NCBI RefSeq assembly: GCF_029945705.1
Contig: NZ_JAQSDC010000009.1
Span: 1 to 47,236 of the forward strand
Direction: 5' to 3'
DNA length: 47,236 nucleotides
From: Methylotenera sp.
Lineage (GTDB): Bacteria; Pseudomonadota; Gammaproteobacteria; Burkholderiales; Methylophilaceae
Shown here piece after piece: positions 1 through 47,236 of this stretch (the stretch's first letter is position 1; every line of letters begins with the position of its first letter). The notes under the pieces were generated by a model. It saw only the letters and a program-made list of their open reading frames with translations, was not told the origin of the DNA and made no database searches. A program made the translations under genes and the position numbers.

Positions 1-12
1 GCTCTTTCTCAT
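1..12 (-). CDS. Start of a divergent gene, probably rtcR (truncated by window edge)
   Basis: Read on the minus strand, an ATG at 12-10 is followed by codons for R, K and S before the window ends. It is preceded by a good ribosome site (AAGGA, positions 21-17, four bases from the ATG). RtcR, the CARF-domain sigma-54 activator of rtcB operons, commonly starts M-R-K-T/S and is usually divergent from its target. The sigma-54 promoter of the neighbouring operon fits. Only four codons are visible, so the identity is inferred from context and could be wrong. Confidence 0.35.
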
Positions 13-128
13 GCCATCCTTATAACATTTTATGTGTTATCTAGGACAGCCCCAAATATTTTAATAAAAATAAATTTTATTATTAATTATCAAATAGTTA
101 AATAAATTTATAGTCAATTATAAAAAAG

Positions 129-145
129 TTGGCATTGTAGTTGCT
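129..145 (+). promoter_or_regulatory. Sigma-54 (-24/-12) promoter of the tRNA-rtcB-slipin operon
   Basis: The sequence TTGGCATTGTAGTTGCT has GG at 131-132 and GC at 143-144, separated by exactly 10 bases as sigma-54 requires, and closely matches the consensus YTGGCAC-N5-TTGCW. Transcription would start near position 156, about 5 nt before the tRNA at 161. The AT-rich stretch 60-125 upstream contains an inverted repeat (AATAAAA/TTTTATT) that could hold activator sites. RtcR-type regulators activate rtcB operons through sigma-54, which agrees with this promoter class. Confidence 0.75.
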
Positions 146-160
146 AATTACTATGCAATA

Positions 161-237
161 CCGAATGTAGCGTAGCTTGGTAACGCCCTTGTTTTGGGAG
201 CAAGAGATCGTGGGTTCAAATCCTTCCATTCGGACCA
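161..237 (+). tRNA. tRNA-Pro(UGG), leader element of the rtcB operon
   Basis: A full cloverleaf is visible: acceptor CCGAATG/CATTCGG (7 bp, C1-G72), D stem GCGT/ACGC, anticodon stem CTTGT/GCAAG with a T-G closing pair, loop TTTGGGA giving anticodon TGG, T loop TTCAAAT and an encoded ACCA end. G72, A73 and anticodon G35-G36 are proline identity features. The T stem GTGGG/CCTTC holds one T-T mismatch and one G-T pair, which is unusual. It lies between a sigma-54 promoter and rtcB, so at least part of its expression would be under stress control. It may be a working tRNA or a nearly perfect tRNA serving the repair locus. Confidence 0.8.
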
Positions 238-259
238 GATTAACTTGAACAAGGTGAAT

Positions 260-1501
260 ATGATGCAAACAACTTATGAAGTGCTAACAGGAAAAACTAC
301 AACGAACAAAAACAGTTTAGTGAAGTCTTGGACACGCGGCGTCACTTTTGATGAAAATGCCAAACAACAAGTGCTGAATATGGCTGGCTTGCCTTTTATT
401 CATTCACACATCGCCATTATGCCTGATGTGCATTTGGGTAAAGGCGCAACGATTGGTAGCGTGATTCCAACCAAAGGCGCAATTGTTCCTGCTGCGGTAG
501 GCGTGGATTTAGGTTGCGGAATGATGGCTGTAAAAACCAGTTTAACTGCAAACGATTTACCTGAATCACTCATTAACTTACGCCATGAAATTGAAAAAAA
601 TGTGCCGCATGGTCGTTCTGCAAACTTTCAGCACGGCCGCGATAAAGGTAGCTGGAACAACTTGCCTGAAGACGTGATGCAGGCTTGGTTGCCATTAGAT
701 GCGCAATTCAACTACTTATGTGAAAAGCATCCGTTTTTGAAAAACACTAACAACAAGCAGCATTTAGGTACCCTAGGGTCAGGTAACCACTTTATTGAAA
801 TGTGTTTGGATGAAAACCAAGATGTATGGGTAATGTTGCATAGTGGCTCACGTGGTGTAGGTAACAAAATTGGCTCTGAATTTATAGAGCGCGCAAAAAA
901 AGATATGGAACGTTGGTTTATTCACTTGCCCGATAAAGATTTGGCTTATATACCTGAAGGTAGCCAAAACTTTAAAGATTACGTAGAAGCTGTTGGGTGG
1001 GCACAAAACTTTGCCAAAGTGAATCGACAAGTAATGATGCAACGCACATTAGCTGCTATGCAAAAAATGATTGATAAACCATTTACGGCGCATTTAGAAG
1101 CAGTGAATTGCCACCACAACTACATTAGCCAAGAGCATCACTTTGGTAGCGATGTATGGGTGACACGTAAAGGTGCAGTGAGTGCGCAAAAAGGCGAAAT
1201 GGGGATTATTCCAGGCAGCATGGGTGCAAAATCATTCATCGTGCGTGGTTTAGGTAATGCAGATAGCTTTTGTAGCTGCAGCCACGGTGCTGGGCGTTTG
1301 ATGAGCCGAGAAGAAGCGAAGCGTCGTGTGTCATTAGCCGAGCATAATCTAGCCACAGAAGGCGTGGAGTGTCGTAAAGATAAAAGCGTGATTGATGAAA
1401 CACCAAGTGCTTATAAAGACATTGAGAAAGTGATGGTAGCACAAAGTGACTTAGTGGAAATTGTACATACATTAAAACAAGTAGTGTGTGTAAAAGGTTA
1501 G
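260..1501 (+). CDS. rtcB: RNA-splicing ligase RtcB
   Basis: GTP- and Mn-dependent RNA ligase that joins 2',3'-cyclic phosphate (or 3'-phosphate) and 5'-OH RNA ends; it repairs nuclease-cut tRNAs and rRNA. From the ATG at 260 the protein is 413 aa, close to E. coli RtcB (408 aa). Metal and nucleotide residues line up: Cys86 in GVDLGCGM, His177 in GSGNHFIE, His194 in HSGSRG, His285/286 in NCHHNY, and the guanylylated His342 in CSCSHGAG. The open frame extends back to 194 but that part lies inside the tRNA, so the start is 260 or 263, behind AAGGTG at 251-256. No rtcA cyclase or archease is visible next to it. It is flanked by tRNA-like RNAs and a slipin, consistent with a conflict- or stress-linked RNA repair operon. 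Confidence 0.97.
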   Translation: MMQTTYEVLTGKTTTNKNSLVKSWTRGVTFDENAKQQVLNMAGLPFIHSHIAIMPDVHLGKGATIGSVIPTKGAIVPAAVGVDLGCGMMAVKTSLTANDLPESLINLRHEIEKNVPHGRSANFQHGRDKGSWNNLPEDVMQAWLPLDAQFNYLCEKHPFLKNTNNKQHLGTLGSGNHFIEMCLDENQDVWVMLHSGSRGVGNKIGSEFIERAKKDMERWFIHLPDKDLAYIPEGSQNFKDYVEAVGWAQNFAKVNRQVMMQRTLAAMQKMIDKPFTAHLEAVNCHHNYISQEHHFGSDVWVTRKGAVSAQKGEMGIIPGSMGAKSFIVRGLGNADSFCSCSHGAGRLMSREEAKRRVSLAEHNLATEGVECRKDKSVIDETPSAYKDIEKVMVAQSDLVEIVHTLKQVVCVKG

Positions 1502-1579
1502 TAAAAATTAGAGCGTAAGCTCAAAAAAGAATTTAGTGAATATTGTTGTTTAGCGGTGCTGGTTCAAAAAGCCAGCCTG

Positions 1580-1606
1580 ACACAGCTTAAGTTTTTAAGC
1601 CTGTGT
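1580..1606 (+). other. Stable hairpin between rtcB and the tRNA-like RNAs
   Basis: ACACAG-CTTAA, loop GTTT, TTAAG-C-CTGTGT forms an 11-bp stem with one bulged C. No T-run follows, so it is not a standard intrinsic terminator. A smaller stem GCTGG/CCAGC around a TTCAAAAAG loop (1557-1575) precedes it and resembles a T arm with an enlarged loop. They could protect the rtcB 3' end or mark processing sites. Confidence 0.5.
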
Positions 1607-1633
1607 ATCAATCAACAAGATAACTAAATAATG

Positions 1634-1712
1634 GTGGCTATAGCTCAGTCTGGTAGAGCAACGGATATACAACATCCGTGCGTCGTTGGTTCGAATCCAG
1701 CTAGCCGCACCA
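1634..1712 (+). ncRNA. tRNA-like RNA 1 (extended anticodon arm, encoded CCA)
   Basis: Cloverleaf with acceptor GTGGCTA/TAGCCGC (7 bp, one T-G), D stem GCTC/GAGC with GG in the loop, T arm GTTGG-TTCGAAT-CCAGC and an encoded ACCA end. The anticodon arm departs from normal: ACGGAT/ATCCGT gives 6 bp closing the 7-nt loop ATACAAC. Read by position the anticodon would be ACA, which bacteria do not use for cysteine. Taken as a 5-bp stem the loop would be 9 nt. The body is well kept, so CCA maturation or modifying enzymes could recognise it, but decoding looks unlikely. It fits the tRNA-like RNA class reported beside SPFH/RtcB repair genes. A diverged real tRNA is the alternative. Confidence 0.75.
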
Positions 1713-1715
1713 ACT

Positions 1716-1788
1716 CACTGTAGCTCAGTTTGGTAGAGCCTCGGGGAAACCCGATTGTCGGTGGTTCGAATCCACCCGTGAAATCACC
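1716..1788 (+). ncRNA. tRNA-like RNA 2 with GAAA tetraloop instead of anticodon loop
   Basis: The D arm (GCTC-AGTTTGGTA-GAGC) and T arm (GGTGG-TTCGAAT-CCACC) are canonical, with U8-A9 before the D stem. The anticodon arm is TCGGG-GAAA-CCCGA (1741-1754): a perfect 5-bp stem capped by a GNRA tetraloop, so there is no anticodon. The acceptor is poor if closed on itself (TCAC-T-G with CGTGA, one bulge), and no CCA follows. The 5' strand CACTG (1716-1720) pairs better with CAGTG at 1841-1845, the end of the next tRNA-like unit, suggesting a composite RNA. The intact D and T loops argue for selection on the tRNA elbow without translation. Confidence 0.65.
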
Positions 1789-1791
1789 CTT

Positions 1792-1848
1792 ACACGGTGC
1801 TTTAAATGGTAAGCCGCAAGGCCTCGGTTCAAATCCGATTCAGTGTTA
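1792..1848 (+). ncRNA. tRNA-like RNA 3 with minimal GCAA-capped arm
   Basis: D arm GCTT-TAAATGGT-AAGC (1799-1814) and T arm CTCGG-TTCAAAT-CCGAT (1823-1839) flank a tiny hairpin GCC-GCAA-GGC (1813-1822) where the anticodon arm should be. It shares two bases with the D stem, so the two helices compete or stack. ACAC (1792-1795) can pair with GTGT (1843-1846), but CACGG (1793-1797) pairs fully with CCGTG (1776-1780) of RNA 2. No CCA is encoded. It is about 57 nt, too short for a normal tRNA. It could equally be a decaying tRNA relic. Confidence 0.5.
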
Positions 1849-1854
1849 AAAATG

Positions 1855-1980
1855 TAGTAAACGGTACGCCCCATTGGCGTTGCGTGGCTAAAAGTGACGA
1901 GGATATTGCTAGCTGTTTTAGCAATTCATCGAAGTGATTGGTCTCACAACACCACCTTGATGTTAAACAGTATTGTGGTG
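1855..1980 (+). other. Structured RNA segment of unknown role, 5' of the slipin gene
   Basis: No gene is seen here, but helices nest: ACGCC-CCATT-GGCGT (1866-1880); then GTGG 1884-1887 with CCAC 1952-1955, GTGA 1894-1897 with TCAC 1944-1947, CGAgGA 1898-1903 with TCaTCG 1926-1931, and ATTGCTA 1905-1911 with TAGCAAT 1919-1925 around a 7-nt loop. CACCAC 1950-1955 can instead pair with GTGGTG 1975-1980, an exclusive alternative. It may be a further noncoding RNA or a leader controlling the slipin. From 1981 to 2118 nothing clear is seen apart from a GC-alternating run near 2018-2025. Confidence 0.4.
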
Positions 1981-2118
1981 AAAATAGTCTTACAAATCTA
2001 TTCAAACCTATGCTTTGCGCGCGCGTTTGTCAGTTAAATGCAACCCCAAGACATAAAAATAATATTGCTTAACGGCAAGTGGGGCAAACCACTTTTATTG
2101 ATAAGAATGGATAATAAT

Positions 2119-3279
2119 ATGTTTAGAAAAAAAGTAGTGATTGAAGAAAATCAACGAGGTTTATTGTTTAAAGAACAACAATTTGAACGCGTTTTGGATA
2201 AAGGCGTATATCACTTTTGGGACTTTAGAAAGCAATACACTGTAAAAATCGTATCTGCAAATGGCGCGGCTAGAGAAATTGTGGCTGAAGATTTGCTCAT
2301 GCTAGCTGAAGCCAATTCGAGCAAATTTACCCCTTACTTAGACACTTGGGAAACAGAGGTAGAAGAGATTGGTTTGGTGTATGAAGCCAATAAATTGATG
2401 GATATTAAGCTGCCAAACCAACGAGGTGCGTTTTGGAAAGGTGTACGTGCAACGCATGTTAAAAAGGTAAACATTAGCACATCATTTAAAATTGATGAGC
2501 GTACAGCAGCCTTAATGCTAGGGGCAGAAAGCGAAAAGCTTCGTAAAGCCGCAGGAAACGCAATTTATACGGTGACCGTACCCGAAGGCTATGTGAGCTT
2601 TTTAGATGTGAATGGTCAAGTAACTGAAACATTACACACAGGTACTTATGCATGGTGGAAATTTAGCCGTGTGTTAAAAACCAAGCTGTACGACATGCGT
2701 TTGCAAAATATGGAAATCAATGGTCAAGAAATTTTGACCAAAGATAAAGTCAGTTTACGCATTAACTTATCTGCAACTTGGCAGATTGCCGATGCAGAGA
2801 AAGTGCGCTTAAACTTAGCTGACCACACAGATTTTTTATATCGTGAAATGCAATTAGCCTTGCGCACAGTGGTTTCTACCCAAACGTTAGACCAATTATT
2901 GCAAGATAAAAACTTGCTTAATTTACAAGTGCAGCAAATTGTAGCAGGCAAAGCTTTAGAGTACGGCATTACGGTTAAATCTGTAGGCGCTCGCGATATT
3001 GTGTTGCCAGGTGAAATGAAAACCATTTTGGCACAAGTGGTTGAGGCTGAAAAATTAGCCGAAGCCAATGTCATTCGTCGCCGTGAAGAAACACAAGCTA
3101 CCCGTAGCTTGCACAACACAGCTAAAGTGATGGAAGGCAACCCAATTTTGTTACGATTAAAAGAATTGGAAAGTTTAGAGAAAATCACGGGGCAGATTAA
3201 ATCGCTCAATGTGTATGGCGGCTTACAAGGAGTAATGAATGATATGGTTAAACTGACTGACCGTACTAAAATTAACTAA
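2119..3279 (+). CDS. Slipin / SPFH (band-7) family protein of the RtcB locus
   Basis: SPFH proteins oligomerise on membranes as scaffolds; those beside RtcB have been proposed as cofactors that hold tRNA-like RNAs during RNA repair. The protein is about 386 aa from the ATG at 2119 (GGA 7 nt upstream); 2107 is another possible start, and the open frame reaches 2038. Two similar N-terminal beta segments occur, one beginning VVIEENQRGLLF and one YTVTVPEGYVSFLD about 155 residues later, followed by the SPFH core (SLRINLSATWQI), an alpha-helical stretch with VVEAEKLAEANVIRRREE and a C-terminal segment ending in NDMVKLTDRTKIN. No clear transmembrane helix is visible. It is the last gene of the operon before a strong terminator. 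Confidence 0.85.
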   Translation: MFRKKVVIEENQRGLLFKEQQFERVLDKGVYHFWDFRKQYTVKIVSANGAAREIVAEDLLMLAEANSSKFTPYLDTWETEVEEIGLVYEANKLMDIKLPNQRGAFWKGVRATHVKKVNISTSFKIDERTAALMLGAESEKLRKAAGNAIYTVTVPEGYVSFLDVNGQVTETLHTGTYAWWKFSRVLKTKLYDMRLQNMEINGQEILTKDKVSLRINLSATWQIADAEKVRLNLADHTDFLYREMQLALRTVVSTQTLDQLLQDKNLLNLQVQQIVAGKALEYGITVKSVGARDIVLPGEMKTILAQVVEAEKLAEANVIRRREETQATRSLHNTAKVMEGNPILLRLKELESLEKITGQIKSLNVYGGLQGVMNDMVKLTDRTKIN

Positions 3280-3292
3280 ATTAAAACTAATC

Positions 3293-3331
3293 AATAGCCT
3301 GACTGAGATTTTCAGTTAGGCTATTTTTTTA
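3293..3331 (+). terminator. Rho-independent terminator of the rtcB-slipin operon
   Basis: AATAGCCTGACTGA (3293-3306) pairs with TCAGTTAGGCTATT (3312-3325) through 14 bp including one G-T pair, around a short loop, and runs into a T-tract. It closes the RNA-repair operon 13 bp after the slipin stop. Confidence 0.9.
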
Positions 3332-3449
3332 TAATCCACAAAGCTACTTAATACATTCCACCACACAATCAGTTAAAATACCTTATCTATTTACTCAAGT
3401 AAAACTCTCTCAATTTAAGAATTTAACTTTTCAATCAGGAAATTAAGCA

Positions 3450-4538
3450 ATGGCAATTTCAGAATTACTTATCCAAAGCACTTTAAAAGTTTGCATAGAC
3501 CCGAATACTGGCAAAGACTTTATCAGTAGCAAGTCTGCTAAAAATATCCAAATCAATGGTAACGATGTCAGCGTTGATATTGTGCTTGGATACCCTGCTA
3601 AATCTGTGATGGATGATGTGCAAGCATTGGTGAGCAATGCGCTTAAAGGTTTGCCAGACATTGGCAACGTAACCGTTAACATTGGTAGCCGCATCGTTGC
3701 GCATAAAGCCCAGCAAGGCGTGACTTTATTGCCGAACGTGAAGAACATTATTGCGGTAGCATCAGGCAAAGGTGGCGTGGGTAAATCAACCACATCAGTC
3801 AATTTGGCTTTAGCGCTAGCTGCAGAAGGTGCGACTGTTGGTTTGCTTGATGCAGATATCTACGGCCCAAGTCAGCCACAAATGTTAGGCATTAGTGGCC
3901 GCCCAGAGAGTAAAGATGGCAAAACAATGGATCCGATGGAAGCACATGGCATACAAGCGATGTCGATTGGATTTTTAATTGATGCTGATACGCCGATGGT
4001 TTGGCGTGGGCCAATGGTGACAGGTGCTTTAGAACAGTTATTGCGTGAAACAAAATGGCGCGATTTAGATTATTTAATCGTAGACTTACCACCTGGCACT
4101 GGCGATATTCAATTGACGCTCGCACAAAAGATTCCTGTAACTGGCGCAATTATTGTTACCACGCCACAAGATATCGCGCTTTTAGATGCTCGTAAAGGTT
4201 TGAAGATGTTTGAAAAAGTCGGCATCCCAATTTTAGGCATCGTCGAAAACATGAGTACGCATATTTGCTCCAACTGTGGGCATGAAGAACATATTTTTGG
4301 TGCAGGCGGCGGTGAGTTAATGAGCAAAGATTACAACGTAGATCTACTTGGTAGCTTACCTTTAGATATCACGATTCGCGAACAGGCAGACAGTGGAAAA
4401 CCTACAGTTATTGCCACACCAGATTCTAAAATCGCTAATATTTACAAAGAAATCGCACGTAAAGCTGCAATTAAAATTGCTAATACCAGTTTAGATCACA
4501 GCGGAAAATTCCCGAATATTGTGATTCAAAATACTTAG
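3450..4538 (+). CDS. apbC: Iron-sulfur cluster carrier protein ApbC (Mrp family)
   Basis: P-loop ATPase that carries and transfers [4Fe-4S] clusters to apoproteins in the cytosol. It has an N-terminal DUF59/MIP18-like segment (residues 1-85), the deviant Walker A GKGGVGKST at about 106-114, the switch segment DLPPGTGD and the cluster-binding CSNC pair near residue 272. At 362 aa it is a normal length for the family. The ATG at 3450 has AGGAAA upstream (3437-3442). It is a single gene in its own unit after the slipin terminator. Confidence 0.96.
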   Translation: MAISELLIQSTLKVCIDPNTGKDFISSKSAKNIQINGNDVSVDIVLGYPAKSVMDDVQALVSNALKGLPDIGNVTVNIGSRIVAHKAQQGVTLLPNVKNIIAVASGKGGVGKSTTSVNLALALAAEGATVGLLDADIYGPSQPQMLGISGRPESKDGKTMDPMEAHGIQAMSIGFLIDADTPMVWRGPMVTGALEQLLRETKWRDLDYLIVDLPPGTGDIQLTLAQKIPVTGAIIVTTPQDIALLDARKGLKMFEKVGIPILGIVENMSTHICSNCGHEEHIFGAGGGELMSKDYNVDLLGSLPLDITIREQADSGKPTVIATPDSKIANIYKEIARKAAIKIANTSLDHSGKFPNIVIQNT

Positions 4539-4566
4539 GTTTAAAACTACACAAAGACTTACAAAA

Positions 4567-4607
4567 ATGCGTAATCGGGAATAGTGTGACTACTCACGAT
4601 TACGCAT
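4567..4607 (-). terminator. Terminator hairpin at the globin 3' end
   Basis: ATGCGTAATCG (4567-4577) and CGATTACGCAT (4597-4607) form a perfect 11-bp stem with further inner pairing. On the minus strand it is followed by TTTTTG, so it ends the purT-globin transcript. It overlaps the last six globin codons (stop at 4592-4590) and may also stop apbC transcription from the other side. Confidence 0.75.
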
Positions 4608-5012
4608 AAAGTCAGCCACACCGTACAACTGCTCAGCTAATCTTTTCATGAGCAAGTCCTCATAATCTAACTGATGCATGGCCTTAATCATGCAATACAT
4701 CCATTGGTCACGAGCAGATTCATCCACTGGGAATGGCATATGTCGAGCGCGTAGCATCGGGTGTCCATAGCGCTCAATATAGAGCTGTGGGCCGCCAGTC
4801 CATCCAGTCAGAAACATAAAAAGTTTCTCGCGCGCGGAGGTTAAGTCAGCCGGATGCATCGCTCGAAGCGGTGCAGCTTTAGGGTCGCTTTCCATAATGT
4901 CGTAAAAGGTTTCTACTAAAAGACGAATATTTTCAGTGCCGCTCGCCTCTCCGCCTAGCAGTTCAAAGAACGTACTTTTATTGCTACCTGCTTCTTCAAT
5001 TTTATCTAACAT
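4590..5012 (-). CDS. Group II truncated hemoglobin
   Basis: Small heme protein (140 aa) of the 2-on-2 globin class, which binds O2 or NO and often serves in NO or oxidative stress defence. Group II features: proximal-side motif YGHPMLRARHMPFPVD carrying the heme-ligating His, Trp in RDQWMYCM (G8 position), and Tyr in VETFYDIM (B10). It starts 15 bp after the purT stop on the same strand, so the two are probably co-transcribed and end at the shared hairpin. A functional link with purine synthesis is not evident. Confidence 0.92.
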   Translation of the reverse strand: MLDKIEEAGSNKSTFFELLGGEASGTENIRLLVETFYDIMESDPKAAPLRAMHPADLTSAREKLFMFLTGWTGGPQLYIERYGHPMLRARHMPFPVDESARDQWMYCMIKAMHQLDYEDLLMKRLAEQLYGVADFMRNRE

Positions 5013-5027
5013 TTGAGTTTGACCGAT

Positions 5028-6227
5028 TTATACTACTTTAGGTTTAACTAAACTAGCAGCCAATTTTGCACGGCCTCTAGCCTCATCAGTATCTTTACCT
5101 GTGGCGAGCGCCACACCCATACGTCTTTTAACAAAAGACTCAGGCTTGCCGAATAGGCGAATATCGCTATTCGGTACAGCTAAGGCGGCTTCAACGCCAT
5201 CAAACACTAAGTTAGTAGTTTCATGTTGCCCATAAATAACAGCGCTGGCTGCGGCATCACGCAAGCTAACATCAACTGGCAAACCTAAAATGGCTCGCGC
5301 ATGCAGGTCAAACTCGCTGAAGCGTTGGCTTGCCATAGTGACCATACCAGTGTCATGCGGACGCGGACTTACTTCGCTGAACCAGACTTTATCACCTTTG
5401 ATGAATAGCTCTACGCCAAACAAGCCAAGACCACCTAGGTTATCCGTCACCGCTTTTGCAATACGTTTAGATTCTTGCAACGCACCTGCAGTCATTGCCT
5501 GAGGCTGCCAGCTTTCTACGTAGTCACCTTTTTCTTGCACATGACCGATTGGCTCGCAAAAATAGGTTTGAGTTTCGCGCGTTGCATTTTTAGCACGTAC
5601 GGTTAGCAAAGTGATTTCATAATCAAAATCAATCTGCCCCTCAACAATCACCACACCCTGATTTACGCGACCGCCTGAAGCGGCATAATCCCATGCGCTT
5701 TTTACTTCACCAGCATTGGTAATACGTGACTGACCTTTGCCAGAAGATGACATCGTAGGCTTAATAAAACATGGGTAACCAATACCTGCGTCAATCGCAG
5801 CTTGCAACTCAGCTTCACTTCTGGCGAACGCATAAGGTGAGGTAGGTAAGCTTAACTCTTCCGCGGCTAATCTACGTATACCTTCGCGGTTCATTGTGAG
5901 CTGTACGGCCTTAACAGTTGGAATTACTGTTGCAATGCCAGAAGACTCAATATCTACAAGCGTATTGGTATTTAAGGCTTCAATTTCTGGCACAATTAAA
6001 TGCGGCTTTTCTTGGGCGATTAAATCACGCAAAGCTTTATCATCAGTCATATCGATAGTGTAAGCGCGATGTGCCACTTGATGACCAGGCGCATTTTTGT
6101 AGCGATCTACCGCAATCACTTCTACACCTAATCGTTGCAATGCAATAATCACTTCTTTACCCAATTCACCGCTACCGAGCAACATAACGCGAGTAGCATT
6201 AGGGCTTAATGGTGTCCCAATTTGCAT
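5028..6227 (-). CDS. purT: Formate-dependent phosphoribosylglycinamide formyltransferase PurT
   Basis: ATP-grasp enzyme that uses formate and ATP to make formyl-GAR in purine synthesis, bypassing formyl-tetrahydrofolate. 399 aa, the normal length. The N-terminal [12 protein letters not shown] dinucleotide-like motif, the ATP-grasp loop MSSSGKGQS, and the C-terminal [13 protein letters not shown] are diagnostic for PurT/PurK-type proteins, with the last favouring PurT. The ATG at 6227 follows a GGA-type ribosome site. Free formate is an oxidation intermediate in methylotrophs, so PurT suits such a host. It precedes the globin gene. Confidence 0.96.
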
Positions 6228-6327
6228 GATATTTTTCCAGTTTTAATTTGCCCAAATCATACCACGCAGGGGCTTTGCCGTCATTTGAGAATGTGGCGTC
6301 AGTGTGAAATCTTATCGGGAGTTAACT

Positions 6328-6350
6328 GATAAATCTTCTGAAGGTTTATC
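6328..6350 (-). terminator. Weak hairpin after the NtrC-type regulator gene
   Basis: GATAAATCTT-ctg-AAGGTTTATC forms a 10-bp stem with one T-G pair in the 147-bp gap between the regulator stop (6375) and purT (6227). No strong T-tract follows on the minus strand, so it is a possible terminator only. Confidence 0.3.
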
Positions 6351-6374
6351 TAAAGAACAAATTACTATTAAAAG

Positions 6375-7823
6375 TTATTCTTCAGTTTTAATGTTGAATT
6401 GATGTTTTTCTAAGCGGTAACGCATTGTCATACGGGTAATACCGAGCTTACGCGCCGCTCTGGATACATTATTATCTGATTCAGCCATTACCTTTAATAG
6501 AACAGCTCTCTCAACCTCATCCAGTGTGGCCTGTGAGTTAAGCATAGTATTTGCTGCGTGCTGATTAGCCTCTATCAGCGTCCTGTTCATGGGAAGCGCT
6601 AAATCAACTTCAGTGATATTGCCTTGATGAGACAACAACATGGCACGGCTCACTTGATGGCGCAACTCACGTACATTACCAGGCCAGTCGTAACTTTTAA
6701 TCATAGCAACTGCATCTGCAGAAAAAACTGGCGATGCTAAACCATAACGCCTCGAAGTCTGCGTGGCAAAATGCTTGGCCAACATCAAACTATCACTAGC
6801 CCTTTCACGCAGTGGTGGCATGGCAATACTCATGACGTTTAAGCGGTAATATAAATCTTGTCTAAAACCACCAGTCAGCGACATTTCATGCAAATCGCGA
6901 TTGGTAGCGGCAATAAACCGTGCAGGCACGGCACGTTCTTTGGTTGAACCGATTCTGCGCACCATTCTGCGCTCAAGCACATTGAGCAACTTAGCTTGTA
7001 AGGCTAAAGGCAACTCACCAATTTCATCTAAAAAAAGCGTACCATCTTCTGCCGCTTCTATTAAACCCGGGCGCGTGGCTGTGGCGCCTGTAAAAGCGCC
7101 CTTCTCGTGTCCAAATAGTTCACTTTCCATTAAGTCTGGCGGTAATGATGCACAATCAATATGCACAAACGGCTTATCGTTATTTTGACCTTTGACCTGA
7201 CAAGATAAGTGTAACAGGCGCGCAGCAACATCTTTACCTGTACCCGTTTCACCGCTAATTAATACGGTAGGCGGCACGGTATCGGCAGCAACTAATTGAG
7301 CGATACGCTGAATTTGCATGTTCACACTTTGCATAGCAGGGCTATCACCCAACAACTCAACACCATCGATTGCATGCGCATTGCGTTGACGGGAATAATC
7401 TAAGCTATTGCTTTGAATCGCTGAAGCCTCAGCCTTTTGAACAGATAACAACAACTCTTCTAAATCAATCGGCTTTTTTAGGTAGTCGATTGCGCCTTGT
7501 TTGATAGCATTGACTGCATCGCTAATCTCACCATGCGCTGTCATCACAATCACAGCCACATTTTTAGCGACTAAATCAGCCAGCAAATCTAAACCATTAC
7601 CATCAGGCAAACGCATATCTAGCAATACAACGTCTGGTGAAAACTGTTTAAATATGGTGCGCGCATCTTGCAAACTCTCAACATGCGCACACTCATAACC
7701 AGCTTTCTGCAATCGACGCATCACCGCTCTAGCAAACAACACCTCATCTTCAACAATCAATAATTTAGATTGCTGCTTTAACATTGCAGAGGCTTGCCCA
7801 GAGATAAGATGCGCTAATTGCAA
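6375..7823 (-). CDS. NtrC-family sigma-54-dependent response regulator
   Basis: Three domains are clear: a receiver (residues 15-135; phospho-acceptor Asp near 68 in LLDMRLPDG, Lys in YLKKPID), an AAA+ domain (Walker A GETGTGKD near 190, sigma-54 contact loop GAFTGA near 244), and a C-terminal Fis-type helix-turn-helix (SRAARKLGITRMTMRYRL). It should activate sigma-54 promoters when phosphorylated. The TTG at 7823 has a strong upstream site (GAGGCGG); the ATG at 7784 is the conventional alternative but lacks one. The gene begins 14 bp after the TonB receptor stop, so both are probably in one operon. No partner histidine kinase is adjacent. Confidence 0.93.
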   Translation of the reverse strand: MQLAHLISGQASAMLKQQSKLLIVEDEVLFARAVMRRLQKAGYECAHVESLQDARTIFKQFSPDVVLLDMRLPDGNGLDLLADLVAKNVAVIVMTAHGEISDAVNAIKQGAIDYLKKPIDLEELLLSVQKAEASAIQSNSLDYSRQRNAHAIDGVELLGDSPAMQSVNMQIQRIAQLVAADTVPPTVLISGETGTGKDVAARLLHLSCQVKGQNNDKPFVHIDCASLPPDLMESELFGHEKGAFTGATATRPGLIEAAEDGTLFLDEIGELPLALQAKLLNVLERRMVRRIGSTKERAVPARFIAATNRDLHEMSLTGGFRQDLYYRLNVMSIAMPPLRERASDSLMLAKHFATQTSRRYGLASPVFSADAVAMIKSYDWPGNVRELRHQVSRAMLLSHQGNITEVDLALPMNRTLIEANQHAANTMLNSQATLDEVERAVLLKVMAESDNNVSRAARKLGITRMTMRYRLEKHQFNIKTEE

Positions 7824-7837
7824 TTAAACCGCCTCAA

Positions 7838-10183
7838 TTAATCTACATCTACAGCAGTTGATGCGCTTGATTTTGGTTTACCAAATTCATAACGCACACC
7901 CACCCAACCAGCGCGAGGTGCGCCAGGTGCTAGAAAGGTCTCATTCGCACCACTACCGTTGGCAAAAGCACCATTAGCATCAAAGCCACTCTGACCAAGC
8001 AAAGCACTTGTATAGTAATCGCGGTCGAACACGTTGTTTACCTTAGCAAACACTTGCCAACCTGTATTCGGAAGTGTGTAACGTGTATCTAAATTCAATA
8101 CTCCGTAACCACCGATTTTACCTGAGCCAAAAAAGTTTACGCCATCAGCTTGATGTTGGTTATTCTCATTTCCTCGTGCATATTGGTCTGAGAAGAACAC
8201 AGCACTTGCACCAATTGTCCAAGTCGGTAAGGCACTCCATTCGCCACGTAATTTCAACTGATGTTTTGGAATACCAGGAATGTTGTCACCTGGATTCACG
8301 GTAATTACACCACCTACATTTGATGAGTTAACATCACTAGCAATATCAAAGCTGCTTTCGTAGGTCGCTTTAATATAACTATAGCCAGCTGACCAACGGA
8401 AATCTCCAGCCTCGCCACTCAAACCTAAGTCAATACCTTGACGACGCGTTTTGCCAACATTATTAAAGTACCCAGCACCTGTTGTAGAGGTAGATGCAAT
8501 AAATATTAAATCGTCATAATTGGTTGCTCGATATGCAGACAAACTCCATTTAGCGATATCACTAAACTTACCACGGACACCACCCTCAAATGTTTTAGCA
8601 ACCACCTGTTTGAGTGGTGGATCACCAGCTAAAGCATTAGGCAAAAGACATGGCGAGTTTGGATCAGAACATCCTAACTCAATCACTGAGGGTGCGCGAT
8701 TACCTTCATTGTAACCAGCATACATATTTAGCTCAGGCATCATGCTATACGTTAAACCCACAGCAGGATTGAAGCGACTATAAGTATCAGAACCAGTTAA
8801 GGAGCCAGCACCTGTCACTGGGTTATATGTACCTGCAACAGGATTTATATCGTCGCTATTATTGATACGAGTGTTGTTGTAACGAGCCGAAGCTGTTAAT
8901 GCTAACTTAGATGTAGCATTGTAGGTATCCGTAGCGAATACACTCCATGTACGACTGCGACCTTTTAGCAAAACATCTTGCTCTACATCATCAAGCGTAC
9001 CACCCACGCCGCGAGCAGCATCGAATGTACTGAATAGTTGACTAGTTTGTTCAAAGTTAATGCGAGATAAATCTGCGCTCACACCACCTGTTAACTGATT
9101 TTTATCTGTCACCCAAGTTAACTGACTGCCGAGACCATAGCCTTTTTGATTAACATGTCCACGGTTAATGACACCTTCATCATCACCAAGCGCAGCCCAA
9201 TCATCACTCAAGTCACCATTGTAAGAGCTAGTGCGGTTTTTTCTATAATATGCATTAGTAGTTAACAAAAACTCATCGCTCAACCATGTGCTAACTTTTG
9301 CGTTCACAAAAAGCAACTTGTTTTTAGTAATATCGGGTTTAGTGTAAATTGACTCACGTCCAAAAGTATTCAATAGGCTTTGAGCCTGGTAACCGTTACC
9401 TGTCAGCTCATTGTCTGCGCCAGTAAAACTAATATCGACGTCTGTTTTTTCGTTGCTCCAACCTAGTTTACCAAAACCTTGCAATACATCAGATGGGGAG
9501 CTATCACGCCAGCCGCTTTCTTCAAACTTATTACCTGCAAAGAAATAACTTACGCCGTTATCCAACTTACCACCGTACTCACCTTCAACCGCCCAACGAC
9601 CCCATGAGCCGCCAGACACTTGCACGCCGCCGCCTGGATTATGTTCGCCACTTTTGGTTTGTACTGAAACTGCACCACCTAAGGTATTTAAACCAAATAG
9701 CGGATTAGAGCCAGGCATCAACGCAATGCTGGAAATTGCATTTTGTGGGATTAAATCCCAGTTCACCGTATCACCAAATGGCTCATTCACGCGAACGCCA
9801 TCTTGGTAAACTGACAAGCCTTGAGGGGTTCCAACTAAAGGTGAAGCAGTAAAGCCACGGAAGTTGACATCAGGTTGATATGGGTTATTTTGGGCTTCAT
9901 TAATATTTACGCCCACCATATTTTGGTTCATATAATCAGCAATACTCAAACCTTGCTGATTTTGAATGTCTTTGCCTTTAGCGACTTGAACATTTGAAGG
10001 CACTTGATCGATAGGCACACCAAGGCTGGATAGCGGAGTAACACCCACCACTTCAACTTTGCCAAGCTCAATCGTTTCGGCTTTATTTTCAGCCATCACC
10101 ATTTGAGGCATTGCATAAGCAGCTAGAATTGCGACCAATATTAGTTTTGGCTTCATGTTTTTTTGTTGTAACGAAATTTGCAT
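7838..10183 (-). CDS. TonB-dependent outer-membrane receptor
   Basis: Outer-membrane gated barrel importing a substrate with energy from TonB. A signal peptide (hydrophobic segment about residues 13-31, ending VMAE) precedes a TonB-box-like region, a plug domain (about 45-180; DVNFRGFTASP, YQDGVRVNEPFGD, GLNTLGGAVSVQTKSG) and a 22-strand type barrel to about residue 768. Instead of ending on the usual aromatic residue, it carries a short tail after YEF. The ATG at 10183 has AGGGG at a good distance. The substrate cannot be told from sequence; siderophores or small organics are both possible. Its position before an NtrC-type regulator and after three palindromes suggests regulated expression through sigma-54. 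Confidence 0.93.
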   Translation of the reverse strand: MQISLQQKNMKPKLILVAILAAYAMPQMVMAENKAETIELGKVEVVGVTPLSSLGVPIDQVPSNVQVAKGKDIQNQQGLSIADYMNQNMVGVNINEAQNNPYQPDVNFRGFTASPLVGTPQGLSVYQDGVRVNEPFGDTVNWDLIPQNAISSIALMPGSNPLFGLNTLGGAVSVQTKSGEHNPGGGVQVSGGSWGRWAVEGEYGGKLDNGVSYFFAGNKFEESGWRDSSPSDVLQGFGKLGWSNEKTDVDISFTGADNELTGNGYQAQSLLNTFGRESIYTKPDITKNKLLFVNAKVSTWLSDEFLLTTNAYYRKNRTSSYNGDLSDDWAALGDDEGVINRGHVNQKGYGLGSQLTWVTDKNQLTGGVSADLSRINFEQTSQLFSTFDAARGVGGTLDDVEQDVLLKGRSRTWSVFATDTYNATSKLALTASARYNNTRINNSDDINPVAGTYNPVTGAGSLTGSDTYSRFNPAVGLTYSMMPELNMYAGYNEGNRAPSVIELGCSDPNSPCLLPNALAGDPPLKQVVAKTFEGGVRGKFSDIAKWSLSAYRATNYDDLIFIASTSTTGAGYFNNVGKTRRQGIDLGLSGEAGDFRWSAGYSYIKATYESSFDIASDVNSSNVGGVITVNPGDNIPGIPKHQLKLRGEWSALPTWTIGASAVFFSDQYARGNENNQHQADGVNFFGSGKIGGYGVLNLDTRYTLPNTGWQVFAKVNNVFDRDYYTSALLGQSGFDANGAFANGSGANETFLAPGAPRAGWVGVRYEFGKPKSSASTAVDVD

Positions 10184-10223
10184 GTTATCCCCTAGGTTAG
10201 ATATATTTCACCGCATTAAATAA

Positions 10224-10238
10224 GCAAAATGCATTCCT
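10224..10238 (-). promoter_or_regulatory. Candidate sigma-54 promoter of the TonB receptor operon
   Basis: On the minus strand the region reads AGGAATGCATTTTGCTT, with GG (10237-10236) and GC (10225-10224) separated by exactly 10 bases. The -12 part TTTTGCTT is good; the -24 part (AGGAAT rather than TGGCAC) is weak. Transcription would start near 10212, leaving a leader of about 30 nt. An NtrC-type activator gene in the same operon and triple palindromes about 85-155 bp upstream strengthen the call. Confidence 0.5.
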
Positions 10239-10321
10239 AGAATTTAATTTTATAAAATACTCAATATAATCAAATAGTAAAGATTAATACCGAGATAGAT
10301 TAAAAATTGTACACGCAATAA

Positions 10322-10381
10322 TTGGTTACATACAGCCAATTATTGGTTATATACAACCAATTTATGGTTGTATATAACCAT
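10322..10381. promoter_or_regulatory. Three tandem 18-bp palindromic operators
   Basis: TTGGTTACATACAGCCAA (10322-10339), TTGGTTATATACAACCAA (10343-10360) and ATGGTTGTATATAACCAT (10364-10381) recur at an exact 21-bp step, two helical turns, so they face the same side of the DNA. Units 2 and 3 have perfect 6-bp arms, and unit 3 is nearly the reverse complement of unit 2. They lie between the permease stop and the TonB receptor, at the usual distance for activator sites upstream of a sigma-54 promoter. The encoded NtrC-type regulator is the natural candidate to bind. Confidence 0.8.
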
Positions 10382-10386
10382 TTTAA

Positions 10387-12894
10387 TTAAATACTGTTGA
10401 GTAACTGCCTTGCTGGAACATTCAAATATCCGCGCAAACCTAGCCAAGCGGCTAGCGGAATAACAATTGCAGCAATCAGCGTAATTCCTAGTGCAAGCGT
10501 TGCATTAAACTGAAACGGAATATTTAATATCTGAGCGCTGATATAGTAAGCCAACAGGTTAGCGGCAACAGTCGCAATCAACGCGGACACCAAGCCAATA
10601 CAAGCAAACTCTGCAATGTAAGCAATACTCACTTGACGACGAGATGCGCCAAAAACTCGCATCAGTGTAGCCTCGGCAATGCGTTCCTCACGCGTGGCGA
10701 TTAAAGCAGCATAAAGCACCGCTAAACCAGCAAGCAAGCTAAAGGCAAACACATACTCTATGGTACTGCTCATTTTTTGCATAATGCCGCGTACTTGCTG
10801 CATAAGTGCGGCAACGTCAATCACGGTCAGATTAGGGTAGCTTCGTATCAGTTGATTCATCGCCGCATCTGTACCAATGGGCAAGTGAAAACTGCTAATG
10901 TAGTTTGCAGAATAATTATCTAATACGCCGGGCGGTGTGACCGCAAAGAAGTTCGCACGCATCGTATCCCAATCTACCTTTCTAAGACTAGTGACAGTTA
11001 GCGTAAGAGGATCACCAGCTACATCAAATATAAGCTTATCGCCTAACTGAATTCCTAGTGTTTTTGCCAAATCTTGTTCTATAGATAAATATGGCTTGCC
11101 GTACTCTTTGGGCGTCCACCAGCGACCTGACAACAATTGATTGTCACTTTGCATTTGAGCAGCCCAAGACAAATTAAACTCACGCTCAGCAAGGCGTTTA
11201 GCGCGCTCATCTTGCCATTGTGTTGCGTTAATCTCTTTACCGTTTTTACTAATCAAACGACCGCGCACCATAGGAAAAATGCTTCCGCCTGTGATTTCCT
11301 GTTTCTGAAAAAACTGTTTAACGCCATCGATTTGGCTAGGCTGAATATTAATAATAAAGCGATTAGGCGCATCTATGGGTAATGATGCCTGCCAGTTGCG
11401 GATTAAATCGCCACGAATCAATGCTAATAACATCAGCACCATCAAGCCCATGCTGAAACCTATCATCTGCACGGTAGATAAGCCAAATCGGCGCTTAAGC
11501 CCCAGCACGCCAAGCTTCATATCGTTTAGCACCTGACTTTTTGGCGACAACATGAATAAACGGTTTGCCAAAGTGACTAATACATAAGAAAGACCTACAA
11601 TCGCCACGCAAAGTAATACTAAAGCGACAATCGTCGAAGCCGCTAATTTACCGTCACGCGCTTGCCAAAAAATCATCGCACACATCACTAATGCTGCGGG
11701 AAGAAACTTAGCTTGTGCTGAAATTGGTTGAGCCAGCGTTTCACGCCGTAAAATATTCATGGCAGTTAAGTTACGCATTTGCCATGCATGCGGCAGCACC
11801 ACTGCAAACATCATAGCAATACTAGCCGCCAAACCTATCAATACAGGTGTGCTAGACGCTGGTGGAAGTGACTCTAAAAACAAACTGCCCGCTAATGTTG
11901 CCAAACCAAACTGCGCTATGAACCCAAGTAACACACCCAACAAAGCACTAAAAAATGCAATTAAAATGGTTTGTATGGCTAACACTTGCAACACCGTACT
12001 TTTTGATGCGCCAAAACAACGCATTAAGGCAAAGGTATCAAGACTTTGTTTGATATAGGGTAAGCTGGAAAGCAACATGGCGACCATGGCTAAAATCACG
12101 CTGACCATAGCGGATAAGCCTAAAAATTGTTGCGCCTTATCTAAGGCTGATTTAATTTCCGGGCGCGCATTTCGCACATCTTGTATCTTCTCGCCTCGGC
12201 TTAATGACGACTTGTTTTGTGCGTTGTATTGATTGATTTTTTCTGGGCTAGCTGCAAGTAACAACTGATACTTAACCCGGCTACCATACTGAATCAACTT
12301 GGTGGAAGGCAAATCAGCGGCATTCATCATTAGGCGCGGCGCAAAGCCAAACATGTCGCCCCCACGGGATGGCTCGCGGACCAATATTGCACTTACATGC
12401 AACTTGCGCTCACCTACCTCAACATCATCCCCCACCTTAATATTCAGTAAGTTTGCCAATCTGGGTTCTATCCAAACTTCACCCTGCTTCGGTGAGGTTT
12501 TGACTACCAATCCAACATCAGCGACATCTTTACCTAAAGTTAAATCACCCCTTAGCGGAAAGGCTTGTTCAACCGCCTTGATTTCAGCTAGTTGACTGCC
12601 TTCACCAAATACCACCATGCTAGAAAACTCATAAGTTTTAGCTGTAGCTATGCCTTGTTTTTCTGCGTTATCTAGCAAAGCATCGGGAATAGCATGGTCT
12701 GCAATCACAGCAATATCGCCACCGAGCAGCAAGCCGCCTTGCTGATTTAAGGCAGTCTCTACGCGTTGCGTAAAAAAACCAATCGCAGAAATGGCAGTAA
12801 CCGCTAAAACTAAGGAAAAAATCAGCACTCGCAACGCGCCAGAACGCCACAAACTGAGGGTTTGTGTCCAAGCCAATCTAGCACTTAAATTCAT
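10387..12894 (-). CDS. FtsX-like ABC transporter permease (YbbP type)
   Basis: Large inner-membrane protein (835 aa) of the MacB/FtsX permease class. One membrane helix lies near residues 20-42, a periplasmic domain follows, then a central block of helices (about 255-490) and, after a second periplasmic domain, a C-terminal trio (about 715-825). This duplicated FtsX layout is typical of YbbP. The start overlaps the ATPase stop by 4 bp (ATGA), so the two are translationally coupled. In E. coli the ybbA-ybbP pair is also divergent from tesA, as here. The substrate is unknown; lipoprotein or lipid handling is only a suggestion. Confidence 0.9.
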   Translation of the reverse strand: MNLSARLAWTQTLSLWRSGALRVLIFSLVLAVTAISAIGFFTQRVETALNQQGGLLLGGDIAVIADHAIPDALLDNAEKQGIATAKTYEFSSMVVFGEGSQLAEIKAVEQAFPLRGDLTLGKDVADVGLVVKTSPKQGEVWIEPRLANLLNIKVGDDVEVGERKLHVSAILVREPSRGGDMFGFAPRLMMNAADLPSTKLIQYGSRVKYQLLLAASPEKINQYNAQNKSSLSRGEKIQDVRNARPEIKSALDKAQQFLGLSAMVSVILAMVAMLLSSLPYIKQSLDTFALMRCFGASKSTVLQVLAIQTILIAFFSALLGVLLGFIAQFGLATLAGSLFLESLPPASSTPVLIGLAASIAMMFAVVLPHAWQMRNLTAMNILRRETLAQPISAQAKFLPAALVMCAMIFWQARDGKLAASTIVALVLLCVAIVGLSYVLVTLANRLFMLSPKSQVLNDMKLGVLGLKRRFGLSTVQMIGFSMGLMVLMLLALIRGDLIRNWQASLPIDAPNRFIINIQPSQIDGVKQFFQKQEITGGSIFPMVRGRLISKNGKEINATQWQDERAKRLAEREFNLSWAAQMQSDNQLLSGRWWTPKEYGKPYLSIEQDLAKTLGIQLGDKLIFDVAGDPLTLTVTSLRKVDWDTMRANFFAVTPPGVLDNYSANYISSFHLPIGTDAAMNQLIRSYPNLTVIDVAALMQQVRGIMQKMSSTIEYVFAFSLLAGLAVLYAALIATREERIAEATLMRVFGASRRQVSIAYIAEFACIGLVSALIATVAANLLAYYISAQILNIPFQFNATLALGITLIAAIVIPLAAWLGLRGYLNVPARQLLNSI

Positions 12895-13616
12895 ACTGCA
12901 ACCAAATCTGTTTGCTCAGTCAACACGCCATTTTCAAGCTTTATCTGACGCTGGCATCGGTTTGCCAAATGCACATCATGTGTCACTAAAACCAAAGTCG
13001 TGCCCGCCTCCATATTCATTTTAAATAGCAGCTCAATGATGATTTGTCCTGTTGAGTTATCCAAATTCCCGGTAGGCTCATCTGCAAACAAAATGGCTGG
13101 TTGAGTGGCAAAGGCACGCGCAATAGCCACGCGCTGTTGCTCGCCACCTGAAAGCTGCTTCGGGTAGTGTTGCACGCGCGCGCTCAAACCTACTTTAGCC
13201 AATGCCTCAAGGCTCAGCTCTTTTGCATTAGCTTGGCCTTTCAATTGCAAAGGCAGCATGACATTTTCTAAAGCTGTGAGTGATGGTAGCAACTGGAATG
13301 ACTGGAATATAAATCCCATGCTTTTGGCACGTACTGCTGCCCTGCCGTCTTCATCTAAACCACTAAATGGCTTGTTTTGAATTTGAACGCTGCCACTACT
13401 TGGAATGTCCAAGCCTGCGAGCAAGCTCAGTAGCGTGGATTTTCCAGAACCTGAGCTACCGATAATGGCAATTTGCTCGCCATTAAAAATAGATAAATTT
13501 AAATCCCGTAAAACCTGAATATGGTTATCATGACTAACGAATTCATAGGTTAAATTTTGTGCTTGGATTATTGTCGCTTGGCTTATTTTTGTTTGCATAG
13601 CAGGAGGTTGTTGCAT
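12891..13616 (-). CDS. ABC transporter ATP-binding protein (YbbA/LolD type)
   Basis: Cytoplasmic ATPase of about 241 aa that pairs with the FtsX-like permease. Walker A GSSGSGKST, Q-loop FIFQSFQLLPSLTALENV, signature LSGGEQQRVAIARAF, Walker B ILFADEPTGNLD and the switch His in LVLVTHD are all present. The ATG at 13616 is preferred over the TTG at 13619; a start at 13598 is also possible. Its 5' end lies two bases from the divergent tesA start, so each promoter must lie within the other gene's coding region. Confidence 0.94.
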   Translation of the reverse strand: MQQPPAMQTKISQATIIQAQNLTYEFVSHDNHIQVLRDLNLSIFNGEQIAIIGSSGSGKSTLLSLLAGLDIPSSGSVQIQNKPFSGLDEDGRAAVRAKSMGFIFQSFQLLPSLTALENVMLPLQLKGQANAKELSLEALAKVGLSARVQHYPKQLSGGEQQRVAIARAFATQPAILFADEPTGNLDNSTGQIIIELLFKMNMEAGTTLVLVTHDVHLANRCQRQIKLENGVLTEQTDLVAV

Positions 13617-13618
13617 CA

Positions 13619-14323
13619 ATGTTTTTCCACTTATTATTAATTTTAAAAAAGCTAAATTCTAAACTTAAACAATCAAAACCAGTGCAATCTAAATTATGGT
13701 TACGAAAGTTACTTTGCATTAGTCTACTGAGTTTAAGTTTCGTTGCATGCATTTCACAGGCAAACGCAGCAAACCCGAAAATTTTAGTTTTTGGCGATAG
13801 CTTATCTGCCGCATACGGAATTCCGAAATCACAAGGTTGGGTAGCACTCTTACAAAAAAAGTTGGCAGATCAGCATTATCAATACGATGTGATTAATGCC
13901 AGTATTAGCGGAGAAACCACCAGCGGTGGTTTAACTAGATTAGAAACAGCGCTTTCAAAAGTACAACCCAATATCATTATTATTGAGCTCGGTGCTAACG
14001 ACGGTTTACGCGGTTTACCCGTAAAAGAGATGACTGAGAACCTTAATACCATGATTACACAAAGCAAGAAAGCCAACGCAAAAATACTGTTAATCGGCAT
14101 GAAAATACCGCCTAACTATGGCCCTAAATATACAGAGGCATTCCGCAACACGTACCCTGATTTAAGCCTACAGCATAAAGTTTCGTTAGTGCCATTTTTG
14201 CTTGAAAATGTTGCCGCCCAACCGAAACTAATTCAAGACGATGGTTTGCATCCAAATGTGTCAGGGCAACCTATTCTTCTTGATAACATTTGGCCAAAGC
14301 TTAAGCCATTACTTAAACGATGA
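13619..14323 (+). CDS. tesA: Arylesterase / lysophospholipase TesA (SGNH hydrolase)
   Basis: Periplasmic SGNH-family hydrolase acting on acyl thioesters, aryl esters and lysophospholipids. Block I carries the nucleophile in VFGDSLSAAYG (Ser about 61), block III ELGANDGLRG and block V DGLHPN with the Asp-His pair. Residues 30-50 form the signal peptide core, cleaved after ANA; the N-terminus before it is long and lysine-rich, so the true start may be later. An AGGAGG at 13601-13606 lies 12 nt before the ATG, farther than usual. It is divergent from the ABC genes, as in E. coli, and convergent with tilS with only 15 bp between stops. Confidence 0.92.
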   Translation: MFFHLLLILKKLNSKLKQSKPVQSKLWLRKLLCISLLSLSFVACISQANAANPKILVFGDSLSAAYGIPKSQGWVALLQKKLADQHYQYDVINASISGETTSGGLTRLETALSKVQPNIIIIELGANDGLRGLPVKEMTENLNTMITQSKKANAKILLIGMKIPPNYGPKYTEAFRNTYPDLSLQHKVSLVPFLLENVAAQPKLIQDDGLHPNVSGQPILLDNIWPKLKPLLKR

Positions 14324-14338
14324 TTACGTGGTTCAGAA

Positions 14339-15709
14339 CTAAATATCTTGCCAAATAATATCTAATCCAAGTTCACCTTCGTCAGCTCGCAGCTCATGCG
14401 TTATGCCAATGTTTGGCACTAAAGCTAGGGTATCATGCCAATAAATAAGTGGTAAATGCTCACGCTGCCAAGGTGGAATATTGGCTTCTTGCAGTAGATG
14501 TTTAAGCGTTCGAGTTGGCCTTAGTACATCTGGCTTAAAGCGCTCACCGCCATCTCGATTTGTGATTCTCAGCTTAGTCATGCCATGCTTTAGCGCTAAG
14601 CCTGCGCCTATCACTTGCTTAAAATGTAACTGACCGCCATTAGGCAAGTCTAAGTGCGACTCACCATTCCAAGTCATATCAAACGCCTCGGCTACACGTT
14701 CAGCACATAAATAAGCGCGTTGCTGATAGCGCTTTAAACTTAAGTGTTGTAACTGGATATTGATATTGGCATCAGCTTTAGCATTAAATACCTGCTGAAT
14801 AATTTCATTCAAATGATCAGAGCTTGGCATGGAGAGTTGGTTTTGTGCAAACCACCAGCGTAGTAGATTTTTGGCGCGCGGAAGGTCTAAGCTGGTTAAA
14901 CCTTGCAAACAAAGGCTGTTGTTTTGCAATAAATCATTGGCATCAATTTTTGCTAAACTATCGAGTAATTCATTCGCTTCAGCCAAGTGCGAGGCCGTTC
15001 GTGCAAGCACTGATTTAACTGATGGATAACGAGTCGCTAACACTGGCAAGAGATCATGCCGCACGAAATTGCGCTCGTAATGGGTATTGTCATTGCTTTC
15101 ATCGTTACACCACGAAATATTATGCTGCTCTGCATACGCCTGCAATGTTTGGCGCGACACCTCAAGCAAAGGACGCATTAACCGTCTAGGCTCATCTATT
15201 GCAGCCATAGAGGCCAGACCCTTCACGCCAGCGCCTCTAAACAACTGTAAAAGCAATGTTTCGGCTTGGTCATCTTGGTGATGCGCGGTGGCGATAAAAT
15301 CTGGTTCAATCTCATTCAGCTTAAAGTCAAACAAAGCTTCATAACGTAATTGCCTAGCAGCTGCCTCTATGCCCAGCTTAGAATTTGGATCAAGCTGAAC
15401 ATATACAACTTCAACTGGCACATTCAAAAGCTCACATTGTTGCGTGCAGAAGTCTGCCCAAGCATCGGCATTTTGGCTTAAACCATGATGCACATGCATG
15501 GCATACAATTCGAAAGAGTTAGATTGTTTAGCTGCAGCAAGCAGATGCAACAGCACTGTAGAATCTAAGCCCCCACTTAATGCCAACAGCACGCGCTGAT
15601 TGGGCTTTAGGTGGTGGCTTAGAAGTTGATTGAGTTGTGAAAGTAAAGGATGAGTTACAAGACTTGTAACTTTCTTGCTATTTTTCAGCGACTTCTTTGT
15701 ATTTGCCAT
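14339..15709 (-). CDS. tilS: tRNA(Ile)-lysidine synthase TilS
   Basis: Cytosolic N-type ATP-pyrophosphatase that converts C34 of the CAU-anticodon tRNA-Ile to lysidine, changing decoding from AUG to AUA. PP-loop [10 protein letters not shown] near residues 43-51, the HHGLSQNAD and [17 protein letters not shown] motifs, and a C-terminal RNA-binding domain ([24 protein letters not shown]). 456 aa is a usual length. The start codon lies inside accA with a 32-nt overlap; a later start is possible. It is the last gene of a dnaE-accA-tilS run, an order also found in other proteobacteria. Confidence 0.96.
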
Positions 15710-16649
15710 AGCCCATTAAGCGCTCATAACGGCTAACCAGTAAAGTTTTAATAGATTTTGGCTTTAATTTGGCAAGCTCTTCTTTTAGTGCAACACGCAA
15801 AGTTTCCATTACCACTTCTGGCGCACGATGTGAGCCGCCCAATGGTTCAGGTACAATTCTGTCGATTAAACCTAGTGCTTTAAGACGCGTTGCGGTAATT
15901 CCCAAAGATTCTGCAGCAATGGAAGCTTTATCCGCACTTTTATACAAAATAGAAGCACAACCTTCAGGTGAAATAACCGAGTAAGTGCCGTATTGCAACA
16001 TTAACAATTGGTCAACCACACCTAAGGCCAACGCACCTCCAGAACCACCTTCGCCAATAATCACGCCGATAATAGGTGTTTCTAGTTCAGCCATCACATA
16101 GAGATTACGTGCAATCGCTTCTGATTGGCCGCGCTCCTCTGCGCCAATGCCAGGATAGGCGCCAGGCGTATCAATCAAAGTAATAATAGGAATATGGAAT
16201 TTCTCAGCCAAGCGGAATAAACGTAAGGCTTTACGATAACCTTCTGGACGTGGCATACCGAAGTTACGGTACTGGCGCTCTTTTACATCACGGCCTTTTT
16301 GGTGGCCAATGACCATCACTGGCTGACCTTCAAACCTTGCCAAACCGCCTACAATCGCAGGATCGTCCGCATAAGCTCTATCGCCATGCAACTCTTCAAA
16401 GTCAGTAAATATAGCCTTGATATAGTCCAAAGTGTAAGGGCGTTGTGGATGTCGCGCCAACTGCGAAATTTGCCAAGCAGTTAAATTGCCATAAATATCT
16501 TCAGATAATTTTTTATTTTTCTTTTCTAATGCAATGAGCTCTTTAGAAATATCTAAAGCATCATTGTCATCATGCGCTGATTGTAAGCCTTCAATTCTGG
16601 CTTCAAGCTCTGCGATAGGTTGTTCAAAATCTAAATAACTTATTTTCAT
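15678..16649 (-). CDS. accA: Acetyl-CoA carboxylase carboxyltransferase subunit alpha
   Basis: Alpha subunit of the carboxyltransferase that, with AccD, moves CO2 from biotin to acetyl-CoA to form malonyl-CoA, the first step of fatty acid synthesis. 323 aa, standard length. Key segments include the N-terminal helical part with [36 protein letters not shown], the crotonase-fold core [16 protein letters not shown] and [13 protein letters not shown]. It starts 30 bp after the dnaE stop, suggesting co-transcription, and overlaps tilS. Confidence 0.98.
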
Positions 16650-16679
16650 GCGATTAGTTTTTTCTCAGAAATCATTAGT

Positions 16680-19600
16680 TTAATTATATAGGATTTTTAC
16701 GTTTTCTCGACTTAACCACGCAGTTAAACCTGCAATCAACTCATCATGCAAATCCACGCGCCAGTCATTGCCTAGCATTAACTCCACTTTACTGGTTTTA
16801 TTATGATATTCAACTTTTACCGCACAGCCACGCACTTCATCAGAAGCACTTTTACAATAAGGCTTCAGCAACGCCTTTAGTTTCACGGCATCGGCTTGAC
16901 CATTACAAGATATTTTCAAAAAGCTGGCTTTGCTATTTCTCAGCGTAGGTAAGTCGAAAATCTTTCTGGCGTTAACTCTTACGCCGCCAGAGAATTCATC
17001 ATTGCTAACACGGCCTTCAATGATGATGAGTTGATCATCTTTTAATAAAGCTTGTTGCTGATTGAGTAACTCACTACCCACCACTACTTCTAGTCGCGTA
17101 GTACCGTCATCTAAGCCAACAATCGCCATTTTCCCACGCCCGGTCATGCGGATACGCACACCTGAAACAATCCCTGCCAATAATTGGGGATGCTCTTTAG
17201 GAGCTAAATTTGCCAGCGTGGTCGAAATAAATTGATTTAAATCTTTTTGGTACGCCCAATAAGGATGGCCACTGAAATAAAAACCTAAAGCTGCTTTTTC
17301 TTCTTGCAAGCGCTGTTGTTCAGTCCAATCTGGCACCATAGGTAAAATGTTAGCTGCTTTATCTGCAACTTCGCCAAATAAACTATTCTGGTTACTATTG
17401 GCGCTATTCTGTTCAGCTGCCGCCATTGCCATGGCAACGCCTGCTAATAGTGCATTACGGCTTGGCGAAAGTTTATCAAATGCGCCAGCGCGAATTAATG
17501 ATTCCACCACTCGGCGATTTACTTTGCGCAAATCTAGGCGATTACAGAAATCGAATAAGTCTTTAAATGGCCCATCTTTGCGTCGCGCTTGTAAAATGAC
17601 TTCAATCGCGGCTTGCCCGGTGCCTTTAACTGCGCCCAAACCATAAAGCACTTGGTTTTTGCTAATAGGTGTAAATTTAAACTCACTTTGATTCACATCT
17701 GGCGACAATATTTCCACCTGATTCGGCGCGCAATCTTCATAGAAAATACGCACACTGTCCGTATTATTCATATCAGCGGACATGGTTGAAGCTAAAAATG
17801 CGGCTGGATAATGCGCCTTCAAATAGGCGGTTTGATAGGCAACCAGCGCATAAGCGGCGGCATGAGATTTATTAAATCCGTAACCCGCAAACTTTTCGAG
17901 CAAGTCAAACAACTCGGTTGCTTGACGCTCCGTCATATTGTTTTTAACCGCGCCCTCCGTAAAGGTTTTGCGCTGCGCATCCATTTCCTCTTGCTTTTTC
18001 TTACCCATCGCACGGCGAAGCAGATCTGCGCCGCCCAAGCTGTAGCCCGCAACTACTTGCGCAATCTGCATCACTTGTTCTTGATAAACAGCGATACCAT
18101 AAGTCTCTTTTAAGATAGGCTCAGTGAGTGGATGTGGGTATTCCACACGTTGCTTACCGTGCTTGCGTCGACAGAAGTCTGGAATCAAATCCATAGGGCC
18201 AGGTCGATACAATGCCACCAGCGCGATAATGTCTTCAAAGCAATCAGGCATCGCCTGTTTAAGCATGTCCTTCATGCCCTTGGACTCTAGCTGGAACACC
18301 GCAGTGGTATTGGCAGTTTTTAATAGCTGGAATGTAGGCTTATCATTAAGCGGTAAGGTTTCAAATGATAAAGGCGCCAAACCCTCGATTGCACGCTGTT
18401 TATTGGCGTTGACTAAAGCCAGTTCCAAAATGGTTAATGTACGCAAGCCCAAAAAGTCGAACTTAACTAGCCCTACTGCTTCAACATCATCTTTGTCATA
18501 TTGGCTGACCAAGCTTGCGCCATCTGCTTGACAATAAACGGGTGAGAAATCAGAAATTTTACCCGGTGATATCAATACACCACCTGCGTGCATACCAATG
18601 TTACGCACTAAGCCTTCAAGGCGCAGAGCAAGCTCTAACAACTCTTTCAGCTCTTCTTCATTTTCACGACGCTCCGCCAATTGCGGCTCTTTTACCAAGG
18701 CGTCGGATAGGGTAATACCTAATTCAAGTGGAATGAGTTTGCTGATACCATCCACAAAATAGAATGGCAAATCCAGCACACGGCCCACATCGCGAATCAC
18801 GGCCTTTGCGGCCATGGTACCGAAGGTAGCGATTTGTGAAACTGCGTCTAAACCATATTTTTGTTTCACGTAATCAATGACGCGATCTCGCCCCTCTTGG
18901 CAGAAGTCAATATCAAAGTCGGGCATCGAAACGCGGTCTGGATTTAGAAAACGTTCGAAAAGTAAGTTGTACTCTAAGGGATCTAAGTCCGTAATTTTTA
19001 AGCTGTAGGCAACCACAGAACCAGCACCAGAACCACGCCCTGGGCCAACTGGAACACCGTTACCTTTAGCCCACTGAATAAAGTCGGCCACAATTAAGAA
19101 GTAGCCCGCAAAGCCCATTTGGTTAATCACTTGAGTTTCAAAGTCTAAACGTGCGTCATAGTCAGGCTTTTTTGCGGCACGTACTTCTTCATTTGGATAA
19201 AGTACCTCTAATCTCTGCGCCAAGCCTCTACGCGCTTCTTCTATAAGAAAATCATTCAGACTTTCATTATTTGGCGTTGGAAAGTTAGGTAAATAATTTT
19301 TACCTAAGGTGAGCATTAAGTTACAGCGTTTGGCAATTTCTACAGTATTAGCCAGTGCTTCAGGCATATCGTCAAACAACGTAGCCATATCTGCTTGAGG
19401 TTTAAAATATTGCTCGGTAGTAAAGTTTTTAGGGCGACGAGTATCCGCTAATACATAGCCCTCAGAAATACAGGTACGCGCTTCGTGTGCTCTAAAATCG
19501 TCTGGCGTGATAAATTGTATGGGATGCGTAGCAACGATGGGCAGGTTCAGACTATGGGCAATGGAACGCACTTGCTGAATATAATGCTCTTGCTGATGTT

Positions 19601-20189
19601 GCAGAGCATTATTCTCTGGGGTACTGTTTTCTGAAATACTGGCGGTGCGCTGTACTTCTAAATAAAAGCGGTCTGGAAATAAGTTTTCCCAAGCTTGAGC
19701 AAGCTTAGTAGCTAAGGCTAAATTATCTTGCGTGCAAGCTTGACCGACATCACCAGCCATTGCGCCAGAGAGCATAATGAGCCCTTCTGTACCGCATTCG
19801 ATAAACCATTCTCGCTTAAACTCAGCACGTCCTCGATATTGATTACTCAAATATGCGCGACTGAGCAGTTGACATAACAACAAATATCCAGCGTGTGACT
19901 GACATAACAAAAGTAAACGCGTTGGCTGCTCACGATTAACCGGGTTTTCTAACCATATATCGCAGCCTAGAATAGGCTTAATCCCTCTGCCTCTGGCGGT
20001 TTTATAAAACTTAATTGCGCCAAACAAATTGCTTAAGTCAGTGAGTGCCAGCGCTGGCATTTTATCGCTCAACGCCTGCTTTACATAGTCGTCAATACGA
20101 ACGATGCCATCGATAATGGAGTACTCACTATGGCAACGCAAATGGACGAATGTAGGCTTTTTTATTTCGGTTTGACTGGTTTGCAGCAT
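16680..20189 (-). CDS. dnaE: DNA polymerase III subunit alpha
   Basis: Catalytic subunit of the replicative polymerase, 1169 aa. An N-terminal PHP domain (HLRCHSEYSI near residues 17-26), the C-family polymerase core with catalytic aspartates in PDFDIDFCQEGR near 421-432, the GPGRGSGAGS loop, a helix-hairpin-helix segment, and an OB fold (GIVSGVRIRMTGRGKM) near 1000 are seen in the expected order. No exonuclease domain is fused, as expected of DnaE. It heads the dnaE-accA-tilS group; its promoter is likely in 20190-20260. Confidence 0.98.
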   Translation of the reverse strand: MLQTSQTEIKKPTFVHLRCHSEYSIIDGIVRIDDYVKQALSDKMPALALTDLSNLFGAIKFYKTARGRGIKPILGCDIWLENPVNREQPTRLLLLCQSHAGYLLLCQLLSRAYLSNQYRGRAEFKREWFIECGTEGLIMLSGAMAGDVGQACTQDNLALATKLAQAWENLFPDRFYLEVQRTASISENSTPENNALQHQQEHYIQQVRSIAHSLNLPIVATHPIQFITPDDFRAHEARTCISEGYVLADTRRPKNFTTEQYFKPQADMATLFDDMPEALANTVEIAKRCNLMLTLGKNYLPNFPTPNNESLNDFLIEEARRGLAQRLEVLYPNEEVRAAKKPDYDARLDFETQVINQMGFAGYFLIVADFIQWAKGNGVPVGPGRGSGAGSVVAYSLKITDLDPLEYNLLFERFLNPDRVSMPDFDIDFCQEGRDRVIDYVKQKYGLDAVSQIATFGTMAAKAVIRDVGRVLDLPFYFVDGISKLIPLELGITLSDALVKEPQLAERRENEEELKELLELALRLEGLVRNIGMHAGGVLISPGKISDFSPVYCQADGASLVSQYDKDDVEAVGLVKFDFLGLRTLTILELALVNANKQRAIEGLAPLSFETLPLNDKPTFQLLKTANTTAVFQLESKGMKDMLKQAMPDCFEDIIALVALYRPGPMDLIPDFCRRKHGKQRVEYPHPLTEPILKETYGIAVYQEQVMQIAQVVAGYSLGGADLLRRAMGKKKQEEMDAQRKTFTEGAVKNNMTERQATELFDLLEKFAGYGFNKSHAAAYALVAYQTAYLKAHYPAAFLASTMSADMNNTDSVRIFYEDCAPNQVEILSPDVNQSEFKFTPISKNQVLYGLGAVKGTGQAAIEVILQARRKDGPFKDLFDFCNRLDLRKVNRRVVESLIRAGAFDKLSPSRNALLAGVAMAMAAAEQNSANSNQNSLFGEVADKAANILPMVPDWTEQQRLQEEKAALGFYFSGHPYWAYQKDLNQFISTTLANLAPKEHPQLLAGIVSGVRIRMTGRGKMAIVGLDDGTTRLEVVVGSELLNQQQALLKDDQLIIIEGRVSNDEFSGGVRVNARKIFDLPTLRNSKASFLKISCNGQADAVKLKALLKPYCKSASDEVRGCAVKVEYHNKTSKVELMLGNDWRVDLHDELIAGLTAWLSRENVKILYN

Positions 20190-20261
20190 AAGGTAAATTT
20201 TACCTTATTGAGGGAGTTTTAGAGAGTAAAACTTAGTGAGATTAGTGACAAAAAGTTACGA

Positions 20262-20303
20262 CTATCTACATTATTATCCTTGACAATAATGTAGATAGTT
20301 TTT
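20262..20303. terminator. Terminator-like hairpin between the pilL-type gene and dnaE
   Basis: CTATCTACATTATT (20262-20275) and AATAATGTAGATAG (20285-20298) form a perfect 14-bp stem with a 9-nt loop. The T-run lies on the plus-strand side, but the hairpin sits immediately after the minus-strand stop codon at 20304-20302 and most likely separates the chemotaxis-like operon from dnaE. Confidence 0.65.
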
Positions 20304-23300
20304 AATTGTTCAGTAAAGCGTTTACCTGCTCAATGAGTTCATCATCTTGCACTGGTTTACCCAAGAACGCATTCACGCCCAATTCTTTAGCGACGTTACG
20401 GTGCTTCTCAGCAGTACGTGAACTGATGACGATTAATGGAATATTGGCAGTTTTATCGTTATCTCGCACATGGCGTGAGAACTCGAAACCATCCATACGA
20501 GGCATCTCAATATCTGTCAAAATAATATCAGGTGTGATGAGTTGAAGTTTTTGAATCGCATCCATACCATCATTGGCGGTAATCACCTCAAAGCCTTCAC
20601 GCTCAAGTACGCGAGAAAGCACTTTACGCATCGTAAGTGAATCATCTACTACCAATGCTACTTTCTTTACAGTTTCAGCCACTGGCGCAAACGTTGTCAC
20701 TTTAATAGCACCAATCGAAAGCGCTTCACGGTTAGCTAGTTGTACTGGGTTAATCACCAATACAATCACACCATCGCCCAATACTGTAGCGCCAATCATG
20801 CCTGGCACACGGGCTAGTTGTGTACCAATCTGCTTCATCACAACCTCTTGGTTGCCGATAATTTCATCTACGTGCAGCGCTGTGCGATACGTACCACTGC
20901 GTAATAAAACCACTGGCGTATAAGCATGTTGTTGCGCAACATGCTCAACATCACCAATTAACTTGGATAAATAATGTAAGGGATAATCACGACCCGCCCA
21001 ATTTACATTACGCGCTTGGTAAGCACTCAGCAAGTCACCCTGCTTGAGCTTTTGCACTTGCTCCACCATCACAGATGGAATTGCAAACATTTTACTACCT
21101 ACACGCGCCATAATCACTTGTGCAACTGACAATGTGACTGGCAAGTAGACATTAAACATAGCGCCCATACCAGTGACATTACTCACATCAATACGACCAC
21201 TCAGCGCAGCAATATCACTACGTACCGCATCTAAACCAACACCACGCCCTGCAATTTGTGAGACGCTGTCAGCCGTTGAGAAGCCTGGCTCAAAAATGAC
21301 TGCCATTAACGCTTGATCTGATACTTCTTGATCTGCGCTTATCAATCCTCTTTCAATGGCTTTTTGTTTCACTTTGGCAAGATTAATACCCGCGCCATCA
21401 TCGGTCACAACCAATGTGATTTCATCATTCTCTAAACTGACTTTTAACTTGATTTGACCAGCTTCTGGTTTACCGAGCTTCTTACGCTCATCGGAAGACT
21501 CAAGACCGTGCGCAACGGCATTCCGTAACAAATGTTCTAAAGGTGCGCCCATCTTATCCAATACACCACGATCTAGCTCGATACTCTCGCCTTCAATGAC
21601 CATTTCAACGCGTTTATTCAACTCTCTTGCGGTTTGTCTAACAATACGTTGTAAACGCTCCGATATAGTTGCGAATGGCAACATACGAACACCCATTAAA
21701 CCCTGTTGCAGCTCACGATTCATACGGTTTTGCTGTTGCAAAGCTGCATCAGTCTGGTCAAGATTTAATACTAATCCGTGTTGAATTGTTGCAACGTCGT
21801 TAACGCTCTCGGCCATCATACGTGTGAGTTCTTGCAGACGCGTAAATCGGTCAAACTCAAGCGGATCGAATGTCTCATTCGCCTCTTGCAACAAGCTCAT
21901 ACGAGACTGCATCTGCGTTTCAGCTTCAATTTCCAGCTCACGCAAATAAGCACGCATTCTGCTGATACTATCGGTTAGATCTGATGAAGACTGTTTGAAG
22001 CTTTGCATCTCTCGATCCATTCGAGAACGCATAATTGAAACTTCACCAGCCTCGTTAATCAATCTATCCAGCACGTCTGCCCGCATACGTAAGAATTGTG
22101 ACTTACGTTCCACTGAGCGCGTCGGCGCAGTGACTGTTGCAGCCACGTCTTCATCTTGAGCAGAAACCTTCACGCCGCCAGTAATATCTTCCAGCATGTA
22201 GCCAATATGGTCGAACTCGACAAACATTTCATCAAAGTCATCGGCAGTGGCTTTATGGCGCAGAGCATGAATCACGCGATCTTCCATTTTATGCACGCTG
22301 TCGCCAATATTACTTTGCCCGGCCATACGCGCACTACCTTTTAAGGTGTGTAAAGCGCGCTGTAGAGAATCTGGATACTCCGCCTCATGTGGATTTGCTC
22401 GCCAGCCACGTAAATCTCTGCCGACCTGCGGCACTAATTCACGCGCCTCTTCAACAAACAAACCAAGCAACTCTTGATCTACAGCCAATTCTTTAAGCTG
22501 GTTATCTGGAATATCAGCTAACACAGCATCATTCTCTAACAATGGAATAGCTTCAGATTGCTCCTGTAGCGCTTGTATAGCTTCAGCAATTTCGTTTTCA
22601 TTCACCACTGGTGCAATATCAGCCTCAATCACTTCTTCATCGAGCTGAACCGCGTCTTTAGGTAAACTTTCTTTAGTTTTGCGTTTTTTAACTGACCTAC
22701 CCTTAGCTTCCGTTTGCTGAGTTTCAGCTTGGTGTTCAAGCACAGCAGCTTCAGCTTGTTGAGTGGCAATTGCTTGCATTGCCGCAGTTGATTCACTTAA
22801 TGCAAGAATTAACGCACGCGCCGATTTTGGATTTTTAAGCGCTTTCGCCTTTTCCAAACCATCCGCCAAGGCTTTAACTACATTTCCATACAAGGCAATA
22901 TGTTGCTCAGTCCACACTCCAGCATGCTCATCTAACCAATGCTCTAAACCTCTGGCTAAATCACCTGTTGGATTAAAACCTGCCGTAAGCGCATTGCTGC
23001 CCAAGGTATGCGCCGCGCGACAACTATCATCAGTAGGTAACTCTGTTGAATTAGCGACTAAAGCCTTTTGTGCTTCAATCAATGTTTCCAAATGCTGCTG
23101 GGCTTCAGCTAAGAATATATTAAAGAACGCCTTGCTTAATGTTCTTGTACCGCCGATGACTACTTCTTCTTTTTGCGGTTTTGGCTTATGTATAGCTAAA
23201 TCATGCTCAAACTCGGACTCAAGTTCGGTTGCACGCTGTTGGAACGGGGTGGGGTCTAATGTAACAATTTTATTTTTCTGTAGTTCTGCTACCCAACCAG

Positions 23301-25422
23301 CAAATTCCGCACTGACATTTTCAACAAACGCCAACTGCTTAACCGTAGGAAAAGCTTTGCGCTCCATGACTAAATTGAGTAATTTTTCAACAGACCAAGC
23401 CACATCACTCATACCGACCAAGCCTACAGTGCGACCGCTACCTTTAAGGGTGTGGTAAGCACGACGCACTTCCACCAATGCTTCGCTTTCTGTAGGGTTG
23501 ATTCGTAAGGCTTGCAGATGTTGAGCAAGACTGACTAAGACCTCTTCCGCTTCAGTGAGGAATATATCTTGAAGTTCTTCATCAACGGCTTTATCTGTGA
23601 CGACTGCATGTGCTGAAGCCTCTGAGTCCGCAACGGCAACTTCATTCGCGGTGTTAGTAATTTCTGAAGCCTCAACGACATGAGCATTAGGTGCTTCATT
23701 CTCGACTTGAGCGTTGTGATCAAGCAAAGTATTAAACACTTTTGCAGCTTGTTCTAGCCGTATTAATGCCCCAGATAATGCAGATTCAGATTCGGCTCTA
23801 ACATTAGGTAGCTCTTCCGCGTATAGCCCTAACATACTTAAGCTTTCAGCCACCAGCTCGAATTTTGAGTGGCGGCTTTCATCGTCAGAGTGAACTTTAA
23901 AATGCTCAACATAGACCGATGCTAGCTGCGTGATTGCTTTTGGTACTGGCATTTCCAGCATATCGAACGCTGCTGCAACTTGCTGTAAAGGTTTTGTGGT
24001 TTCGTCTAAAACAGCTACATTTTCAGGGTTTCTAAAGTAGGTATCAAAAGCTTTTTCAGCACGTTGCAATTCACTAATAATTTGTTTAGCGACAGCTTCG
24101 GTCACATTCGCATCTAAATGTTCACTTGCAAAAGCATCCACGGCAGGCGCAAGCGCTTTACCTTTGATAATGGATTGTAAGCGCGATGTTTGCGTGGTGA
24201 TTTTTTGATCAGCCTCAGCATCCAACTGTTGATAATATTCACCAATGTATTCAAGCAAGTTAAGCGATGCGGCCACTTCAATAAAAGCGCTTTCGTTGAT
24301 TTTAGCTTTATCTGCTTGCAGTGCTTTTACCGTTGCTTGAATCGCGTTGATGAGCTTAAGTACTCTTTGATTGTTCAAACTGAGCAACACCATAGACAGA
24401 TGATTAAGCTTATCGGCAAAACCATCAAAATCTACCACTGAGTTACTTGTACTAACACCTGCCCATAAATCTTTTAACGCAGGTAAATCCGCATTGAGTT
24501 GAGCCAGCGCGGCACGTTCCGCAGCGGTTGCAGCTGTCGCACCATGTCGATCACTTGCGGGTAAGAAGTCATCTAACTCAAACAGTTCTTTTACACGACC
24601 AATTTCATCAGTGCTGCTATCGCTGACTGCCACGTAATAAAGTAGGTTTCGCAATAATTGAGATGGTGCTTTTAAATCACCTAAAGACATATTGCGCAGC
24701 TGTTGGTCTAGTCTGCTACATAGTTTTCTTGCGCCAGCTTGTTCAGCCACAGGCGCTTGAGCTAAAGCGTCCGTAAATGCTGTTGCTGTCCACCACAGTG
24801 TTTTTAAGGCATTTTTCTGTTGAACTTGCTGCACATTCGACATCGCCAAGCGCATCTGATTAAGCGAGTCAGCATCTTTAGTCCGCAGCCAATCTAGTAG
24901 TGCTTTTTGGAAAACTGGACGCTGCTCTGACACGAAAATTGGTATTGCCGACTCTTCAATCGGGTTACTAGGCAAATCTTTAGGTGCGCTATAGCTGGTA
25001 TCTGGGTAAAACAAATCGCTAATATCTAAGGATTCACCTTGCAGCTCAACCAGTGGATTTAAACTTTCGTAAAGCCTTGTTGGCGTATCCTGCATACCGT
25101 TTAGCAAGTCTTGCAAATATCTGGAAAGGGCATCTACCGCCTGCATTAAAGCGGTCATCACTGGCTGGCTAACAGCTATCTGTAGCTTTTCTAGTTTACT
25201 GGTGAGCTTTTCAATTTCAGAACAATAACGCTTACAACCTTCAAGGCCAACCATATCTAAAGCGCCGCTCACTTGGTATAAGTGAGCAGTAGTAAAACGC
25301 AAAGTTGCCACTTCACCAGGCTTATCCATCACTACGATGAAACTGTCTTGCACTTTTTTAAGTGACTGATCAATCTCATCTTTTACCCAAGACAATGGGC
25401 CAATATCAAATGCTTCAGCCAT
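20302..25422 (-). CDS. pilL: Hybrid chemotaxis histidine kinase ChpA/PilL type
   Basis: Large CheA-like kinase (1706 aa) that would receive signals from the adjacent MCP through CheW/PilI and phosphorylate PilG and PilH to steer type IV pilus motility. Three histidine phosphotransfer sites are recognisable: HTLKGSGRTVG (about residue 657), HTLGSNALTAG (about 805) and HTLKGSARMAG (about 1027). The N-terminal 600 residues look like degenerate Hpt repeats without the histidine. Next come the dimerisation and ATPase domains (LLRNAVAHGLES near 1304), a CheW-like domain, and a C-terminal receiver (LTDIEMPRMDG near 1637). Pseudomonas ChpA is larger, with more Hpt-type domains. It is the last gene of the cluster. 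Confidence 0.93.
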   Translation of the reverse strand: MAEAFDIGPLSWVKDEIDQSLKKVQDSFIVVMDKPGEVATLRFTTAHLYQVSGALDMVGLEGCKRYCSEIEKLTSKLEKLQIAVSQPVMTALMQAVDALSRYLQDLLNGMQDTPTRLYESLNPLVELQGESLDISDLFYPDTSYSAPKDLPSNPIEESAIPIFVSEQRPVFQKALLDWLRTKDADSLNQMRLAMSNVQQVQQKNALKTLWWTATAFTDALAQAPVAEQAGARKLCSRLDQQLRNMSLGDLKAPSQLLRNLLYYVAVSDSSTDEIGRVKELFELDDFLPASDRHGATAATAAERAALAQLNADLPALKDLWAGVSTSNSVVDFDGFADKLNHLSMVLLSLNNQRVLKLINAIQATVKALQADKAKINESAFIEVAASLNLLEYIGEYYQQLDAEADQKITTQTSRLQSIIKGKALAPAVDAFASEHLDANVTEAVAKQIISELQRAEKAFDTYFRNPENVAVLDETTKPLQQVAAAFDMLEMPVPKAITQLASVYVEHFKVHSDDESRHSKFELVAESLSMLGLYAEELPNVRAESESALSGALIRLEQAAKVFNTLLDHNAQVENEAPNAHVVEASEITNTANEVAVADSEASAHAVVTDKAVDEELQDIFLTEAEEVLVSLAQHLQALRINPTESEALVEVRRAYHTLKGSGRTVGLVGMSDVAWSVEKLLNLVMERKAFPTVKQLAFVENVSAEFAGWVAELQKNKIVTLDPTPFQQRATELESEFEHDLAIHKPKPQKEEVVIGGTRTLSKAFFNIFLAEAQQHLETLIEAQKALVANSTELPTDDSCRAAHTLGSNALTAGFNPTGDLARGLEHWLDEHAGVWTEQHIALYGNVVKALADGLEKAKALKNPKSARALILALSESTAAMQAIATQQAEAAVLEHQAETQQTEAKGRSVKKRKTKESLPKDAVQLDEEVIEADIAPVVNENEIAEAIQALQEQSEAIPLLENDAVLADIPDNQLKELAVDQELLGLFVEEARELVPQVGRDLRGWRANPHEAEYPDSLQRALHTLKGSARMAGQSNIGDSVHKMEDRVIHALRHKATADDFDEMFVEFDHIGYMLEDITGGVKVSAQDEDVAATVTAPTRSVERKSQFLRMRADVLDRLINEAGEVSIMRSRMDREMQSFKQSSSDLTDSISRMRAYLRELEIEAETQMQSRMSLLQEANETFDPLEFDRFTRLQELTRMMAESVNDVATIQHGLVLNLDQTDAALQQQNRMNRELQQGLMGVRMLPFATISERLQRIVRQTARELNKRVEMVIEGESIELDRGVLDKMGAPLEHLLRNAVAHGLESSDERKKLGKPEAGQIKLKVSLENDEITLVVTDDGAGINLAKVKQKAIERGLISADQEVSDQALMAVIFEPGFSTADSVSQIAGRGVGLDAVRSDIAALSGRIDVSNVTGMGAMFNVYLPVTLSVAQVIMARVGSKMFAIPSVMVEQVQKLKQGDLLSAYQARNVNWAGRDYPLHYLSKLIGDVEHVAQQHAYTPVVLLRSGTYRTALHVDEIIGNQEVVMKQIGTQLARVPGMIGATVLGDGVIVLVINPVQLANREALSIGAIKVTTFAPVAETVKKVALVVDDSLTMRKVLSRVLEREGFEVITANDGMDAIQKLQLITPDIILTDIEMPRMDGFEFSRHVRDNDKTANIPLIVISSRTAEKHRNVAKELGVNAFLGKPVQDDELIEQVNALLNN

Positions 25423-25529
25423 TATTTGCCCCGATTTTATTTTGCGTTATTCTCATGGAGTTTATTTATATTCCATTGCTTTATAGTTCACAGCCAAGTA
25501 GATACGTACTTTTATAAAGGTCGTAACGC

Positions 25530-27290
25530 TTAAAGTTTAAAACCCGCTACAGAAGAACGTAACTCTTCAGCAAGTGATGTCAGCTGACCGACAGAATCTG
25601 CGGTTAATTGCGTACCTTCTGTTGTTTGTGTCGTAATTTCTTGAATCAACTGCATATTGTTAGCTACCGTTGTTGCTGATTCAGTTTGCGCATTCGTTGC
25701 AGCAGAAATTGACTGAATTAATCGCGCCAAGTTATTAGTAACTGTTTCAATTTCCGTCAGCGCCTGACCCGCAGCATCAGCAACTCGCGCACCCTCAACC
25801 ACACCCTCGGTACTCTTCTCCATCGCAACCACTGCGCCGTGCGTATCCGTTTGAATGGTTTTCACAATGGCACTAATTTGTTTAGTCGCTTCAGATGAGC
25901 GTTCCGCCAAGCGCTGAATCTCTTCCGCAACCACCGTAAAGCCTCGTCCCGCTTCACCAGCAGATGCCGCTTGAATCGCGGCGTTCAACGCTAGAATGTT
26001 GGTTTGTTCAGTAATATCAGAAATCAATTCTACAATTTCACTAATCTCTTGTGAGCTTTCACCCAAACGTTTAATACGTTTTGAAGTTTCCTGAATTTGT
26101 GTACGAATTTCGTTCATTCCAGAAATGGTATTTTGTACCGCTTGTGAACCTTGCGAAGCCGCTTCTAATGAGCGCTGCGCTACCTGTGAAGCCTGTGCCG
26201 CGTTGCTAGAAACTTGTAGAATAGAGCGCGTCATATCAGTCACCGCGTCAGTTGTTTGCATAATTTGATCAGACTGCGTTTCTGCAGCACTCAACAATTG
26301 TGATGATGTACCTTGCGCAACCGAAGTCGCAGAAGTTACCTGCTCCGTCGCACGGTTAATCTCCGTCACCAAATCTCGCAAGCTATCAATCGTATAGTTA
26401 ATAGAGTCAGCAATCGCACCCGTAATACTGTCTCGCACTTGCGCTTTTACGGTTAAATCCCCATCCGCCAAGTCACCCATCTCATCAAGCAGTTGCAGAA
26501 CGGCTGCTTGATTATCCTGACCTTCTTTAGCGAGCTGGTTCGTCAAACCAGATGATTGTTCTACTTGTTTTTTACCAAAGAAGTACATCAAAAGTACGAT
26601 AACCAAACCGATTAATAACAACAAGAATAATACCAGTTTAATAAAGCTACTTTGCGATTCAATTAAGGCATTGTTTTCACTTTGCACTTCATTAATAAAC
26701 GAATTACCTGTTTGCTGTGCCACCTCAAAAGCAGAAGTTAAATCAGACAAAGGAGCTGATGCCGCCACTGTACCCAATGGTAGAGCGGGAATAAAGCGTG
26801 TGTGCGCCACTTGGAAGAAATTTTCACCAGCTTTAATCGTTGCTGATAAGGAACCTTGCAGCTTTTGATTGGTAATGTTTTTTTGCCAGTAAGCAGCACG
26901 CTCTTTAAATAAAGTTTCAAATTTAGCAGCATTAGCAATCGCTTTGTCACGCTTATCGTTATTAAAATTTGTTGAAGCTACATAGGCTTGGTTATAGAAC
27001 GCAAAAGCATCCACGGGGTAAAGTGGTGGAGGTAAAGCATCCGCCGTCAAATCTTGATACTGTTTCAAGCTGTTGTAAACTGGACCATTCACTCGCACTT
27101 GGTTAACCACCCAAAAACTCAAAGCAGCAAACAATATAAACGCAACGATTTGAAGGTATAACTGTCTAAAACTACCACTCATACCAGTAGCACTAGACGA
27201 ACCCACACCTGTAGTTTTGTTTTTCAGGTTATTGAAGAAGCTGCCTATTTGTAAAGGCAGATTTTTTACTACCGCAAGATTTAATGCCAT
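25530..27290 (-). CDS. pilJ: Methyl-accepting chemotaxis protein, PilJ position
   Basis: Membrane signal transducer of 586 aa. Helix 1 is about residues 46-67 ([19 protein letters not shown]), a periplasmic sensor of about 150 residues follows, helix 2 is a leucine-rich segment near 217-240, then HAMP-like [18 protein letters not shown] and a long coiled-coil signalling domain with the hairpin tip [19 protein letters not shown]. The sensor carries a [15 protein letters not shown] motif known from other chemoreceptors and appears to be a single module rather than an obvious pair of PilJ domains. It lies between PilI and the kinase, so the PilJ role is inferred from context. Confidence 0.88.
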
Positions 27291-27365
27291 TTTGAACCCC
27301 AGTTCACAGAATTATTCTGCTTTATAAAAATAATCATCATGCTTTAAATATTCACTAGCTTACTG

Positions 27366-27899
27366 CTAACTTATGGTTGGCTGAATAAATGCCTTATCCT
27401 GTACCAAGGCTTCAACATTTAGCTCAAACCATTCGTTTTTATCAGCGTCTTCATAGGAGTTTTCACTCAAGAATGTTTCTTTATTTTTATTTTTTTTAGC
27501 TGCTGGCTTATGTTTCATCGATTCCACACTACGAAGCCCCACCAAGCTATCTATCACAACTGCGACTTGTGTTGTCACTTCGGAGTTGATAAGCACAATA
27601 CGGTTATTAATTGATTTCGCAGTCGGAGGCAAGCCCATAAACTGGGCCAAATCTGTAATGTTATATAAATTACCCCGTACGTTAGCTACGCCTAAAAACC
27701 ACGGTAACGTTAGGGGGACATGCTGCATAGGTGGCAAAGGTAAAACCTCGCTAACTTCATGCAAATTGATGAGCACTCTCTTTGAACCTACGATAACACC
27801 TAAACGAGAGGTGGAGACCGCGCTACCTTTTGCGGTTGCTTCTTTAAGACGCAACAGAATTGCTTCTTGAAATTCTCGTAGATTAGAGGTTTTAGCCAT
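27366..27899 (-). CDS. pilI: CheW-like coupling protein PilI
   Basis: Adaptor (177 aa) linking the chemoreceptor to the kinase. The CheW fold is recognisable from LGVIVGSKRVLINLHEVSEV through LTLPWFLGVANVRGNLYNIT (the conserved glycine-rich turn) to VAVVIDSLVGLRSVESM. The C-terminal 40 residues include a lysine-rich insert (KPAAKKNKNKET). It lies 32 bp after pilH and 75 bp before the MCP gene. Confidence 0.9.
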   Translation of the reverse strand: MAKTSNLREFQEAILLRLKEATAKGSAVSTSRLGVIVGSKRVLINLHEVSEVLPLPPMQHVPLTLPWFLGVANVRGNLYNITDLAQFMGLPPTAKSINNRIVLINSEVTTQVAVVIDSLVGLRSVESMKHKPAAKKNKNKETFLSENSYEDADKNEWFELNVEALVQDKAFIQPTIS

Positions 27900-27932
27900 A
27901 TTTGTGATGTCAACTTATCAATTAAGCTGTTT

Positions 27933-28298
27933 TTATTCTAAGGTTTTAATTAACGATAACAAATCAGCACTCACTACAGGCTTAGTCACACAAGCTTTTG
28001 CACCCATCTTTAAAGCCCAAGCTAAATCTGTCGCCTGTGACTTGCCTGTACAAAGAATCACTGGAATATGCGAAGTTGCAGCCTCTTTAGTCAAAGTTCG
28101 CGTTACTTGAAAGCCCGTTAAACCCGGCATCACCACATCACACAAAATTAAATCTGGGTGTTTTGCAGCCACTTTAGCTAAGCACTCTTCACCACTTTCT
28201 GCACCAATCACGGTGTAGCCCGCAGTTTCTAATAATTCCGTTAAAAAGAATCGATCAGTTGCTGAGTCGTCTACAACTAAAATTGTTTGAATTGCCAT
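27933..28298 (-). CDS. pilH: Response regulator PilH (single-domain receiver)
   Basis: Stand-alone CheY-like receiver of 121 aa. Acidic pocket VVDDSATD, phospho-acceptor Asp near 53 in LILCDVVMPGLTGFQ, conserved Thr in VILCTGKSQ and Lys in CVTKPV. In the Pil-Chp system PilH tunes signalling and pilus retraction. It starts 2 bp after pilG ends, with its ribosome site (AAGAGG) inside the pilG 3' end. Confidence 0.9.
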   Translation of the reverse strand: MAIQTILVVDDSATDRFFLTELLETAGYTVIGAESGEECLAKVAAKHPDLILCDVVMPGLTGFQVTRTLTKEAATSHIPVILCTGKSQATDLAWALKMGAKACVTKPVVSADLLSLIKTLE

Positions 28299-28300
28299 AT

Positions 28301-28768
28301 TTATTCTGCCTCTTGTGGGTTAGCTTTACTAATTGCAGCGTAAGTTTGCACTGCGTCTAACAATGTTTCTTGTGTAAAAGGTTTGGTCAGGTATTGATCA
28401 GAACCTACCATGCGACCACGCGCGCGATCGAACAAGCCATCTTTGCTTGAAAGCATGATGACAGGCGTGCTTTTGTAACGTGCATTTCTTTTGATTAGTG
28501 AACAGGTTTGATAACCATCGAGCCTAGGCATCATGATGTCAACAAAAATAATATCTGGATGTTCGTTTGAAATTTTGGCTAAAGCATCAAATCCATCTTC
28601 CGCCAAAATGACTGAGCATCCTGAGTTTTTAAGGAATATTTCAGCACTACGACGTATGGTATTACTGTCATCAATGACCATCACTTTAATTGCAGATAAC
28701 TGCTCTAAAGTCAGCTTTTGTTGCAGTTCCTTACCCAGCTCTTCTTGACTTGGCTTTTTTTGGCTCAC
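28301..28768 (-). CDS. pilG: Response regulator PilG (single-domain receiver)
   Basis: CheY-like receiver, first gene of the Pil-Chp cluster; PilG is the main output for pilus extension. VMVIDDSNTIRRSAEIFL, phospho-acceptor in IIFVDIMMPRLDGYQ and the PilG-typical GSDQYLTKPFTQETLL end are present. About 30 residues precede the receiver. The GTG at 28768 fits the GGGAG site better than the TTG at 28774, which is almost touching it. The promoter should lie in the 296-bp divergent gap to the FIST gene. Confidence 0.91.
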   Translation of the reverse strand: MSQKKPSQEELGKELQQKLTLEQLSAIKVMVIDDSNTIRRSAEIFLKNSGCSVILAEDGFDALAKISNEHPDIIFVDIMMPRLDGYQTCSLIKRNARYKSTPVIMLSSKDGLFDRARGRMVGSDQYLTKPFTQETLLDAVQTYAAISKANPQEAE

Positions 28769-28954
28769 CAGCAAGCTCCCTTATTTATGCGCAGTACTAA
28801 AGTTGTTTCTGCTCAATTGAACTCATTATTTCACATTGTATCTACAGAATCATCGAATAAGCAATAGGTTTAACAAACATATGCAATATATTAACTTATA
28901 TAGGTATTATCGAATTTGCGTAAATATGAATATATATAATAAAATTATTACAAT

Positions 28955-29004
28955 TACCCATATGGGTAGCATATAATAATTTGTTAACATTTGTTACAAA
29001 TTAT
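28955..29004. promoter_or_regulatory. Palindromes in the pilG / FIST divergent intergenic region
   Basis: The 296-bp gap 28775-29070 is very AT-rich. It contains the perfect 14-bp palindrome TACCCATATGGGTA (28955-28968) and the spaced inverted repeat ATAATTTGT/ACAAATTAT (28976-28984 and 28996-29004, 11-bp gap). Either could be a regulator site for one or both divergent units. GGGTA recurs once more at 29031-29035. No protein can be assigned to them. Confidence 0.5.
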
Positions 29005-29070
29005 AACAACTGTATTAAAAGTACAATAATGGGTACAAAAAGCTTGATGTTTAAGGCTAAAACTTAAGGG

Positions 29071-30228
29071 ATGAGCATGATAGTAAAACAAGAATCTTTG
29101 ACAGCTAAAATGACATTAAAAGATCTGCCTGCAGCCTCACCTCTGCCTATGGCAAACTTAGTATTGGTATTTGGCTCAGTAAAGCGCTTTGGGGACTCAA
29201 AGTTGGATAGCATATTAAAAACCCGTTATCCTGCGGCACAAATTATTGGTTGCTCCACTTCGGGCGAAATATCAGCAGACGGCGTTTTTGATGACAGCTT
29301 GCAAATTACTGCTGTATTGTGGGAAAAAACCATACAGCGTGTGACTCATACCAAAATGACTAGCATGCAAAACTCTTATGAAACTGCCGTCGAGCTTGCA
29401 CGCCAACTGAAATCTGACGATTTAAAAGCAGTGTTAGTTTATTCCGATGGGCTAAGCGTGAACGGCTCTGAGCTTTTAGAGGGCTTTAAAAGTGTATTGG
29501 GCGACATTCCACTCATGGGCGGCATGGCTGGCGATGGATTTAATTTTAGCCAAACTGTGCAAATTTTCAACGAAACCATTTCAAATGGCCTTGTTATTGC
29601 CGTTGGTTTGTATGGCAAAAACTTGGTAGCAGCCGCTGGTGTAGGTCGAGGCTGGAAACCGTATGGCCCACCACGCAAAGTCACTCGTTCAGAAAAGAAC
29701 GTGGTTCTAGAACTTGATGGCAAACCCGCCCTACCTCTCTATAATATGTACATAGGCGCACAAACAGCAAAAGGCTTACCAGGCAGCGGATTAAAATTCC
29801 CCTTTGCCATTATTGAAGAAGGCAAACGTGACATTGAGAAAATTCGCACACTACTAGCCATCGATAGCGCTAAAAACAGCCTTACTTTTGCAGGTAACGT
29901 AGATGAAGGTGAAACGGTGCGCTTCTGCCAAGCTACTCATGACAGGCTAGTTGAAGGTGCGGGTGATGCGGCACATTTAGTCACTAACCAAACCAGTACC
30001 AATCAAACAGGATTAGCTATTTGTGTGAGCTGTGTTGGTCGTAAAGGCGTAATGGCAGAATTAGTTGTGGACGAAGTCAAGCTGGTTAAACAAATTCTAG
30101 GCTCACAAACTGCGATTACAGGCTTTTATTCTTATGGTGAGTTTGCACCGCGTCCTGATACTAGCGATAGCGTACTGCATAACCAAACGATGACCATTGG
30201 TTACTTAAGTGAAGATTTATTTGCTTAA
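29071..30228 (+). CDS. FIST N- and C-domain signal-transduction protein
   Basis: Cytosolic protein of 385 aa with the FIST sensory architecture, thought to bind small ligands such as amino acids. FIST_N features: KTRYPAAQIIGCSTSGEI and GDIPLMGGMAGDGFNF. The FIST_C part holds LPGSGLKFPFAI, ALAICVSCVGRK-type core and the terminal ITGFYSYGEFAP. No output domain is fused, so it probably acts through partners. It is divergent from the pilG cluster, which makes an input to pilus chemotaxis an attractive but unproven idea. The start is ATG 29071; ATG 29077 is an alternative. A terminator follows at 30293. Confidence 0.9.
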   Translation: MSMIVKQESLTAKMTLKDLPAASPLPMANLVLVFGSVKRFGDSKLDSILKTRYPAAQIIGCSTSGEISADGVFDDSLQITAVLWEKTIQRVTHTKMTSMQNSYETAVELARQLKSDDLKAVLVYSDGLSVNGSELLEGFKSVLGDIPLMGGMAGDGFNFSQTVQIFNETISNGLVIAVGLYGKNLVAAAGVGRGWKPYGPPRKVTRSEKNVVLELDGKPALPLYNMYIGAQTAKGLPGSGLKFPFAIIEEGKRDIEKIRTLLAIDSAKNSLTFAGNVDEGETVRFCQATHDRLVEGAGDAAHLVTNQTSTNQTGLAICVSCVGRKGVMAELVVDEVKLVKQILGSQTAITGFYSYGEFAPRPDTSDSVLHNQTMTIGYLSEDLFA

Positions 30229-30292
30229 TTTCACCACTGACAAATAGCAAAAGACCTTATTAAAACAAGGGATTATGCTTGTAAAAATTATC

Positions 30293-30324
30293 AAACGCTC
30301 AGTGCAAACTGGGCGTTTTTGTTT
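30293..30324 (+). terminator. Rho-independent terminator after the FIST gene
   Basis: AAACGCTCAGT (30293-30303) pairs with ACTGGGCGTTT (30308-30318) through 11 bp with one T-G pair around a GCAA loop, followed by a T-rich tail. It separates the FIST gene from tpx. Confidence 0.88.
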
Positions 30325-30379
30325 TATGATAGCGGGTCTAGCATTTCTATTCAAAACCCATAAAAAGAGGAAAATCATC

Positions 30380-30883
30380 ATGACAAATACAGTCACTTTA
30401 AAAGGCGGCCCCGTTGCAATCGGCGGCAACTTTCCACAAAAAGGCCAAACAGCCCCAGATTTTCAACTTGCTGATGCAAAACGCAACTTGGTAGGACTAG
30501 ATGCATTCACTGGTAAACGTAAAGTGCTCAACATATTCCCAAGTATTGATACTCCAACTTGCGCAACATCAGTACGTACATTTAACCAAAAAGCGAGCAG
30601 TATGAACAACACCGTTGTGTTGTGCATTTCTGCTGATTTGCCATTCGCGCAAAGCCGTTTCTGCGGCGCTGAAGGCATTGAAAACGTAGTTAACTTGTCT
30701 ACATTCCGTGACACTGCAAAATTTTCAAAAGACTACGGTGTGCAAATTTTAGATAGCAGCCTAGCTGGTTTAACAACACGCGCAGTTGTAGTGTTGGATG
30801 AAAATAACAATGTTTTGCATAGTGAATTGGTTTCAGAGATTGCTGATGAGCCTAACTATGACGCTGCATTAGCTAGCTTGTAA
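30380..30883 (+). CDS. tpx: Thiol peroxidase Tpx
   Basis: Peroxiredoxin that reduces hydrogen peroxide and alkyl hydroperoxides using thioredoxin. From the ATG at 30380 (site AAGAGG upstream) it has 167 aa, identical in size to the family norm. Peroxidatic Cys61 in [12 protein letters not shown] and resolving Cys95 in SRFCGAEG match E. coli positions. The open frame extends back to 30275 but runs through the terminator and lacks a ribosome site, so it is not used. The gene is monocistronic. Confidence 0.97.
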
Positions 30884-30892
30884 TTCATATCC

Positions 30893-30963
30893 ATTAAATA
30901 CTAAAAAGTATTTAATCAACTGCCCTGCAAGCCTTTAGTTGATAAGGTTTGTAGGGCAGAATA
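30893..30963. terminator. Two hairpins between tpx and the MazG-like gene
   Basis: ATTAAATACT-AAAA-AGTATTTAAT (30893-30916) is a perfect 10-bp stem. It is followed by a 16-bp stem (30920-30935 with 30944-30959, arms beginning CTGCCCT and ending AGGGCAG, two G-T pairs). They sit between convergent genes and probably stop transcription from both sides. Confidence 0.7.
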
Positions 30964-30975
30964 GTTTTAAAAGCG

Positions 30976-31329
30976 CTACAAATATTCCGTGTATCTAGCG
31001 TTACTCCCACGCGCTTTTTCTACTGGATACTTTTTTGCGTTCAGTTCAATTTTAGCATTCGCAGCTTCAATTAAGTCTATCTTCAACACTTCAGCAATTC
31101 TTAGCAAATAGACAAAAGTATCAGCCAGCTCATGACTAACAGCCTCCCGCTTTTCGGGCGTTAACTGTTGACTTTCTTGAGGCGTATCCCATTGAAACTG
31201 CTCAACTAATTCCGCGGCTTCAACAATCATCGCCATTGCTAGATTTTTTGGCGTATGAAACTGCGCCCAATCACGCTCGGTGACAAATTGATCAATCTTG
31301 TCGCGTAAATTATCCAGCGAATCAGTCAT
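30976..31329 (-). CDS. MazG-like nucleotide pyrophosphohydrolase
   Basis: All-alpha NTP pyrophosphatase (117 aa) of the single-domain MazG/RS21-C6 group, which hydrolyses non-canonical or surplus (d)NTPs to NMP and PPi. Metal-binding acidic helices are VEAAELVEQFQW (about 36-47) and HELADTFVYLLRIAE (about 66-80). The ATG at 31329 has AGGAG six bases upstream; the longer frame with a GTG at 31335 is not needed. It is flanked by hairpins downstream and a REP doublet upstream, so it is probably transcribed alone. Confidence 0.9.
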   Translation of the reverse strand: MTDSLDNLRDKIDQFVTERDWAQFHTPKNLAMAMIVEAAELVEQFQWDTPQESQQLTPEKREAVSHELADTFVYLLRIAEVLKIDLIEAANAKIELNAKKYPVEKARGSNARYTEYL

Positions 31330-31360
31330 GAACACTCCTATTAATCAATTGATGCCAAAT

Positions 31361-31420
31361 GTAGGAGCGACTTTTAGTCGCGATTGCAATATCCCTATCG
31401 CGACTAAAAGTCGCTCCTAC
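31361..31420. repeat. REP doublet (REPIN-like inverted repeat)
   Basis: A 24-bp arm beginning GTAGGAGCGACTTTTAGTCG (31361-31384) is followed, after 12 bp, by its perfect reverse complement (31397-31420). Each arm itself contains GCGACT/AGTCGC. GTAGGAGCGACTTTAGTCGC-type REPs are scattered through many proteobacterial genomes and are moved by RAYT transposases; none is encoded in this window. Perfect arm identity suggests recent insertion. Confidence 0.9.
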
Positions 31421-31452
31421 AACAAACATTTCTATTGGTGGCAAAGTTAATT

Positions 31453-32598
31453 CTACTTACGGTTACTGCCCGCCACCATTTTAATTTCGAACAAGCGGCA
31501 CTCTAAAGAGCCGTTGAATAATGGCGTACGCTTACTCGGTGTTAATCGCATCACTTTAGGCATGGTTAAATCATTGGTTAAGAAATATGTATTCCAGCCT
31601 GCAAATTTACGTTTTAACACTTCGCCCATTTTAGGATAAAGCAGCGCCAAATCGTCGCCTTCACCAATGCGCACGCCATATGGAGGATTTGCCACAAGCA
31701 CGCCACTATCTGCAGGTGGAACAACCGCAATCATATCAACATGTGATAACTGCACCGCCTCTAACAATCCTGCATCTTCCAAGTTTTGCTTACTAATTCG
31801 CACTGCGCGCAAATCGATATCTGAGCCATAAATTTTTTGAAAACTTACTTTTTTTACTTTACTCAAAGCTTGGTTTTTAATCTTACTCCAAACCTCTGGC
31901 ACGAAAGTATTCAGTTTTTCAAAACCGAAACTCCTTTTGTAACCTGGCGCCATGTCTAACGCAATCATCGCGGCCTCTAGTAAAAATGTACCGCTACCAC
32001 ACATTGGGTCTAACAAAGGCTGCCCCACTTGCCAACCAGAGAGCTTTAAAATTCCAGCCGCCAAGTTCTCACGCAAAGGCGCTTCAATGCTTGCACCGCG
32101 ATTACCACGTTGATACAAAGCGGCGCCAGAAGTATCCAAATAGAACTGATATTCGTCAGCTGCCAAGTAGGCGTGAATACGTACAGCTGGTGTTTTGGTA
32201 TCAATGTATGGGCGGCTGCCTACAGCCATTCTAAACTTGTCACACACCGCATCTTTGATTTTTAAGGTGGCGAATTCTAAGCTCTTAAGCGGACATTTCA
32301 CGCCAGTCACTTTAACCATAAAGTCATTTTTTACATCAAACCATTGTGGCCAATTAAGTTTGTATGCACCTTCAAACAAATCCTCTTCGTTCAAATACTT
32401 ACCACGTGCTACTTGCCACAAAATACGTGTAGCAATACGCGAATGTAGATTTGCCGCATAGCATACTGCCCAGTCGCCATCAAAACTCACGCCGCCATCG
32501 GTTAGCTTGATTGATTTGGCATTCACTGCTTGTAGTTCATCTGCAAGTAATTGCTCTAAACCACGTGGGCAAGTTGCGAAATAACGATTGGGTATCAT
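31453..32598 (-). CDS. THUMP-domain class I SAM-dependent RNA methyltransferase (RlmL/YpsC-like)
   Basis: RNA guanine-N2 methyltransferase, likely for 23S rRNA. The 381-aa protein has an N-terminal ferredoxin-like/THUMP part (about 1-160; ATCPRGLEQLLADEL and AYLAADEYQFYLDTSG) and a Rossmann methyltransferase with motif I LLDPMCGSGTFLLEAA (about 195-210), acidic motif YGSDID and catalytic NPPYG (about 302-306). It matches the N-terminal half of E. coli RlmKL without the RlmK part. 71 bp separate it from the spermidine-synthase-like gene. Confidence 0.9.
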   Translation of the reverse strand: MIPNRYFATCPRGLEQLLADELQAVNAKSIKLTDGGVSFDGDWAVCYAANLHSRIATRILWQVARGKYLNEEDLFEGAYKLNWPQWFDVKNDFMVKVTGVKCPLKSLEFATLKIKDAVCDKFRMAVGSRPYIDTKTPAVRIHAYLAADEYQFYLDTSGAALYQRGNRGASIEAPLRENLAAGILKLSGWQVGQPLLDPMCGSGTFLLEAAMIALDMAPGYKRSFGFEKLNTFVPEVWSKIKNQALSKVKKVSFQKIYGSDIDLRAVRISKQNLEDAGLLEAVQLSHVDMIAVVPPADSGVLVANPPYGVRIGEGDDLALLYPKMGEVLKRKFAGWNTYFLTNDLTMPKVMRLTPSKRTPLFNGSLECRLFEIKMVAGSNRK

Positions 32599-32669
32599 AA
32601 TAAATATTCTTAATTAAAGTGTTTAAATACTGCTGGTTTGTTTGCTACTTATTGGGTCTCAGGTAGAAC

Positions 32670-33488
32670 TTAAATATTGCTCGCGTCGCCTCTAAGCATC
32701 AGTCTTTTTTGATACACCTGATTATCATTGCATAGTTTATCGATGAAATCAGAAAACTCTATCTGATGTTTTGCTTCAAGCGTTTTTGCACGCTCTTGCA
32801 AATGCGCTACACTCAAGTTGCTAGGGGCTTTATTAAAGCCAAAAACAACGATATTCCCAGGCTTACCAGTGCGCATCATCAGCACTTTTTGCTCAAAACT
32901 TTGCTCGATACGCTGCAAATAAACATCAAAATTCTTATCGCTGCCCCATAGATTAATCACGAATATGCCATCGCATTTTAAAGTCGCCGAGCATTGATCA
33001 AAAAAATCTTGGCTGCAAAAATCTGGCGGAATACCGTTGCTATCAAATGCATCAATTAATAATATATCCGTCGCATTGATATGCTCAGCTAAATACTGCA
33101 AGCCATCGCCCTCAATCACGTCAAAACGCTCATCATTTTCTGGCACCGCAAATTGATTACGCGCCATTTGAATCACTTTTGAATTAATCTCAACGATAGT
33201 GCTGGTAATTTCAGGGCAGTTCTTATAAGTATATTTTGCGACAGAGCCACCACCCAAGCCTATGGTGAGCATCTCTTTAACATTATTCTTAAAAAGCAAA
33301 AAGCACATAATGCCACGTGTGTAGGTTAGCTCCAACGCAAACGGATCGCGTATGCGCATAGCGCTTTGTACGGTGACTGAACCTAAATGCAATGAGCGCA
33401 CGCCATCGGTTTCGCTCACATAAACCGTTTCATCTGCCGCGCTAGTATGGGTGAAATTGCGCATTAAATGTTTAGCTACACGAAACAT
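32670..33488 (-). CDS. Spermidine synthase-like (spermine/spermidine synthase fold) protein
   Basis: 272-aa Rossmann-fold protein with LTIGLGGGSVAKYTYKNCP (nucleotide-binding glycine loop), VIEGDGLQYL and LLIDAFDSNGIPP, as in polyamine aminopropyltransferases. The aspartate-rich putrescine site of true SpeE is not obvious, and the usual D-E-x-x-YHE signature near the gate region is missing, so it may be a methyltransferase-like relative of unknown substrate. Its ATG overlaps the ribonuclease stop by one base (TAATG), so translation is coupled to it. Confidence 0.8.
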   Translation of the reverse strand: MFRVAKHLMRNFTHTSAADETVYVSETDGVRSLHLGSVTVQSAMRIRDPFALELTYTRGIMCFLLFKNNVKEMLTIGLGGGSVAKYTYKNCPEITSTIVEINSKVIQMARNQFAVPENDERFDVIEGDGLQYLAEHINATDILLIDAFDSNGIPPDFCSQDFFDQCSATLKCDGIFVINLWGSDKNFDVYLQRIEQSFEQKVLMMRTGKPGNIVVFGFNKAPSNLSVAHLQERAKTLEAKHQIEFSDFIDKLCNDNQVYQKRLMLRGDASNI

Positions 33489-35491
33489 TAAGCCGCCTCA
33501 ACTTCAACTGCATCGTCAGGGGTGGCTAAATCAGCATCACTTACACCTTCGGAATTCAATTCAACAGTCTCTGGCTCTAAATTATCCAAACCTTCGATAT
33601 CCGCATCATCAAAATCCACAGGCGCAGCGGCCTCTTCTAGCACCTGTACAAATTTAGTACGCAAATCCAACATCAGCGTGTCTACTTCTTGTACTTGCAA
33701 GCTCACACGCGTGCCTGATTTAAGCTCTGGCAAGCCGTAAACTTTAGTCATATAAGGCATATTATCTAAACGCACTAAGTTCTCGCGCCAAACGGTTGCG
33801 TGAAGCTCTTGCACATTCTCTTGAATTAAATATTGTAAACACCAATAGCGCTCCATACGCGTTTGAAACTCGCTATAGGCCTTGTAAGTTAACTCAAAGT
33901 TGCGCATGTGTGTGGTCAGCGCATCGCTATTTTGAGGATAAACTGGCAGATTATTTTGCACTACGCTGATGATTTGGCGCTGATTAATTAAATCTACTGC
34001 GCGGCGCAAAGGTGACGTGCTCCATGCATATTGCGCCACACCCAAGCCTTGATGCGGCTCGGCCTTGGTGGTCATATAGACTCTGCCGCCCATTTGTGCG
34101 CGATACAAACCTGGCACTTCATGTGAAGCCAATAATGCGCCCCATTGATTGTTGGCTTCTATCATCAACTCAGCCACGAGTTTATCCATAGGTGAACCAC
34201 GATGGCGACCCACGATACTTACTTTATCGTCTGTGACATAAAAGTTATAGTCAACTTGTGGTGGTTTTGTCGGGTCGTATTTACCACGAGACTTTTCTAA
34301 AGAAACCGCCAAGTTAAACAAATACAGCAATTTAGCCCAATATGGATGGCCGCTATCAGCTTCCAGTGTAGTTTCGTTAAAGAATGGTTCTAATGTATCG
34401 TGGCGTAAATTATCGGCCACTTTAATCAACTCAACTTTGCTATCACGTTGAATAATTTCTAGCGCCTCATTCACATGCAAATACAGAGATAACACAGGTT
34501 TAATCTGCCCTGCATCCAAACTAAATGGGCGAATAGCAGTTTCTGGCAGCATGGTAATTTTGTTACCTGGCATGTAGACGGTAGATAAGCGCTGCATCAC
34601 CTCTTTATCGAGCGTGCCATCAACGGTAATGCCTAAGGCTGGCGCAGCGATATGAATACCAACGCGAGTGATGCCATCGGCTAGCTGTTTAATTGAAAAT
34701 GCATCGTCAATTTCTGTGGTTGTGCTGTCATCGATACTAAAGGCTTCCGCATCGGCCATAGGTAAATCAACATTTAAATCAAAACTTAAATCAGCAGAAA
34801 TCTCTGCAATTTGCTCAGAGGTAAAATCTGTACCCTTAGAAAAGTATTCACGTAAAAAAGCACCTAAGTGATAATCATGAACTGACGGAATCGCACCACA
34901 GATATGCATTAGCTTGAGATGACTTAAATGCAACGCACTCGCCGCCGCGTCTAATGTTTTATATTCAAAAGCATTTTTATCTGGCTCATAAAGCAACATA
35001 TCGCGCTTTTGCATGAGCTCTTCTGGCATTTTGTGTGACTTTAAATCTTCGACAAAGGCGGCCATTTTCTCGGCTAATAGGCGTTTTTTCTCTAGGCCTG
35101 CCAGTGCAGCTTTTAATATTTCAGCAGGTGCCGCTTTATACCGCCCTTTACCTTTACGATTAAAATATACTGGCGCACTATGCAGCTTAATGGCAATCGC
35201 CGCAGCCTCAATTGAGGTTGGTTTACGGCCATAATAATCAGCAGAAAACTCTTCAAAACCAAACTCAGTTTCACCACAGCATTCCCACAGAAAATCTAAC
35301 TCTAGCGTTTCCGCTACGATATTAGCCGCTTCCATAAAGCCAGCCAATGGCGTTTCAAAGCGCATTAACACATTGCTGGCTTTCACCTTGGTGCGCTTGC
35401 CACTCACAGACTCCACCTGCAAAGCGCCCTGCGTTTCGGTCATGATGGAGGCAATTTTAAAACTGCCGTCTTCTTCAAAAAATACGTTCAT
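33488..35491 (-). CDS. rnb: Exoribonuclease II (RNB domain protein)
   Basis: 3'-5' exoribonuclease of 667 aa. An N-terminal beta-barrel region and a helical insert (about 150-235) precede the RNB catalytic domain, whose metal-binding aspartates appear in SIDDSTTTEIDDAFSI (about 252-267). YMPGNKITMLPETA and PLRRAVDLINQRQI are further RNB landmarks; a short S1-like end (SGTRVSLQVQEVD) and an acidic C-terminal tail close it. It is the betaproteobacterial RNB type, close in size to RNase II (644 aa) and shorter than RNase R. It heads a two-gene unit and is divergent from the CobW gene. Confidence 0.88.
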   Translation of the reverse strand: MNVFFEEDGSFKIASIMTETQGALQVESVSGKRTKVKASNVLMRFETPLAGFMEAANIVAETLELDFLWECCGETEFGFEEFSADYYGRKPTSIEAAAIAIKLHSAPVYFNRKGKGRYKAAPAEILKAALAGLEKKRLLAEKMAAFVEDLKSHKMPEELMQKRDMLLYEPDKNAFEYKTLDAAASALHLSHLKLMHICGAIPSVHDYHLGAFLREYFSKGTDFTSEQIAEISADLSFDLNVDLPMADAEAFSIDDSTTTEIDDAFSIKQLADGITRVGIHIAAPALGITVDGTLDKEVMQRLSTVYMPGNKITMLPETAIRPFSLDAGQIKPVLSLYLHVNEALEIIQRDSKVELIKVADNLRHDTLEPFFNETTLEADSGHPYWAKLLYLFNLAVSLEKSRGKYDPTKPPQVDYNFYVTDDKVSIVGRHRGSPMDKLVAELMIEANNQWGALLASHEVPGLYRAQMGGRVYMTTKAEPHQGLGVAQYAWSTSPLRRAVDLINQRQIISVVQNNLPVYPQNSDALTTHMRNFELTYKAYSEFQTRMERYWCLQYLIQENVQELHATVWRENLVRLDNMPYMTKVYGLPELKSGTRVSLQVQEVDTLMLDLRTKFVQVLEEAAAPVDFDDADIEGLDNLEPETVELNSEGVSDADLATPDDAVEVEAA

Positions 35492-35593
35492 AAATGCTTA
35501 TATGCGTTGTTCTAACTAAATTAGTGACATTTTACCTTGTATTAGCTAATTCGCTTTATTGCATTTAAAATATAGCCATGGACAACTATTACT

Positions 35594-36637
35594 ATGGATA
35601 AACGCATCCCCGTCACTTTACTCACTGGCTTTTTAGGCAGTGGCAAAACTACATTACTGAATAAACTCCTGCATCATCCTGATATGCGCGATACCGCGAT
35701 TATCATTAATGAGCTAGGCGATGCGGGCTTAGACCAAATTTTCGCTAATAGCAACTTAGCGCAAAATATTGAAAACGAACATATTGCCGACAATACCGTG
35801 CTGCTTAGCTCTGGCTGTTTATGCTGCACACTCAAAAATGAGTTGGCTGATACCATGCGTGACTTGTTTTTTAAACGCGCTCTGCAAGCTATTCCGCAAT
35901 TTAATCGACTGATTATTGAAACCACAGGCATGGCCGACCCAGGCCCGATACTTGCCAACTTAATGAACGAACCTGTGATTGAGTCTGTTTACCGTTTGGA
36001 TGCAGTCGTCGTGACTATAGACAGCGTTTATGGCTTGCAGCAAATTGAAGACAATACCGAAGCATTAAAACAAGTGGCTGTGGCAGATGTATTGGTGCTC
36101 ACTAAAACAGACTTAGCTAGCGCCGAGCAAGTTAACGCGCTTAAAGAAAAGCTCATCAGCATCAACCCTGGGGCAACGCAACATAAAATAGTGCATGGCG
36201 AGCTGGACCCAGCTTTTGTAGTCGATGTAGGTTTATTTGACTTAACAACTAAACAAGCTGAGCCACAACGCTGGTTGCGGGCACCAATTAAGCCAGTGCA
36301 GCCCAAAGGTACTTTGCCCTCAAGCCAGCCTCAAAAATCACACGATGACGAAATCACCAGCTTCACCGTTGCCATGCCCAACCCGCTTAACTGGTCACAA
36401 TTAAAACCACACTTATTAAAATTTTGCCAAAAATATGGCAAAAACCTATTACGATTAAAAGGCATTATCCATGCGGCAGACCAGACTGCGCCACTTGCCA
36501 TTCATGCCGTACACTTCACGCCCTACCCACCCACATTACTAGAAGGTTGGAGCGAAGAGGAACCATTATCGCGTATTGTGATTATTGGCAAAGGCTTAGA
36601 TGAAATGGAAATTAGGAAAGCATTAACGCAGTTTTAA
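35594..36637 (+). CDS. CobW/YjiA-family GTP-dependent metallochaperone
   Basis: G3E GTPase (347 aa). Walker A GFLGSGKTTLL (12-22), the metal-binding CxCC motif SSGCLCCTLK (about 75-84), Walker B ETTGMADPGP and base-recognition TKTD; the C-terminal CobW_C domain covers about 255-345. The family inserts or carries metals such as Zn, Co or Fe. There is no cobalamin or nitrile hydratase gene nearby to define its client. A histidine-rich loop, typical of zinc members, is not prominent. Confidence 0.92.
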   Translation: MDKRIPVTLLTGFLGSGKTTLLNKLLHHPDMRDTAIIINELGDAGLDQIFANSNLAQNIENEHIADNTVLLSSGCLCCTLKNELADTMRDLFFKRALQAIPQFNRLIIETTGMADPGPILANLMNEPVIESVYRLDAVVVTIDSVYGLQQIEDNTEALKQVAVADVLVLTKTDLASAEQVNALKEKLISINPGATQHKIVHGELDPAFVVDVGLFDLTTKQAEPQRWLRAPIKPVQPKGTLPSSQPQKSHDDEITSFTVAMPNPLNWSQLKPHLLKFCQKYGKNLLRLKGIIHAADQTAPLAIHAVHFTPYPPTLLEGWSEEEPLSRIVIIGKGLDEMEIRKALTQF

Positions 36638-36726
36638 CACCAAACTGCTGTGTTGCAATTTAGTTAAAATACTCTAATTACCTGAGTTTTTATTTAATGT
36701 TTATTTTAAGTTGAGGCTTTTCATAT

Positions 36727-37173
36727 ATGTGTGCCATTCTTGATATACTCTCTTCCGTTGACTTCTGGAAATTTGCACTTCCACTTCTGGGTGCTGTAGT
36801 AGCATGGTTCGCCAACGAATGGCGAAAGCGAATCGCCGATCAGTATCAAAGGAAGGAAGCTAACTACAAGGAGCTTTTGCATGCTTTGCGAGGCTTCTAT
36901 GTTGGTGCAAGCAATGCCGACGAATTAAAGAGTGATTTTCTAAATCAGTTAAACATTGCGTGGCTCTACTGCCCAGATGATGTAATCAAAAATGGTTACG
37001 CCTTTTTAGATACTGTGCACACACATAGGGTATCTCTTGACGCCGAAAAAGAACGTGCCTTGGGAGTATTTGTAGCAGCTATTCGCTGCGACCTTCTCTC
37101 TCGTAAATTGGTGCGAAAAACAAAGCTATCTCCAACCGACTTTAGACATATTGGCGTAAATAAGTCCGCATAG
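36727..37173 (+). CDS. Hypothetical membrane-anchored protein
   Basis: 148-aa protein I do not recognise. One hydrophobic helix near residues 12-30 (FWKFALPLLGAVVAWFA) is followed by basic residues and a soluble, mostly helical region (about 35-140) with conserved-looking WLYCPDDVIKNGYAFLDTV. It resembles small accessory proteins with a single N-terminal anchor. The start ATG at 36727 has TGAGG about 10 bases upstream. It stands alone between the CobW gene and a small lipoprotein gene. Confidence 0.65.
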   Translation: MCAILDILSSVDFWKFALPLLGAVVAWFANEWRKRIADQYQRKEANYKELLHALRGFYVGASNADELKSDFLNQLNIAWLYCPDDVIKNGYAFLDTVHTHRVSLDAEKERALGVFVAAIRCDLLSRKLVRKTKLSPTDFRHIGVNKSA

Positions 37174-37271
37174 GATGTAGCTGATAGTGCGCCAATAAGC
37201 GAAGCGCGCATGCCCCAAGTTAGTAGTTCCTCAGCGCAATGTGATTGGCTGTTGATACTTACCAAAGCTAA

Positions 37272-37505
37272 TTAAATATCTTTATTAATACAGTGCGCTT
37301 TTGTCGCATCATTGTAGATTTTGCTAATCTCAACATTGCTTACCGAAGCTGAATGTAAGTCATTTTTAAAATGGCTACATTGCTTATTATCGAGGATTTC
37401 TTCTGAGACTAGTGCTGATTTCTCGCTTGCAATCATGGCTTGTGTTTGATGAGAACACGCGGTAAAAAATAGCAATAAAGATAAGGCGGTCATTAATTTA
37501 GGCAT
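37272..37505 (-). CDS. Small putative lipoprotein
   Basis: 77-aa protein with a signal peptide and a lipobox-like LFFTACSH (Cys at residue 17), so it is probably lipid-anchored. The mature part is short, polar and contains two more cysteines (NKQCSHF and KAHCINKD) that could form a disulfide. No family is recognised. It ends 60 bp before the start codon side of the deacetylase gene's 3' end and may be independent. Confidence 0.55.
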   Translation of the reverse strand: MPKLMTALSLLLFFTACSHQTQAMIASEKSALVSEEILDNKQCSHFKNDLHSASVSNVEISKIYNDATKAHCINKDI

Positions 37506-37565
37506 AGTGTTTATTATAGTCCAAGGCTGCTTAATTGACCTATTCGTTAAGTAATTTAAGCATTA

Positions 37566-38489
37566 TTAAAGGTCACTCAAACATTTTACATGCGTCATCA
37601 CGCATCGCCCTAATGCGTGCAAAGCATAGCCACCTTCAAGTGCCGAGACTATGCGGTTATTCGCGTGGCGTTTGGCAACTGCTTTTAGCTCCTCTGTTAT
37701 CCATAAGTAATCTTTCTCATGTAAACGTAGGTCGCTCATCTCGTCTTCCCAATGCGCATCGAAACCCGCTGAAATAAAAATCATCTGCGGCTGAAAACGC
37801 TCTAGCGCGGGTAACCAATGCTCTGTGACGGCTTCACGAAACTGTTCACCTGTGCTACCTGCTGCGAGTGGTACGTTGATAATATGCTCGTTGCCGCTAT
37901 CGGCTCCACTATGTGGGTAATATGGGTGTTGAAAAGTCGAACATATCATTACGCGGGGATCATCGTGAAAAATATCTTCTGTACCGTCGCCGTGATGCAC
38001 ATCAAAATCGGCAATGGCGATACGTTCTAAACCATGGTATTCAAGCGCATAAGCAGCTGCGACCGCCACATTGTTGAAAATACAGAATCCAGATGCACTA
38101 CCACGTTTGGCGTGGTGACCTGGTGGGCGAATATTGCAAAATGCATTATTGACTTTGCCTGTCATGACTAAATCAACACCTTCAACCACCGCGCCAGTGG
38201 CGTACAAAGCAGCATCCAAGGTATATGGATTCATCATGGTGTCGCCATCAAGGTCTACTAGGCCAGAATCTGGTGACTGACTAAACACCCAATCGATATA
38301 TTCTTGAGTATGCGCCAAAGCCAATATCGCTTTGCTGACTTTTGGAGCTTCATAGTGGTCAAGGTAATCAAACAAGCCTGATGCAATGAGCTGATCTTGA
38401 ATCGCATGAATGCGCGCAGGACATTCAGGATGGTCTGGCCCCATGTCATGTTTAAGAAAGTCTGGATGTGAGATGTAAGCCGTGGTCAT
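37566..38489 (-). CDS. Histone deacetylase family protein (AcuC/HDAC-like)
   Basis: Zinc amidohydrolase of 307 aa that removes acetyl groups from protein lysines or acetylpolyamines. N-terminal HPDFLKHDMGPDHPECPARI, catalytic His pair in RPPGHHAKRG (about 140), zinc ligands in IADFDVHHGDGTEDIF (about 178-193), and the later Asp in FISAGFDAHWED are all kept. It begins 12 bp after the stop of the acyl-CoA synthetase/acetyltransferase gene on the same strand; together they look like a reversible acylation pair comparable to Bacillus acuA-acuC. Confidence 0.94.
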   Translation of the reverse strand: MTTAYISHPDFLKHDMGPDHPECPARIHAIQDQLIASGLFDYLDHYEAPKVSKAILALAHTQEYIDWVFSQSPDSGLVDLDGDTMMNPYTLDAALYATGAVVEGVDLVMTGKVNNAFCNIRPPGHHAKRGSASGFCIFNNVAVAAAYALEYHGLERIAIADFDVHHGDGTEDIFHDDPRVMICSTFQHPYYPHSGADSGNEHIINVPLAAGSTGEQFREAVTEHWLPALERFQPQMIFISAGFDAHWEDEMSDLRLHEKDYLWITEELKAVAKRHANNRIVSALEGGYALHALGRCVMTHVKCLSDL

Positions 38490-38501
38490 GATTTATTAAT
38501 A

Positions 38502-41180
38502 CTATAAATCGATAGTCACATTTTTAATGCTGCTATCGTCAGGATTAACCGTGGCAGTAAAACCCAAACGTTTCATGAGTTTTAACATGCTGGCATTATT
38601 TTTTAGCACTTCACCTTCAATACGTTTTAGGCCTTTAGTACGTGCAATATCCATGAGTGCCGTCATCAATTTATGACCTAAGCCTGTGCCGCGCATACTA
38701 TCCGCGACAACTAAAGCAAATTCACAGCTTTCACCATCTGGGTTAATAGCATAGCGCGTCACGCCTAGCTCAATTTCTTTGTCATTTTCATTTCTAACCG
38801 CTATTAATGCCATCTCGCGGCTGTAATCGATTTGAGTAAATCTTACTAACAATGTCTCGCTGAGCTGCTCTACACTTTTCATAAAACGGAAGTAGCGCGC
38901 CTCTTCAGATAGGTTTTTTACAAAATCTTGCACCAGCCACACATCTTCTGGGCGTATTGGTCGAATCACCACATCGGTGCCATCGGCAAGTTGCCAGTGA
39001 GTGACTAAGTGCGTTGGATAAGGATATATCGCCATGTGCGCATAGCGGTCGGCACTTGGCGGGCGCACTTCCACCATAATTCGAGCATCAGCAGCCAGCA
39101 CGCCATTTTCATCTAATATCAATGGGTTGATGTCCATTTCCATTAACATTGGCAGTTCGCACACCATTTCAGAAACCCGCAACATCACGCTTTCAAGCGC
39201 TTGCATATTCACTGGCGGCATATTTCTGAATGTGCCTAGCATTTTTGCTACATGCGTATTGTTAATCAGATCTTTTACCAAGAAGTTATTCAATGGCGGC
39301 AGCGCTACAGAGCGATCAGCCATAATCTCAACTGTGGTACCACCCGCGCCAAAGGTGATAATTGGGCCAAATACCGGGTCGTTAGTCACGCCTACCATCA
39401 GCTCACGACCATTTGGTTTGATTATCATAGGCTGAATAGAAATGCCGTTAATATGTGCATTGGGGCGTTTGCTTTTAACATTTTCAATAATGGAATGATA
39501 GGCAGAGCGGATTTCTTGTGCATTTGCTAAATTAAGTACCACGCCACCTACATCAGATTTATGCGTAATATCTGGCGAGTTGATTTTCATCGCAACAGGA
39601 AAGCCAAGTTGCTGGGCGATTAACAATGCTTCATTGGGCGAGCGTGCCACCATGGTGTGCGCCACGGGAATATGAAATGCTGATAGCAAGGCTTTAGACT
39701 CCATTTCGCCTAAAATCTTACGCTTTTCTTGCAATGCGCCTTCAATAATCATGCGCGCACTTTCAACATCTGGTGCTAAATGGTGGGAGATTGGCCCGGG
39801 CATCTGCATTAAAAGCTTTTGGTTTTTATGGTACGCAGAAAGAAAAGAAAATACATCTACTGCAGACTCAGGGTTGCGGAAGCTGGGCATCTTGGTGCGA
39901 TTAAACGCAGCTCGTGACTCACTTACCTGCGCTTCGCCCATCCATGACGTTAGCAAAGGTTTTTTATATTGATGGCTCAATGCAATCATGGCATTCGCTA
40001 CTTCTAGCGGTTTAGTCATGGCTTGCGGTGTCAAAATGGTGAGTACGCCATCCACATTTGGATCTTCCAAACAGGCTTTAACCGCAGATTCATATCTATC
40101 TACTTGTGCATCACCAATAATATCAATCGGATTACCGTGCGACCATGTGTTCGGCAGCGCTTGATTAAGCGTATTAAGTGTAGCCTCTGACAATACGGCG
40201 ATTTCTAAGCCTAAATCAATCGCATAGTCGGTTGCCATGACGCCAGGGCCACCGCCATTGGTGACAATCGCCAAGCGGCTGCCAGTCGGGTCAAACCCAC
40301 ATGAAAGCGCCTTAGCAGCGGCGAATAGCTGTGTGATGGTTTGCACGCGCACAACTCCCGCGCGCCTCACAGCCGCATCAAACGCATCATCAGACCCAAC
40401 GATGGCAGCAGTATGTGAAATAGCCGCTTTAGAAGCCGCAGGATGGCGCCCTACTTTGACCAAAATGACTGGTTTAATACGCGCAGCAGCGCGAATTGAA
40501 CTCATAAACCCGCGTGCATCATGGATACCTTCGATATACAACAAAATGCTACGCGTTTTTGTATCGGAGATTAAATAATCAAGGATTTCGCCAAAATCTA
40601 CATCGACCGAAGCGCCCATAGACACCACGTTAGAAAATCCAACATCATTCGCATTTGCCCAATCTAAAATGGCAGTGCACAAAGCACCAGACTGAGAAAT
40701 AAAGGCAATATTGCCTGAAATGGCGTTACCCTTATTAAAGGTCGCATTCAAGCCAATATCTGGACACATGACACCGAGGCAATTAGGGCCAATCAGGCGA
40801 ATGCCATAATGACGGGCTTTCTCTAGCACTGACGCTTCCAGTTGTTTTCCTGCCGCACCCGCTTCGCCAAACCCTGCGCTAATAATAATGGCGACTTTTA
40901 CCTTATTAAGACCACAAGCCTCGATAATATCTGGCACAGACTCAGCTGGTGTGGCAATTACGACCAACTCTACAGGCTCGGCAATTTCAGTAATTGATGC
41001 ATAAGCCTTCTGACCTTGCACATTGCTATGTTTGGGATTGATGGCATAGAGCTTACCTTGGTAACCACTTTGCAACATGTTTTGAAATACTACCTGCCCA
41101 ACGGAATCGACACGGTCACTCGCCCCAAACACGGCTACAGATTTAGGTGAAAACAAAGGCTTGAGGTGATGCTGACTCAT
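38502..41180 (-). CDS. Pat-like bifunctional acyl-CoA synthetase (NDP-forming)/GNAT acetyltransferase
   Basis: 892-aa protein. A CoA-binding Rossmann domain (about 8-105), succinyl-CoA ligase-like domains (about 150-465), an ATP-grasp domain (about 490-700; FPVAMKINSPDITHKSDVGG) and a C-terminal GNAT domain (about 735-892; SMRGTGLGHKLMTALMDIA) occur in order. This is the architecture of protein lysine acetyltransferase Pat/YfiQ. The phosphorylatable His region SHTAAIVGSDDAFD is retained, whereas some Pat proteins lost it, so real ADP-forming ligase activity is possible. It is first in an operon with the deacetylase gene. Confidence 0.92.
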   Translation of the reverse strand: MSQHHLKPLFSPKSVAVFGASDRVDSVGQVVFQNMLQSGYQGKLYAINPKHSNVQGQKAYASITEIAEPVELVVIATPAESVPDIIEACGLNKVKVAIIISAGFGEAGAAGKQLEASVLEKARHYGIRLIGPNCLGVMCPDIGLNATFNKGNAISGNIAFISQSGALCTAILDWANANDVGFSNVVSMGASVDVDFGEILDYLISDTKTRSILLYIEGIHDARGFMSSIRAAARIKPVILVKVGRHPAASKAAISHTAAIVGSDDAFDAAVRRAGVVRVQTITQLFAAAKALSCGFDPTGSRLAIVTNGGGPGVMATDYAIDLGLEIAVLSEATLNTLNQALPNTWSHGNPIDIIGDAQVDRYESAVKACLEDPNVDGVLTILTPQAMTKPLEVANAMIALSHQYKKPLLTSWMGEAQVSESRAAFNRTKMPSFRNPESAVDVFSFLSAYHKNQKLLMQMPGPISHHLAPDVESARMIIEGALQEKRKILGEMESKALLSAFHIPVAHTMVARSPNEALLIAQQLGFPVAMKINSPDITHKSDVGGVVLNLANAQEIRSAYHSIIENVKSKRPNAHINGISIQPMIIKPNGRELMVGVTNDPVFGPIITFGAGGTTVEIMADRSVALPPLNNFLVKDLINNTHVAKMLGTFRNMPPVNMQALESVMLRVSEMVCELPMLMEMDINPLILDENGVLAADARIMVEVRPPSADRYAHMAIYPYPTHLVTHWQLADGTDVVIRPIRPEDVWLVQDFVKNLSEEARYFRFMKSVEQLSETLLVRFTQIDYSREMALIAVRNENDKEIELGVTRYAINPDGESCEFALVVADSMRGTGLGHKLMTALMDIARTKGLKRIEGEVLKNNASMLKLMKRLGFTATVNPDDSSIKNVTIDL

Positions 41181-41321
41181 GGTTTTACATTACCGTTAAT
41201 AGCGGAATTGTTATGTTAGCGCATTGCCAGCACTTTTATATGATATAGCTCAATCAATACTAGATTTAAGATTTGTAGCACGCATTTTAAGAAAATTACT
41301 TTAATCAAAATTTAAACTCTA

Positions 41322-41392
41322 GTCATCCTCGCGAAAGCGGGGATCCATCTGCTCGTGTTATTAAAGTGGATTCCCGCTTTCGCGGGAATGAC
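41322..41392. repeat. Inverted repeat of the GTCATTCCCGCGAAAGCGGG type
   Basis: The left arm (41322-41347) and right arm (41367-41392) are 26 bp each, inverted, with three differences; the spacer is 19 bp. GCGAAAGC/GCTTTCGC forms the core of each arm. A second pair, ATCTGC at 41346 and GCAGAT at 41398, extends the symmetry. This is a widespread REP-like family unlike the one at 31361. It lies in the 265-bp gap between the Pat-like and TonB-like genes, which otherwise shows nothing clear. Confidence 0.85.
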
Positions 41393-41445
41393 GGTAAGCA
41401 GATGGTGCTATCTTGAATTTCTATAAAATAAATCCGTCAAAAACT

Positions 41446-42363
41446 CTAATAAGGCGTGTTCTTATAGTTTGTTCCAAAAAACTCCATCATCATAAATTCT
41501 TCTAGTTCCGCACTATCTTGTGGTCGTGCTGACTTCACCACCTCACGGCCTAAGCGTTGAGATTCCCAGTTAAAGTCACCATCATAATGTCGGCGTATCA
41601 AAGTGATCATTTTCTTAATCATCACCAATCTAACGTCTTGCCCAGTACTTGCTTCAACCTCAAATGACTCGCGTTTTGCGCTGCTGTAATCATTAGTCCA
41701 ACCCTTGAATGCAAAGGCCGCATGCCGTCCACTTAAACTGGTAATTTCAAAAATACCATTGGTGCCGACTTTTAAGTTACTTTTAATTCTGTCGTCTCTG
41801 ACTTTTTCTTGGCTAGGACCCACTTCACGCGCTACGGCATCTGCATTCTGTTTTGCAGCATCTGCCTCCATAGCATTACGCTTGGCTTGTTGTTGCTTAA
41901 CGTAAGAGGCCATATCAGTTGGCGCTTCATCTGGTTTTGTTTCTTTAGGCGTTAACGGTTCTGGCGTAGGTTGCTTTGTCGAAAGCACATCAGGTACTGA
42001 GAAAGTAGATGGCTTAGTACTTTTACTAGGTTTTCGTGTGATGACTTTTGGTGGCGACTTAGTGACTTTAGGTTCGGGCTTAACTGGAGTCGGCTCTGGT
42101 ATTACTGGGGTTTCAACTTTTGGCGGAGTGGGTGGTGCCAAGCTAACTTCCAACGCCTTTGGTTGCGGTGATGCAGGACTATTAAAGTCAATTTTCGGTA
42201 AGAAAACAACTAAAAGCAGGCCATGCACTAACAGCGAAAAGATAATCGCAATCAGCGTATTACGACTAATATTGATGCGAATAAACTTATCGCCACGCGG
42301 CTTAAGCAAAAACTCGTCAAATTGGTCGACTGATGTTATTAGCGGAGTCAGGTTATTTTCCAT
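41446..42363 (-). CDS. TonB-like membrane-anchored proline-rich protein
   Basis: About 305 aa. A single helix near residues 40-58 (FSLLVHGLLLVVFLP) is followed by a proline/lysine periplasmic spacer (about 65-130, repeated PEPTPVKPEPK-like runs), then a glutamine-rich helix and a C-terminal domain with GRHAAFAFKGWTNDY and LIRRHYDGDFNWESQR. The layout matches TonB, but the usual TonB C-terminal signature is not seen and no exbB or exbD is adjacent. The ATG at 42363 is preferred; a GTG at 42384 lies 3 bases after the hrpA stop. It follows hrpA on the same strand. Confidence 0.75.
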   Translation of the reverse strand: MENNLTPLITSVDQFDEFLLKPRGDKFIRINISRNTLIAIIFSLLVHGLLLVVFLPKIDFNSPASPQPKALEVSLAPPTPPKVETPVIPEPTPVKPEPKVTKSPPKVITRKPSKSTKPSTFSVPDVLSTKQPTPEPLTPKETKPDEAPTDMASYVKQQQAKRNAMEADAAKQNADAVAREVGPSQEKVRDDRIKSNLKVGTNGIFEITSLSGRHAAFAFKGWTNDYSSAKRESFEVEASTGQDVRLVMIKKMITLIRRHYDGDFNWESQRLGREVVKSARPQDSAELEEFMMMEFFGTNYKNTPY

Positions 42364-42386
42364 GGGTAGTGACTGGCAACTCACTA

Positions 42387-45300
42387 TTAAGTGATGTCAG
42401 CCCATGTTTTTTCTAAACGTTTAAGCGACACTGGAAATGGCGTTTTAAGTTCTTGCGCGAATAATGAGACTCGTAGCTCTTCAATCAACCAGCGGAACTC
42501 CTGTAAATCTTGCGAAACATCTAAATGCGCTTGATTCAATGCGTTAACTTTATTTTGCCATTTTTCCCATAACACACCCACGCTACCTGCATTTTTACCA
42601 TCACGGTCAGGGTTCGCAGGGTGCTTTTCAATACGCAATCTTAAAGCTTTTAAATAGCGCGGCACATGCTGCAAATGCTCCCACGGCGTTTGGCTAAAAC
42701 AACCTTTATAAACCAGCTGCCCCACTTGCTGATCTAAATCGCGCTTTAGGCGATTGGCTGTCGTCGCCATTTGACTTTGCTTGGTAGTGAGCAGCTGATA
42801 TTCAGTGGCAATCGCTTGAGCTTGTCTTGCAATGGCTTCACTCACGGCTGGCAAGCGGGTTCTAGCACGTTGTTTCAACTTCATAAACTCGGCATTGGTG
42901 CGAGGCAAATCATCTTCACCAATAAAGGCGCGATCGGCAATCGCCGTAATCATATCTTCACGTAAATCTTCTGGCGACATTATGTTTCTAAGCGTTAAAG
43001 CGTATTGATTAAAATTTGGCAGACTTTTTTCCAGCTGCTTCATTTGTTCTTTTAACTCAAAACGAATCAATCGGCAAATACCTTTACGTAGATTTACAGC
43101 CGCCTCGCGCTCTGTGTCAAAAAGCTTCACTGAAACGCTGTCAATATCATCTTCAAGCGCTGGATAACCAATCACTTTTAAGCCATCGCGCTCAAAACTC
43201 AAGGTTTGCGGTAAATCACCAAAATCCCATTGTTTTAGGCCAGTTTTCTCAATATCTGGCGAGGTGTTTCTAAAGGTAAGTTGCGCGGCAGAACCTAATT
43301 GTTTTTTAAGCGCATTCCAATCGCGGCCCATGGCAAGCTCGCGGCCTGCATCATCGATGACGCTAAAGTTCATCAGTAAGTGCGCTGGCGTTTCTTCTGT
43401 CCAATCATCTACCGAAATTTTTAGTGTCGTCACGCGCTGAATATGGGCTGCCAGCACTTGCTTAATTGCACTTTTTTCAATGTCGCCTTGGCCTACTTTA
43501 TTTTGGTCTAAAAATACCGTCACAAACTCAGGCACTGGTACGCACACGCGGCGGAAAGTTTTAGGCAAGGCTTTAATCAAGTAAGTCAGCTTTTCACGCA
43601 GCATGCCTGGCACTAACCATTCCGTTTGCGTCGGATTCAGTTGATTCAACAGTGCCAACGGAATAGTCGCAGTTACCCCATCCAGCACGTGACCTGGTTC
43701 AAAGCGGTATTTCAGATGTGTTTCTACGCCATCCAACTTAATCATTTCAGGAAACTGCACGGCTGTAATCGCATCGGCACCATGGCGCATCAAATCATCG
43801 CGAGTGAGATACAACAACTTTGGATTGTCTTTTTCAGCGGTTTCACGCCATTTTTCAAAAGTCGCGGCTTGGAAAATATCAGCTGGTATTTTTGCATCGT
43901 AAAAAGCAAATAACTGATGCTCATCAACTAGCACATCTTGGCGACGTGCTTTATGCTCCAACTCTTCAACTTCGGCGATTAAGCGCTCATTTGCAGTGAA
44001 AAATGCTGCTCTGGTATCAAACTCGCCACTCGCTAAAGCTTCGCGAATAAATATTTCGCGCGCTTCTTTTGGATTAATTGGCCCGTAATGCACACGGCGC
44101 TTAGGAATAATAGTTAAGCCATACAGAGAAACACGCTCCCATGCATTGACCATGCCCATTTTTCTATCCCAGCGCGGGTCAGAATACTGGCTCTCGGTCA
44201 AACCTCTTGCCAGCGGCTCAATCCAATCAGGCTCTATCTTTGCGACACAGCGCGCGTAAAGTTTTGAGGTATCTACCAACTCAGCGGCAATCACCCATTT
44301 TGGGCGCGTTTTCTTTAGGCAAGAACCTGGCGCCACATAAAAGCGAATACTGCGTGCGCCTGAATAAGCGTCATTGTCGCCATCTTTAAAACCAATATTG
44401 CCGAGCAAACCTGCTAATAAGGCTTTATGAATTTGCTCAAAGTTAGCTTCTTTCTCATTAAGCTTAAATTCCATCTCATCGGTAATTTGCTTGATTTGGC
44501 TATGTAATTCACGCCATTCTTTTAAGCGTAAAAATGATAAGAAATTGCTATGGCACTGGTTTAGCAAATCTTTGTTCGATTTTTTTGTTTTCAGCGCGCT
44601 ATCAAAAAAGTCCCAAAGCTTGAGGTAGCTCATAAAATCAGAGCCTTCACCTGCAAATTTCGCATGTGCATTATCTGCCGCTTCGCGCTTATCCATTGGT
44701 CGTTCGCGTGGGTCTTGTATGCTCAGCACACTAGCGATAATCAATATCTCGTTGAGACAGCCTTCACGCTTAGCCGCTAAAATCATCCGGCCGACGCGTG
44801 GATCTAAAGGCAATCGCGCAAGTTGCAAGCCGATTTCGGTAATCTGGCGCTTACTATCTACCGCACCTAATTCTTGTAATAACAGATAGCCGTCGCTGAC
44901 CAATCGAGATGATGGCGCTTCGATGAATGGAAACTCCGTTACGTCGCCAAGCTTTAATGCCGCCATGCGTAAAATCACACTCGCTAATGAGCTACGCAGA
45001 ATTTCAGGCTCGGTAAATTCTGGACGACCATTGAAGTCTTGCTCTGAATACAATCGCACACAAATACCACTTGAAACCCGCCCACAACGGCCTGCACGCT
45101 GCTTTGCAGCGGCTTGACTAATTTTCTCAATCTGCAATTGCTCAACTTTTGCGCGCGTGCTGTAGCGGTTCATCCGCGCCAATCCTGCATCAATCACGTA
45201 CTTAATGCCTGGCACAGTGAGCGAAGTTTCAGCGACGTTAGTCGCCAACACAATACGGCGCGAACTGTGGCTTTTAAATATCTTTTGCTGATCCTCAATG

Positions 45301-46448
45301 CTCAAACGTGCAAACAAAGGCAACACTTCAATATGCTTTAACTTCGCCGAACGTCCTTGATATTTACGTAAATGGTCAGCAACATCGCGTATTTCACGCT
45401 CACCTGGCAGAAACACCAAAATATCACCATCCCCTTGGCGCAATAAGTCATCCGCCGCATCTAGAATTGCTTCTTCGATGGCTTCTTCTTCGTCATCCTC
45501 TTCCAGCCAACGTGCCTCTGTTTTAGCTTTTCTAGCAATGCCAAAGATCGTTTCTTCTTCTAAATCAAACTGAGCATTTTCTGCTTCAGCGACTTCTCTG
45601 GCGCGAAAGCCCGCTTTACCTAAAGGACGATAGCGAATCTCTACAGGATAAGTGCGACCTGACACCTCAATAATAGGGGCGCCAACAAAATGGTTCGAAA
45701 AACGTTCAGCATCAATAGTTGCAGAAGTTACGATAATTTTTAAATCAGGACGCTTAGGTAGTAACTGTTTGAGGTAACCCAACAAAAAGTCAATATTCAG
45801 GCTACGTTCATGTGCCTCATCGATAATGATGGTGTCATAAGCATTCAGAAATTTATCGCCCTGCGTTTCTGCCAACAAAATACCATCTGTCATCAGCTTG
45901 ATATAACTAGATTCTGACAGCTTATCGTTAAAGCGCACCTTATAACCAACCACTTCACCCAACGGGCTTTGCAGCTCTTGCGCGATACGCGATGCCACTG
46001 AGCGCGCCGCAATTCGACGTGGCTGCGTATGCCCAATTAAACCAGCAACACCTCGACCAAGCTCAAGGCAAATTTTAGGGATTTGTGTCGTTTTACCAGA
46101 ACCCGTTTCACCACAGATAATCACCACTTGGTTGTTTGAGATAGCCGCCGCAATTTCATCTTTTTTGCCGCTCACTGGCAATTCAAGTGGATATTCTGGC
46201 TTAGGTAAACCTGCTAATCTAGCCGCGAACTTCTGCTGAGAACTACGCACCTTTTGCGCCACCTCACCCAACAACCGTTGAGCTCTCGCAACAGATTTTT
46301 CATCCTTTAACTTTTGCAATTCCGCTGCATCACGCATTTTCCGCCGTAAGATATGGCGGTCAGCAAGCATACAAGTTTGCAAAGCAGTAGCTAAACTGGT
46401 TGAATTTGACGCACTAGGAATTGGATTTGCAGGTTTATTCACATTCAT
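42387..46448 (-). CDS. hrpA: ATP-dependent RNA helicase HrpA (DEAH box)
   Basis: Large DEAH-box helicase, about 1353 aa from the ATG at 46448. N-terminal helicase core: Walker A GETGSGKTTQIP, DEAH in IIIDEAHERS, SAT, then the second RecA domain with ETSLTVPGIKYVIDAG and QRAGRCGRVSSG, followed by winged-helix/ratchet and OB-like regions and the long C-terminal DUF3418 region of bacterial HrpA. HrpA resolves stalled ribosomes and processes fimbrial mRNA in E. coli. The open frame reaches 46517, but the extra residues are atypical. The 270-bp gap upstream to the exported-protease gene shows no further feature. Confidence 0.96.
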   Translation of the reverse strand: MNVNKPANPIPSASNSTSLATALQTCMLADRHILRRKMRDAAELQKLKDEKSVARAQRLLGEVAQKVRSSQQKFAARLAGLPKPEYPLELPVSGKKDEIAAAISNNQVVIICGETGSGKTTQIPKICLELGRGVAGLIGHTQPRRIAARSVASRIAQELQSPLGEVVGYKVRFNDKLSESSYIKLMTDGILLAETQGDKFLNAYDTIIIDEAHERSLNIDFLLGYLKQLLPKRPDLKIIVTSATIDAERFSNHFVGAPIIEVSGRTYPVEIRYRPLGKAGFRAREVAEAENAQFDLEEETIFGIARKAKTEARWLEEDDEEEAIEEAILDAADDLLRQGDGDILVFLPGEREIRDVADHLRKYQGRSAKLKHIEVLPLFARLSIEDQQKIFKSHSSRRIVLATNVAETSLTVPGIKYVIDAGLARMNRYSTRAKVEQLQIEKISQAAAKQRAGRCGRVSSGICVRLYSEQDFNGRPEFTEPEILRSSLASVILRMAALKLGDVTEFPFIEAPSSRLVSDGYLLLQELGAVDSKRQITEIGLQLARLPLDPRVGRMILAAKREGCLNEILIIASVLSIQDPRERPMDKREAADNAHAKFAGEGSDFMSYLKLWDFFDSALKTKKSNKDLLNQCHSNFLSFLRLKEWRELHSQIKQITDEMEFKLNEKEANFEQIHKALLAGLLGNIGFKDGDNDAYSGARSIRFYVAPGSCLKKTRPKWVIAAELVDTSKLYARCVAKIEPDWIEPLARGLTESQYSDPRWDRKMGMVNAWERVSLYGLTIIPKRRVHYGPINPKEAREIFIREALASGEFDTRAAFFTANERLIAEVEELEHKARRQDVLVDEHQLFAFYDAKIPADIFQAATFEKWRETAEKDNPKLLYLTRDDLMRHGADAITAVQFPEMIKLDGVETHLKYRFEPGHVLDGVTATIPLALLNQLNPTQTEWLVPGMLREKLTYLIKALPKTFRRVCVPVPEFVTVFLDQNKVGQGDIEKSAIKQVLAAHIQRVTTLKISVDDWTEETPAHLLMNFSVIDDAGRELAMGRDWNALKKQLGSAAQLTFRNTSPDIEKTGLKQWDFGDLPQTLSFERDGLKVIGYPALEDDIDSVSVKLFDTEREAAVNLRKGICRLIRFELKEQMKQLEKSLPNFNQYALTLRNIMSPEDLREDMITAIADRAFIGEDDLPRTNAEFMKLKQRARTRLPAVSEAIARQAQAIATEYQLLTTKQSQMATTANRLKRDLDQQVGQLVYKGCFSQTPWEHLQHVPRYLKALRLRIEKHPANPDRDGKNAGSVGVLWEKWQNKVNALNQAHLDVSQDLQEFRWLIEELRVSLFAQELKTPFPVSLKRLEKTWADIT

Positions 46449-46718
46449 AGGTCGGCATTTTAACATGAGACCACACCTCACAGCCTTAACATCCCCTGCT
46501 TTTACGCCGAGCAGCAAAGCTTGATGGACCTTTATGCAAGCGGCTTTTTGAGCTTGTTTCTCCTGCCCCGAAATAATTACGAGTAGCTAGGAGTCTTAAC
46601 GAATAAGAGTACCTTCGTATTGCATACAGACTACACTGACTTATTATTTATATATACCTACTGTAAGCTATACTTAAATAACCAATTTCAAATAAACTAA
46701 AATAAACAAGAGGAACCA

Positions 46719-47236
46719 ATGCTAAAACCATTAAACCTGATCACATTTTTATTTCTAGCATTCATACTCAATATTTCAACTGTCAATGCAGCCAACATTA
46801 CTTTAAATGACCTTGGCTCCAATGCAGCAAACATAATTTACGAAGGGAAAATTGTAAAGGGTGACTCTAAAAAAATATCTAGCATTATTAATAAGTATAA
46901 AGGTTACATTGTTAGCATAGAACTAGACAGTCTTGGCGGGGATGTTGAAGAAGCCATAAGGGTTGCAGACATAATAGAAAGGTTTCAAATTTCATCAACT
47001 GTACCAAAAAGTAAAATTTGTGGAAGTGCCTGTTTTTTTATATTTATTGCAGGAACAAACAGAATGGCATCAGGAATTGAAGAAAAGGGTAATTCTGATG
47101 CGCCTCTTGGCTTTGTAGGTATTCATCGTCCATTCTTAGCAGAACCGTCGTCAGGATATGTAGCTAAGCAACAAGCGGTAATTGCGTATTACGGCTATCG
47201 TGACCGATCAAAACGGACTATCGTGACCAGTTGCGC
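46719..47236 (+). CDS. Exported ClpP-like (SDH-class) serine protease-like protein, 3' part disturbed
   Basis: The ATG at 46719 follows AGAGGAA. A signal peptide (FLFLAFILNISTVNA, cleaved near residue 25) precedes a ClpP/crotonase-like fold: the strand SIELDSLGGDVEEAIRVAD, the nucleophile Ser in CGSACFFIFIAG and the His in GFVGIHRPF match the periplasmic ClpP-like proteins of COG3904 type. The frame stays open to the window end, but the last roughly 17 codons lie in what looks like an insertion-sequence end, so the native C-terminus is probably lost. The protein would act outside the cytosol, with unknown substrate. Confidence 0.75.
   Translation, partial: MLKPLNLITFLFLAFILNISTVNAANITLNDLGSNAANIIYEGKIVKGDSKKISSIINKYKGYIVSIELDSLGGDVEEAIRVADIIERFQISSTVPKSKICGSACFFIFIAGTNRMASGIEEKGNSDAPLGFVGIHRPFLAEPSSGYVAKQQAVIAYYGYRDRSKRTIVTSC
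47183..47236. mobile_element. Probable end of an IS21-type insertion sequence
   Basis: From TG at 47183 the sequence changes character and carries CTATCGTGACC twice (47195-47205 and 47218-47228) at a 23-bp step. IS21-family ends start with TG and contain repeated CGTGACC-bearing sites bound by the transposase IstA. The exact boundary and the transposase genes lie outside what can be checked. Confidence 0.5.

What the first reader, a model, noticed from the sequence alone, without database searches (positions are those of the whole stretch)
1716..1754. Anticodon loop replaced by a GAAA tetraloop
Between a canonical D arm and T arm, the anticodon arm is TCGGG-GAAA-CCCGA. A GNRA cap on a perfect stem removes any anticodon while keeping the tRNA elbow. 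This would give a tRNA mimic that cannot decode and resists anticodon nucleases, or that docks on a receptor through the tetraloop.
Basis: seen in the sequence. Interest (0 to 1): 0.85.

Follow-up and report, generated by a model that had tools for sequence, protein, structure and literature searches.

The report
Anticodon-less tRNA mimic beside RNA ligase
Between an RNA-repair ligase gene and a membrane-protein gene this bacterium carries a row of tRNA look-alikes, one of which has its anticodon replaced by a tiny stable cap; related rows occur in other bacteria and are probably decoys or regulators in the response to damaged RNA rather than working tRNAs.

Summary
The GAAA-capped arm (1741-1754) is the anticodon arm of a tRNA-like unit (1714-1783), the weakest of 44 tRNA matches in its genome. 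It is unit 2 of three between rtcB and a slipin gene, in a genome with RtcR and behind a sigma54-like box. In 70 of 80 related loci similar units lie just upstream of slipin, mostly behind a leader RNA with strong covariation that no Rfam family matches over cut-off in the window and 13 loci scanned. D and T arms are kept while anticodon arms drift in length, U33 and position 34. The GAAA cap itself is lineage-specific, but GNRA caps recur elsewhere (4 of 12 unique four-base loops) and cap 25 of 51 T-arm-only units, the kind to which unit 3 belongs. Unit 2 is 70/70 identical to a relative whose flanking genes are 76-81% identical, so it is not decaying. Best reading: a non-decoding tRNA mimic of an RNA-repair operon, working like YrlA but not a member of it. 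Nuclease resistance and tetraloop docking were not tested.

The parts
130..145 (+). sigma54-type promoter box TGGCAT-N5-TTGCT
   Evidence: Only match of TGGCAYNNNNNTTGCW in the window, both strands (0.27 expected; 23 of 100 shuffles have one or more). With a looser pattern a box lies 20-500 bases upstream of rtcB in 18 of 42 sequences with a + strand rtcB start in view, this one included
161..237 (+). tRNA-Pro (TGG), first gene behind the box, diverged from two other tRNA-Pro(TGG) copies in the genome
260..1501 (+). rtcB, RNA 3'-phosphate ligase
   Evidence: PF01139, 439.9 bits
1532..1628 (+). domain A: leader RNA, three-way junction
   Evidence: Fold z -5.04 for 1502-1633; model R1 75.9 bits, the window being a training sequence; covariation
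1634..1712 (+). tRNA-like unit 1: 7/7 acceptor pairs, encoded CCA, odd anticodon loop (called tRNA-Cys ACA)
1714..1783 (+). tRNA-like unit 2, the unit of the finding
   Evidence: RF00005 36.2 bits; 70/70 identical to G131
1741..1754 (+). anticodon arm TCGGG-GAAA-CCCGA
1785..1846 (+). unit 3: hairpin (1785-1799), then a D-armless mini tRNA-like with GG (1808-1809) and T arm
   Evidence: alignment A4; not found by cmscan at E<=5
1813..1822 (+). GNRA hairpin GCC-GCAA-GGC of unit 3
1847..2118 (+). 3' region up to the slipin start; fold not established here
   Evidence: 1853-1990 folds with z -1.34; a region in the same place aligns among 12 other loci
2119..3279 (+). slipin (SPFH/Band_7 protein, 386 aa)
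   Evidence: PF01145 93.1 bits; start taken from the 386-aa cluster P0001

Best explanation
The GAAA arm belongs to the second of three tRNA-like units transcribed, most likely from an RtcR/sigma54 promoter, as part of an RNA-repair operon (tRNA-Pro, rtcB, domain A, units 1-3, slipin). The units are non-decoding tRNA mimics: they keep the parts that make the tRNA elbow (D-loop GG and T loop) and, in part, an acceptor stem, while the anticodon arm is free to shrink to a stable hairpin. When tRNAs are being cut and RtcR is switched on, the units would be made in quantity and occupy proteins that grip the tRNA elbow, as decoys or scaffolds that a cutting enzyme cannot inactivate. Shown: anatomy, conservation, leader covariation, linkage to slipin and to RtcB/RtcR, relaxed decoding features. 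Inferred: expression, promoter use, and the decoy or scaffold role; the bound protein is unknown.
For: Unit 2 is the weakest of 44 tRNA matches in its genome (36.2 bits; next 48.3). D+T units in 73 of 83 sequences. Domain A at E<=0.001 in 71 of 81 sources, 44 of which trained the model, so in 27 of 37 untrained loci, some close to trained ones; covariation score 0.609 against 0.236 shuffled and at most 0.128 slid. Whole genomes: 17 of 369 in the class (15 of 272 genera) and 3 of 187 in the family; slipin is in view downstream in 41 of 44 fetched stretches, some of them the same place twice. Relaxed decoding: ARAGORN calls within 620 bases upstream of slipin have U before the anticodon in 58 of 90 and A at its first place in 32 of 90 (5 of these 32 of undetermined type), against 97 and 7 of 104 elsewhere in the same loci (p 5e-7, relatedness not corrected for). 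GNRA in 4 of 12 unique four-base loops. RtcR lies in 36 of 80 loci and in this genome. 70/70 identity of unit 2 to G131.
Against: No expression or binding data. 69 of 121 unique units have a 7-base loop, 49 of them with U33 and 17 with CAT, so some members may decode. The units lie upstream of slipin, which also fits a cis-acting leader. Domain A is missed at E<=0.001 in 10 of 81 sources, among them L107, one of the four GNRA examples; L183, another, has no slipin match in view. No protein partner is identified; no Ro60 match in the genome.
Confidence: 0.55

Rival explanations
1. Cis-acting leader: domain A, the tRNA-like units and the 3' region form the structured 5' region of the slipin message, sensing an elbow-binding protein or tRNA state, or serving as RNase P/Z cutting sites that separate slipin mRNA from rtcB mRNA.
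For: The array keeps its place upstream of slipin whether rtcB lies upstream, downstream or out of view; slipin is in view downstream in 41 of 44 stretches.
Against: Does not by itself explain the CCA ends encoded in some first units or the large normal tRNA arrays in some loci; in L103 three domain A copies precede tRNA-like units and only the last is next to slipin.
Confidence: 0.25
2. Working replacement tRNAs made under stress, as in the Anabaena trn operon; unit 2 is a degenerate member.
For: Normal tRNA arrays sit in several of these loci (L059, L068, L070, L084, L090); the operon here starts with a tRNA-Pro; 69 of 121 unique units have 7-base loops, 49 with U33.
Against: Unit 2 here has no anticodon. 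U33 and A34 counts in the zone differ from those of tRNAs elsewhere in the same loci, and the anticodon changes between corresponding units of related loci.
Confidence: 0.12
3. Decaying tRNA genes without function.
For: Poor acceptor stem of unit 2; in genome G472 units 1 and 2 appear fused by recombination.
Against: 70/70 identity to G131 against 76-81% for the flanking genes; a two-sided change in the arm; recurrence behind a covarying leader in 15 of 272 genera sampled in the class.
Confidence: 0.04
4. The tetraloop docks into a receptor elsewhere in one large RNA, so the units are tertiary-contact modules of a single long non-coding RNA. This does not exclude the other readings, so the odds need not add to one.
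For: GNRA recurs in unrelated units and caps 25 of 51 T-arm-only units by script.
Against: No receptor was searched for; YNCG caps (5 of 51), which do not dock like GNRA (recalled), also occur on such units; most full units are not GNRA-capped.
Confidence: 0.1

Closest known systems
YrlA / bacterial Y RNAs of rsr-yrlBA-rtcBA operons (Rfam RF02553)
   Same: Non-coding tRNA mimics with D- and T-arm likeness in RtcR-controlled rtcB operons; Hughes et al. suggest that YrlA may competitively inhibit an anticodon nuclease (PMC7790460, passages seen).
   Different: YrlA is one RNA closed by a long Rsr-binding stem (PMC8394870, passages seen), with T arm before D arm (Rfam model). Here the units have ordinary arm order, are tandem, have no Ro60 in the genome and sit behind a different leader. 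The YrlA model scores 32.8 bits against a cut-off of 69, over the junction of units 1 and 2.
Stress-induced trn array and RtcB of Anabaena (PMC10272220, passages seen)
   Same: A tRNA operon, rtcB and a slipin gene are all held down by one repressor, TrcR.
   Different: There the tRNA genes form a separate operon on a plasmid; here the units lie physically between rtcB and slipin, and unit 2 has no anticodon.
RtcR/sigma54 rtcBA operon of E. coli and Salmonella
   Same: RtcR, sigma54-like box and rtcB.
   Different: No RtcA match in this genome; slipin and the tRNA-like array instead.
tRNA (RF00005)
   Same: Over the gathering score; D and T arms.
   Different: No anticodon loop and an imperfect acceptor stem.

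Membership tests
tRNA (RF00005) | Score over Rfam gathering cut-off | tested here: met
   36.2 against 29 bits
tRNA (RF00005) | 7-base anticodon loop with U33 | tested here: not met
   4-base GAAA loop
tRNA (RF00005) | 7-bp acceptor stem with CCA or room for it | tested here: not met
   3 of 7 pairs in the standard register; 3' side GTGAAATCACC, no CCA in place
YrlA (RF02553) | Score over gathering cut-off | tested here: not met
   32.8 against 69 bits; sub-threshold hits of 28.2-36 bits at tandem units in 3 of 6 loci scanned, L032, L047, L103; 19.1 at close tandem tRNAs in L068; none at E<=0.01 in more widely spaced own tRNAs
YrlA (RF02553) | Ro60/Rsr (TROVE) partner in the genome | tested here: not met
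   PF05731: no match in the held assembly
YrlA (RF02553) | Located in an rtcB operon | tested here: met
   rtcB directly upstream; co-transcription not tested
RtcR-controlled RNA repair operon | RtcR in the genome, divergent next to rtcB | tested here: inconclusive
   RtcR is present and starts 121 bases from a contig end that shares a repeat with the window start; adjacency here not seen; in relatives RtcR lies upstream on the other strand
RtcR-controlled RNA repair operon | sigma54 promoter before the operon | tested here: met
   Sequence match only; use of the promoter not tested
RtcR-controlled RNA repair operon | RtcA cyclase | tested here: not met
   PF01137: no match in the held assembly
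Stress tRNA array (Anabaena trn type) | Functional, chargeable tRNAs | not testable with these tools
   Needs charging assays; unit 2 has no anticodon

The most novel reading that the evidence does not exclude
An undescribed RNA system of RNA-repair operons: a covarying three-way-junction leader plus a row of elbow-only tRNA mimics, including D-armless mini-tRNAs often capped by GNRA loops, that acts in trans on the tRNA-damage response together with slipin. Read across the junction of two units, the order T arm then D arm resembles YrlA, so tandem arrays like this may be where permuted Y RNAs came from.
Probability: 0.35. Interest if true: 0.87.

Novelty: new variant of a known kind. Interest (0 to 1): 0.7.

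Why it matters
The tRNA mimic of rtc operons met in the papers seen here is YrlA, with Ro60. A second, Ro60-free design that keeps the elbow and discards the anticodon would show which part of tRNA matters to the repair response, give a natural set of anticodon-less tRNAs for testing anticodon nucleases, RtcR and elbow-binding proteins, and offer a handle on slipin in RNA repair. The leader RNA is a defined, searchable family that no Rfam 15 model matched over its cut-off in the window and 13 loci scanned.

Tried and rejected
Conserved GNRA cap at this unit: rejected; the cap is lineage-specific. Pseudogene: disfavoured by the 70/70 identity. YrlA membership: rejected on score and Ro60. Mini unit by RNAalifold on A4: only the T stem was recovered; MAFFT appears to shift the capped hairpin, so the cap statement rests on per-sequence parsing, where 25 of 51 T-arm-only units were GNRA, 5 YNCG and 21 other or none. 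15 of the 51 were then set aside by eye as misparsed, elsewhere in the array or hard to align; of the 36 left, 24 are GNRA and 3 YNCG in the list, and 29 of the 36 were aligned. Domain A: 46 of 55 candidate sequences were aligned. Whole-stretch DNA search in the order gave matches in 191 of 300 genomes, nearly all of those listed being short pieces of ordinary tRNA likeness; only G472 and G580 besides the own genome were looked at as arrays. Energy z-score for unit 2 is weak. The 1/244 value for the 3' region against G131 is an end-gap artefact and is not used. The first RtcR query took a wrong ORF and gave 0 loci; one search replaced it. Literature: searches listed no paper whose title or abstract describes this array; passages of PMC9650030 mention tRNA-like only for tmRNA and in a reference. 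Burroughs & Aravind 2016 and Chen et al. 2014 are not held, so a prior mention there cannot be excluded.

Full report
Observation. The bases TCGGG-GAAA-CCCGA lie at 1741-1754, between a D arm at 1723-1739 and a T arm at 1760-1776. The unit 1714-1783 passes Rfam's tRNA cut-off (36.2 against 29 bits), is missed by ARAGORN, and is the lowest-scoring of 44 tRNA matches in the genome, the next being 48.3. Energy alone is unremarkable (z -1.60).

Surroundings. Upstream lies tRNA-like unit 1 (1634-1712), with a full acceptor stem, encoded CCA and an odd anticodon loop. Downstream lies unit 3 (1785-1846), which cmscan does not find at E<=5: a hairpin, then GG, a GCC-GCAA-GGC hairpin and a T arm with no D arm. 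Before unit 1 is a separate folded leader, domain A (z -5.04 for 1502-1633). The array sits between rtcB and slipin. A sigma54-like box at 130-145 precedes a tRNA-Pro and rtcB (0.27 matches expected in the whole window, 23 of 100 shuffles with one or more). With a looser pattern, boxes lie 20-500 bases before rtcB in 18 of 42 sequences with a + strand rtcB start in view, the window included; over all 83 sequences 31 boxes were seen on the + strand against 3.65 in mononucleotide shuffles. In three loci with no rtcB in view upstream (L036, L041, L046) a box lies 451-518 bases before slipin, just upstream of the leader. RtcR is encoded in the genome, starting 121 bases from a contig end that shares a repeat with the window start. 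No RtcA or Ro60 match was found in the held assembly.

Relatives. An rtcB match is in view in 48 of these 80 (51 of 83 sequences including the window, L002 and L003) and RtcR in 36 of 80. Units with D and T arms were found in 73 of 83 sequences (97 units; 70 of the 80 loci), and T-arm-only units in 49 of 83 (51 units). Loop slot lengths among the 97: 7 in 57, 6 in 16, 5 in 9, 4 in 5, 9 in 4, 8 in 2, other in 4. Adding stretches from whole-genome searches gives 155 units, 121 of them unique, in 112 loci of which some are the same place.

Leader RNA. 46 of 55 candidate domain A sequences were aligned and fold into a three-way junction; 14 of 20 pairs change on both sides in at least one sequence. 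The model R1 built from them matches 71 of 81 sources at E<=0.001; 44 of the 71 trained the model, so 27 of 37 untrained loci match, some of them close to trained ones. The ten misses are L045, L057, L063, L082 (E 0.03), L089, L093, L100, L107, L108 and L110. On 75 aligned matches, one of them a probable chance hit at window 26509 (16.1 bits), 92.5% of cells pair, 15 of 20 pairs change on both sides, and the covariation score is 0.609 against 0.236 shuffled and at most 0.128 when slid. That alignment was fitted to the structure, which leans towards it. In whole genomes R1 is found in 17 of 369 of the class, 3 of 187 of the family, 21 of 63 of the order of G223 (whose array equals that of the Thiothrix locus L055) and 5 of 398 of the phylum, all five in this class (samples overlap, the window's genome is counted in all but the third, and strict filters lose weak matches). 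Of 44 fetched stretches, some the same place twice, 41 show slipin and 39 show D+T units. Stretches cut by contig ends are among the misses.

Anticodon arm. Within Methylophilaceae two genomes have GAAA and the third GGAAA, with an outer-pair U-A to A-U change. Elsewhere the arm varies widely. Among the 121 unique units, 12 have a perfect stem of at least 5 pairs closing exactly four bases, and 4 of these are GNRA: the window, L107, L157 and L183. The chance of four or more is 0.0004 at 1/32 each, or 0.0002 by loop composition; this test was chosen after seeing the data and ignores relatedness, though the four loci come from different genomes. L107 has no R1 match and L183 no slipin match in view. 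L041 has GCAA on three pairs. Among the 51 T-arm-only units the script scores 25 GNRA and 5 YNCG caps. ARAGORN calls starting in the 620 bases before slipin have U before the anticodon in 58 of 90, A at its first place in 32 of 90 (5 of them of undetermined type) and an undetermined type in 16 of 90; calls elsewhere in the same loci give 97, 7 and 3 of 104. Against this reading, 69 of 121 unique units have 7-base loops, 49 of them with U33, and CAT is the commonest anticodon (17 of 69), so parts of the family may still decode.

Constraint. Unit 2 is 70/70 identical to G131, while the pieces of rtcB and slipin compared are 81% and 76% identical; against G143 it is 63/71, and unit 1 is 65/76 against both. 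This speaks against simple decay in this lineage.

Comparison. The YrlA model hits the junction of units 1 and 2 below its cut-off (32.8 against 69 bits), as it does at tandem units in 3 of 6 loci scanned, L032, L047 and L103 (28.2-36 bits). Close tandem tRNAs in L068 give 19.1, and more widely spaced own tRNAs none at E<=0.01. The hit follows from T arm then D arm across tandem units. YrlA membership is not met. Functionally the array is closest to YrlA: passages of PMC7790460 say that tRNA fragments activate the RtcR-controlled operon and suggest that YrlA may competitively inhibit the nuclease. Passages of PMC8394870 describe YrlA's tRNA-like domain, its modification enzymes and its Rsr/PNPase partners. 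Passages of PMC10272220 show rtcB, a slipin gene and a tRNA operon under one repressor in Anabaena. Rfam scans at gathering cut-offs found only tRNA in the window, and only tRNA and one FMN riboswitch (L110) in 13 loci.

Verdict. The non-decoding mimic reading is supported; the conserved-GNRA reading is not, and nuclease resistance and docking are untested. Most likely a trans-acting tRNA mimic of an RNA-repair operon; the main rival is a cis-acting slipin leader.

Noticed in passing
window 38-60: GTTATCTAGGACAGCCCCAAATA recurs in reverse complement near the end of contig C20, just beyond rtcR: probably the two ends of one mobile element between rtcR and this operon.
   Followed up: partly
window 161-237: A third, diverged tRNA-Pro(TGG) lies between the sigma54-like box and rtcB; two other copies of this tRNA are elsewhere in the genome.
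   Followed up: partly
L139 / L156 (genome G472): One tRNA-like unit seems to join the 5' half of unit 1 to the T arm of unit 2, as if by recombination between tandem units.
   Followed up: no
L103 2409-2515, 2951-3056, 3495-3602: Three copies of the domain A leader, each directly followed by tRNA-like units, in one contig titled Beggiatoa.
   Followed up: no
L059, L068, L070, L084, L090: Arrays of normal tRNA genes share the locus with slipin and rtcB; RtcR is also in view in L059 and L068.
   Followed up: no
L002 (genome G131): The slipin match has an in-frame TAG although unit 2 upstream is identical to the window's.
   Followed up: no
L013 (genome G035): A 37-residue slipin match at 81% identity, perhaps a remnant, in a family member without the leader match.
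   Followed up: no
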